Below are positions 1 through 39,626 of a DNA stretch of 39,626 nucleotides, in pieces; positions within the stretch are counted from its first letter, which is position 1, and each line of letters begins with the position of its first letter. The position numbers were made by a program, and so were the translations under genes. The stretch spans positions 1 through 39,626 of IMG/VR virus record IMGVR_UViG_3300017971_000139, one strand, 5' to 3'. The notes under the pieces were generated by a model, which made no database searches, was not told the DNA's origin, and saw only the letters and a list, made by a program, of their open reading frames with translations. The stretch comes from a virus.

Positions 1-123
1 CCAAGAAGTGTTCTCAGACCCTCTCTTGCAGCGAGACCAATAAGCTCACCTCGTGGTATATTACCAGTGGCAAAAATTCCTTCGCCATGAATAGGTGATG
101 GATAAACAGCCCATTGGTATGAC
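1..123. repeat. Terminal direct repeat, left copy (circle overlap)
   Basis: These 123 bases are identical to 39504-39626. Both copies lie inside one minus-strand reading frame that continues without a break from base 1 into base 39503. An assembly overlap from a circular or circularly permuted genome explains this best. A true packaged terminal repeat inside a gene is less likely but not excluded. Confidence 0.95.
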
Positions 124-698
124 CCTCGTGGCATCTCCATCATGGTATCTGTACGTTGTACTTCAGCTTGTACCTCTTCTTCAGTCATATTGACTTCAGC
201 AAGTACTTTTTTATAATCTTCACGGCAAGCAATGATATCAAGCTGATACTGCATGTACTGATCAATCTTAATATCTTTGTCCAAAAACATTTCTTCTAAC
301 TTGCCGACGTTAGTTTCATCAGTAATATAGATATTGAGCCAGACCATTTCTTCGACTATATACCCGCATTTTTGTCCAGGAGGAGCTGTAAAAAGTTGAG
401 GAGCTTTAAGATCAATAACTTCGCCATCTTTAAGCATCAAAACTCGGCCTTTGACAAAGATATTCATATGATCAGTCTTCTGATAAAAACCGATCATAAA
501 AGTTTCTGCAGGCGCAACAATCTCCCTGATATACATTCCGGGACCGAAATGATGATTCACCGTAGTATCTCTCTGCGGTAATTCTTCATTACATCGAATG
601 GCAAATTGATTAAGATCAACAGTTGTCAAAAATTTAGAGAACTCTTCTAAACTGCCCATCTTCTCCAAAGTCTCAGGTAGAGTTTCTTTATCTTTCAT
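1..698 (-). CDS. Cupin-SET domain protein, N-terminal part (continues at 39503)
   Basis: The ATG at 698 overlaps the stop of the upstream gene (ATGA). I translated this frame by hand; across the circle join it gives 285 codons ending at 39344. Residues about 45-128 look like a cupin beta-barrel (DHMNIFVKGRVLML, then a TAPPGQKCGYIVEEMVW stretch). Residues about 130-190 are helical and charged. Residues about 193-280 form a SET-like domain: HGEGIFAT near 204, GRYTNHSPNPN near 233-243 and GHEITIDY near 270-277. These correspond to the G-x-G, NHS..PN and GEE.T.DY motifs of SET lysine methyltransferases. By family knowledge the SET part would use S-adenosylmethionine to methylate a protein lysine; the cupin part may bind a ligand or a partner. 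It lies among virion genes, just before the ejection proteins, so it could be carried in the particle or modify a virion or host protein; that is inference. The SET fold is short, so activity is uncertain. Confidence 0.85.
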   Translation of the reverse strand, partial: MKDKETLPETLEKMGSLEEFSKFLTTVDLNQFAIRCNEELPQRDTTVNHHFGPGMYIREIVAPAETFMIGFYQKTDHMNIFVKGRVLMLKDGEVIDLKAPQLFTAPPGQKCGYIVEEMVWLNIYITDETNVGKLEEMFLDKDIKIDQYMQYQLDIIACREDYKKVLAEVNMTEEEVQAEVQRTDTMMEMPRGSYQWAVYPSPIHGEGIFATGNIPRGELIGLAAREGLRTLL

Positions 699-958
699 AC
701 GAGCACCCATCCTTTAGTTTTATCTCCACCTATATGGGCATCCCGTTTAACATATAAGATACTTCCGGCAACTCCAGCGTCATCCATATAAAGTCTACCA
801 GGAAGAGCTTCAACTGAGGCTTCAGGAGTGCCAGTTCCTACAATCATGCCATACCCAGTAACTTGAATCGTGAAAGCCCGGAAATGATCTTGCATAATCC
901 CGTTGTCATCTACAATCGGGATATTAGCTTCTACTTGTGATATTACATTCTCTGGCAT
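695..958 (-). CDS. Small tail-associated protein (87 aa)
   Basis: This is an 87-residue protein with no signal peptide or membrane segment. Its C-terminal half carries a G-T-P-x-A-S-V-x-A....G.LY.D..G..G.ILYVK......GWVLV pattern. Similar patterns recur in short beta-rich segments of phage tail fibres and neck appendages. It sits between the gp10-like hub gene (whose stop it nearly touches at 958) and the cupin-SET gene (ATGA overlap), so it belongs to the late operon. A virion or tail role is inferred from pattern and position; I do not recognise a named family. Confidence 0.75.
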   Translation of the reverse strand: MPENVISQVEANIPIVDDNGIMQDHFRAFTIQVTGYGMIVGTGTPEASVEALPGRLYMDDAGVAGSILYVKRDAHIGGDKTKGWVLV

Positions 959-2388
959 TACTCAGCCTCAAGTTTGATTATAACTGGCTTAACAGGATCA
1001 GAAAGAGTGAACCGTAGAACACACCATCGATCAAATACTCCATTACGACGCCAGATAATACGGTGTTCATACCTGCCCTTCTTGCCGATCGATCTGTTTC
1101 TATCATAGTTGAATATCTTTCCGTCTCGTGATATAGCCAAACCTACTTGAGGATTTTCAACTGTAGCAGTTCCTACACCCGACTCCATGGTAAGTTCTAA
1201 GAACGGTACTGTAAAAGGTCGGCCCTCTTTAGTAAATGGTCGTGTAGCGATTGTCCGAACAACTGCTCCGTCGTACTCAGTATAGAGATCAGTTTTAACC
1301 TCTCCTATCCGGCCATCATGAACATCTCCTACAAGAAGACGTCCATAAGCTTTTACGAAACTTGCGACTCGCCAGTTATCCTGCGTCTCAATAACACGAC
1401 TATTTCGCTCATGCCACTTACCAGTAGTGAAATCGAATACAATCGTGCGGTCAAATAATGACCACCCAATAAAGATATTGCCGTCTTGAGAATACGTCCA
1501 TCCCCAAGCACCTTTAAGTTCTGAATCAGTATAATCCGATAGGATTTTATCAATGGCATCAGTCGAGATTTTAACAAAACTAGCCGATTGGTACATCCAG
1601 ATAGCTGGGTCTTCATTAGTACCTCCGCCAATCATGTAAAATGTATTATTGGCGGTCACTATGGAAAAAGGTGCATAACAACCTTTGTCAATGAACAGAT
1701 TACTACGCTGGAAAGGAAAACCGAAACCACCGATATTTTGATAACCTTCAGTGGTTTCTGAGCCTGTAAGAAAGACCTGATTCTTAACCACTGCGGGGGC
1801 GACAATAGCATCAGGGTCAGACTCAGCAGAAGCAAAGTCCAGAGCGTTCCAACTAAGCCCGTCGTTAAGATTACTAATGATCCATTTTTTACTATCAGTG
1901 GTAACAACGAAGTAGCCATCACAAAATACAGCATACTGAGGACTGCCATTAGCCACAAAATCGGCGTCAGTAATTTGCTGAAAAGGTGTTCCAGCATTTT
2001 CATTATAAATATAGCCCTTTCCATTAGGAACAAGAATCATCAACTGAGTACCGTTATCACACATACTGACACGACCGGTGCTTTCAATTGTGCCTAATAT
2101 ATTGGTAGTAAATACTTCAGCACCAGTGATGTCATAGGAACGAGTAAGAGAATACAAAGTAGTTCCATTAACAAAATAAGGAATACCATTCTTAACATGA
2201 GCTCCTCGATTCTGTTGTTGAACTTCACCAGTAGTAGCAATTTGCATAAGACCAGGTGTTCCAAACATACACTCTGGAACTTGTCCATCGAGCACACGTG
2301 AAGGATACCAATTCACACATTGCTGATGCGAGATTGGCAAAGAGCGACTTTCATAATAACCAGTAGTAATCGGGAGAGGAGTAGCCAT
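958..2388 (-). CDS. P22 gp10-like tail hub / packaged-DNA stabilisation protein
   Basis: The protein has 476 residues, against 472 for P22 gp10. The N-terminus shows the family pattern: an S-R-S-L segment, C-V-N-W-Y-P near residue 25, a G-T-P-G-L segment and then R-G-A-H-V-K-N-G-I-P-Y-F-V-N-G. Gp10 homologues form the hub below the gp4 ring that closes the portal channel after packaging and holds the tailspikes. The frame opens with a TTG at 2391, but the ATG at 2388, placed as TGATG on the previous stop and preceded by AAGGA, is the better start. It lies downstream of the gp4-like gene, as in P22, with one fibre-like gene in between. Confidence 0.85.
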   Translation of the reverse strand: MATPLPITTGYYESRSLPISHQQCVNWYPSRVLDGQVPECMFGTPGLMQIATTGEVQQQNRGAHVKNGIPYFVNGTTLYSLTRSYDITGAEVFTTNILGTIESTGRVSMCDNGTQLMILVPNGKGYIYNENAGTPFQQITDADFVANGSPQYAVFCDGYFVVTTDSKKWIISNLNDGLSWNALDFASAESDPDAIVAPAVVKNQVFLTGSETTEGYQNIGGFGFPFQRSNLFIDKGCYAPFSIVTANNTFYMIGGGTNEDPAIWMYQSASFVKISTDAIDKILSDYTDSELKGAWGWTYSQDGNIFIGWSLFDRTIVFDFTTGKWHERNSRVIETQDNWRVASFVKAYGRLLVGDVHDGRIGEVKTDLYTEYDGAVVRTIATRPFTKEGRPFTVPFLELTMESGVGTATVENPQVGLAISRDGKIFNYDRNRSIGKKGRYEHRIIWRRNGVFDRWCVLRFTLSDPVKPVIIKLEAE

Positions 2389-3941
2389 CAATCAATCCTT
2401 AAAGAGGCTTTCACCAAAACTACGTTAGTAGTACCATCGTTATTCTCGACAAAGATTTCAACATAATCATTCGTCTCTAAGTCAGCAGCCCAGATTAAAC
2501 CTAAATTTCCGGGAGAGCCAGAAGTAAGAGTTCTCTGGATACCTGAGTTAGCCTGAACAACTCCGTTAATAGCGATATAAAAAGTACAGTCATCAGAGGA
2601 CGCAGCTACTTCAGCAGTAATCGTAGCGTGAATAGAAACAGAAGCACCAACACCAGTATAAGTGAATCGTCCAGCCGCTGTTCCTGAGAATCTATGCTCC
2701 TCTTCTATAACCCACGTAGCACCCACAACTACAGGAGTATTAATCACAGAGATAGTGATAGTAGCGCCAGCATGGGTAGCTAAGAGAGACGAACGGGAGT
2801 TAGGAATTAGGTCATTAGCAAGAAATTCCCACCGAGCATCGTCAAAAGCAATATTGTTAAGAGCAGTACCAAGACCAGCAAGACGACAATTAAACACAGT
2901 ACCAAGAGCTGTAGAAAGCATGTTTCCAGAATCTATAAGGCCGTCCATGAACGTAGTGCCAGCAGCATCTTGGATAAAAGACGTTTCCAGAGAGAATCCT
3001 GAAACAAAAGTAGCCGTTCCTAAGTCAAAGAGTGTTCCACCTTTAATAACAAATAGATTGCGAGTTCCTACGAATATCAGCAGCCCATTGGTAAAGGTCA
3101 TACCGTTAGTAATGATATTAGCGAAAGAAACATCTGTAATCTGCACAGCCCCCATACCATCAAAATCACCAATTTCGTCACAAGAAATTACTGAGGAATT
3201 GATAAACTGAAAGATATTGGCATTAGTACCTGATATATCGAATAATGTACCAGAGGGAGCATTGAGCGTAATAAGGGTTATTTTAGAGTTTACGTTTGCT
3301 GCTGTAAACATCGCAGCAGATCCTGTATAAGACAGAGAACATACTGCGGAATCTGCACCGTAGACAACGCAATTATTACCCATTACGAATCTATCTGAAG
3401 TCGTAAGATCCGCACTGACAAGATACGCAGTATCATCAGCTAAAGTTCTTATACCAGCTACAGGCGCAGGAAAATCAGACATTGAATTAACAATGACAAT
3501 ATTTGACGCAACTGTAATACCGGTAGCCGTAAACTGGATAGTATTGCCAGACTGTACAACTGTCATGCCTGCGCCGGCTACGAGACTACGAAAGACAGGA
3601 GAGGCTACTGAAGGGTTAACACAAAGCTGAGCACCCGTGTTATCAAAAGAAAGATTATGACCTACTTCTACTCCGTCAGTGCCTGAAACAGCTACTTGAA
3701 TACCGTTACCAGCTTCCAAATTTCTGATATAACTGACGCCACCAGAGATATCAAGAACAGGCGCGCCTGATACTGATCCCTTAGTCTGTAACACTCCGAG
3801 TGCGCCAAGTGCAGTAATGAGATTGGCGAAAGTGATTTTCTTATTTTGGCCATTTACGACGAAATCAAACGTATCCGTGGGATTGATTGTCGTTGTGGCT
3901 ACAAATTCACTCTTTTTAACATCATTGCGACGTGTAGTCAT
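2388..3941 (-). CDS. Beta-rich structural protein, probably tail or needle component (517 aa)
   Basis: The N-terminus (TRRNDVKKSEFVATTTINPTD) resembles a short attachment domain seen in phage tail proteins. It is followed by repetitive, Gly/Thr/Asn/Val-rich sequence with few charged residues, typical of trimeric beta-helix or beta-sandwich fibres. The C-terminal 130 residues look like a compact beta domain with alternating hydrophobics. The gene lies between the gp4-like adaptor and the gp10-like hub, and shares one base of stop/start with the hub gene. AGAGGT precedes the ATG at 3941. P22 places gp10 directly after gp4, so this is an insertion relative to P22. The exact role (fibre, needle or head decoration) is unknown. 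Confidence 0.7.
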   Translation of the reverse strand: MTTRRNDVKKSEFVATTTINPTDTFDFVVNGQNKKITFANLITALGALGVLQTKGSVSGAPVLDISGGVSYIRNLEAGNGIQVAVSGTDGVEVGHNLSFDNTGAQLCVNPSVASPVFRSLVAGAGMTVVQSGNTIQFTATGITVASNIVIVNSMSDFPAPVAGIRTLADDTAYLVSADLTTSDRFVMGNNCVVYGADSAVCSLSYTGSAAMFTAANVNSKITLITLNAPSGTLFDISGTNANIFQFINSSVISCDEIGDFDGMGAVQITDVSFANIITNGMTFTNGLLIFVGTRNLFVIKGGTLFDLGTATFVSGFSLETSFIQDAAGTTFMDGLIDSGNMLSTALGTVFNCRLAGLGTALNNIAFDDARWEFLANDLIPNSRSSLLATHAGATITISVINTPVVVGATWVIEEEHRFSGTAAGRFTYTGVGASVSIHATITAEVAASSDDCTFYIAINGVVQANSGIQRTLTSGSPGNLGLIWAADLETNDYVEIFVENNDGTTNVVLVKASLRID

Positions 3942-3950
3942 ATCAACCTC

Positions 3951-4436
3951 TTACGGGTTAGTTGAATCTTCAAGTGAAATGTATCCCGCAATTTCAGCTA
4001 AGATGGTATCTTCAAGATCACCGTAGAAATGCATGCGCGCATAATCCGGAAGATCGAGTCCAGAGCCTCTTGGTAAATTCTCAGGGTACTCAGATGGAGC
4101 TATTTCCATCCATCCGAGAGTAAGGTCACCAATAGCATCTTTAGCACCTGCTACTACCAAAGGGTTAGGTTGGCCTGTACCAAAGAAAGAATGTAAATAG
4201 TACGCGAGCATTTTGACAATTGAATCAATCGACGCGTCTGGCACTGTCATTTGAGTTTTCAGATTTGTAACTTCGGTAAACCCAAGATTGATACCGTAGA
4301 TTGTGAGACGATTCATCATACGGTTGAGAACGCGAATAGCCAACTGGGCTGTAGTAGCTTCAATTGGCTCTTCATCACCCTGTACGAGTATGAGGCTTAA
4401 CGCGTCCGAAATTACTGAGTTTGCATATTCAGTCAT
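3951..4436 (-). CDS. P22 gp4-like head-to-tail adaptor
   Basis: It has 161 residues; P22 gp4 has 166. The N-terminal pattern V-I-S-D-A-L-S-L-I.....E-E-P-I-E-A......A-I-R-V-L-N-R-M-M-N is characteristic of head-tail connector proteins of the gp4 type: a helical bundle with an acidic loop and an LNRMMN helix. Such proteins form a ring under the portal after DNA packaging and recruit the tail hub. The position after the coat gene and before the hub gene matches P22 synteny. The start at 4436 overlaps the preceding gene by 8 bases, indicating translational coupling. Confidence 0.85.
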   Translation of the reverse strand: MTEYANSVISDALSLILVQGDEEPIEATTAQLAIRVLNRMMNRLTIYGINLGFTEVTNLKTQMTVPDASIDSIVKMLAYYLHSFFGTGQPNPLVVAGAKDAIGDLTLGWMEIAPSEYPENLPRGSGLDLPDYARMHFYGDLEDTILAEIAGYISLEDSTNP

Positions 4437-4647
4437 TAGCTAACTCCCTTTTGAAAAGTCCCCATACACCCATTTGAGCTTTTTCTAAGGATAAGTTTTT
4501 CGGTATTTTTAGTTTTCGTTTGAACACCGAAAAGGTATAGTCCTCCAACTCCTTTGTTGTAGCACAAGAGTAAATCCAACTCTTATGCCACAAAAGAGAA
4601 CCTGGACGGCCGGAGCCAAGATCACCTTTACTTGCTGGATTTGACAT
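4429..4647 (-). CDS. Hypothetical 72-aa late protein
   Basis: This is a basic 72-residue protein with two aromatic-rich stretches (SLLWHKSWIYSC and MGVWGLFKREL) and no obvious membrane segment. It overlaps its upstream neighbour by 20 bases and its downstream neighbour by 8, so it is tightly packed in the late operon between coat and the gp4-like gene. Many phages carry small head-completion or decoration proteins here, but nothing in the sequence identifies one. I do not recognise the family. Confidence 0.7.
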   Translation of the reverse strand: MSNPASKGDLGSGRPGSLLWHKSWIYSCATTKELEDYTFSVFKRKLKIPKNLSLEKAQMGVWGLFKRELAND

Positions 4648-4858
4648 CTTTAGCCTTTTTAGGCTCTTTGGATTCTTTGGGCTCTTCGATCAGTTCATCC
4701 GGGTCCAAGACGAAGCCGAGTCGCGTGAAAAACTCGATGTCCTTGATCTTGACCAGAGCTTTGATCGGCTCGGGGTTGTCCGGATCAATGTCATCCGGGC
4801 GTTTGGCCCATACAGACTTCTGAAGCGGAACTGACGGTTGTGTCGTACGTTGAACCAT
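4628..4858 (-). CDS. Hypothetical 76-aa protein with Lys/Glu-rich tail
   Basis: It has a strong AGGAGG site upstream of the ATG at 4858. The first 50 residues contain a D-P-D-N-P-E-P segment and a short helix (FFTRLGFVL). The last 20 residues are almost entirely Lys, Glu, Ser and Pro and are probably disordered. It is the first gene after coat and is separated from it by a stable hairpin. A minor head or head-completion role is possible from position only. Confidence 0.7.
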   Translation of the reverse strand: MVQRTTQPSVPLQKSVWAKRPDDIDPDNPEPIKALVKIKDIEFFTRLGFVLDPDELIEEPKESKEPKKAKDVKSSK

Positions 4859-4881
4859 GATTACCTCCTGAGAGTAGTTTA

Positions 4882-4908
4882 AGGAGGAGCCCCGAAGGGC
4901 TCCATCCT
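4882..4908 (-). terminator. Hairpin with cUUCGg loop downstream of the coat gene
   Basis: On the minus-strand RNA, GGAGCCC and GGGCTCC pair around a UUCG tetraloop closed by C-G. The stem is extended by AGGA/TCCT after a one-base bulge. There is no U-tract, so partial attenuation or 3'-end protection of the coat message is more likely than full termination. The next gene begins only about 25 bases further on. Confidence 0.65.
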
Positions 4909-4928
4909 AAGGTTGAGCGACCAGCCTA

Positions 4929-6197
4929 TTAGGTCAGACCCCAAGCTTTCCCTGCGAAGAACGGATTCAAGCAGGCAAAGGCAGGCAGCAGATCGAAACG
5001 GATTTTCTGCGTATTCTTGTCGCCATCAGAATACTTGGAACAACGGATGGCAATACCATCATTGGTCACGGCGATCGTGTCTGTCGAGAACAGCTTCGGC
5101 AGCTTGACGAAAGCGATGGCGAAAGCGTCTTTGTGATAGAACAGATTCGGCTGGTAGGTGGTGGCAGTGGCGCCGAGGATATTCACAACCTCGGTGCCAG
5201 CGATGGCGGCGTCGATGTTGTTGTACTGACCATTGGCCTCATACAGGGCCGGGCCGGAGACACTGAGATTGCCAGCGCCAGCGACAAAGGTCACGTCCTC
5301 CGTGACGGTGCCCTTCCAGGTGATCGGGCTACCAGAGGCATCGAGGACCATTTTGCCGGTACGCGGATGTACGTAGTACGTGTCCGCGATCTCGATTATT
5401 TCACCAGCCTTTACAACGCCGGCAGCGGTGAAACTGTCGACGGCCAGGGTCTGGATCATGGTGTCTTTGTGGGTGACGTAGGTCTGATCCGGGGCAGCGG
5501 TCAGAGCGCCAGCACGGTCAGCGCAAGCACCTGAGGTGTAGGTGCTGAGACTGTTGGAAGCCAGAGCACGCATGCCGGCGAAGGGGGTGGAGATCTGAGC
5601 TTTTTCCCATGCCGTCTGAACGAGGCGAGAAGGATCAGCTGACAGACCGGTTTGGGCGCCGGCCAGATTCTGGATGGTGAAAGGGTTCATGACGAAGTAA
5701 TGCTCGCCTTCGGGAATGCCCAGAGACTTCATCAGGGACATCGGGTTGGCGACATCAGCCCAGGCGTCCACCACGGTGCCGACAGTACCGGACAGGAGGG
5801 CGGCCCGCTGATACATGAAGTCACAGAACGAGGTCTCCAGTTCGATGACAGCAGTTTCGGCGGCAGGCTTCAGGATCTCTTCGAGCTGGTCCAGTTGCAG
5901 AGCCTCTTCCTTGTTGGTCCAGTCGATCGGCACGGTAATGTAATTCTGCACCTGCGCCGTAGCCTTGCCGGAGATGATGTCATTCCATGTCGCGGCGGAG
6001 ATATCGCCGCCGGCAGTCCGGACCGCGTTATACTGGTGCGGACGCTTGATATCGACGTAGTCACCGGATGCCGGATTGAAGGAACCCTGAAACAGGGTCG
6101 TGTTGACAGTCTTGGAGAGTACCCGCTGTTTCTCGAAAGCGGGGATGAAAGCTCTCATAACCTTCCTGGTAATGTTACTCGCTAAGTTATTGGCCAT
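4929..6197 (-). CDS. Major capsid protein, P22 coat (gp5)-like
   Basis: It has 422 residues, near the 430 of P22 gp5. The N-terminal region (residues about 1-60: S-K-T-V-N-T, then D-Y-V-D-I-K-R-P-H) and the later helix rich in Q-L-D-Q-L-E-E-I match the P22 coat family, which uses the HK97 fold with an inserted domain. It should assemble on the scaffold protein encoded just upstream. AGGAGG precedes the ATG at 6197. Codon use is visibly more G+C-rich at third positions than in neighbouring genes, as expected for the most abundant virion protein. A hairpin follows the gene. The context portal-scaffold-coat-gp4-like supports the call. Confidence 0.9.
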   Translation of the reverse strand: MANNLASNITRKVMRAFIPAFEKQRVLSKTVNTTLFQGSFNPASGDYVDIKRPHQYNAVRTAGGDISAATWNDIISGKATAQVQNYITVPIDWTNKEEALQLDQLEEILKPAAETAVIELETSFCDFMYQRAALLSGTVGTVVDAWADVANPMSLMKSLGIPEGEHYFVMNPFTIQNLAGAQTGLSADPSRLVQTAWEKAQISTPFAGMRALASNSLSTYTSGACADRAGALTAAPDQTYVTHKDTMIQTLAVDSFTAAGVVKAGEIIEIADTYYVHPRTGKMVLDASGSPITWKGTVTEDVTFVAGAGNLSVSGPALYEANGQYNNIDAAIAGTEVVNILGATATTYQPNLFYHKDAFAIAFVKLPKLFSTDTIAVTNDGIAIRCSKYSDGDKNTQKIRFDLLPAFACLNPFFAGKAWGLT

Positions 6198-6210
6198 GGT
6201 ATTTTTCCTC

Positions 6211-7005
6211 CTATTCCATGGTCACGCCGCGCATAAAATCTCTACTGGTCTTGGGTTGGTGTCTGGATACCCCGCCCGTATCGGTACTGTCATCGAGCTC
6301 GTCGTCCGGGTTAATCTTACCAGAGGGTCCCTGGCCCAATTTCGGCACAATCTTCTGCGCGATGTGCACAGCGGCATCTGTGTCGCTGAGGTTTGCTAGG
6401 TTATCAAGATCCAGGATATTGTCTGCCAGATGTTTAACAATCAACGGCCCTTGTTTATGCGTCAGGAGATGGTTAGCAACACCCGGTGCGAGAAACCCGG
6501 CAATCTGCTGCTCTGCAGCCTGTAGCTTCTGAGCGTCAACGCCCAGTTTACCTGCACGGTCATAGTACTTGGCAACCGTCTGCTGCATTTGCTGCTGATG
6601 ACCTGTCTGAACCGTCTGCTGCTGCTGCTGCGCTTGACGCTGACGTATTTGCTCTTGCTGGTCCCAGACTGCCTGGTCACGGATAGCCTTCTCCCGTGCT
6701 TGTACCTTGGCATTGAAATCAGGGTCCAAGGTATCCGGCATATCAGGGATAACAGGTTTCTGAGCTGCCTGGAGTTCGGCAATTTTGGCCTCTGCTTGCG
6801 CCAATTTTTCCTCCGCTGTGAGACGTCGAGTGCGCTCCTGCTGGTACTTCTGGTGCTGTCGATTGATAGCCCTCTGTACGGCTTCCTGGTTGATAAACTG
6901 CTCGCCAGCCTGTTGACCGCCTCTACCAGTATCATCGGTCTGCTGTTCACCAGCCTGTTGCTGTGTCTGATCCAGGTTGCCCTGTTGTTGTAAGTCCTCG
7001 TTCAT
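6211..7005 (-). CDS. Capsid scaffolding protein (P22 gp8-like position)
   Basis: This is a 264-residue, highly charged, Gln-rich protein. The first 45 residues are Q/G/D-rich and probably disordered. Residues about 50-85 and 105-160 are strongly helical, coiled-coil-like and full of Gln and Arg. The C-terminal end is basic (SRHQPKTSRDFMRGV), which in P22-type scaffolds is where coat is bound. The gene lies directly between portal and coat genes, with only 13 bases to coat. Sequence resemblance to P22 gp8 itself is low-complexity, so the call rests mainly on composition and synteny. Confidence 0.8.
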   Translation of the reverse strand: MNEDLQQQGNLDQTQQQAGEQQTDDTGRGGQQAGEQFINQEAVQRAINRQHQKYQQERTRRLTAEEKLAQAEAKIAELQAAQKPVIPDMPDTLDPDFNAKVQAREKAIRDQAVWDQQEQIRQRQAQQQQQTVQTGHQQQMQQTVAKYYDRAGKLGVDAQKLQAAEQQIAGFLAPGVANHLLTHKQGPLIVKHLADNILDLDNLANLSDTDAAVHIAQKIVPKLGQGPSGKINPDDELDDSTDTGGVSRHQPKTSRDFMRGVTME

Positions 7006-7034
7006 GGCTCTTACCTTTCCCGGCTATGCCGTGG

Positions 7035-7325
7035 TTAATAGAGTTTAAAGCCCATCTTTTTCTTACCAGTAAGCATATCGGACATGTCACCTGACATGCC
7101 TTTCAAACCTCCTTGAGACAGGCCTTTTGAAGCTCCGATACCCGTATCCTGCAATGAGTATCCAAGTTCATTGGTTGTTAATATATGAGCTTGCGCTGCG
7201 ATATCTTGTTCTGTCCGACCAGTATCCAGTTCAGTATCCGCGTCTTGTAGTCTCTGAATATATTGCTCATAGACTCGTTGATAGTCCATACGCTTCTGCT
7301 GTTGAAGGTCATATTTAGTCGGCAT
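7035..7325 (-). CDS. Hypothetical 96-aa protein between portal and scaffold
   Basis: The N-terminal 50 residues are helical and rich in Gln, Arg and Tyr (QQKRMDYQRVYEQYIQRL). The C-terminal half is Gly/Met/Ser-rich and ends in a basic K-K-K-M-G-F-K-L-Y. It overlaps the portal gene by 11 bases, so it is probably translationally coupled. P22 has no gene here. A minor head role is plausible by position; I do not recognise the family. Confidence 0.7.
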   Translation of the reverse strand: MPTKYDLQQQKRMDYQRVYEQYIQRLQDADTELDTGRTEQDIAAQAHILTTNELGYSLQDTGIGASKGLSQGGLKGMSGDMSDMLTGKKKMGFKLY

Positions 7326-9528
7326 CGTCGATACTCCCTCCGATTAATTCCGCTTGCCCCTGATACGCACCTACAGCTTGCGGAGATACAATAGCTTCGG
7401 CTCCAATAGCAGAACGAAGGAGATTGAGGGTCTCGGCTTGAGTTTTAAGCTGATCGAAGACAGCATTTTGAGAATCAATGACCATTTGTGCGACATTGGT
7501 CTGGATATCTCCCTGGATCTTCTGTATATCATTGGCCAGTTTAGCCATTTGGATTTCAGTATTTCGTTGATTCTGAGCTTGCTGCTCACGGAATTTCTTC
7601 CGTTCAAGGTCCATCTTCGCATTCCGCTCTTCGATCTTATTGAGCATATCCGTAGCTGCAGTTTCAGCCTTAAGAGCAGTAGCTTCAGCTTTCTGAGTTT
7701 CAGCTTGAGCTTGAGCGATAAGAGCTTGATCCATCGGTGAAGGTGGTTCTTTCGCCTGAGCTTCTTTAACCATTCGAAGAGCTTCTTTCTCTTCATCAGT
7801 TTGCTGAGATACCGGGATCATATCAGCCAGCAACATCTGGATACGCTTCCGAGCAGCAATCTCATCCATACCCGGAGCATTCATATTCTTTAAGAGGATA
7901 TCAGCGCCAATATCAAGGATGGATTTATCAACCTGGGCGAGAGTAGTAACTGTTTTAACTACCTGATCTTGGCGGTTTTGGAAGGCAGGACCAGCCGAGC
8001 ATGTCAGATCATACTTACCCCGAGAGAGATCATACACAATTACCGGACGCCCAGTTTGCTGATCAATAATCTTCTGATTAATTAAGACATCTTCTTCAAC
8101 GTCATCCGGGCCTACAATCCGGACTATGCGCTCTTGATCATAAACGAGAGGTACAGCCCGGACAATGATATCACCTGTACGCGCAATAGCCCGTTCAAGT
8201 GACCGGAACCACTTATACGTGCTTGAATCACCTTTATTCTGCAGACGTTCGATCGCGGCGCCCGTCTGCATGTAATTTGGGTCCTGGCCCATATTCGCGG
8301 AAAATAGACCCGCGATCTCATTGAGGTCAGCTGACGCATCCTGAGCTGTTTGCTGCAAGCCTTGATTGATCTGAGCGCCACCTTGCTGTACTGGAGGCGG
8401 AACTCCATCAATATGGTTATAGAATTGAACCGGATCTGCATTGGTATTTAATGTCGAAAGTTTATTACCGTGACCTTTAGCCTGTTCTTTAGTCATCCAG
8501 TATTTAGCACGGGGAGCAAGAGCTCCTTCTTCAATCTGTCGTGACCGCGCGTAATTATAGACTCGTTGAGAATCCATTAACTTCTCAACTACACCTTGGT
8601 AAACGATCTTATTTTCAGAGACCTTAAAATTACCATAAAGGGGAATGATTGGGATAGTTGAGAATACAGTTTCTTTCGCTTTGGTGAGCCATTTCGTGCC
8701 ATCGAATTTCCGTACCCAAAAGCGTGATTTCTTACTCTTACGCTCCTGTTGAACGGTTATTCCTTGTTGCTCGAGTTCGTCTCGAATGGTCTCGAATTTC
8801 TCATCAATTTCAACGATGGCACCATTGGACAATAGACCGAGGGTACGATTGGTTTGCTTACGATACCAGAATTCGGCAATAACGATTGCCTCTTTCTTAT
8901 ACCAGTAGACATTTGAGGTAAGCGTTTCCGATACAGACTCTCCACCGCCATTCGGGAACTCGGTATAGTAGTCATCGGGCTCCATGGGATCGAGTACGAA
9001 ACCCCAACGGGCGTCTGAAGCATCGGGTTTCTCATGATTTGGATCGAGCCATACTCGATCAATGTAGTTCGGTATTTCACGAATGAAGAGGTCTTGGTAA
9101 AATGAGTCGTCGTCGAACCAATCGTGGTCCACTCGCCAGCCAGACAAACCGCATTCAAGAGTACGCTGAGCAGAATCAATATAGATGTCAGAAGCTTTCG
9201 AAACATTCTGTATATTCCTCAATAATCCGTCATGGGTTTTAGCCAAGGCGTTGGTCGCGCCATCTCCTGCCGGCTTACATTTGATCGCGAATTCAGCTTG
9301 AGCCAGTTCACCAGAAATTTGATCAACAATAGAAGTACACTTGTCAAAAGTATACCGTGGACGATTGGTCATTCGGGATAAGATTTCAGGCTCCCATTGA
9401 CCATCACGCTTATTAACGAAGTGATCGGCCTCGCGGCAAGCTTCACGCATATCGAAATCAATCTTCTGTGCTTCTGCGAGTAGCTCTACTACATAGTTGT
9501 AGTCGTTGAATTTGCGTCTATCAGCCAT
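7315..9528 (-). CDS. Portal protein, P22 gp1-like
   Basis: It is about 737 residues; P22 gp1 has 725. The early region (A-D-R-R-K-F...), the D-Q-I-S-G-E-L-A-Q-A-E-F segment near residue 90, the G-W-R-V-D-H-D-W-F segment near 145 and the long Gln/Ala/Lys-rich C-terminal helix (residues about 570-690) fit the P22 portal family, including its barrel helix. The dodecameric portal is the DNA entry and exit channel and docks the terminase. The open frame extends to a TTG at 9549, but the ATG at 9528, placed as TAATATG after the terminase stop, is the more likely start. Confidence 0.9.
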   Translation of the reverse strand: MADRRKFNDYNYVVELLAEAQKIDFDMREACREADHFVNKRDGQWEPEILSRMTNRPRYTFDKCTSIVDQISGELAQAEFAIKCKPAGDGATNALAKTHDGLLRNIQNVSKASDIYIDSAQRTLECGLSGWRVDHDWFDDDSFYQDLFIREIPNYIDRVWLDPNHEKPDASDARWGFVLDPMEPDDYYTEFPNGGGESVSETLTSNVYWYKKEAIVIAEFWYRKQTNRTLGLLSNGAIVEIDEKFETIRDELEQQGITVQQERKSKKSRFWVRKFDGTKWLTKAKETVFSTIPIIPLYGNFKVSENKIVYQGVVEKLMDSQRVYNYARSRQIEEGALAPRAKYWMTKEQAKGHGNKLSTLNTNADPVQFYNHIDGVPPPVQQGGAQINQGLQQTAQDASADLNEIAGLFSANMGQDPNYMQTGAAIERLQNKGDSSTYKWFRSLERAIARTGDIIVRAVPLVYDQERIVRIVGPDDVEEDVLINQKIIDQQTGRPVIVYDLSRGKYDLTCSAGPAFQNRQDQVVKTVTTLAQVDKSILDIGADILLKNMNAPGMDEIAARKRIQMLLADMIPVSQQTDEEKEALRMVKEAQAKEPPSPMDQALIAQAQAETQKAEATALKAETAATDMLNKIEERNAKMDLERKKFREQQAQNQRNTEIQMAKLANDIQKIQGDIQTNVAQMVIDSQNAVFDQLKTQAETLNLLRSAIGAEAIVSPQAVGAYQGQAELIGGSIDDAD

Positions 9529-9529
9529 A

Positions 9530-10960
9530 TTAGCCCCATAAGGAGTCAAAGTTTATTTCAGGATCCGCCTCAGGAGGAGTCGGATTAAATGCGGTCATCA
9601 TGATGCCATCAGCCATATTCGGTGATTTTATCTTGAGTCGTCGCATTTCAGGTTTCGACATGATCTGTATAAGTCCGCTGCCATTTGGTTTTCTCGGTAC
9701 GCGACAGAGTTCTGCTCGAATAAGCGGTAAAATCGGGATATCAGGATCGAAGCTAAGCATTTTGTCTGGGTCGATGTATTTCCCTGTTTCAATCGCGAGA
9801 TAAGTATTACAAAGTCGGTCGCGGATGTTCCAGTATCTCTGGGCTCGCTTGTTTTTGAAGGTTTGTTTATTGGTTCGCGCTTTCTTACGATTTTCAAATG
9901 TCGCGGCTGTTCCTTCGTAGATGGCATTCGGGTCCTCAGGTGTTTCTGATCCTTTGAACAGCGACCAATCTATGTGCTTACCAGAGAAGGCATCATCTAC
10001 TTGCTTACGAAGGCCTATGCCGACTCCCTCTGCGTCCCAAGTGAAGTGATCAATATCCTCTTCAAGGGCTAAGTCTGTAGCCCAATCGCATCCAGTGTTA
10101 ATGTCGGAGAAATTTCGTGTTTCCACCCGAGTAATGACGCTTCCATGGCGGACGACAAATGCTTTATCGTCTGTTCCAAGGTCGCTCGGGTCATGTGCTC
10201 CGATTTTAAGCCCTCGTGGTTTGAAGCCGAGTCGTCCATGAGCGTTGATTGCAGCTTCAAACCACTCTGTCGGTATGATGGAATCTTCAACTGTGTCATC
10301 GTAGTACCCGAGCCAGACGTGATTGTATTTGTTTCTGGGCATGGCTTGAAAGTCATGCGCTCGTTCCTGTTCGAGTTCTGACGGGAACCATGGATTGTCG
10401 TAATAATTGATCCACGTGATATAATGGAGTTCATCTTCATAAAATCCGTCACGAAGGAGCTGGGTAAGATATGGCTCGATAAATCGTTCACTAATCGCAT
10501 CCGCCGCTGACATCGGGTTAAGGCTGAATATAAGTTCGGAATCAGTAGTCCGCAGTGTTGGAGTTAAGAGCTTCAGAGACTCCTTAGACGCAGTTTGAGC
10601 CTCTTCCCACCAGAATCTAGTGAACCCGTGCATAGATTTAACAGATTCTGGGTTACGTGCAAGCCCTTTGAACTTAAACAGTCCACCATCTGAATGCTTA
10701 ATCTGGTTATTCTTCGTATTGAAACCCCGAAGGGCCATCCGCTCAATTTCCTCCACCAGGAGGGAATATACGGAGTCGTCAATGGAGTTCTGGTACTCTC
10801 GAAAGCAGCCAACCTTATGCCTCTGTGTCTGAGCCAAGAAGAGTAGAATGTCTGCAATTGATTGTGACTTACCACCACCACGTCCTCCAAGGGCAATCTT
10901 AAACCGTTTCTTCTTGGTCAGAAACGGTTGTAGTTTCTTTGGTACTCTTAGATCCGGCAT
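9530..10960 (-). CDS. terL: Terminase large subunit (packaging ATPase-nuclease)
   Basis: The ATG at 10960 gives 476 residues; the frame extends further upstream but that part reads as an antisense-like Arg/Leu-rich stretch overlapping the small terminase. Walker A is GGRGGGKS at residues 25-32. Walker B with catalytic glutamate is FWWEEA, about 116-121. A coupling motif SLNP lies near 146-149. The RNase H-like nuclease domain shows acidic motifs in GAHDPSDLG, FTWDAEG and the final SPNMADGIMM. It pumps DNA into the prohead through the portal and cuts the concatemer. It overlaps the small terminase gene by 62 bases. Confidence 0.93.
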   Translation of the reverse strand: MPDLRVPKKLQPFLTKKKRFKIALGGRGGGKSQSIADILLFLAQTQRHKVGCFREYQNSIDDSVYSLLVEEIERMALRGFNTKNNQIKHSDGGLFKFKGLARNPESVKSMHGFTRFWWEEAQTASKESLKLLTPTLRTTDSELIFSLNPMSAADAISERFIEPYLTQLLRDGFYEDELHYITWINYYDNPWFPSELEQERAHDFQAMPRNKYNHVWLGYYDDTVEDSIIPTEWFEAAINAHGRLGFKPRGLKIGAHDPSDLGTDDKAFVVRHGSVITRVETRNFSDINTGCDWATDLALEEDIDHFTWDAEGVGIGLRKQVDDAFSGKHIDWSLFKGSETPEDPNAIYEGTAATFENRKKARTNKQTFKNKRAQRYWNIRDRLCNTYLAIETGKYIDPDKMLSFDPDIPILPLIRAELCRVPRKPNGSGLIQIMSKPEMRRLKIKSPNMADGIMMTAFNPTPPEADPEINFDSLWG

Positions 10961-11483
10961 TGTATAGTCCAAATGGTGAAGGGTTGGGATCCGGCAAATC
11001 GCCGTCGTCAGGCGGAGGCGGATTATCCTCCGGATTAACAAACGTGATCGTCCACTGACGATCCTCATCCTGGATACCCTCGTCCCGCGCTTCTTTCGCA
11101 GCCGAGGTCTGAATAGCAGTTTCAAAGATCTTGTTGGAAGATTGGATAGTGGAAATGGCCCGAGCAATCCGTCCTATAGCCTGGTCGCCCAGAACCATAT
11201 CATTCATTACCAGGAGGTCTTCAATTTTACCAATGAGGTCGGACTCGATCTTCTGGATTCGGGCGAACGTCGAGATCGCCCGGCGCGACATCAAAACAGA
11301 TAACTCTCTGCGTACTTTGGAGTAGAACTCTTGGTCATTGTCAGGCGTGTGCTGGACCCAGTTTTGGTCGGCAGCTAAACGCTCGATCTCCATGATGGAA
11401 AAACCGTATTTTGCACACAGCGACGGTATGTCGGCGCCCGTGAACTCATATTCTAATCGGAGGTAATCTAAGTCCGTGATCAT
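10899..11483 (-). CDS. terS: Terminase small subunit
   Basis: It is 194 residues from the ATG at 11483, which has GGAG six bases upstream; longer versions would start inside the late promoter. The N-terminus looks like a helix-turn-helix of the small-terminase kind (LRLEYEFTGADIPSLCAKYGF). The middle (about 60-130) is a long helical region suited to ring assembly, and the tail is Pro/Asp-rich. It should recognise the packaging site and load the large subunit. As the first gene of the late operon, directly upstream of terL, its call is supported by synteny; sequence identity to P22 gp3 is not evident. Confidence 0.8.
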   Translation of the reverse strand: MITDLDYLRLEYEFTGADIPSLCAKYGFSIMEIERLAADQNWVQHTPDNDQEFYSKVRRELSVLMSRRAISTFARIQKIESDLIGKIEDLLVMNDMVLGDQAIGRIARAISTIQSSNKIFETAIQTSAAKEARDEGIQDEDRQWTITFVNPEDNPPPPDDGDLPDPNPSPFGLYNAGSKSTKETTTVSDQEETV

Positions 11484-11532
11484 CTTAATCTCCATGATAA
11501 CTGGGAAGGAAATTTCCACTTCATGTAGTTTC

Positions 11533-11561
11533 ATTATAGCATGAATGTCATTCAGTGTAAA
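11533..11561 (-). promoter_or_regulatory. Late-operon sigma-70 promoter with internal operator
   Basis: Reading the minus strand, TTTACA (11561-11556) is followed after exactly 17 bases by TATAAT (11538-11533), preceded by TGC, an extended -10. Transcription would start near 11526, just ahead of the small terminase start at 11483. The spacer contains a perfect 13-bp dyad, TGAATGNCATTCA (11542-11554), of the type repeated in the array at 11764-12049, so the promoter is probably controlled by the same regulator. Confidence 0.85.
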
Positions 11562-11600
11562 CACTTACATTAATTATAATTATCCAGATTTGCGGGATGA

Positions 11601-11690
11601 CTTACTTACATCGTACGTAAGAGTTTCAAAAACAAGCCTTGGCAGAGAAAACCCTTACTTACGTACAATGTAAGAGTTTCAAAAACAAGC
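11601..11690. repeat. Two copies of a ~37-bp repeat with TTAC-N7-GTAA dyad
   Basis: Two direct repeats 53 bp apart (11601-11637 and 11654-11690) each begin with CTTACTTAC. Each then has seven variable bases followed by a 21-bp block, identical in both copies, that starts GTAAGAGTTTC. Within each, TTAC-N7-GTAA forms a dyad (11606-11620 and 11659-11673). They lie just upstream of the late promoter, a natural activator or repressor position. A related site recurs at 13057-13078. Confidence 0.8.
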
Positions 11691-11763
11691 TTTACAAGAA
11701 AAACTGACCTTCACGATGTATGAGTAATCGTAAAAGTAGAGTATATGGGGCCCTCAAGCCCGG

Positions 11764-12049
11764 TGAATCCCACTCATTGAATGAATATCACTCAGTGAGT
11801 GGTGTTCAGCCAATGAGCATCACTCATTTTTTAAATAAGCCTCATTCACCGTATATTTTTATTTCATTGAATGATATTCATTTAATAAATTCCACTCATT
11901 TAATTTTGTTCATTCAATAAATATTACTCATTAATTATTTTATCTTTACTCGTTGAATGAGTAATACTTATTCAGTGATGTTCACTCACCCACTATAAGT
12001 GAATATCATTCATTAACTTTGTTGATATTTATTTTATAAATCATATTCA
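11764..12049. repeat. Array of about twelve 13-bp dyads (TGAAT-N3-ATTCA type)
   Basis: Sites matching T-R-A-R-T/C-N3-R-Y-T-C-A begin at 11764, 11782, 11796, 11814, 11836, 11868, 11886, 11918, 11958 (ends TTA), 11976 (weak left arm), 12000 and 12037. Those at 11868 and 12000 have perfect arms; others carry one to three mismatches. Several neighbours are 18 bp apart. The exact dyad also sits inside the late promoter spacer (11542-11554). The array fills the gap between the divergent promoters. It probably binds a dimeric regulator or a replication initiator. Confidence 0.8.
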
Positions 12050-12099
12050 TTTTATAAATAATTAATTTAAATTAAATTTCATTTTGCTACATTGTGGTA

Positions 12100-12128
12100 T
12101 TTACAAATAAATTTTTTAGATATATAAT
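12100..12128 (+). promoter_or_regulatory. Early sigma-70 promoter
   Basis: TTTACA at 12100-12105, then 17 bases, then TATAAT at 12123-12128: eleven of twelve consensus bases with ideal spacing in an AT-rich context. It should drive the HTH gene at 12275 and be active immediately after infection with host RNA polymerase. The leader from about 12135 to 12274 contains a strong AAAGGAGGTG at about 12192 that does not serve an evident gene. Confidence 0.88.
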
Positions 12129-12274
12129 AGAACTATAAAAAATAATAATTAATGAGGTTGATTATGAACACAGCACTAAAAATATATAAGAAAGGAGGTG
12201 ATGCCATTGATTGTGTGAATAGATGTTCAAGTTGGAAATTATACAAAACTACACACTACCAAAAGGAGATAGAC

Positions 12275-12640
12275 ATGACTGACACTAACAAATACGCCAA
12301 CGCCATCAACGCCATTCTTGACACACTGGATCCCAACACCACTAACATCATTCATGAGTATGTAGAAGCTGATGACTTCAGTAATGTTGATGAAGCTGCA
12401 GCACAGCTGAAAGCAGTGTATGAAACCTACTACACTACCTCAACTCAGAAAATCAAGAGGAAAGAACAAATCCTCACTGAGCTGAGAGAAAATGGTGATA
12501 CCACAATGCAGGATATGGCTGCTAAGTTTGGTATCTCTAGAAGGAATGTATCATCCCAGCTGACATACCTCAGACGTGATGGCCATGTGATTGATGTTCT
12601 TACCAGAGGGAAAGACAAAGTAATCCATCTCAGTGAATAA
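12275..12640 (+). CDS. Winged-HTH early regulator (121 aa)
   Basis: The ATG at 12275 follows AAAAGGAG; the frame is open further upstream, but that part lacks coding character. Residues 1-55 are acidic and helical. Residues about 68-118 form a winged helix-turn-helix (TMQDMAAKFGISRRNVSSQL, then a YLRRDGHVIDV wing). It has its own near-consensus promoter and a strong terminator, so it is a monocistronic early unit beside the dyad array. This makes it the leading candidate to bind the array and switch the late promoter; that is inference. The HTH resembles that of the protein at 19236. Confidence 0.85.
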   Translation: MTDTNKYANAINAILDTLDPNTTNIIHEYVEADDFSNVDEAAAQLKAVYETYYTTSTQKIKRKEQILTELRENGDTTMQDMAAKFGISRRNVSSQLTYLRRDGHVIDVLTRGKDKVIHLSE

Positions 12641-12648
12641 TTAAATAA

Positions 12649-12691
12649 GTGCTGCCACTGCAAAGTGGCAGCACTAAACTTTTTTTTTTTT
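12649..12691 (+). terminator. Strong intrinsic terminator
   Basis: A perfect 11-bp stem (GTGCTGCCACT / AGTGGCAGCAC) with a GCAA loop spans 12649-12674, followed five bases later by twelve consecutive T residues (12680-12691). It closes the early HTH transcription unit. Confidence 0.95.
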
Positions 12692-12705
12692 GAAAGGAAT
12701 CGATT

Positions 12706-12837
12706 ATGCTGGAGTTCTTGGGCAATGCCTTCGGGGCCTTTATCACCGGCTTGGTTGGGATAGTAATGCTGGGTATCTTCCTCTTGTTCCCCATCGTATG
12801 GTTCGGTGGCATGATACTGCTGGCCATCTACCAGTAA
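12706..12837 (+). CDS. Small membrane protein (43 aa)
   Basis: The ATG at 12706 follows GAAAGGA at a good distance. The 43-residue product is nearly all hydrophobic, with one long or two short membrane segments (FITGLVGIVMLGIFLLFP, then VWFGGMILLAIY). It sits directly after the terminator and is followed by a perfect hairpin. Codon choice is G+C-rich compared with the surrounding DNA. Size and hydrophobicity would suit a small holin, a superinfection-exclusion peptide or a membrane toxin, but nothing selects between these. Confidence 0.7.
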   Translation: MLEFLGNAFGAFITGLVGIVMLGIFLLFPIVWFGGMILLAIYQ

Positions 12838-12841
12838 GATA

Positions 12842-12871
12842 AAGCTGGGTCGATTCACTTCGACCCAGCTT
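12842..12871 (+). terminator. Perfect 11-bp hairpin after the small membrane gene
   Basis: AAGCTGGGTCG pairs with CGACCCAGCTT around an eight-base loop. No T-tract follows, so it may be a weak terminator or an mRNA 3'-end stabiliser. Confidence 0.6.
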
Positions 12872-12884
12872 ACTCACGCCCTTA

Positions 12885-13007
12885 CCCACTGGAATAACCT
12901 CCGATCGTTCAGTGGGTCACTTCTACTCATACACGCGCGCTTTCCCCACTGGGAACTACAACCGATCGTCCAGTGGGTCACTTCCGATCGCACAATGGGT
13001 CACTTCC
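12885..13007. repeat. Three repeats of CGATCG-N2-CARTGGGTCACTTC with hairpins
   Basis: The core lies at 12902-12923, 12963-12984 and 12985-13006. The first two copies are preceded by CCCACTG, which is the reverse complement of the CAGTGGG in the core, so each can fold back on itself (12885-12916, 12945-12977). The third lacks the left arm. They may be iterons or protein-binding sites. Confidence 0.75.
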
Positions 13008-13056
13008 ACCCGTAAAACAGTGAATGACATTTATTTTTTGAATCATCCGTCAGGAT

Positions 13057-13078
13057 TTACTCATCATGTAAGAGTTTT
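13057..13078. promoter_or_regulatory. Third TTAC-N7-GTAAGAGTTT site
   Basis: TTAC (13057-13060), seven bases, then GTAAGAGTTTT (13068-13078): the same dyad and spacer length and the same following GAGTTT as the two copies at 11606 and 11659. It suggests one regulator touches both the late promoter region and this non-coding stretch. Confidence 0.6.
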
Positions 13079-13470
13079 GAATACCGGACGGGTAACCAGT
13101 AGCTTCAAATCATGTAAATTTCAAATTCAAACTAACTCAAACCAAAGAAAAATGCAATAAAATCAAATACTTAAGTATTATAGTATTGAGTTTGGAATTG
13201 TTTAGTTAAAAGTATATATAAAGTCAAATATGATGTATAATATATAAACAAGTTGAACTACTCACTCAAAACTCATTCTTCAAAACCGATTTTCCTAACT
13301 ACTTGATTTTATTAGGTATTCTCACTTTTTTTACGTTTGAAGTAATTCTGAACTCATTTATAAACGCATCTACTGCTCAGGTTAATATTTCTCCAGTTCC
13401 GCTTCCGTAACACCAGAACTCCTGATTTACCCAGTACGTAACTATTTGAAATTATTAAGAATAATAATTG

Positions 13471-13499
13471 TTTACTTTTATTTTAATTTATGTTATAAT
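13471..13499 (+). promoter_or_regulatory. Early-operon sigma-70 promoter
   Basis: TTTACT (13471-13476), a 17-base spacer, then TATAAT (13494-13499) in AT-rich DNA. It lies about 60 bases before the 54-aa gene at 13558 and is the obvious driver of the long plus-strand operon of small genes and replication genes. Confidence 0.85.
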
Positions 13500-13557
13500 A
13501 TATTCATGGACAATGCAAGAGTATCCAATTTAAATTCTTTACCAAGGAATCCAAACT

Positions 13558-13722
13558 ATGCGGACACTATTTAACATTTCAGCTGCATTAATCTCACTCC
13601 TTCTGGTAGGCCTCTCCTTCCACTTTTATCTCAGCCTTCCCATTCAAGATTTCTCTCAGTCTAAACAAGAGTTTACACAGTATCCGCTCCCGCGGATATA
13701 CATCATCAACTACATTAAATAG
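13558..13722 (+). CDS. Small single-span membrane protein (54 aa)
   Basis: It is the first gene of the main early operon, with CCAAGGAATCC before the ATG. Residues about 5-28 form a membrane helix (NISAALISLLLVGLSFHFYL) with a short N-terminus; the rest is polar with a Pro-rich stretch and a Y-I-I-N-Y-I-K end. It may equally be a signal anchor. First-position early membrane peptides in phages often act on the host envelope, but no function is shown. The stop is nine bases from the next start and overlaps its GGAGG site. Confidence 0.75.
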   Translation: MRTLFNISAALISLLLVGLSFHFYLSLPIQDFSQSKQEFTQYPLPRIYIINYIK

Positions 13723-13731
13723 GAGGTAGTC

Positions 13732-13893
13732 ATGACGCGTTGCAAGCACGGCATGATCCCACATCTATGTGGGTATTGCAAACCATTCACCCAAAAGACG
13801 GTTTCTGTGCCACTCGAAGACAAAGAGACTGGCGAACGTTACTTCATCAGAGTCAAGTCAGGAGTGAAATACTATCACAATGACGAAAAGTAA
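13732..13893 (+). CDS. Small zinc-ribbon-like protein (53 aa)
   Basis: TAGGAGGTAGTC precedes the ATG at 13732. The protein has C4, H6, H11, C13 and C16 (CKHG....HLCGYC), which look like one zinc site, followed by a beta-rich basic C-terminal half. It overlaps the next gene by 14 bases. A small zinc-binding early protein is a reasonable description; the partner is unknown. Confidence 0.75.
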   Translation: MTRCKHGMIPHLCGYCKPFTQKTVSVPLEDKETGERYFIRVKSGVKYYHNDEK

Positions 13894-14086
13894 TTATTCA
13901 TCACTCGACAAGCCTAATGTCCACATCGAAACTTACCAAGAAAATCACGATCCACACGCCACAATGTATGACGTGATTATAACTCTTCCTGGTAAGGCGA
14001 TTACGATTGAAGCCAACGACAAAGACCATGCTAACACTATCAAAGCAGCACTCACTGCAGCTAACGCAATCTATGAGGAGGAGTAA
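13880..14086 (+). CDS. Hypothetical 68-aa early protein
   Basis: Its ATG lies inside the end of the previous gene. The acidic protein has an apparent beta-strand pair (TMYDVIITLPGKAITIEAN) followed by a C-terminal helix (ANTIKAALTAANAIYEEE). It has no membrane segment or known motif. GAGGAG at its end serves as the ribosome site of the following gene, whose ATG shares the stop (TAATG). Confidence 0.75.
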   Translation: MTKSNYSSLDKPNVHIETYQENHDPHATMYDVIITLPGKAITIEANDKDHANTIKAALTAANAIYEEE

Positions 14087-14310
14087 TGCCAGTCAAATCA
14101 CCCTATTCCCTTGGTAAACTTGAGTCGACACGCCGTCATCACCTTTTCCGCTATTCGGATTTCTCGCTTTGCGGGACGGCGAACTATGACAACTGCACTT
14201 ACCAAGAACTTCATCTTCGTACAACTATTAAGTTCACCATTCCTGCTGATGACCTGAACTATTGTCAGCGTTGCCGCAACATCGCGATCTCGAGGGAGGA
14301 AAAGAAATGA
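14086..14310 (+). CDS. Hypothetical 74-aa Cys-containing protein
   Basis: The start is coupled (TAATG) to the previous stop. Four cysteines (C29, C37, C59, C62; the last two form C-Q-R-C) could hold a zinc ion. The C-terminus is charged. It continues the chain of tiny overlapping genes. I do not recognise the family. Confidence 0.7.
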   Translation: MPVKSPYSLGKLESTRRHHLFRYSDFSLCGTANYDNCTYQELHLRTTIKFTIPADDLNYCQRCRNIAISREEKK

Positions 14311-14531
14311 AGTGGTGTTCGATTGTCCCTGCTTATGGCAGAACGTACAACCATGAAGAGGCCCAACAAGCGTTTCATTCTAATAAGGATTTCATCTTGC
14401 GAGACATTTCGTCGCGATGGAATGGACAACTCTGCAACAAGAAAGATCTGATCAAGTATGGCAATTACACGCATGTCGAGATCAGGTATGGCAAACATAA
14501 CGAGCATATTCATGTGGAGGAAATTGGATGA
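14307..14531 (+). CDS. Hypothetical 74-aa early protein
   Basis: The ATG at 14307 overlaps the previous stop (ATGA) and follows GGGAGGAAAAG. The frame is open upstream, but this start is clearly better. The protein is hydrophilic, with a central helix (HEEAQQAFHSNKDFILRDI) and a His-rich beta-like end. There is no recognisable motif. Confidence 0.7.
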   Translation: MKWCSIVPAYGRTYNHEEAQQAFHSNKDFILRDISSRWNGQLCNKKDLIKYGNYTHVEIRYGKHNEHIHVEEIG

Positions 14532-14710
14532 ACCATTTCAGTATTCAAGTAGTCCTGCTCAGATATGTGATGAACGGGATCAGTCAAGAACATTGTCTGC
14601 GTAAGCTTAAAGACTGTACAAACGATCAAATTAAAGAGGCCATGAACGACCTGGAACTCTATCCTGGTAATGTTATCAGGATCAACAAATGGATACTGGG
14701 GGTAAGATGA
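14528..14710 (+). CDS. Hypothetical 60-aa early protein
   Basis: It is coupled to the previous gene by ATGA, with GGAGGAAATTGG upstream. The sequence looks like a small helical, possibly HTH-like, domain (NGISQEHCLRKLKDC, then DQIKEAMNDLELYPG) ending in a short strand, similar in outline to a winged-helix fragment. It may bind nucleic acid or modulate another factor; this is weak inference. Confidence 0.65.
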   Translation: MNHFSIQVVLLRYVMNGISQEHCLRKLKDCTNDQIKEAMNDLELYPGNVIRINKWILGVR

Positions 14711-14964
14711 AACCTATCGACTTGTCAATATCAATTAGCGAGATGGAACAGTTCGAACAAATCGCAGTTTCAGTAGATGTGTTCGACTGTCCGGCTCAAT
14801 TTATACTCAATCAAGAAGATTGGCAACGCGCGCTCCTCGCCTACGCTTTTGCTGCGCCATCTGACGCCACGTATGATCCACATGTCACGTTTGTATTGGA
14901 CTGTTACTTCTCACAGATACTGCGTGAAAAGTACACAATCACAGATATTGAGTTTATTCATTAG
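14707..14964 (+). CDS. Hypothetical 85-aa early protein
   Basis: The ATG at 14707 overlaps the previous stop (GTAAGATGA context) after GGGGG. The product is acidic and aromatic, with alternating strand and helix segments and an IREKYTITDIEFIH-like end. It is the last gene of the first overlapping set, followed by a short hairpin-bearing gap. The family is not recognised. Confidence 0.65.
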   Translation: MKPIDLSISISEMEQFEQIAVSVDVFDCPAQFILNQEDWQRALLAYAFAAPSDATYDPHVTFVLDCYFSQILREKYTITDIEFIH

Positions 14965-14996
14965 TCAATCCGGGGAATAGGCCTCGGTGAAACTAT

Positions 14997-15031
14997 ACCC
15001 TGGCAGGGATTGAATGGACACCTGCCAGGGT
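14997..15031 (+). terminator. 11-bp hairpin between early gene sets
   Basis: ACCCTGGCAGG pairs with CCTGCCAGGGT around a 13-base loop. There is no T-tract, and the next gene starts 20 bases later. It is more likely a processing, stabilising or attenuating hairpin than a full terminator. Confidence 0.6.
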
Positions 15032-15051
15032 TAAAACAAACAGGAGATACT

Positions 15052-15240
15052 ATGAAAGTCAGTCCTTTGGCTGTTAAATTTGCTCGTTCCTTTACTACTG
15101 ACCAGCTTCAGTTCAAACTTGAAAGGTCAAAAGCGAATTTACTAGCCCAATTAGGCACAGTGGGTGAACAACCTATCCGTAAACACATTGCTACTATTCA
15201 AACAGCAATTCAACTACGAGGAGAGGACAATGACACTTAA
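15052..15240 (+). CDS. Hypothetical 62-aa helical protein
   Basis: ACAGGAGATACT precedes the ATG at 15052. The frame is open upstream, but this start has the ribosome site. The basic protein looks fully helical, with a likely coiled-coil or helical hairpin (DQLQFKLERSKANLLAQL, then IRKHIATIQTAIQLR). It overlaps the next gene by 11 bases. The function is unknown. Confidence 0.7.
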   Translation: MKVSPLAVKFARSFTTDQLQFKLERSKANLLAQLGTVGEQPIRKHIATIQTAIQLRGEDNDT

Positions 15241-15463
15241 TGATGTTACCAAGAGGAAAGCCAATGGGAGGCTTACTCCGTTCCAGCTGCGTGTGATTGA
15301 GGCGTGCTATAAATGGCATGTCCCGAAAGCACATGTGGCTGAGTTCATCGAAGTATCGCTGCCGGCTGTCAACTATCAGTACATGAAACTGGAGGGACAA
15401 CAGACTGAACAATATCCCGCCATCACACCGGAATTTGTGGTTCACTTGGAGGGATTAGTATGA
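15230..15463 (+). CDS. Small HTH-like protein (77 aa) preceding the primase
   Basis: The ATG at 15230 follows GAGGAGAGGAC. The region LRVIEACYKWHVPKAHVAEF, continuing into IEVSLPAVNYQYMK, reads as a helix-turn-helix of the kind found in small phage DNA-binding proteins. It ends with a four-base overlap onto the primase-helicase gene, so the two are probably made together. It could be an origin-binding or primase-accessory factor or a transcription regulator; the sequence does not decide. Confidence 0.7.
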   Translation: MTLNDVTKRKANGRLTPFQLRVIEACYKWHVPKAHVAEFIEVSLPAVNYQYMKLEGQQTEQYPAITPEFVVHLEGLV

Positions 15464-17934
15464 AACAACTCAAAACTCTTCCTATCTGGACACATTGTAA
15501 ACGTGTCCAGAAAGGAGATGGTAGCGTATCATTGAAAGCTCCGGCGTTAGGTCTCGGTAAAACTCAGCCGGTAACCTATGAACGAGCAATTGCAAATGCA
15601 GCCGATGAGATCGCTGGGTCGCCTTATTATGGAATCGTATTTCCGCAGCGATCACGCATCATTGGTATTGATATTGATGTCGATCCATCTGGTGAGAAAA
15701 AGAACGCATCTAAAGAGATACCGAAAGCCGTGTTCAAGCTTCTCGAGGAACACCCGACACATGTTCATTACTCGCCAAACGGTTTCGGCATTCACATTAT
15801 CTATAACATCGACCTGCAGACCGAGCAAGAGCTGAACAAAGCTAAGCTTCAACAGAAACCCACATCATCTGAGGACCTGTTTCAAGGTGACATTAGGTAT
15901 CGTAATTCCTTCCTGGTATGTACTGAAGAATTACATCCTAAGGGTACTCCCACAGGTAAGGTGACCAAGCTACCATTATCTAAGCTCAAGCAGATAATGC
16001 CGTCGATCTTTGCTAAGCGGACAGAAAATACTTCTCCAGTGATGCCTCAACAATACAAACTCAACGAGGTGATTGATGCCCTCCATAAAATTGAACCGAT
16101 ATATGGTCCGAAGGCACAACGAGCGATATCACACTTACCAGAGGCAATGCAACCAACATCCGCGTACGATTACTGGCTCACAGTTGGCCAGGCACTCGCT
16201 TATTACGCTGTTACCACTAACAACATCAGCGCGATTCAAGCGGAATTCCTCACGTGGTCAGAGCAAGACACTGAAGGTTTTAAGTCTGAAGCTGATGTCA
16301 TGTCTAAATTCTCCTCGCTGTATACCTCAACGCAGGAAAAGATAAAAGCCAACGAGGAATGCATTACCACGAATACTATCTTTCTTCTAGCTCAGCATTC
16401 CACAATATCCTTCCCTCATATGTACAAGACGAAATCTGGCAAACTCAAACCTATTAACAAGTCGATCCAGAACTTTAAAGCTCTTCTCGAGCACGACCAA
16501 CTTGAGGTCATCTTCGATCCTATGGGCGGTGGCTATTGCTTCAAAGGTCCTGAGGATATCGTTACCAAATGGTTCTGTCCGAATCCTGAATACCTTGCGT
16601 ATCGTCCTCCTGGTTATTCTCAAGTGTGTACTGAGGGACAGCTCAAGATACGCCTACTTCACTATATGCAAGATCGATACGGTGACCCAACTCTCGATAC
16701 AAATGTCACACGTGCAATGGCCGCAGCTGCTGCTGACTTCGCGCGGTTTGAGAATGCATATGCAAAGTGGATTGAGTCTGAACCTTGGGACGGTACTAAG
16801 CGTTTTGAGTCTGTAGTCAACTCAATTGAGATCGCTGATTCCGAAAAGCATAATGAAGATATGTTCCGTGACTATATCAGGAATGCATTGTTAGCCGGCG
16901 TCGCCATTCACTTCTTTCGTGAAGATAACCCGACGATCCCGGCTATCCTAGTTCTATCAGGCCCACAGAATACTTTCAAGTCTTCATGGGCACGATGGAT
17001 AGTTCCCAATGACATGGGAAATTACATATCTTCAGTACCCACGAATATGATTACCAGAGGTGACCTTGACTGGAAGGTGTGTCTCGCTACTAAAGCTGTA
17101 ATCATAATTAATGAGTGTGAACCATTATTCACACCCAGGCATGAACAGAAACTTAAAGCTGCGATTGATGATTCGAAGGTCTCTTACCGCGACCTCTATG
17201 CATCCGCAGTCCGAGATCGTCCACGAACAGCTCTTATCATTGGTACGACGAACACTGATGTGCTATTCACTGGAGATCTTGGTACAAGAAAAGTATGGCA
17301 GATCCCTGTTAAACTTTGCGATTCTATGCTTGTCAAGAATATTAATCATCAGCAACTTAATGCTGAGATTCTTCACATTCTCCGTAAATACAAGAAAGAG
17401 CATTCTTGGCGGTTGATACAGGACATGTGGAGTTTGGACAATGCTAAGCTAGATCGTATATCTAAGTATAATGCTGTTCGTAAACGCCTTGATCATGGTG
17501 TCGACGCAGACATTAGAGAGCTTTTTGGCCCACCAGAAGAACGTGATTTCAATCCGTATATGTTTATGGGTTCAAGAGGCGTCGTTATTCCTGTAGGTAA
17601 GCCTCTTGCGTCAGCTGACGTACTTAGGAAAGAACCCGCAGGATGGACTGTGCGTAGTATGACTAAACTTCTACGTACTCATCTCAACGATGACACCATT
17701 ACAGTTAAAGAAGTTGGCTATGCACTTAAGCGTTACTCTGGTGAATGGACAAACTCACAAACAAAACCGAATGACTGTCTTGACAAATTATGTGTACAAG
17801 ACGCACAGTTTAAGCGCATAATTCATTCTGGTAAAGTACGAATGTCTAAGACCACTTATTACTATCTAATGCCGACATTACTTGGCGGAGAGGAGGTTGA
17901 ATCTAAAGAGTCTAACGTTATATCACTAACTTAG
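15460..17934 (+). CDS. AEP primase fused to VirE/VapE-type helicase (824 aa)
   Basis: Residues about 30-190 look like an archaeo-eukaryotic primase (prim-pol) domain: GIDIDVD at 69-75 with the D71/D73 pair, and SPNGFGIH at 105-112 with H112. Residues about 205-310 fit a PriCT-like linker domain (YDYWLTVGQALAYYA). Residues about 430-680 match the virulence-associated E / D5-like ATPase family (ESEPWDGTKR, a GPQNTFKS P-loop at 501-508, IIINECE near 548-553, a GTTN motif and GTRKVWQIP). It should prime and unwind DNA at the phage fork. The P-loop is odd: F506 stands where G normally precedes Lys. It overlaps the upstream gene by four bases. Confidence 0.85.
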   Translation: MKQLKTLPIWTHCKRVQKGDGSVSLKAPALGLGKTQPVTYERAIANAADEIAGSPYYGIVFPQRSRIIGIDIDVDPSGEKKNASKEIPKAVFKLLEEHPTHVHYSPNGFGIHIIYNIDLQTEQELNKAKLQQKPTSSEDLFQGDIRYRNSFLVCTEELHPKGTPTGKVTKLPLSKLKQIMPSIFAKRTENTSPVMPQQYKLNEVIDALHKIEPIYGPKAQRAISHLPEAMQPTSAYDYWLTVGQALAYYAVTTNNISAIQAEFLTWSEQDTEGFKSEADVMSKFSSLYTSTQEKIKANEECITTNTIFLLAQHSTISFPHMYKTKSGKLKPINKSIQNFKALLEHDQLEVIFDPMGGGYCFKGPEDIVTKWFCPNPEYLAYRPPGYSQVCTEGQLKIRLLHYMQDRYGDPTLDTNVTRAMAAAAADFARFENAYAKWIESEPWDGTKRFESVVNSIEIADSEKHNEDMFRDYIRNALLAGVAIHFFREDNPTIPAILVLSGPQNTFKSSWARWIVPNDMGNYISSVPTNMITRGDLDWKVCLATKAVIIINECEPLFTPRHEQKLKAAIDDSKVSYRDLYASAVRDRPRTALIIGTTNTDVLFTGDLGTRKVWQIPVKLCDSMLVKNINHQQLNAEILHILRKYKKEHSWRLIQDMWSLDNAKLDRISKYNAVRKRLDHGVDADIRELFGPPEERDFNPYMFMGSRGVVIPVGKPLASADVLRKEPAGWTVRSMTKLLRTHLNDDTITVKEVGYALKRYSGEWTNSQTKPNDCLDKLCVQDAQFKRIIHSGKVRMSKTTYYYLMPTLLGGEEVESKESNVISLT

Positions 17935-17942
17935 GAGGTTTC

Positions 17943-19124
17943 ATGCACGCAGAATGTTCACCATCACAGCTACCACGTATTGTGGGATGTCCAGGGTCTC
18001 GGCGTATGGTTCGGATGGCTACCAAGAGTAAGTCATCCGAGTATGCTGATGAAGGCACAATGCTTCACGATGTTACTGCTAACCGGCTTCTCAATAAAGG
18101 TGTCCATCAGGATTTGATACGAGAGCAAATGTCTGCAGTTCAGGATTGCGTCGATTACTTCACTCAGGTTCTAAAGACTGTCAAAACCTACAACACAAAT
18201 GTCCGGTATTACATTGAAGAACGAGTATCGATCAGTGACTTACCGGAAGTCTCAGGTACTTCAGACGTCATTATTATTGGTGACGCCCGCGTCGATGTGA
18301 TTGATTGGAAGTTTGGCGCAGGCGTACCAGTATACGCCGAGGAGAATTACCAAGGAGTCGGCTATCTATTGGGCGCCATTGACAAGATGGCTTTGTCTAT
18401 GCTCGACACCTTTGAATTTCACATCCATATTGTCCAACCTCGGTTAGACTACTACGGTGACTGGGCTCTTAGTTTTAACGAGCTTATTCCTTATCGCCAG
18501 GATATCTATGATGCGGTCCATACATCACGAGAAGCTGACGCACCTCTCATTCCTGGCGAGAAGCAATGTAGATGGTGTGTTGGTCCTGCCTGCAAAGCCA
18601 AAGTAAAATTTGCCCATGACTTTGCAGGTCAAATCTTTGAGAAGTACGCGAACAAATCGCCTGTCGATTACGAGTCACCGCAAACACTTCTTGAGTTACT
18701 GGATAAAGCGAAACTCGTGTCCAAGTTTATTGCAGAGATCGAGGGCTACTTGATCACCCAGTCACTCGAAGGAAAGGTATCAGGATATAAAGCGGTCAGT
18801 GGGCGCTCGAACCGCAAATGGAAGAATGAGAAAGACGCCGAGCGGTTTATGCTCGAACTCGTAGACAACCCGATGTATGACATTGATTTCGATGACATCT
18901 ATAAGCCGGCACAATTACTGTCATGCGCCCAAGCAGAGAAGCTACATAAGAAGCTTAAGACCGACTCAGAGTTCAAAGATCTGATTTACAAGCCTCCTGG
19001 TAAGCCTATTCTGGTACCTGAGAATGACCCCAGGCCGTCCATTAAATCTGAAGCTCAGAATGCTTTTGCTGCGTTCGCGCAGGATAAAACTCCAGCTTCC
19101 GGCAGCAATGGAGAAAAAAATTAA
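17943..19124 (+). CDS. DUF2800 family Cas4/RecB-like nuclease (393 aa)
   Basis: TAGGAGG precedes the ATG. The sequence fits the DUF2800 phage family, which is of the PD-(D/E)XK kind. Visible are H42 (in GTMLHD), D108 (GTSD), D121 and K123 (VIDWK) and Q137-x3-Y141, the RecB-type motifs. C16 with C209-x2-C212-x4-C217 form a four-cysteine set placed as in Cas4 and AddB, suggesting a 4Fe-4S cluster. The C-terminal third is helical and charged. It would be a 5' or recombination exonuclease; neighbouring primase, DUF2815 and polymerase genes are its usual companions in siphophages. Confidence 0.85.
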   Translation: MHAECSPSQLPRIVGCPGSRRMVRMATKSKSSEYADEGTMLHDVTANRLLNKGVHQDLIREQMSAVQDCVDYFTQVLKTVKTYNTNVRYYIEERVSISDLPEVSGTSDVIIIGDARVDVIDWKFGAGVPVYAEENYQGVGYLLGAIDKMALSMLDTFEFHIHIVQPRLDYYGDWALSFNELIPYRQDIYDAVHTSREADAPLIPGEKQCRWCVGPACKAKVKFAHDFAGQIFEKYANKSPVDYESPQTLLELLDKAKLVSKFIAEIEGYLITQSLEGKVSGYKAVSGRSNRKWKNEKDAERFMLELVDNPMYDIDFDDIYKPAQLLSCAQAEKLHKKLKTDSEFKDLIYKPPGKPILVPENDPRPSIKSEAQNAFAAFAQDKTPASGSNGEKN

Positions 19125-19132
19125 TTTTGACG

Positions 19133-19161
19133 TTTACTTTTCCTGAAAACCATAGTATATT
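19133..19161 (+). promoter_or_regulatory. Candidate internal sigma-70 promoter
   Basis: TTTACT (19133-19138), 17 bases, TATATT (19156-19161), within a 111-base gap of AT-rich DNA. An overlapping TTGACG lies at 19127. It would give the HTH-acidic gene at 19236 extra transcription. A short GGGGATT/AATCCTC hairpin lies in the leader before the ribosome site. Confidence 0.65.
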
Positions 19162-19214
19162 AAATTATAGAATGAAAGTCGGGGATTAATAAGAATCCTC
19201 GCATAACCCCAACT

Positions 19215-19228
19215 ACTTACCAAAGGAG
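19215..19228 (+). promoter_or_regulatory. Conserved ribosome-binding leader ACTTACCAAAGGAG
   Basis: The same 14 bases occur at 21861-21874 before the ssDNA-binding protein gene, and a close relative (CACTACCAAAAGGAG) precedes the early HTH gene near 12255. All three sit just before the start codon. A shared upstream extension beyond the Shine-Dalgarno core suggests selection for strong initiation. Confidence 0.65.
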
Positions 19229-19235
19229 ATGTGCA

Positions 19236-19787
19236 ATGGCAACCCCGAATCGCGAGAAGATCAAGGAAATGATCGAGAGCGGAACCTACACCCGGAAAAT
19301 GATCCAGGAAGAATTGGGTCTTTCCGCCGCCTCCTTGGCCACCAACTTCAGCTACCTGCGGATGATGGGTTTCTACCCGATTGTCGCGGAAGAGAACAAG
19401 GAATCCGGTATCCTGTCTCTGACCGACAAAGAAACCTGGGACACCATGAAAGCGGCCAGCGCCGGCGCCCGTTCCACCGCCGCCGCGAAAACCCCGAAGG
19501 AACGTTACGAGGCCCTCGACAAACGTCTGACCCGGGTTTCCAAGGCTCTGAAGCTGGCGGCCGATCGTGCCGCGGCCAATGAAGATGTCGAACTGCTGCA
19601 GCTCAAGAAAGACCGTGCGGTTCTCGACGTCAAGATCACCGAGATCGAGATCAAAGATCTGACCTCCAGCGACGAATACATCGAATTCATGCGGAATTAC
19701 GATGACTCCGCCGAAGATGAGCTCGATGAAGACGTCGAAGTCGAGGATGGCGATGAGGAATTTGACGAGGATGGCGACCTCGAATAG
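19236..19787 (+). CDS. HTH protein with coiled coil and acidic tail (183 aa)
   Basis: Residues about 8-45 form a helix-turn-helix (YTRKMIQEELGLSAASLATN, then a YLRMMGFYP wing), related in outline to the early regulator at 12275. Residues about 85-150 are Ala/Lys/Glu-rich and helical. The last 30 residues are nearly all Asp and Glu. Third positions are strongly G+C-rich, unlike neighbours; it has its own candidate promoter, a strong leader and a downstream 14-bp hairpin, so it is likely abundant. A chromosome-like DNA-binding protein, a DNA mimic or a replication factor with an SSB-like tail are all possible. No family is recognised. Confidence 0.8.
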   Translation: MATPNREKIKEMIESGTYTRKMIQEELGLSAASLATNFSYLRMMGFYPIVAEENKESGILSLTDKETWDTMKAASAGARSTAAAKTPKERYEALDKRLTRVSKALKLAADRAAANEDVELLQLKKDRAVLDVKITEIEIKDLTSSDEYIEFMRNYDDSAEDELDEDVEVEDGDEEFDEDGDLE

Positions 19788-19809
19788 TTCTTCATAGTCA
19801 GTCATGTCA

Positions 19810-19843
19810 AAGTTAACCCACCCTAATCGGGGTGGGTTAACTT
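19810..19843 (+). terminator. Perfect 14-bp hairpin after the HTH-acidic gene
   Basis: The left arm 19810-19823 (AAGTTAACCCACCC) pairs fully with 19830-19843 around TAATCG. No T-run follows (TAGCACAC), so it probably stabilises the upstream message or attenuates rather than fully terminating. Confidence 0.7.
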
Positions 19844-19871
19844 AGCACACCTACTTACGCGGGAGATAAAT

Positions 19872-20297
19872 ATGGCCACAAAACGAGAAAAAGATACCAC
19901 CGATAAAATTAGATTTGATCTTATCGGTGCCGAGTTTGATTATGAATTTGCTGAGGTCCTTACCAAGGGCGCTGCAAAATACGAAGAAAATGCTTGGCGT
20001 AGTAATAAAGTCAAGCATTATATCGCCGCGGCCAGACGTCATCTTAACGCCATTCAGGAGGCCATCGAAACTAATGACGAATCAAAGTTATACGACTACG
20101 AAACTGGGAACCATCATAGCGCGCATCTTGCTTGTAACGCTATGTTTCTCTACTACTTGGCTGGCCTTAAAATTTCTGATAAAGATGTTCGCAGCGAGTT
20201 AAAACGAGCCTATATCAGAGAGCAGACTACAGGTATGATGAACATGATCGATAACCCTATCGCGGAGGCAATCGGTGGAATTCCTGGTAAAGATTAA
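19872..20297 (+). CDS. dATP/dGTP diphosphohydrolase-like protein (DUF5664)
   Basis: GCGGGAGATAAAT precedes the ATG. The pattern K-I-R-F-D-L-I, then A-E-V-L-T-K-G-A-A-K-Y, then a Y...A..RHL helix, D-Y-E-T-G-N-H-H-S-A-H-L-A-C-N-A-M-F-L matches the DUF5664 / dATP-dGTP diphosphohydrolase N-terminal family of phages. Residues of the RHL and H-x2-H elements probably bind metal or nucleotide. It would hydrolyse a purine dNTP or act on the pool during replication. The full phage Z-DNA pathway is not present (no PurZ seen), so the physiological substrate is open. Confidence 0.75.
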   Translation: MATKREKDTTDKIRFDLIGAEFDYEFAEVLTKGAAKYEENAWRSNKVKHYIAAARRHLNAIQEAIETNDESKLYDYETGNHHSAHLACNAMFLYYLAGLKISDKDVRSELKRAYIREQTTGMMNMIDNPIAEAIGGIPGKD

Positions 20298-20469
20298 ATG
20301 CTCTGACCGGCTAAGGAAACGCGACGTGATGAAAGACCTAGAAGATGGTCTACATTTTATCGTTGGATCTGGTGATCCTGAATGCGAGTACTTACAACAC
20401 CTTGAAAAAGTTCAGGTCCTAGAGTATCGTCAACCTCGAAAAGTAAAAAGGGTGGTAAAAGATGGATAA
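20275..20469 (+). CDS. Hypothetical 64-aa protein (GTG start)
   Basis: GCGGAGG lies six bases before the GTG at 20275, inside the end of the previous gene. The product is charged, with a beta-helix-beta outline (LVKIKC, DVMKDLEDGLHFIV, VQVLEYRQP) and a basic end. It overlaps the next gene by eight bases. There is no known motif. Confidence 0.65.
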   Translation: MEFLVKIKCSDRLRKRDVMKDLEDGLHFIVGSGDPECEYLQHLEKVQVLEYRQPRKVKRVVKDG

Positions 20470-20749
20470 GATTACCTTTAGCGAGTTAGACTTACGCACG
20501 CGTATCGGGAATGTTCAGTATGGCACAATTGTTACAGGCATTACAGGACATCCTAACAGTGTGTATATGAAAGTCAACAAGCATGAGGTCAGCCAGAATA
20601 TGCACTTAGGCTTCAATCGTAATATTAGCATACTGGTCAATCTCAGAACTGGGTCACTGAGGGATGTACCAGGTAACTCAACATGCACGATATGGCAAGA
20701 GAACCTGGATTTAACTCCTCCTGAAAATGAGGAAGACTTTCTAAAATAA
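20462..20749 (+). CDS. Hypothetical 95-aa protein
   Basis: Its start context GGTGGTAAAAGATGG is repeated exactly before ThyX, 300 bases further on. The protein is beta-rich (VQYGTIVTGITG, VYMKVNK, ISILVNLRTG) with an acidic C-terminus and may be a small barrel. It sits inside the nucleotide-metabolism cluster, but no function is visible. Confidence 0.7.
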   Translation: MDKITFSELDLRTRIGNVQYGTIVTGITGHPNSVYMKVNKHEVSQNMHLGFNRNISILVNLRTGSLRDVPGNSTCTIWQENLDLTPPENEEDFLK

Positions 20750-20761
20750 AGGTGGTAAAAG

Positions 20762-21481
20762 ATGGCTAGAATACTTACTTATGATGACATCCGGATTACG
20801 GTGCTTGAACAGACCAAGAATCCACAGGAGATTATCCAGCATGCACTGAATAAATGTATGCATACCGATGATCAATTGCACGGTTCGCTTACCAAGAAGA
20901 CTGTACGCTACCTGGTAGACGCGCACCATATGAGTCCTCTCGAACAAGCGGGCATGACTGTTGTAGCGACCAACATCTCACGTGCTCTCCTCGCCCAGAT
21001 TACACGGCAACGGACTTTCAAATTCGCGTCGTCCTCCCAACACTATCAAGATTACCGCGACTATCCCTTCGTCATTCACCCGGATAGCCTTTACAATGAC
21101 GCAAGTATCAACAGCATCTATGAAGACACTTTCGATCAGTGTCTTGAGGCCTACCTCGCGCTTATCTCTTTCGGCGTGCCGACATGGGAAGCACGAATGG
21201 TCCTGCCCGAGGCAATTACGGTCAACCTTCAGATTACCATGGATGCCAATAACCTCGCCAAGTTTCTCATGACCCGCCTCTGCAAGCGTAATGTAGAAGA
21301 GATGCAGTGTTTCTCTGTGAAACTGCATCATCTTGCCAGCCGGTGGTTTCCCGAGCTCTTTAATTTCATAGCGCCACATTGCGTTATGTACGGTTGGTGC
21401 AATCAAGGCCACATGCAAGCACCTGAATGTAAAGGCAAATGGGGTACGACACCACGATCAGCGAGGGGGTACAATGGATAG
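20762..21481 (+). CDS. thyX: Flavin-dependent thymidylate synthase (ThyX-like)
   Basis: It has 239 residues, near the family's usual 220-250. Family features are HHMSPLEQAG (55-64), NISRALLAQITRQR (71-84), SSSQHYQDY (90-98) and VLPEAI with the following MDANNLAKFL. The signature RHR-x7-S is present as R82-Q83-R84-x7-S92, so the central His is Gln. ThyX makes dTMP from dUMP using FAD, NADPH and methylenetetrahydrofolate. It overlaps the dUTPase-like gene by eight bases; together they would raise dUMP and turn it into dTMP. A modified-pyrimidine product is possible but unproven. Confidence 0.88.
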   Translation: MARILTYDDIRITVLEQTKNPQEIIQHALNKCMHTDDQLHGSLTKKTVRYLVDAHHMSPLEQAGMTVVATNISRALLAQITRQRTFKFASSSQHYQDYRDYPFVIHPDSLYNDASINSIYEDTFDQCLEAYLALISFGVPTWEARMVLPEAITVNLQITMDANNLAKFLMTRLCKRNVEEMQCFSVKLHHLASRWFPELFNFIAPHCVMYGWCNQGHMQAPECKGKWGTTPRSARGYNG

Positions 21482-21851
21482 TATCTTGAAGTTGATTAAA
21501 GATCATCAGAAATTGATCAATGCGCCAGGTCCTCGTAATCAGCAATATATTAATGACCTGGTATTGGCAGCTCAAATGGAACTCCATGAAATGATGGATG
21601 AGTTGCCATGGAAACCGTGGAAGTCGGCTGAAGACCAGCCTGCGCGTTATCCTGCTGCAGCTGAAGAATTGGCCGATGCATTCATTTTCTTGTTCGATAT
21701 TTGGTTTCAGCTGGACGTAGATGTTCCGTTGAAACAATTAATTATCGACAAGATTATTTTCAACATTAAACGTCTACGCCCAGAAACACATAGTAATCGT
21801 AGACATAGACCGATGAAAGGAGGCGTACATACCCATACCCGTGACCTGTAA
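21474..21851 (+). CDS. All-alpha NTP pyrophosphohydrolase (dUTPase/MazG-like)
   Basis: It has 125 residues. The metal-binding pattern is E36-x2-E39 followed by E65-x2-D68, with PWKPWK (45-50) between them. This W-K-x-W-K element is common in dimeric all-alpha dUTPases. The C-terminal 25 residues are basic and His-rich. It should hydrolyse a dNTP, probably dUTP, to the monophosphate and pyrophosphate. That feeds the overlapping ThyX and keeps uracil out of phage DNA. MazG with another substrate is the alternative. Confidence 0.75.
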   Translation: MDSILKLIKDHQKLINAPGPRNQQYINDLVLAAQMELHEMMDELPWKPWKSAEDQPARYPAAAEELADAFIFLFDIWFQLDVDVPLKQLIIDKIIFNIKRLRPETHSNRRHRPMKGGVHTHTRDL

Positions 21852-21860
21852 ACTTTAACC

Positions 21861-21874
21861 ACTTACCAAAGGAG
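21861..21874 (+). promoter_or_regulatory. Conserved ribosome-binding leader, second copy
   Basis: ACTTACCAAAGGAG is identical to 19215-19228 and is followed by six bases and the ATG of the ssDNA-binding protein gene at 21881. Confidence 0.65.
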
Positions 21875-21880
21875 TAGCAA

Positions 21881-22456
21881 ATGATTACAGACGTATGTGT
21901 AGGATCTTTTATCAGAGTGTTCGAACCGGCTGAAGACCCCTCAGGGCGCATGAAATACAGCATCTGCCTGCTCTTCGACAAGAGCAACACGAAAGCTATC
22001 GAAGATTTGCAGGCGGCCATTAAGAAAGCCATCCAGAAAGGCAAGGAGACGAAATGGGGTGGCAAAGTCCCCAAGTTCCGCTACGAAGCCCTTCGCGATG
22101 GTGATGAAGCTCTGGAAAATGGCGAGCGTACTACGCCGGAATACGCCAATCGCATGTTCCTGAATGCATCGTGCCTGGAAGACAGCCCGCCGGGTGTCGT
22201 TGGACCGGATGCCAAGCCTCTCATGGATCAGACCATGCTGTACTCTGGCTGCCAAGTACGTGCCGATATCCGCGCCTATCCCTACAAGGCGAAAGGCAAC
22301 TGCGGTGTAGCATGGTGGCTGGATAACGTGATGCTAGTCGCCGACGGCGAGCGTCTCGACGGTAAAATGAACGCGGTCGATGCCTTTGCCGACTACAAAG
22401 TCGATGAAGACGAAGACGACGGCGGAGGCGATCCCGATACCGGTGAGCTCACCTAA
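21881..22456 (+). CDS. ssb: DUF2815-type ssDNA-binding protein (191 aa)
   Basis: The pattern fits DUF2815, an OB-fold ssDNA-binding family of phages: F-I-R-V-F-E-P near 10-16, K-Y-S-I-C-L-L-F-D-K near 25-34, K-W-G-G-K-V-P near 59-65, L-R-D-G-D-E near 71-76, a Y-S-G-C-Q-V-R strand and V-A-W-W-L-D-N-V. The last 20 residues are acidic, as in other SSB proteins that recruit partners through the tail. Codon use is G+C-rich and the gene is flanked by a strong leader and paired hairpins, consistent with high expression. It would coat single strands at the phage fork with the polymerase encoded downstream. Confidence 0.87.
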   Translation: MITDVCVGSFIRVFEPAEDPSGRMKYSICLLFDKSNTKAIEDLQAAIKKAIQKGKETKWGGKVPKFRYEALRDGDEALENGERTTPEYANRMFLNASCLEDSPPGVVGPDAKPLMDQTMLYSGCQVRADIRAYPYKAKGNCGVAWWLDNVMLVADGERLDGKMNAVDAFADYKVDEDEDDGGGDPDTGELT

Positions 22457-22465
22457 CATAATTCC

Positions 22466-22525
22466 GAGGGCGAGTTCGCTCGCCCTCATCCTTAAGCTCA
22501 TACCTCTGGTATGGTCTTAAGGATG
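22466..22525 (+). terminator. Two tandem hairpins after the ssDNA-binding protein gene
   Basis: First, GAGGGCGAG / CTCGCCCTC around TTCG (22466-22487). Second, CATCCTTAAG / CTTAAGGATG (22487-22496 and 22516-22525) enclosing CATACC / GGTATG with a three-base loop, 16 pairs in all. Neither has a T-tract. The second sits just upstream of the next gene's ribosome site, so it may protect the upstream message and limit read-through. Confidence 0.75.
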
Positions 22526-22547
22526 ATAACTCTAACCAGGAGGAATT

Positions 22548-22766
22548 ATGGCAGCAAAACGGGATATTAATATTCGTGGTATCCACATGAAAGTCTACGA
22601 AAAGAGTATCGTCGTAGGCTCTGATACTATGTATTTCCGAGATGAGATACATCAAGATCAGATTGAGGCACTCAGTAATATCATCAAGAAGGCTATTATC
22701 CACGGCAAACAGAAAAAGGTAGATCAGTTTCAGATGTTTAAACGTCAACTCTTGGAGGTAAAATGA
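22548..22766 (+). CDS. Hypothetical 72-aa protein before the polymerase
   Basis: ACCAGGAGGAATT precedes the ATG. The protein is basic, with a beta-rich first half (INIRGIHMKVYEKSIVVG) and a helical second half (IEALSNIIKKAIIHGKQKK). It overlaps the polymerase start by four bases, so a replication accessory role is possible from position only. Confidence 0.7.
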   Translation: MAAKRDINIRGIHMKVYEKSIVVGSDTMYFRDEIHQDQIEALSNIIKKAIIHGKQKKVDQFQMFKRQLLEVK

Positions 22767-24700
22767 AGAAACTCTCAATTGACTTCGAGACATATAATGA
22801 TCTCGACATTCAGAAAGTCGGTTCATTTAAATATGTGAGCCATCCTTCATGTCGGATTGTTTGTCTCGGATACAGCATCGATGATGCTCCGGCTAAAGTG
22901 TGGGTTCCTAAAAAGGGGCCTGTCCCCAATGACCTTATTCAAGCTATTTGTGATGATGATTACTTCGTCTACGCCTTCAATGCCACTTTTGACTACCAAG
23001 TGTGGCGTAAATTGATGGTTAAAGCCGGCGTAATTCCTGTGCCTTATCATCGATGGATTGACGTTCAGTCTATGTGCGGTCGTTACCGTCTTCCACAAAA
23101 TCTCAAAGACGCAGCTATTGCCCTGAAATGCAACACTCAAAAGATGTCTATTGGTAAAGTCCTCATGAAGAAGTGCTGCTCACCGGGCGGAAAGGCTACA
23201 GCTTTTGACTTCGAACAATTCTACATGTACTGTAAAGCAGACGTCGATGCTATGGTCGAGATCAGGCAAGCATTACCTGCTGACCGTCTTCATCCAGATG
23301 AACAACGATTGTGGGAACTCACCTTTGATATCAATGAACGTGGTGTTCCTGTCAATCGCAAAGAAGTCAAATCCATCATTGAGTATCTTCGTGTCTACTC
23401 AGAAGAACTCATACAAGTTCTTCCTGATGTTACTGAAGGATTTGTTCGTACACCTGGTCAAATCGCCAAGATTAAAAAATATTGTACGAGTAAAGGTGTC
23501 AACCTGCCGAACCTTCAAGCTGACACTGTGACAGAATTCCTTGAGAGCGACTTACCAGAGGATGTGCGTACAGTACTCGAGATCAGACAACTTGCTGGTA
23601 TGACTTCAGTCAAGAAATTCATCCGGTTCTACGAAACCTGGAATAACGGTTATTGTCAAGGAACATTTCAGCATAACGGTGCCGGCACAGGTCGTTGGGC
23701 TTCTAAAGGCCTTCAGCTTCATAACCTACCTCGAGCTAAAGTGGACAACCCTGGCGAGTTTATCGAACAATTTGTAAAGAAAGAGCCCATCGATAAACCG
23801 ATTGCAGTTGCTAAAGCACTTATTCGGCCTATGATCCAGGCACCTGAAGGTAAGATGCTGATCGTGTCTGATTACTCATCGATTGAGAATATCATTCTCG
23901 TCTGGCTCTGCGATGACATAACCGCTCAAGCTAACTATGTTCATCGTGTTTGTCAATACACAGATATGGCAGCATTCCTTTATGCCAAGGACATGCACAG
24001 TGTAACTAGCAGTGAACGTCAAATGGGTAAAGTCATTATTCTTGGCTGTGGCTTTGGCATGGGTGCAAGACGGTTTCAGGGCACTGCAAAAGACTGGGGT
24101 ATCATCGTTTCCGACGAAGAAGCTCAGACTATTATCAACGCATACCGTACCAAGTATAACAAAGTTGAACGTATGTGGTACGCATATGCAAACTGTGCCA
24201 AGAAAGCAGTCATGTATCCTGGCAAGGTATTCAAGACCAGAAAGTGTTCGTTTAAGACGGTCAAAGATCGTAATAACGAGCGCTGGCTTATGATCACTCT
24301 TCCTTCTGGTAGACCACTTTATTATTGGCAGCCTGAACTTAAAGACGACAGATATGGCGCTGTGGTCACATTTCAAGGTGTTGATCCTACCACTTACCGT
24401 ATGCGATCTCAGAAACTAATCCCAGGTACTATCACTGAGAACATCGTTCAGGCGACTGCACGTGATATCCTGGCTAACGGTATGCTCAACATTAAACACC
24501 GTATGCCTGAAGTTGATTTATGCTTGATGGTACACGATGAGGCTGGCGGGATCATTGACGAAGAACTTGTCAAGACTCCTGCAATGGCTGATCGTGCACT
24601 TGACTGTTTTAATAACCTCCTGTGTGATCTACCTGCATGGGCTAACTCACTACCAATGAGGGCTGAAGGTTATGTCGCTAAGCGATACCGTAAAGACTGA
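22763..24700 (+). CDS. Family A DNA polymerase with 3'-5' exonuclease (645 aa)
   Basis: The exonuclease domain has D7-F-E9 (Exo I), a NATFDY segment near 73-78 (Exo II) and YCKADVD near 156-162 (Exo III). The polymerase domain shows TGRWASKGLQLHNLP (309-323), motif A DYSSIE at 370-375, motif B R419-x3-K423 followed by LGCGFG, and motif C HDE at 591-593. There is no 5' nuclease domain. By alignment of motif B, the position of E. coli F762 is Leu (L427) and of Y766 is Phe (F431). It is the replicative polymerase of the phage. GGAGG before the ATG and a four-base overlap couple it to the previous gene. Confidence 0.93.
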   Translation: MKKLSIDFETYNDLDIQKVGSFKYVSHPSCRIVCLGYSIDDAPAKVWVPKKGPVPNDLIQAICDDDYFVYAFNATFDYQVWRKLMVKAGVIPVPYHRWIDVQSMCGRYRLPQNLKDAAIALKCNTQKMSIGKVLMKKCCSPGGKATAFDFEQFYMYCKADVDAMVEIRQALPADRLHPDEQRLWELTFDINERGVPVNRKEVKSIIEYLRVYSEELIQVLPDVTEGFVRTPGQIAKIKKYCTSKGVNLPNLQADTVTEFLESDLPEDVRTVLEIRQLAGMTSVKKFIRFYETWNNGYCQGTFQHNGAGTGRWASKGLQLHNLPRAKVDNPGEFIEQFVKKEPIDKPIAVAKALIRPMIQAPEGKMLIVSDYSSIENIILVWLCDDITAQANYVHRVCQYTDMAAFLYAKDMHSVTSSERQMGKVIILGCGFGMGARRFQGTAKDWGIIVSDEEAQTIINAYRTKYNKVERMWYAYANCAKKAVMYPGKVFKTRKCSFKTVKDRNNERWLMITLPSGRPLYYWQPELKDDRYGAVVTFQGVDPTTYRMRSQKLIPGTITENIVQATARDILANGMLNIKHRMPEVDLCLMVHDEAGGIIDEELVKTPAMADRALDCFNNLLCDLPAWANSLPMRAEGYVAKRYRKD

Positions 24701-24857
24701 TAACCTAGACGACGTCTGCACTTCATGTTTTGAGGACATTCCTCAACATGAGTGCAGGCACTCAAAACGCCCATGCGGGCATCACTGTAACCACGCCTGG
24801 TCTCATGACGAGTGCTGTTGGTGTGGAGAAACTTGGGGAGACCAAGATGAAGCATGA
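24672..24857 (+). CDS. Cys/His-rich zinc-binding protein (61 aa)
   Basis: It starts 29 bases before the polymerase ends, with GAAGG upstream of the ATG. It has eight cysteines (C16, C19, C28, C35, C39, C48, C49, C51) and six histidines, with C-x2-C, CGHHCNH and C-C-W-C clusters, enough for two zinc sites. This density is not expected of a chance frame. Small zinc proteins beside replication genes may bind nucleic acid or host enzymes; the role is unknown. Confidence 0.7.
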   Translation: MSLSDTVKTDNLDDVCTSCFEDIPQHECRHSKRPCGHHCNHAWSHDECCWCGETWGDQDEA

Positions 24858-25149
24858 CCGTGCATATCATGACAAAGTTGCAGGTCAAATCATCTTCGAC
24901 ATTCAGCCGTTGATCATAGATCCGACAGAGCTGTTAAGAGGATGGCATACCCTGCAACCAGCATTGCCAGAGATCGATGATATCTCAATGATCTTCACAA
25001 TGCTGAAGGTAGAAGCCCAGACCAAGAGCCGACAATTCATCCTGAATAGGCTGAAGAGTCGCTTGGCCAAAATTGTAACTGACGAAATACTGGAGATTGC
25101 AAATGACGTCATTAGGGAAGCTAAAGCCGAGTACCCGCGGCCCGTCTGA
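24847..25149 (+). CDS. Hypothetical 100-aa helical protein
   Basis: The ATG at 24847 follows GGGAGACCAAG and overlaps the zinc-protein gene by 11 bases. The frame is open further upstream but without coding logic. The protein appears mainly helical (SRQFILNRLKSRLAKIVT, then EILEIANDVIREAKAEYP). It overlaps the VRR-NUC gene by 47 bases. No family is recognised. Confidence 0.65.
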   Translation: MKHDRAYHDKVAGQIIFDIQPLIIDPTELLRGWHTLQPALPEIDDISMIFTMLKVEAQTKSRQFILNRLKSRLAKIVTDEILEIANDVIREAKAEYPRPV

Positions 25150-25516
25150 AAAGTCTGTCGAGAAGTACTTTAAAGAACAAATAGAGTTTCATCTCGGCGG
25201 TAAAGCATTTAAATTTACCTCGCCAGGTACTAGAGGAATGCCAGACAGAATTGTATTCTTACCTGACGGTTATTGTCTTCTAGTAGAATTGAAAAAGCCT
25301 AAAAGTGCTACTAGAAAAGCTCAACAGATGATTCATAAAATGTTAAACCGTATGGGCCATCAAGTCTTTGTGGTCAATAGTAAAGAGGCCGTCGATAAAT
25401 TCATCGACTTTTTAATCACATCACCTGAAGAGGAGAAAACCAATGGCGATCATGCAGTGCAAGACGTACAAACCGAAGAAGATGTTGTGGCCGTCGATAG
25501 CGGAGATCAAGTATAA
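25103..25516 (+). CDS. VRR-NUC domain nuclease (137 aa)
   Basis: The ATG at 25103 has TGGAG upstream. Residues about 10-110 match the VRR-NUC form of the PD-(D/E)XK fold: an early E (EKYFKEQIEFHL), G-T-R-G-M-P-D-R with the catalytic Asp, then L-V-E-L-K-K carrying the E-x-K pair, and a helix R-K-A-Q-Q-M-I-H-K-M. The family acts on flaps or junctions and is common in phage replication modules beside SNF2 helicases, as here. The last 25 residues overlap the ligase gene and are acidic. Confidence 0.88.
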   Translation: MTSLGKLKPSTRGPSEKSVEKYFKEQIEFHLGGKAFKFTSPGTRGMPDRIVFLPDGYCLLVELKKPKSATRKAQQMIHKMLNRMGHQVFVVNSKEAVDKFIDFLITSPEEEKTNGDHAVQDVQTEEDVVAVDSGDQV

Positions 25517-26222
25517 TGGAATATTTGGCCGCTGGGATTCGAAAACTAAACAGTTCTATACTCGCAACGGCAATGTGATTCACGGCCTCGACCATCTCGT
25601 TGATGAACTGTATGATGTCAGCGACCGCGATGGCGAACTTGTGATTCCGAATATGGACTTCTTCGAGATGAACGGCCTGCTCCGGCGGATGGACTTTAAA
25701 CCGGAGTGTGAGTACTGGATCTTCGATGCTCCTACCAACGGGACACATCAAGAGCGCATTGATCTTCTACAACAAGCTCATCCGTACGATGCTGAGTCTA
25801 AGATCAGAGTTGTCGGGTATACGATAGTCGGCAATGAAGCTGAAGCCGACCAATTCTATACTAGTATCATCAGTAAAGCTTATGAGGGCGTCGTTTATAA
25901 ATACGCCCTTGGCCGGTACCATGATGGCAAGCAATATGATGTGCATAAGCGTGTACCTCTCAAAACCATCGAATGTAAGATCATAGGATTTGTCGAAGGT
26001 AAAGGTCAATTTGTCGGATCTCTCGGGGCCTTCCTGGTAGAGTTCCGTGGTAAGCCTGTTAAAGTCGGTGGCGGTCCTGGTGTTACCCACGAGTTTCGTT
26101 ACCAAGTGTGGCATAACCGAGACAAGTATATGGGCCAAATGCTGAAAGTCGGATTCAAGTCCTACACGGCCAAAGGCTCACTCCAGTCACCCAAATACTT
26201 AGGAATAAGGTGGGACATATGA
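25443..26222 (+). CDS. lig: ATP-dependent DNA ligase (259 aa)
   Basis: GAGGAG precedes the ATG. The nucleotidyltransferase motifs are present: motif I as K23-Y-N-G, then R-N-G near 41-43, DGELVI (motif III) near 63-68, W-I-F-D-A (IIIa), E-G-V-V-Y-K (IV) and K-T-I-E-C-K (V). A small OB domain follows (VEGKGQFVGSLGAFLVEF). Motif I normally reads K-x-D-G; Asn here is a modest deviation. It seals nicks after Okazaki-fragment processing. The gene overlaps VRR-NUC by 74 bases and the next small gene by four. Confidence 0.9.
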   Translation: MAIMQCKTYKPKKMLWPSIAEIKYNGIFGRWDSKTKQFYTRNGNVIHGLDHLVDELYDVSDRDGELVIPNMDFFEMNGLLRRMDFKPECEYWIFDAPTNGTHQERIDLLQQAHPYDAESKIRVVGYTIVGNEAEADQFYTSIISKAYEGVVYKYALGRYHDGKQYDVHKRVPLKTIECKIIGFVEGKGQFVGSLGAFLVEFRGKPVKVGGGPGVTHEFRYQVWHNRDKYMGQMLKVGFKSYTAKGSLQSPKYLGIRWDI

Positions 26223-26425
26223 AACCTAGTGATATGTTGAAAAGCGTACTATGTGACCCTAAAGGCGAGCCAAGTTTTCTTGGCTCGCATATGGACCTCA
26301 GAATTATCGCAGAAGCGATTAAACAGGTGGAGTTTCTGGAAGAGCGTTATCATCGTAGTTTGACGGATGACTGGAGACCTCGGGCTGAATACCGAGTTAC
26401 AGGGGATGGAAATGAACCAACTTGA
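26219..26425 (+). CDS. Hypothetical 68-aa protein
   Basis: AAGGTGG precedes the ATG at 26219, which overlaps the ligase stop. The product is mixed in charge, with a central helix (MDLRIIAEAIKQVEFLEERY) and an Arg-rich end. It overlaps the helicase start by 14 bases. It could be a small adaptor of the ligase or helicase; there is no motif. Confidence 0.6.
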   Translation: MKPSDMLKSVLCDPKGEPSFLGSHMDLRIIAEAIKQVEFLEERYHRSLTDDWRPRAEYRVTGDGNEPT

Positions 26426-27797
26426 ACTGCATAAATTCCAACATGCAGGAATAGATTTCTGGTTAAATAACCCTCGCACATATTATGCCATCGATATGGG
26501 CTTGGGTAAGACTGCAATGGTCTTACATGCATTAACCAGAATTAAGGAGCCAGCCTTGGTGCTGGCTCCTTTAACTCCTGTATACAATACTTGGCCCGAC
26601 GAAATTCGCAAATGGAAGATACCTTTAAAGTATTCCATTGTGCATGGTCCGAATAAAATTCGAGCCATCCAAAGAAAAGACGTAGACATCTTTCTCACCA
26701 ACTATGAGACTATACCATTCATTTATGATTTCCTAGAAGGATGTGTCCGTAAGAAAAAGAAATTTCCTTTCAGTGTACTCGTCATAGATGAAGGTACGAA
26801 GATAAAGTCACCCTCTACCAAGAGGCATGACTATCTTCAAGCTATGCGGAGTGTCTTTCCGAAATGGCGTGTAATCCTCTCTGGTACACCTTCACCTAAT
26901 GCTCTTTATGACTTGTGGGCACAGTACTATATCCTCGACGACGGCAAGAGTCTGGGACCTAATTTCCACGCCTTTAGACGTAAACATTATGAACAGTATC
27001 CGTGGGACCACTATGGATGGTATATCCGTGAAGGAGCAGATGACAAAATTCATAGAGCTGTAGCGCCAAGGACATTCCGGCTTGACGAGAAAGATCATCT
27101 CAAAATGCCACCACTTCAATATAACTATATCAAGTTAAACTTGCCACCTAGACTTAAAAAGCAGTATAAGAAGTTCACTGAAGAATTCGTGCTTGAGGTT
27201 AAAGGTATTGAAGTCGCCGCTCTCTCACAAGCTGCTCTTCAAACTAAACTTCGACAATTTCTTCAAGGATTTCTATATTATTATGACAACCCTGATCCTA
27301 AAGCTAAACGCAAAGTCCGTAAGACCGTAGATCTTCATAAGCTTAAACTCAATATGTTGAAAGAATTGGTAGATAGCACGGGCCAGCCTATACTCTGTGC
27401 TATTCAATTCCATCACGAGCTCGCCCAAATCCGTAAAGTATTCCCAGGTACCCCAGCTATAGTCGGTGGAATGCAAGCTCGGGAAAAGTCTAAACTTGTA
27501 CGAGAATGGAATAAAGGCAAGATTCCCTTGCTTATTTGCCATCCTGCGTCTTTGTCGCACGGTGCTAATATTCAAACTGGAGGGCATATAATTGTGTGGT
27601 ATTGTCTGCCTTGGAGTTTGGAGTTACACCAACAGTTTAATAAACGACTGCATAGACAAGGGCAAAAGCATGGCGTTATAATCCACTACCTTCTGGTAAG
27701 AGGCACTATCGATGCTCAAGTAGCGCATGTGCTCAACCAGAAGGACATGACTCAACGGAAACTACTCGACTTCCTGCGAGACCACACAAACTATTGA
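26412..27797 (+). CDS. SNF2-family DNA helicase/translocase (461 aa)
   Basis: The ATG at 26412 is chosen because GGGGATGGAA lies upstream at usable distance. Superfamily 2 motifs are visible: motif I DMGLGKT at 28-34, Ia in LVLAPLTP, motif II as V-I-D-E-G, motif III LSGTPSPN, and in the second RecA domain H-G-A-N-I-Q motif V and H-R-Q-G-Q motif VI. The DEGT box replaces the usual DEAH, as in many phage SNF2 proteins. It would move on double-stranded DNA during replication, recombination or repair, and often neighbours VRR-NUC nucleases. Confidence 0.92.
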   Translation: MNQLELHKFQHAGIDFWLNNPRTYYAIDMGLGKTAMVLHALTRIKEPALVLAPLTPVYNTWPDEIRKWKIPLKYSIVHGPNKIRAIQRKDVDIFLTNYETIPFIYDFLEGCVRKKKKFPFSVLVIDEGTKIKSPSTKRHDYLQAMRSVFPKWRVILSGTPSPNALYDLWAQYYILDDGKSLGPNFHAFRRKHYEQYPWDHYGWYIREGADDKIHRAVAPRTFRLDEKDHLKMPPLQYNYIKLNLPPRLKKQYKKFTEEFVLEVKGIEVAALSQAALQTKLRQFLQGFLYYYDNPDPKAKRKVRKTVDLHKLKLNMLKELVDSTGQPILCAIQFHHELAQIRKVFPGTPAIVGGMQAREKSKLVREWNKGKIPLLICHPASLSHGANIQTGGHIIVWYCLPWSLELHQQFNKRLHRQGQKHGVIIHYLLVRGTIDAQVAHVLNQKDMTQRKLLDFLRDHTNY

Positions 27798-27810
27798 AGA
27801 GGAGGAATTT

Positions 27811-28104
27811 ATGACGACCAATAGAGAACGAGCACTCTTTTGGGAAAAGACAGCTAAAGAGGCTCAGACAGCAGCAGCATACTACCAAAGAGAACTTGAG
27901 AAAGCTCATGCTCTCCTTGGTAGAGTTGTCCATCAAGCTTCTGAACGCTGGGATTCTATCAATTTAACCAAGTACTTTCCGACCGACAATCTGCATCATC
28001 ATCGTACTATCGGAAACCCTGGAGGTAATCGTGTCCACAATAATCGAAAAGATTCAAGATATGCTACAAACGAAGTCACTGAAACTCTACCGAGTGAAGA
28101 CTAG
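27811..28104 (+). CDS. Hypothetical 97-aa protein with coiled-coil start
   Basis: AGAGGAGGAATTT precedes the ATG. Residues 1-45 are a helical, coiled-coil-like region. The following GRVVHQASERWDSINLTKYF and N-L-H-H-H-R-T-I-G-N-P segments resemble short conserved proteins in other phages, though no function is attached. It overlaps the next gene by 74 bases in another frame; the overlapped end is hydrophilic and poorly ordered. Confidence 0.7.
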   Translation: MTTNRERALFWEKTAKEAQTAAAYYQRELEKAHALLGRVVHQASERWDSINLTKYFPTDNLHHHRTIGNPGGNRVHNNRKDSRYATNEVTETLPSED

Positions 28105-28291
28105 TGGTCTTGGCGAAGTATACTGTGTCTCGACTGACCCAACTGCCGCGTATGAGCATATTCGTAGTATCTGGAACAAAGAAGACTATGGTATTCTAAA
28201 AGACCGGCGCCTTGTGTCGGTAGAACTCATAGCTGACTCCAACAAGTATGGAGACAGTGACACACAACTCTTTATAGGAGGTTTTTCATGA
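28031..28291 (+). CDS. Hypothetical 86-aa protein (GTG start)
   Basis: CCTGGAGGTAATC precedes the GTG at 28031. The sequence suggests an alpha-beta fold (LKLYRVKTSGLGEVYCVST, then a helix, then LVSVELIAD) like small phage proteins of unknown role. Its stop overlaps the start of the DHH phosphoesterase gene (ATGA), so they are co-translated. Confidence 0.7.
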   Translation: MSTIIEKIQDMLQTKSLKLYRVKTSGLGEVYCVSTDPTAAYEHIRSIWNKEDYGILKDRRLVSVELIADSNKYGDSDTQLFIGGFS

Positions 28292-29124
28292 AATGTTTTT
28301 TCCACAAATCGGATCTTGACGGCATGTGCTCTGGCGCAATCGTGAAAAAGTTTCACCCGAACTGCGAGATGGTCGGCGTCGATTACCAGGATAGTTTCCA
28401 TGACTTCGAAGTTCACAATGGCGAAGATATCATCGTCGTGGACTTCAGCTTCCCGATGATCGAGATGGACTACATTAACAACAATCATCCTTTCATCTGG
28501 ATTGATCATCATAAGTCGACGATTGAAGAAGCTTTTGCCGAAGGCTTTCTCGCTAACGGCGGTCAATCCCTGGAAGTCGGTACCGCAGCATGTGAGCTTA
28601 CTTGGGAATACTTCTACCCAGAGCGTGAAATGCCCGAGTTCATCCACCTTCTTGGTAGATACGACGTGTGGGATCATGAAGACGAACGCGTGCTACAGTT
28701 CCAATATGGCATGCGTCAATTCGATGATACTTCGCCAGCTGCGCCTATTTGGCATAACTTGTTGGCTCGGGTCATCGATTACCGAGTTATTATCGATGAA
28801 GGTAAACTGATCCTTGCCTACCAGAATAGAGAGAATCGATTGTTTGCCAAGGGCATGGCATTCGTCAGCGAGCTCTTCGGTCTCCGTGCCATCTGCGTAA
28901 ACAAACCGTACTCCAACTCGAAGATCTTTGACTCGGTGTATAACCCTGACCACCATGATATCATGGTAGTCTTCGGTATCAAGCGCGGCACATATAAGTA
29001 CAGCGTCTATTGCGACAAATCCGAAATCGACGTTGGCAAACTCTGCAAGATGTATTATGGAGGTGGTGGTCACCCCGGCGCCGGTGGTTTTCATTCAGAT
29101 CAGTACCTATTTAAAAATTCATAA
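28288..29124 (+). CDS. DHH-family phosphoesterase (NrnA/RecJ-like, 278 aa)
   Basis: The DHH domain metal ligands are visible: H6-x2-D9-x-D11-G, D52 in VDFSF and D73-H74-H75. A DHHA1-type GGGGHPGAGGF motif lies near residue 260. The length fits a compact single-unit enzyme, shorter than RecJ and near oligoribonuclease NrnA. Likely substrates are short oligonucleotides, ssDNA ends or a dinucleotide messenger; degrading cyclic nucleotide defence signals is an attractive but untested option. The coding DNA has more G+C at third positions than its neighbours. It is the last enzyme gene before a large foldback. Confidence 0.85.
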   Translation: MKCFFHKSDLDGMCSGAIVKKFHPNCEMVGVDYQDSFHDFEVHNGEDIIVVDFSFPMIEMDYINNNHPFIWIDHHKSTIEEAFAEGFLANGGQSLEVGTAACELTWEYFYPEREMPEFIHLLGRYDVWDHEDERVLQFQYGMRQFDDTSPAAPIWHNLLARVIDYRVIIDEGKLILAYQNRENRLFAKGMAFVSELFGLRAICVNKPYSNSKIFDSVYNPDHHDIMVVFGIKRGTYKYSVYCDKSEIDVGKLCKMYYGGGGHPGAGGFHSDQYLFKNS

Positions 29125-29147
29125 GAGTTCCGGACTTCGGAGCCTCA

Positions 29148-29223
29148 GAGCTCCATTTTCGAAACTTAATTTAAAATGAGTACCTAAGCCTAGGTTTTCA
29201 ATTTGAGTTCGAAAATGGAGCTC
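29148..29223. repeat. 76-base foldback (cruciform or structured RNA)
   Basis: The outer arms 29148-29163 and 29208-29223 are perfect 16-bp reverse complements. Inside them a second partly paired helix and an ACCTA/TAGGT tip give roughly 33 pairs in total. It lies in the 170-base gap between the DHH gene and the last early gene, with a TGAGCTCCGAGTTTTT end further on (about 29250-29265) that could make an alternative terminator. Confidence 0.8.
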
Positions 29224-29295
29224 TCGTCTTCCAGAAAGCATGTATATGAGCTCCGAGTTTTTAGTTTCTAAGAAATCATAATGGAGACCCCGAAA

Positions 29296-29652
29296 ATGCA
29301 GAAAACATTAAATATTTATCATCGTGGATACTTGAATGCAAAAGCTAAATCCAATGGCTATCCTACAGTAGAAGACTTCCTCCGTGGCTCGTGGGGTAAA
29401 ATCACTACCAAAGAAATGGCGGATAAACTTACGGTATCAACTACTGCAATTCGCCGTTGGGCTGTCAAGCTCGACTTGCCTATAAGAAAGCCTGGTGGAA
29501 GTAAACGGAAACCTGAGTCTACGATAGCACTGGGAGACAAGTGCGAGAAATGTGGATCTGACGAATGGTACAAGACAAGTAAGAAATGCGCGCCGTGTCA
29601 GCGGCGCGCATGTGCTAGATGGTACAAGCGTAGAAAAGCTACTCAAGGGTAA
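29296..29652 (+). CDS. HTH plus zinc-ribbon DNA-binding protein (118 aa)
   Basis: The ATG at 29296 has GGAG nine bases upstream; an ATG at 29281 in frame lacks a ribosome site. Residues about 35-62 form a helix-turn-helix (ITTKEMADKLTVSTTAIRRW). Residues 83-101 hold C83-x2-C86 and C98-x2-C101, a zinc ribbon, followed by an Arg/Lys-rich end. As the last gene of the early operon, facing the late operon, it could be the late-gene activator or a terminator protein; this is inference. Its 3' end overlaps the convergent lysine-rich gene by 14 bases and contains a 10-bp perfect inverted repeat. Confidence 0.8.
   Translation: MQKTLNIYHRGYLNAKAKSNGYPTVEDFLRGSWGKITTKEMADKLTVSTTAIRRWAVKLDLPIRKPGGSKRKPESTIALGDKCEKCGSDEWYKTSKKCAPCQRRACARWYKRRKATQG
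29578..29611 (-). terminator. Candidate late-operon terminator inside the convergent gene
   Basis: ATGCGCGCCG and CGGCGCGCAT pair perfectly around six bases (29586-29611). Read on the minus strand, the stem lies 28 bases past the stop of the last late gene and is followed by TTCTTAC, a short U-rich tail. On the plus strand no T-tract follows, so it fits the late direction. Confidence 0.6.
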
Positions 29653-29800
29653 AGCCTAAGAAACTTTTCTTCTTTTTCTTGGGTTTCTTCTTGGGCTTCG
29701 GCTTCTTCTTGGGCTTGGTTTGATAGTCCATGGCCTCGTCAAGTTCGGCCAGTTTATCCTCTTTACGTCGTAAATAGGATCCGGCAGTACGTTTCGGCAT
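29639..29800 (-). CDS. Small lysine-rich protein (53 aa)
   Basis: TAGGAGGACACTGTT precedes the ATG at 29800. The product starts MPKRTAGSYLRRKEDKLAEL, has an acidic helix, then a run of Lys and Pro with about 14 lysines in 20 residues, and ends KSFLGFTLE. It is the last gene of the late unit and overlaps the convergent zinc-ribbon gene by 14 bases. Such a tail could bind nucleic acid or membranes; a packaged internal protein or a lysis accessory are both possible. No family is known to me. Confidence 0.75.
   Translation of the reverse strand: MPKRTAGSYLRRKEDKLAELDEAMDYQTKPKKKPKPKKKPKKKKKSFLGFTLE
29655..29692 (+). terminator. Candidate early-operon terminator inside the convergent gene
   Basis: CCTAAGAAA (29655-29663) pairs with TTTCTTGGG (29675-29683), nine pairs with one G-U, followed by TTTCTTCTT. 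It starts just after the early operon's last stop. The DNA also encodes the lysine-rich tail on the minus strand, so the T-richness could be coincidental. Confidence 0.45.
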
Positions 29801-29816
29801 AACAGTGTCCTCCTAT

Positions 29817-30038
29817 CTATGTGGGTTTATCATATTCTTCGGCGATATTGAAGGTTTCACGGAGATGACGGCAGAGCGGGAGCACGAGCATATCATCCAT
29901 CTTGTTCTCGCTTTTCGCCACCGAATCCTCGACTATATCGAGAATGGCGTCAGCGGCCGGTTTGATCACTTCAGGCGTACAGAACTTGAGTAGGATGTCG
30001 ACTGCAGCTTTAATGACCATTGTTTGGACTGTATTCAT
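29817..30038 (-). CDS. Hypothetical conserved-looking 73-aa late protein
   Basis: The protein has a hydrophobic helical N-terminal half (VIKAAVDILLKFCTPEVIKP) followed by S-x-N-K-M-D-D-M-L-V-L-P and I/R-E-T-F-N-I. The S-x-N-x2-D-D-x2-V-L-P-L segment is a pattern I associate with small proteins near lysis genes of podophages, without known activity. The ATG at 30038 shares one base with the upstream stop. It could be membrane-associated but lacks a full transmembrane span. Confidence 0.7.
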   Translation of the reverse strand: MNTVQTMVIKAAVDILLKFCTPEVIKPAADAILDIVEDSVAKSENKMDDMLVLPLCRHLRETFNIAEEYDKPT

Positions 30039-30400
30039 TATTCCCTCCGAACGTTAAATGGTGCAATCACTACTGCATGCCTTACTTCTGGTTGGCTATC
30101 CGGACTGTAGTAGGTCATGCTACCGGTTTCTAAAAAAGCCCGCATCACAAATTTGAGTTCCATATTAGTTTGTACATCTACTGTAACGCTGCGAAGAGTA
30201 GGACCCAAAGTGGCAATTGGCATAGCGTAATTAAAAGAATCATCCACAGGCACTGCATAAAGAGTGAAACCAGTGATTTTAGCAGCTTCCACATCATCGT
30301 AATCCCAAGCTAAAGTTACATCGGCTGCGAAGCTAAGGACCGGGAATAGACTTATGACGAGTATGCTTATTAAACTTTTCTTTAAATTCACGATATTCAT
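30038..30400 (-). CDS. Exported beta-sandwich-like protein (120 aa)
   Basis: Residues 1-25 are a clear signal peptide (K-K-S, then a hydrophobic core, then LSFA before A-D-V), cut by signal peptidase I because no lipobox Cys is present. The mature part begins VTLAWDYDD and I-T-G-F-T-L-Y-A-V, resembling a fibronectin type III strand pattern. It overlaps the upstream membrane-protein gene by 68 bases, the layout of Rz/Rz1 spanin pairs, but it lacks the outer-membrane lipid anchor. A periplasmic role at lysis or superinfection is possible. Confidence 0.7.
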   Translation of the reverse strand: MNIVNLKKSLISILVISLFPVLSFAADVTLAWDYDDVEAAKITGFTLYAVPVDDSFNYAMPIATLGPTLRSVTVDVQTNMELKFVMRAFLETGSMTYYSPDSQPEVRHAVVIAPFNVRRE

Positions 30401-30722
30401 CCACCAGGAAGGAGCGTCGTAATAGCTCAGATTTATTTTCTATGACCATTAATTCAATTTCTTTAACCTCTAACTCTATCCTTTTGGTATCTTGTTGTAT
30501 AATTGCTACAGTTATAAATAGCCCTCCAAACATACCAATAAGGATCACACTTACCGGAATCAGCGCAATAAGAAACCGAGGGAGCCAGGATTGCATCTTC
30601 TCCACAGCATTCTCTACATTTTTAACGCCCTCGGCTAAGGTCGCGAGTTGAGCAACATGTGCTATATCGCAGATTCTACGAGGGGTTCCCGATCTCCTAC
30701 TGCTATTTTTTATGTCGTCCAT
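30333..30722 (-). CDS. Single-span membrane protein with coiled coil (129 aa)
   Basis: Residues 1-47 are soluble and helical. Residues about 48-76 form a long transmembrane helix (FLIALIPVSVILIGMFGGLF core). Residues 78-125 are a charged coiled coil (RIELEVKEIELMVIENKSEL). This topology is seen in XhlA-like lysis proteins and, loosely, inner-membrane spanins. It overlaps the exported protein gene downstream and the 146-aa gene upstream by 13 bases. It is the best candidate for a holin or spanin-like lysis factor here, but no catalytic endolysin is recognisable next to it. Confidence 0.72.
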   Translation of the reverse strand: MDDIKNSSRRSGTPRRICDIAHVAQLATLAEGVKNVENAVEKMQSWLPRFLIALIPVSVILIGMFGGLFITVAIIQQDTKRIELEVKEIELMVIENKSELLRRSFLVDEYREFKEKFNKHTRHKSIPGP

Positions 30723-31150
30723 GGCCTTTCCAAGAATATGTCTACTTGACGTATAGTCAGAGTGATATTCGGGTTGACGGCCATGTCTTCAAGACCTACC
30801 ACAAATCCCACTGGTAAATTATTAAGGTCCACCTCTTTCATGGTAGATACTATAAACATCCAGTCAAGGACTTCAGGAGTTCCAGCAAGTTCTTCTGACC
30901 GAATCTGCTGTCTTATTATACGAGGGACTTTATTGAGAAACTCAGTCATTGTATAAACGGTTCGCAGTCCTATAGGAATAGGTAGTACAGAGGGGTCAAA
31001 GTCTTGAATAGACTGATCATCTCCGTGATATTTTCCGTATACAATACCTAAAGACCGCGCATACTGGGTGTCCTCAAACAGTAGTTTATCATCAGGATAA
31101 ACTATAGCACCATTTTCGTCTTCTATATATGGAAATGATATTATTCTCAT
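30710..31150 (-). CDS. Hypothetical 146-aa protein downstream of tail fibres
   Basis: The protein opens with beta-like sequence (MRIISFPYIEDENGAIVYPD), has a helical middle (MTEFLNKVPRIIRQQIRSEE) and ends in strands (ITLTIRQVDIFLERPW). It has no signal or membrane segment. Lying after two tail-fibre genes, it may be a fibre chaperone or tip protein. The DNA is AT-richer than the ejection genes upstream, as in the neighbouring 303-aa fibre gene, suggesting recent exchange. Confidence 0.65.
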   Translation of the reverse strand: MRIISFPYIEDENGAIVYPDDKLLFEDTQYARSLGIVYGKYHGDDQSIQDFDPSVLPIPIGLRTVYTMTEFLNKVPRIIRQQIRSEELAGTPEVLDWMFIVSTMKEVDLNNLPVGFVVGLEDMAVNPNITLTIRQVDIFLERPWTT

Positions 31151-31172
31151 AATGGGCCCCCAATATTTAATA

Positions 31173-32084
31173 TTACAATATTCCAGTTATACGCATACAC
31201 TCTTCAATCCAAGCGTCAAAATCGGTTTTTAAAAATATGCAACTACCATAGTAGAGAGATACACTCGTAGATGCTGCAACCACGTAATCTCCCCAGTCTA
31301 TAATATGTAGCCCTGTACTATTGTTCGTTGGTAAATTAGTTAGAGATACCGGAATATTTAATCGAGCCACAGTTTTTGCTGGAGATATAACATCTACTTT
31401 ATGAAATGAATCTTCATTCGTAGTGCTATATTCAAATCTTCCTATGTATACTCCAGATATATCAGTCTTATAGGTGGCATTAAACGAACCAGCAGGGGAA
31501 TTAGAAAAGAAATTTGCAGGACTACCTACAGCCCCTGTAGTAATATCAATAATAGCTCGTCTTAGGCCATTATTGGCAGCAGAAGACGCCCACATGCGTA
31601 TATCTAAGTCTGCATGTTGCTGTATATATGTAGAAGTATCAGCTATTGCAGAGGAGCCCTTAAGCCAATAAGAGTCCGATCCAACAACAAGATCTGTAGC
31701 TGGCTGAGAATTGCCTATATTAACCAGGGTTCCTGCTTGATTTACACTAACAGTATATATAGTGCTCGGGCTTGTAGCTAAGTCAATAGCTACAGCGTAT
31801 ATTAGACCAGTAGCTTTATTATAACTATGGCAAAATCCTACCCAATGGTCACAAGCCGCATTTACATCTGTAACTGCTTTACTCCACTGTAATACACGAC
31901 TTGAATCATAGTATTCAAGAGAGCCAGTAGAAGTATTGGGTAATACTACATAATCACCGTTCTCAGAAAACCCAGGACACCGATTTAGTAGACCAAAAAC
32001 TCTCTGAGATGCTGAACCCAAATCCACATGAGGCAATACTGGAAAGAGGGTTTTACGACCTTTGAAAGCTAAGTTAATAGTCAT
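31173..32084 (-). CDS. Probable receptor-binding tail protein (303 aa)
   Basis: The protein is beta-rich with repeated short blades (DYVVLPNTSTGSLEYYDSS, GLIYAVAIDLATSPSTIYTV, GVYIGRFEYSTT and ending HIIDWGDYVVAASTS), suggesting a beta-propeller-like or similar repeated beta fold. It follows the fibre gene with the head-binding domain by three bases. It would suit a receptor-binding subunit carried by that fibre. The local DNA is AT-rich with different codon choice, as expected for a host-range gene that is often swapped. There is no enzyme motif. Confidence 0.65.
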   Translation of the reverse strand: MTINLAFKGRKTLFPVLPHVDLGSASQRVFGLLNRCPGFSENGDYVVLPNTSTGSLEYYDSSRVLQWSKAVTDVNAACDHWVGFCHSYNKATGLIYAVAIDLATSPSTIYTVSVNQAGTLVNIGNSQPATDLVVGSDSYWLKGSSAIADTSTYIQQHADLDIRMWASSAANNGLRRAIIDITTGAVGSPANFFSNSPAGSFNATYKTDISGVYIGRFEYSTTNEDSFHKVDVISPAKTVARLNIPVSLTNLPTNNSTGLHIIDWGDYVVAASTSVSLYYGSCIFLKTDFDAWIEECMRITGIL

Positions 32085-32087
32085 GAC

Positions 32088-33116
32088 TTAAATCCTCCAA
32101 TCACTTATACCGTCTGATATAAATCGTACTATTGTACTATCAAGAACGTTAAATAGCACTTCTGTGTCTGTGCCATTTTTATCTGTTATAGTATCCGTTC
32201 CTGCTCGTTGGACAGTAGGAGTTTCAGCAGAGTACTCGTCAGTAACTTCTACTATAACCCACCCACCTGCTGGAACAACTGATGCTAATGGGAGGGTATA
32301 AGTATTGCTATCTTGGAGTTCATTAATTCGATACGGAATGAGAACTCCACCTCCTGTTTGTGTAATCACATTAGCGGCGTTAATAGACGTCCACTTAGTA
32401 CCGTCGTCAGTAGTGGGATTATTTCCAGTATTAGCGGCAATCAGTGACCGCCACATTGAGCCATCAGTATAATATACAACTTCATTTTCACCATATGTAT
32501 CAGCTACATCCCATGTACGAACCATAAGAGCTCGCCAATAAGTAGGCGAATCGTCAGGGTCATTATTAAACTGAGAGGCCTGCAACGAGATATAGAAAGT
32601 CCCGTTAGTATGCCGAACAATATCCCCTATCTGGTAAATTTTATTGGCATTCCAGTAGTGCACCCATTCAACTTGCTCCCAGTTAACGGTATCCGTAACC
32701 GGATTGTTATTCTGGTTAGATTCAGTCAATGAAGCGTAAAACTTGCCATCTGAACCTTTAACAATATCACCTTCATTATAAACCGAAAGGTAAGACCAGT
32801 CGGAACCTAGGCCTTCACTGCCACCACCACCAGCGACCACAGGATCAAACATCTGAATCTGGACAGCAGGTGCTTGAAGTATGTCATCATTAGTATATGA
32901 GACTACCCGGTAAGACCCACTACCGAAGTTATTCGGACATCTACCAGCGGCATCCAATTGCAGAGGATTCGCATTCGCGATCGTTTGATCAACATCTGCA
33001 TAGGTGTCCTTGTCGGTATTGTTGGTACCACTTTCCGTGAACCTCAACCAACCGTTCTCTAAAGGATCACCTGCATCATCGAAGAACTGCGCGAACGCAT
33101 CTATGATTCTCGGCAT
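32088..33116 (-). CDS. Tail fibre/spike with head-binding domain and three sugar-binding-like repeats
   Basis: Residues 1-95 resemble the P22-tailspike-type particle-binding domain (F-F-D-D-A-G-D-P-L-E-N-G, then Y-A-D, A-N-A-N-P-L-Q-L-D-A-A-G-R, G-S-Y-R-V-V). Residues about 105-149, 153-197 and 201-245 are three copies of a W....Y..GD-I-V...G-x-F-Y-x-S-L...N..NP......W pattern, matching carbohydrate-binding module 5/12-like repeats. The final 90 residues are a beta domain. It should attach to the tail hub and bind cell-surface glycan; no hydrolase motif is present, so it looks like a binder not an enzyme. Confidence 0.82.
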   Translation of the reverse strand: MPRIIDAFAQFFDDAGDPLENGWLRFTESGTNNTDKDTYADVDQTIANANPLQLDAAGRCPNNFGSGSYRVVSYTNDDILQAPAVQIQMFDPVVAGGGGSEGLGSDWSYLSVYNEGDIVKGSDGKFYASLTESNQNNNPVTDTVNWEQVEWVHYWNANKIYQIGDIVRHTNGTFYISLQASQFNNDPDDSPTYWRALMVRTWDVADTYGENEVVYYTDGSMWRSLIAANTGNNPTTDDGTKWTSINAANVITQTGGGVLIPYRINELQDSNTYTLPLASVVPAGGWVIVEVTDEYSAETPTVQRAGTDTITDKNGTDTEVLFNVLDSTIVRFISDGISDWRI

Positions 33117-33125
33117 GTCTAACTC

Positions 33126-34829
33126 CTATTGGTTTCGAGGGTATACACCACCCTGTGATTCGCGGTCCATACGCTCAGCCATGGTGAGGCCCATCCGCAT
33201 ATTGGCGCCAAGTTCCACAAATCGCTGAAGCTTGGATTCATTCATATGGACACCTTGTTTGCGAACTCTATCCATAGTATGAGCTACACGCGACCTGAAC
33301 CAGGGTGAATTGATGGCTTTAATTCCTACCATCATCGCCTGGCCTTTGGGACCTGCAACACGACCCATCGCGTATGCGGGAGCGACCATATCCAAAAACG
33401 AGCTGTTGGGCATACTGTTGACATATCGTTGAACAACTTTATCGAGTTCCAAAAGCTCGCCCATCTCTTTATTGAGACCAATGAGTTCAGGACCATGTTT
33501 CTCCAGAATCTCCATCGCCGCATTTGCCACATTCATCTTAGCTTCTTTGCGAGGTGTCTTTTTCTCCCAGCCTTCATATACTCCCTTAAGACGTTCATAA
33601 GTTTTCCGCTTTTTGATCTGAACCTCTGAAGGCTTGAGAGTACCTTTATGTTCCTTTGACAGCTTCTGGAGGTCTCTCATTTCCTGAACTACGCCACGGT
33701 AAGCCTCGCCGCTTTCAAGACGAGCTTCTTTCAGTAAAACCCGAAAATCCTTCATCAAATGGCCTACCGGAATCTCAATGCCGTTAGCATCGAGATTATC
33801 AATAGCGGCATCAATTTTATTACCGAGGTCATTAATTTTGGTCCGGATAGCTTCAGCGCCTTTGATATTCATATAGATATCTTTGTCTAAAGCTGTCTGA
33901 GCAATGTCTTTCGGAGCCTTGAGAGACTTAGACATCAACCAACGAGACGCACCGGTTCGTGGGATAACATTACCCAGGTCAACTACTCCCTTTGGTATGG
34001 ACCAGACAAGTTCACCAGAAGAAGACTTCCGGAGAAAGCGTTTGCCTGCATCTTCAAGCTGGGCTAGCGCATGCCCTGTATGCTGCATTGCTTTACTTTG
34101 ACTCTTTGCCATCTTGCTAGTCATTTTAGACAGAGAAACCCCTTTGGTAGCAGCACCGGTAACCGGAATGAGTACTGAACCTACTTCAGCTACTACACCG
34201 ACCGGATCCTCAGCTACTGCTTTCTTGAAGGCCTCAATATCGCCGTAACGATCTTGGACGTAATCGAATACAGGGTCAGCTAAATGACTCATCCGCTTAT
34301 CACCCATAGCACGTGCTACCACACCAGTAATAAGACTTCCTACAGCCTCTGCCGTTTCTACTGGATGCCGAACAGCTTGATATATACCGGTGACAGTATC
34401 TCCTACATACCTGCCTGCACTTTTTGGCGCATTCTGAACAGCTTCCATCAGAACATCACTCCAAAGCATTTCAGGCTTATCTTCAGTGGCATTGAAGGGC
34501 CTAAATCCGTATGGAACTCCATGCTCATTTATGGGAATATTGGGGCCACGATTTGCAGTTTGAGACTGTGGCGGAGCCTGCTGTTCTTGATGCGGAGACC
34601 TCATCTGCATCTGTTGCATCTGTTGCATCTGCTGTTGTCTCTGAGCACGAGCTTGAGCAATTTGTTCAGGACCAGGTAGAGCTCCAGGACGAGGAGCTTG
34701 CGGTTCTTCTTCCTGTTGTGCCATAGCCTGCTGGAGAGGATTCAGAGGCTGAGCCATCTGAAAACCTGCAGGTGGCTGTTGCTGTCCTTGCCCTGCTGCT
34801 TGAAAACCCGGAGGTGGTTGTAATGCCAT
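33126..34829 (-). CDS. Internal virion (ejection) protein, 567 aa
   Basis: Residues 1-95 are Gln/Pro-rich and disordered (PPPGFQAAGQGQQQPPAGFQ and Q-M-Q-Q-M repeats). Residues about 110-260 contain a Gly/Ala/Val-rich, possibly membrane-active part (AVGSLITGVVARAMG, VGVVAEVGSVLIPVTGAA). Residues 300-500 are long charged helices. The position after the 472-aa ejection-like gene mirrors P22 gp16 behind gp20, so a pilot or ejection protein that enters the host envelope is likely. Direct family similarity is not evident. Confidence 0.72.
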   Translation of the reverse strand: MALQPPPGFQAAGQGQQQPPAGFQMAQPLNPLQQAMAQQEEEPQAPRPGALPGPEQIAQARAQRQQQMQQMQQMQMRSPHQEQQAPPQSQTANRGPNIPINEHGVPYGFRPFNATEDKPEMLWSDVLMEAVQNAPKSAGRYVGDTVTGIYQAVRHPVETAEAVGSLITGVVARAMGDKRMSHLADPVFDYVQDRYGDIEAFKKAVAEDPVGVVAEVGSVLIPVTGAATKGVSLSKMTSKMAKSQSKAMQHTGHALAQLEDAGKRFLRKSSSGELVWSIPKGVVDLGNVIPRTGASRWLMSKSLKAPKDIAQTALDKDIYMNIKGAEAIRTKINDLGNKIDAAIDNLDANGIEIPVGHLMKDFRVLLKEARLESGEAYRGVVQEMRDLQKLSKEHKGTLKPSEVQIKKRKTYERLKGVYEGWEKKTPRKEAKMNVANAAMEILEKHGPELIGLNKEMGELLELDKVVQRYVNSMPNSSFLDMVAPAYAMGRVAGPKGQAMMVGIKAINSPWFRSRVAHTMDRVRKQGVHMNESKLQRFVELGANMRMGLTMAERMDRESQGGVYPRNQ

Positions 34830-34839
34830 TAGTCACTCC

Positions 34840-36258
34840 TTATTGCCGCGGTGATAGTAACTGCGGACCATTCTGGACGTTGAAAGTCGATCCAGGATTC
34901 ACACCATGGCGTGTCATTGTAGCCCGAGGAACCTTATAACTTGGTATCAAGGCCCAGCCTTCTCGGCCATCTGATTTCAGCCACTGACCAGTTTCCTCAT
35001 TATAAAAAACTCGTTCATTGGGATCTACATCACCTTCCCAGACAGGAAAGTCATATTTAATCGGTTTGAGATTTGCAGTTGAATCCATGACATTGTCAAA
35101 TTTACCTGTCTTATCCATCCAGGCTTCAGGTGCAAAATTCTCAGGTACAGCGATCTGAAGAGGTTCGAATACCCCTGGTTTGCCTTCGTAGTACTTGGCT
35201 CGGTTATTATAATACCGAATTGAATTGTAGGCGGCTTTCTGGTTAATCAGTAAAACTCGACGAAGAGAGTCTTCAGTCATGTTAATATCACCAGCAGCTG
35301 CCATTCTGGCAAATTCCCTGTCAGCATCCGAGAGACCTGTACCAGCACCGAACATCTCAATAAGACGACCAGTCTCTTGCGCTGAGTGAGCCATATAAGC
35401 TTCAGTATTGGCGATGAGATCGTCATGCTCGTCAAAGCCGAATCGACTGACAAACTTGCCGAGTTCAACTAACCAATCTGATCCCCATCCAGAGATGATA
35501 CCGGAATTGATAAGCTTGGTCTGATCACTGGCGTACGAGAGCGACTGTACAGCATCACGAGCTTGTCCCTGTTGCTCTACCAAGGAATCAACTAAATTCT
35601 TCTGTAGGCGCTCGATACCGGCTGTTCCTTCGGTTCCTGTGTCTACATTAACCTCAACGCCAGCTTTCTGTTGTTTCTGAAGCCATGCTGCGTAGGCCTC
35701 TGCAGCCATCTTTTGGTATTCAGGTGTGCCTGGTTCAACGCCCATCATCTCGGCGTATCTGGCAACTTCAAGGTCAACTTCTTTCGGCATCGGAAGAAGG
35801 CCCATCATCTGCATCTTGGCTACACCTTCACCAATAGCCTTATTCCGCTCAGCATGACCAAGGAGTTGCATCTTCTTGAGTTCAGGCTCAAACTGTGTTC
35901 CTTTATACTTCTCGGCAAAATGATTGAGAAGCTCGGTCTGCTGAGTCGGGTCAGAAACGGATGCTAGTGCAGCTACGTCATATGCGCTTTGCTGGAGCAT
36001 ATGAACTTGTTGCTCCCGCTGCTCTTTCTGAGCGTTAAGCTGCATGGTCTGAGCTGTGGCCATATTACCCAATTGTTGAGCACGCATGGCTAGAGGATGC
36101 ATTGCGGCTTCACGCTCAGCCATCTGCTGCTGTATCCGCATATTCTGCTCATTCATACGGAGGGACTGGGCATTTTGTTGGCCTTGGCTAAACCGTGCAG
36201 CCACGTCCGGAACCTGTGGATTAGCCATAGCACCGATTAACGCATTTGATACTGGCAT
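34840..36258 (-). CDS. P22 gp20-like DNA-ejection protein (472 aa)
   Basis: P22 gp20 has 471 residues. The first 130 residues are Gln/Met/Ala-rich helices. The middle holds the pattern F-G-A-G-T-G-L-S-D-A-D-R-E-F-A-R-M-A-A-G-D-I followed by S-L-R-R-V-L, which I associate with podophage ejection proteins. The C-terminal part (PVWEGDVDPNERVFYNEETG) is a more compact domain. It is likely packaged and ejected ahead of the DNA to build a channel across the envelope. TAAGAGG precedes the ATG. It is the middle of three consecutive large ejection genes. Confidence 0.78.
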   Translation of the reverse strand: MPVSNALIGAMANPQVPDVAARFSQGQQNAQSLRMNEQNMRIQQQMAEREAAMHPLAMRAQQLGNMATAQTMQLNAQKEQREQQVHMLQQSAYDVAALASVSDPTQQTELLNHFAEKYKGTQFEPELKKMQLLGHAERNKAIGEGVAKMQMMGLLPMPKEVDLEVARYAEMMGVEPGTPEYQKMAAEAYAAWLQKQQKAGVEVNVDTGTEGTAGIERLQKNLVDSLVEQQGQARDAVQSLSYASDQTKLINSGIISGWGSDWLVELGKFVSRFGFDEHDDLIANTEAYMAHSAQETGRLIEMFGAGTGLSDADREFARMAAAGDINMTEDSLRRVLLINQKAAYNSIRYYNNRAKYYEGKPGVFEPLQIAVPENFAPEAWMDKTGKFDNVMDSTANLKPIKYDFPVWEGDVDPNERVFYNEETGQWLKSDGREGWALIPSYKVPRATMTRHGVNPGSTFNVQNGPQLLSPRQ

Positions 36259-36283
36259 AATAACCTCTTATGATTTAACGTTC

Positions 36284-39200
36284 TTATCGACCACCGAGAC
36301 CAACTGTCTGAGGCGGCTCAGGAGTGACTGAAGTAGGTTGAGCAATACCACCGACAACACCGCCAGCAATTTCTGCTAAACTACCGATACCTTGACCCCA
36401 GGCATTTGCTTGGCCGATAGTACCAGCAGCTTGATACTCACCGGCGCCTGCCGTATAATCAGCGACCCCGGATCCAGCTTGAACTGCTATATTACCAAGA
36501 GTAGAGCCTGTGTTCGACCGAATATTCGCGGAACCCGCACCCAATTGATTATAGAGTCCACCAATCTGAGTTCCCTGATTAAGATATATGGTTGCAAGAT
36601 CAGAGCCCAGGCCTGTCTGAAGTCCTGCGCGTTGGGCTGCAGTATTCGAAATGTCACCTGCAAGTAACTGACCGCCGACCATTGCTATATTTGACAGATT
36701 TGCACCGGCACCTGATGCAATATCAGCAAGATTCTGACCACCCATAAATTCATAACCAGCACCTTGTCCATAATAACCTGCGATATTCACACCAGCTGTA
36801 CCAAGGATATCGGCAATCGCTCGGTCATTTTGGGCCTCTAGTTGCATAGCTGCAAGCTGAGCCTGAGCCTGAGCATTGATCCGGGATGAAGCGATACTTC
36901 CAGCAGACGCCACCTGTTGCCGTGCTACGCCACCCATAACTCCTGCAGCTTGACCGCCGGCAGCAGATTGAAACTGTCCCTGCTGACCGGCGGCCTGCTG
37001 GCCTTGCGCAGCTACGGCGAGAAGGTTCTGTATTTGCTGTTGTTGTTGTGTCGCTGCAACTCCGATGGCTTGTTCCTGAAGTTCCTGTCGAACATTACCA
37101 CCGCCTAATCCGCCAATAGCCGCTTGATTACGTAATAACGCTTGTTCAGCTCGCTCCCGGAGAAAAGCTTGTCCAGGGGACTCGATGAACGCATCGACAG
37201 CCCCCTGTTGAGCTTGAGCACCCAGGGCTCCAGACAAGGCAGAAGCTTCTCTCATGGCAGCTTCACCATGAGAAGCAAAGACTTCAAGCTGACCTACAGC
37301 TTTTTCTGTATAACCTGATAGTTCGGAGAGGGCTCTTTCAGCCGCAGGTGGCACTCCCTGAAGAACAAAGCGTTCAGCAGCGCCACCGCTAAAATTGCCG
37401 CCGCCACCACGACGATAATAACCAGCGCCTCCGCCTCCGCCTGGTCTATACCCAAGAGCTGCAGCAGCTTCTCTAGCATATTGGTCAATAGCTCCTCTAG
37501 CTGAACCAAGTTGTTCATGGGCCCGGCCAACGCCTCCCTGGATTGCGGCAGCAGCAAGACCTGCACCCATACCAATGTCTTGACGAGCTTGAATAATACC
37601 AGTCCCGCCCATACCTGCATATGAGGGGCCAGCTTGAGCTTGGTCGATTTGAGCTGGCGCTATACCAAGGGGGACGTCTCCACTTTGGAAGGTTCCACGG
37701 GCTAGCGGAGACGTAGCAAGCTGAGAAGTTTCAGGAGACACTGTAAATTCAGGAGTTTCAATTACTTCTCCTGTATCAGGATCTACATATCGTTGGATGA
37801 TATTCTGAGTACCATAGATACCGGCTTCTCCTTGTATCGGAGTATCCCTGACATAATTTCCCTCGGCATCAGTTTCATATATAACATCTTGAGTTAGTGG
37901 AGTACCCCAGGATTGTCTAGTCGAGGTTGTTTGAACTCTGTTACCGGCATTACTTACGCCTCCCCATGGAGTGTACCCTTGAGGACTTGGGCCACCTTGA
38001 TCTTGAGGACTCGGGCCACCTTGATCTTGAGGAACTGTACCACCGGCAGCAACATGACCAGCTAAACCACCGCCTAGAGGCGGAGTGAGACCGCCTGGTT
38101 GGCCAGCTACATTTTCTTGTGCAACATTTGCTAAAGCGCCTCCTGATGCTCCTTGAGTTTGCAACTGAGCCTGTCGCTGTTGCTGTTGCTGTGCAGTTAA
38201 TTGAGCCGAGTTAAAGCCCCCACTATAATTCCTAAGTAAAGCTTCACGTGCAGTCGGATCACCTTGAGCCGCTCTCCGTTGCATAATTGCAAGATCTGCC
38301 CTCTCTTGCGGAGACAGAGCCTGTAATTTAGCTAAATCTCCAGGAGACAAATTTTGCAAACCAGCCATTTGAGCTTGAATCATCTGTTGCTCAACTTGTT
38401 GAGCTTGCTCTGCGGCTAGTTCTTGTTGAGTATTGGCAACAAAGGCCTCATAACCGGATCCTGTACCACCTATCTGCTCGCCAGCAATTTTACCCATCGA
38501 GCCTACAGGCCGTGTATTACCTGCGGCGTCAACCTCATATTGATTACCTGCGGCGTCTGTAATGATATTAGGTTGAGCCTGAGGAGTTTGTCCAAGAGCA
38601 GTAGCTTTAGCTGCGTTTGCTTCTAGATCTTGCAGCCACTGTTCTCTGTTACCAGTAAGAGGAGTTGAAGGAGCTTCTCGGTCAGGAGCGACCTGCGGGC
38701 CTTCTTGAACACCCTCACCGACATAATTATCCGCAGTTGCTTCAGCTGCGTTTGCTTCTAGTTCTTGCAGCCACTGTTCTCTGTTACCAGTAAGAGGCGT
38801 AGGAGGTATGCCTGCTTGAGTTGCAGCTTGTTGAACTTGAGGAGGCCCTGGTTGAGTACTGCTACCACCTACATTACCTCCGAAAGTTGCGAGTAGCTCA
38901 TTCCAGCCAGGAGCCATAGCACCTTGGCCATACATGCCGCCAGCGCCACCTGCGGCAGTCATACCTGCAAAAGTTTGAGATCCAGGAGAACCTGCAGGAG
39001 GCAAACCAAGAATAGCCCGCTGCGCATTCTCCGAACCATTCCAGAGAAGATAGTCAGCATTACCCGTTGTCTGATGAAGCACGCGCTCGGCATTTGCTGT
39101 ACCCTGAATAATGGAATTTACATTCAGCTGAACACCTTGAGCAAAGTCTTGTAGACCGATAGAGTTCAACAAGATATTATCAAGGCGAGCTTGTTGTCCA

Positions 39201-39340
39201 GCTTGCTCCATCACTCGAGCCGCGTACATTTGGGCATTGCCAGCCTCAGCAGCAGCATCTTTTTGGGCATCAGCTGAAATGGATGCGGCACCTACAGCTC
39301 CGGCACCTACAATAACAGCAGCTGTGATAGCAGAACTCAT
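36284..39340 (-). CDS. Very large Gly/Ala/Gln-rich internal virion protein (1018 aa)
   Basis: GGGAGATAAACT joins the stop of the cupin-SET gene to this ATG. Residues 2-24 are Ala/Gly/Val-rich and hydrophobic, resembling the membrane-active start of ejection proteins. Residues 150-480 are low-complexity, with two copies of P-L-T-G-N-R-E-Q-W-L-Q-[ED]-L-E-A-N-A-A and a GPSPQDQG tandem repeat. Residues about 580-1000 are Ala/Gln/Gly-rich with periodic helical segments. The position corresponds to P22 gp7, but it is over four times longer. A pilot or ejection protein is the best inference. Confidence 0.72.
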   Translation of the reverse strand: MSSAITAAVIVGAGAVGAASISADAQKDAAAEAGNAQMYAARVMEQAGQQARLDNILLNSIGLQDFAQGVQLNVNSIIQGTANAERVLHQTTGNADYLLWNGSENAQRAILGLPPAGSPGSQTFAGMTAAGGAGGMYGQGAMAPGWNELLATFGGNVGGSSTQPGPPQVQQAATQAGIPPTPLTGNREQWLQELEANAAEATADNYVGEGVQEGPQVAPDREAPSTPLTGNREQWLQDLEANAAKATALGQTPQAQPNIITDAAGNQYEVDAAGNTRPVGSMGKIAGEQIGGTGSGYEAFVANTQQELAAEQAQQVEQQMIQAQMAGLQNLSPGDLAKLQALSPQERADLAIMQRRAAQGDPTAREALLRNYSGGFNSAQLTAQQQQQRQAQLQTQGASGGALANVAQENVAGQPGGLTPPLGGGLAGHVAAGGTVPQDQGGPSPQDQGGPSPQGYTPWGGVSNAGNRVQTTSTRQSWGTPLTQDVIYETDAEGNYVRDTPIQGEAGIYGTQNIIQRYVDPDTGEVIETPEFTVSPETSQLATSPLARGTFQSGDVPLGIAPAQIDQAQAGPSYAGMGGTGIIQARQDIGMGAGLAAAAIQGGVGRAHEQLGSARGAIDQYAREAAAALGYRPGGGGGAGYYRRGGGGNFSGGAAERFVLQGVPPAAERALSELSGYTEKAVGQLEVFASHGEAAMREASALSGALGAQAQQGAVDAFIESPGQAFLRERAEQALLRNQAAIGGLGGGNVRQELQEQAIGVAATQQQQQIQNLLAVAAQGQQAAGQQGQFQSAAGGQAAGVMGGVARQQVASAGSIASSRINAQAQAQLAAMQLEAQNDRAIADILGTAGVNIAGYYGQGAGYEFMGGQNLADIASGAGANLSNIAMVGGQLLAGDISNTAAQRAGLQTGLGSDLATIYLNQGTQIGGLYNQLGAGSANIRSNTGSTLGNIAVQAGSGVADYTAGAGEYQAAGTIGQANAWGQGIGSLAEIAGGVVGGIAQPTSVTPEPPQTVGLGGR
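37978..38034. repeat. 24-bp tandem repeat, about 2.4 copies
   Basis: Units at 37978-38001 and 38002-38025 differ at one base, and a partial third follows. They encode the repeated GPSPQDQG segment of the 1018-aa protein and keep frame, so copy number can vary without breaking the gene. Confidence 0.85.
38609..38662. repeat. 54-bp direct repeat, copy A
   Basis: It is identical to 38744-38797 apart from one base and encodes the duplicated TGNREQWLQ-x-LEANAA segment of the 1018-aa protein. The 135-bp offset is a multiple of three, so the duplication keeps the frame. Confidence 0.9.
38744..38797. repeat. 54-bp direct repeat, copy B
   Basis: Second copy of the segment at 38609-38662, with one base different. 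The near identity at DNA level indicates a recent duplication or ongoing gene conversion. Confidence 0.9.
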
Positions 39341-39343
39341 AGT

Positions 39344-39626
39344 TTATCTCCCGTGTCTAGGGGTACAACGGTAATCAATAGTGATCTCATGGCCGTACTG
39401 ACCACCTTTATTACCTTGTATATCTTCAATCGATACTAGAAAAACACTTTTACCTTGTGTCACAAACTTGGCATTCGGGTTTGGTGAATGATTGGTATAA
39501 CGCCCAAGAAGTGTTCTCAGACCCTCTCTTGCAGCGAGACCAATAAGCTCACCTCGTGGTATATTACCAGTGGCAAAAATTCCTTCGCCATGAATAGGTG
39601 ATGGATAAACAGCCCATTGGTATGAC
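39344..39626 (-). CDS. Cupin-SET domain protein, C-terminal part (SET domain)
   Basis: This is the other end of the gene that begins at 698. Read from 39626 downward it gives the last 93 or so residues of the 285-aa product, including the whole SET-like region: HGEGIFAT, IPRGELIGL, GRYTNHSPNPN, a VFLVSIEDI strand and GHEITIDYRC, ending PRHGR and TAA at 39344. The N-terminal cupin-like part lies at 128-698. The stop is three bases before the start of the 1018-aa ejection protein gene. Bases 39504-39626 duplicate 1-123. Confidence 0.85.
   Translation of the reverse strand, partial: SYQWAVYPSPIHGEGIFATGNIPRGELIGLAAREGLRTLLGRYTNHSPNPNAKFVTQGKSVFLVSIEDIQGNKGGQYGHEITIDYRCTPRHGR
39504..39626. repeat. 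Terminal direct repeat, right copy (circle overlap)
   Basis: Identical to 1-123. Removing one copy gives a closed circle of 39,503 bp with all junction-spanning codons in frame. Confidence 0.95.

Follow-up and report, generated by a model that had tools for sequence, protein, structure and literature searches.

The only divergent region of this phage genome appears to be its master control region, with a multi-site operator array placed between the early and late promoters and the winged-helix product of the first early gene (hereafter wHTH) as its likeliest binder. From the comparisons below, we put the probability of this reading at about 0.5. The region probably governs the change from early to late gene expression, as had been proposed from the sequence alone.

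A dyad array in a single divergent region

The window, i.e., the whole stretch of DNA analysed, comprises the 39,626 bases of a viral record. An exact direct terminal repeat of 123 bases (1-123 = 39504-39626) makes it probable that the genome is complete, either circularised or terminally redundant. Read as a circle, it falls into two gene blocks with a single point of divergence, which is the region described here. The late block lies on the minus strand, extending from the terminase small-subunit gene (approximately 11.5 kb) across the record ends to approximately 30.0 kb, and includes terminase small-subunit, portal, and further structural-type genes. Its first gene, for the terminase small subunit (10899-11483, minus strand), was assigned by its position before the large-subunit gene and by homology to the gene in L007/L172. 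The early block occupies 12.15-29.65 kb on the plus strand and encodes a primase-helicase, an exonuclease, a DNA polymerase, a ligase, and a helicase. Neither a phage RNA polymerase or sigma factor nor a lysogeny gene was recognised among the scanned proteins. Named phages contained no close DNA relatives, and single-query searches with the terminase small subunit and with the primase returned no relatives.

Pattern scans and shuffles identified approximately 13 dyads of the form TGAAT-N3-ATTCA at 11764-12049, in line with the earlier count of about twelve sites in 286 bp. Ten sites have at most one mismatch (starting at 11764, 11782, 11796, 11814, 11868, 11886, 11918, 11958, 12000, and 12037), and the others have two (11832, 11900, and 11972/11976). 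Exact copies of TGARTNNNAYTCA occur at five sites in the 39.6-kb genome, all within 11542-12012. With up to one mismatch there are 12 sites genome-wide (11542, the ten in the array, and 13021), 11 of which are confined to one 510-bp stretch (11542-12049). For the interval 11750-12060, the 4 exact sites and 10 sites with at most one mismatch compare with means of 0.013 and 0.16 and maxima of 1 and 2 in 1000 dinucleotide shuffles, and a reversed-pattern control gave 0-1 match genome-wide. The consensus is thus far denser in the array region than in shuffles or elsewhere in the genome; an equal density would have spoken against the sequence-only reading. The outlying dyad, TGAATGACATTTA (13021-13033), precedes a second early promoter, predicted at approximately 13470. 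The gap that follows the first early genes also contains, at 12903-13010, three repeats of the CAGTGGGTCACTTC type, with CCGATCG nearby.

The commonest step between array sites is 18 bp, with five such pairs (11764-11782, 11796-11814, 11814-11832, 11868-11886, and 11900-11918), as had been noticed earlier; 14-bp steps are also present. Dense repeats of this kind could also form a replication origin of the iteron type, an alternative raised earlier alongside the switch; a phage initiator would then bind them, and any control of transcription would be secondary. The AT-richest 300 bp of the genome (11851-12150, 82% AT) fall in the array region, and a small HTH gene and the primase-helicase gene come next in the early block, here and in relatives. 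Known iterons, however, are direct repeats approximately two helical turns apart, whereas the units here are palindromic dyads with distances of 14, 15, 17, 18, and 37 bp, which leave residual angles of 120-257 degrees from whole turns. Furthermore, the sites occupy promoter elements as well, and cumulative GC skew has no clear turn at the array. Of that alternative, the AT-richness and repeat density hold up and the helical phasing does not; we consider an origin improbable.

The array lies between two divergent predicted sigma-70 promoters, late and early, both of the form TTTACA-17-TATAAT and both called from consensus matches. The predicted late promoter (11533-11561, minus strand) consists of TTTACA at 11561-11556, the 17-bp spacer CTGAATGACATTCATGC, and TATAAT at 11538-11533. 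A perfect dyad, TGAATGTCATTCA (11542-11554), is contained wholly in this spacer; the earlier claim of a perfect copy there is therefore exact, for a promoter that is itself predicted. A randomly placed leader site would hit the spacer approximately 2% of the time. On the other side, the predicted early promoter (12100-12128, plus strand) is abutted at its -35 by an isolated dyad, TGCTACATTGTGGTA (12085-12099), which represents a second word and is related to TACCAC-N3-GTGGTA. L159 and L168 have this CTACATTGTGGTA site at the same position, with an almost identical sequence. A third word, CTTACRT-N3-AYGTAAG, occurs twice upstream of the late promoter, as CTTACATCGTACGTAAG (11605-11621) and CTTACGTACAATGTAAG (11658-11674), and all three words of the window have a 3-bp centre. 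The TGCTACATTGTGGTA site at the early -35 and the third-word pair suggest that further regulators are at work. One of these is possibly a second wHTH protein (19236-19787, plus strand), which homology comparison relates weakly to the first.

Relatives found by protein and by DNA pattern

The candidate array binder is the product of the first early gene (12275-12640, plus strand), a coiled coil followed by a winged helix according to profiles, homologs, and a structure model. Two broad HTH profiles scored above their cut-offs (HTH_24, 28.2 bits against 21.9; HTH_11, 28.2 against 25), and residues 61-120, which follow a long helix, reached a pLDDT of 94-97 in the AlphaFold2 model; fold and profiles place the protein in the general winged-helix DNA-binding class. 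Its structure and profile matches are to generic winged-helix proteins only (BirA, NiaR, MarR, and ArsR proteins), and all named NCBIfam families stayed below their cut-offs. ArsR/SmtB membership was rejected (NF033788, 27.3 bits against a cut-off of 55). Directly 3' of the gene, a short ORF of 43 aa (12706-12837) reads as a membrane peptide. As a single query, the wHTH protein of the window retrieved no relatives from viral contigs or from named phages, and a profile was required; the wHTH protein of a relative found no family member among named phages and plasmids at the thresholds used.

With a profile built from three wHTH members, the protein alone led to 24 loci among the viral contigs. 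In the 17 loci that have both genes, sites were counted between the terminase small-subunit gene and the wHTH gene, and these 16.4 kb contained 73 TRARTNNNAYTYA sites where shuffles gave 1.8; the flanks of the same loci contained 19 in 157 kb. When the discovery loci (the window, L171, and L172) were left out, the remaining 14 loci still had 52 sites against approximately 1.4 expected (by subtraction). Conservation in related phages, which had been named as a check, is therefore borne out, and the array is conserved in kind among relatives found via the wHTH protein. Neighbouring sites in eight of the relatives' loci are most often 18, 37, or 36 bp apart. Base frequencies in the relatives contain a weaker TGA 18 bp downstream and a weaker TCA upstream of the sites, and the 18-bp register is therefore not a product of the search pattern. 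The gene order terminase <- array -> wHTH -> small HTH -> primase is kept in most loci. Predicted early and late promoters flank the arrays in many relatives, with similar predicted promoters (TTTACAAAG...CTATGATATAAT) ahead of the terminase genes. In L163 the early -35 is directly flanked by a TGAAT dyad, at the position of TGCTACATTGTGGTA in the window. The dyad in the late spacer was seen in this phage only, the late spacers of the relatives being without one. In L152, L154, and L171, a hairpin with the constant centre AACAATTAAGTT lies between the early promoter and the wHTH start; its arms vary but stay complementary (GATC.., GATT.., GAAT..), and it looks like a conserved leader element.

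Given that most wHTH relatives have the array beside their terminase small-subunit gene, it might instead be a pac-type packaging site for that subunit. However, the array of L117 is approximately 11 kb from the terminase genes, and no recognised terminase gene was seen near the array in L092, L098, and L100 (read by eye). Related terminase small subunits also go with different words, and packaging leaves the promoter-spacer copy unexplained, so that we hold this function to be highly improbable. A wHTH gene beside tandem sites, with arrays of approximately 20 units in relatives, also recalls TubR-type systems; the wHTH protein would then bind the array as a site for DNA organisation, centromere-like or otherwise. 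No partition NTPase was recognised in a non-exhaustive scan of the proteins, and such a role seems to us more doubtful still.

Arrays were also sought by DNA pattern. When viral contigs were scanned for pairs of adjacent TGAAT-N3-ATTCA dyads at 18-bp spacing, 14 stretches emerged, four of which (L088, L089, L091, and L094) were rejected as chance matches inside what looks like one coding sequence. There are 8-10 strict sites in L095, L097, L098, and L100 and fewer in L090/L096, L092, L093, L099, and L101, and a three-site scan added L117, L118, and L119. Homologs of the wHTH protein adjoin the dyads in L007, L090/L096, L092, and L097. On the other hand, eight array-bearing viral contigs have no detectable wHTH homolog, and some of them encode other possible HTH proteins beside the array. 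Profile comparison of the wHTH family gave no support for a relationship with the array neighbours of L100 and L093, with the HTH protein before the primase, or with the terminase small subunit; a comparison of the L092 and L101 proteins was not convincing. Most relatives of the terminase large subunit have no dyads upstream of the terminase. Two further observations concern these contigs: in L117 (approximately 610-680), four tandem copies of the 18-bp CAAAAATTGTCATTTATA lie directly beside TGAAT dyads, and L095, a 110-kb contig that encodes several similar repeat proteins in a row besides its array, has a match at 7002-7487 to the Thoeris inhibitor family Tad5 (PF25190).

The word itself changes between relatives. 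TACCAC-N3-GTGGTA arrays occupy the same place in L153, L154, and L168, and L159 has both TACCAC and TGAAT words. The array word is ATACAC-N3-GTGTAT in L166 and TTTACAT-N3-ATGTAAA in L007/L172, with the L007 copies upstream of the terminase small-subunit gene, and L162 has a 17/34-bp unit. Among L171, L155, L162, L153, and L154, the large terminase is 82-87% shared, yet the wHTH proteins are only 52-63% identical and the arrays differ. Judged from these comparisons, the dyad words apparently turn over quickly between related phages.

In the loci with other words (L153, L154, L168, L162, and L166), the recognition helix NVSSQLTYL is nevertheless nearly unchanged. With the discovery loci left out, the residue that opens it is threonine in all eight loci with the TGAAT word and in two of the nine loci without it; conversely, the word occurs in 8 of 10 threonine loci and in none of the 7 others (Fisher p 0.002, for a residue picked post hoc in an otherwise nearly constant helix, and ignoring shared ancestry). 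In L162, threonine is kept and the TGAAT word is missing. A link between threonine at the helix start and the TGAAT word is therefore suggestive only.

The uncoupling of word and wHTH protein in the eight contigs and in L162 is what would be expected if the dyads were bound by another phage HTH protein or by a host regulator, the wHTH protein being a mere neighbour within one phage lineage. Pairs of the word at 18-bp spacing are also found near TetR-family-like genes in some bacteria (L105, L106, and L107, where the pairs are isolated; read by eye), and unrelated regulators may use the same word. Against this stand the strong enrichment of sites beside the wHTH gene and the correlation with the helix residue. 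Furthermore, a search of 257 Gb of bacterial genomes with the two-site pattern turned up 15 stretches, all single pairs except for one contig that also exists as a virus record. Because the paired word is so rare there, a common host regulator is unlikely; ArgR boxes, for comparison, have a 4-bp gap and the dyads here a 3-bp gap. Overall, we regard a different binder as unlikely, and the wHTH protein remains our preferred candidate. The HTH proteins first listed as candidates thus narrow to the one at 12275, whose family tracks the array, and the protein at 19236 is its weak second relative.

A possible early/late switch

Binding of the array by the wHTH protein is suggested by their co-occurrence, and repression, with one dimer per dyad, is what we infer. 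A palindromic site in the spacer of an ideally spaced promoter is normally a repressor site. Because the dyad lies within an ideal 17-bp spacer, we take the wHTH dimer as a putative late-promoter repressor, and this spacing makes repression a better fit than MerR-type activation. The 12275-12640 protein, made early, would bind TGAATGACATTCA, its dimers occupying the TGAAT-N3-ATTCA dyads in an 18-bp register. A dimer on the spacer dyad would block RNA polymerase at the late promoter and keep the late genes off. The array would act as a store of sites that sets the amount of free wHTH protein, and replication would multiply the arrays until sites outnumber the limiting protein and the late promoter is freed. 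That the array works as a titrating counter of genome copies is speculative, and we rate it rather unlikely. A new type of early/late switch, in which a fast-evolving wHTH protein and its operator words change together and the array counts replicated genomes, is a conjecture to which we give little credence in this full form.

We favour the switch reading because of the site statistics and their recurrence beside the wHTH gene in independently found loci, the dyad at the early -35 in L163, and the conserved gene order. The helix residue that tracks the word, the confident wHTH model with its long preceding helix, and the single divergent region of an apparently complete genome favour it as well. 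The reading is weakened because the late spacers of the relatives are without a dyad and because a repressor that just accumulates requires a release step. The switch as first proposed is supported by the divergent predicted promoters, the spacer copy, and the recurring terminase <- array -> wHTH order; the idea of one protein and one word fits poorly, since other words go with nearly the same helices and eight contigs have no detectable wHTH homolog.

Should the array be bound by the wHTH protein, approximately 20 uncultured phage contigs would share a regulator family and a type of control region that are both undescribed. Their operator words (TGAAT, TACCAC, CTTACRT, and ATACAC), set against nearly constant recognition helices, would form a natural series in which it could be tested how operator specificity shifts among related regulators. 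It could also be tested whether operator number multiplied by genome copies times the late genes without a phage polymerase or sigma factor.

Comparison with known systems

Among the titles and abstracts listed for operator arrays, for divergent promoters, and for TubR, stoperators, and titration, none describes an equivalent. The DNA-binding domain fold is shared with ArsR/MarR/BirA-type winged-helix regulators, but the wHTH protein falls below the ArsR-type model cut-off (27 against 55 bits) and has extra N-terminal helices. Iteron origins of plasmids and phages likewise consist of dense short repeats in AT-rich DNA, but theirs are direct repeats, and the dyads here are out of helical phase.

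The closest known systems are multi-operator phage immunity regions and the stoperators of mycobacteriophages. In lambda-like immunity regions, divergent promoters enclose several related dyads, of which one overlaps a promoter, and the gene of a DNA-binding protein is adjacent. The window has the same arrangement, its operator dyads lying between divergent predicted promoters and at least one of them overlapping a promoter. It differs in having approximately 13 sites rather than three per operator, in its unrelated, winged-helix protein, and in a putative control of early and late blocks rather than of lysogeny and lysis. With the stoperators of cluster A mycobacteriophages, the window shares many short copies of one repressor word per genome (PMC9283540, PMC6550527). 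Stoperators are asymmetric and scattered across the genome (PMC9283540), whereas the sites of the window are palindromic and restricted to one control region.
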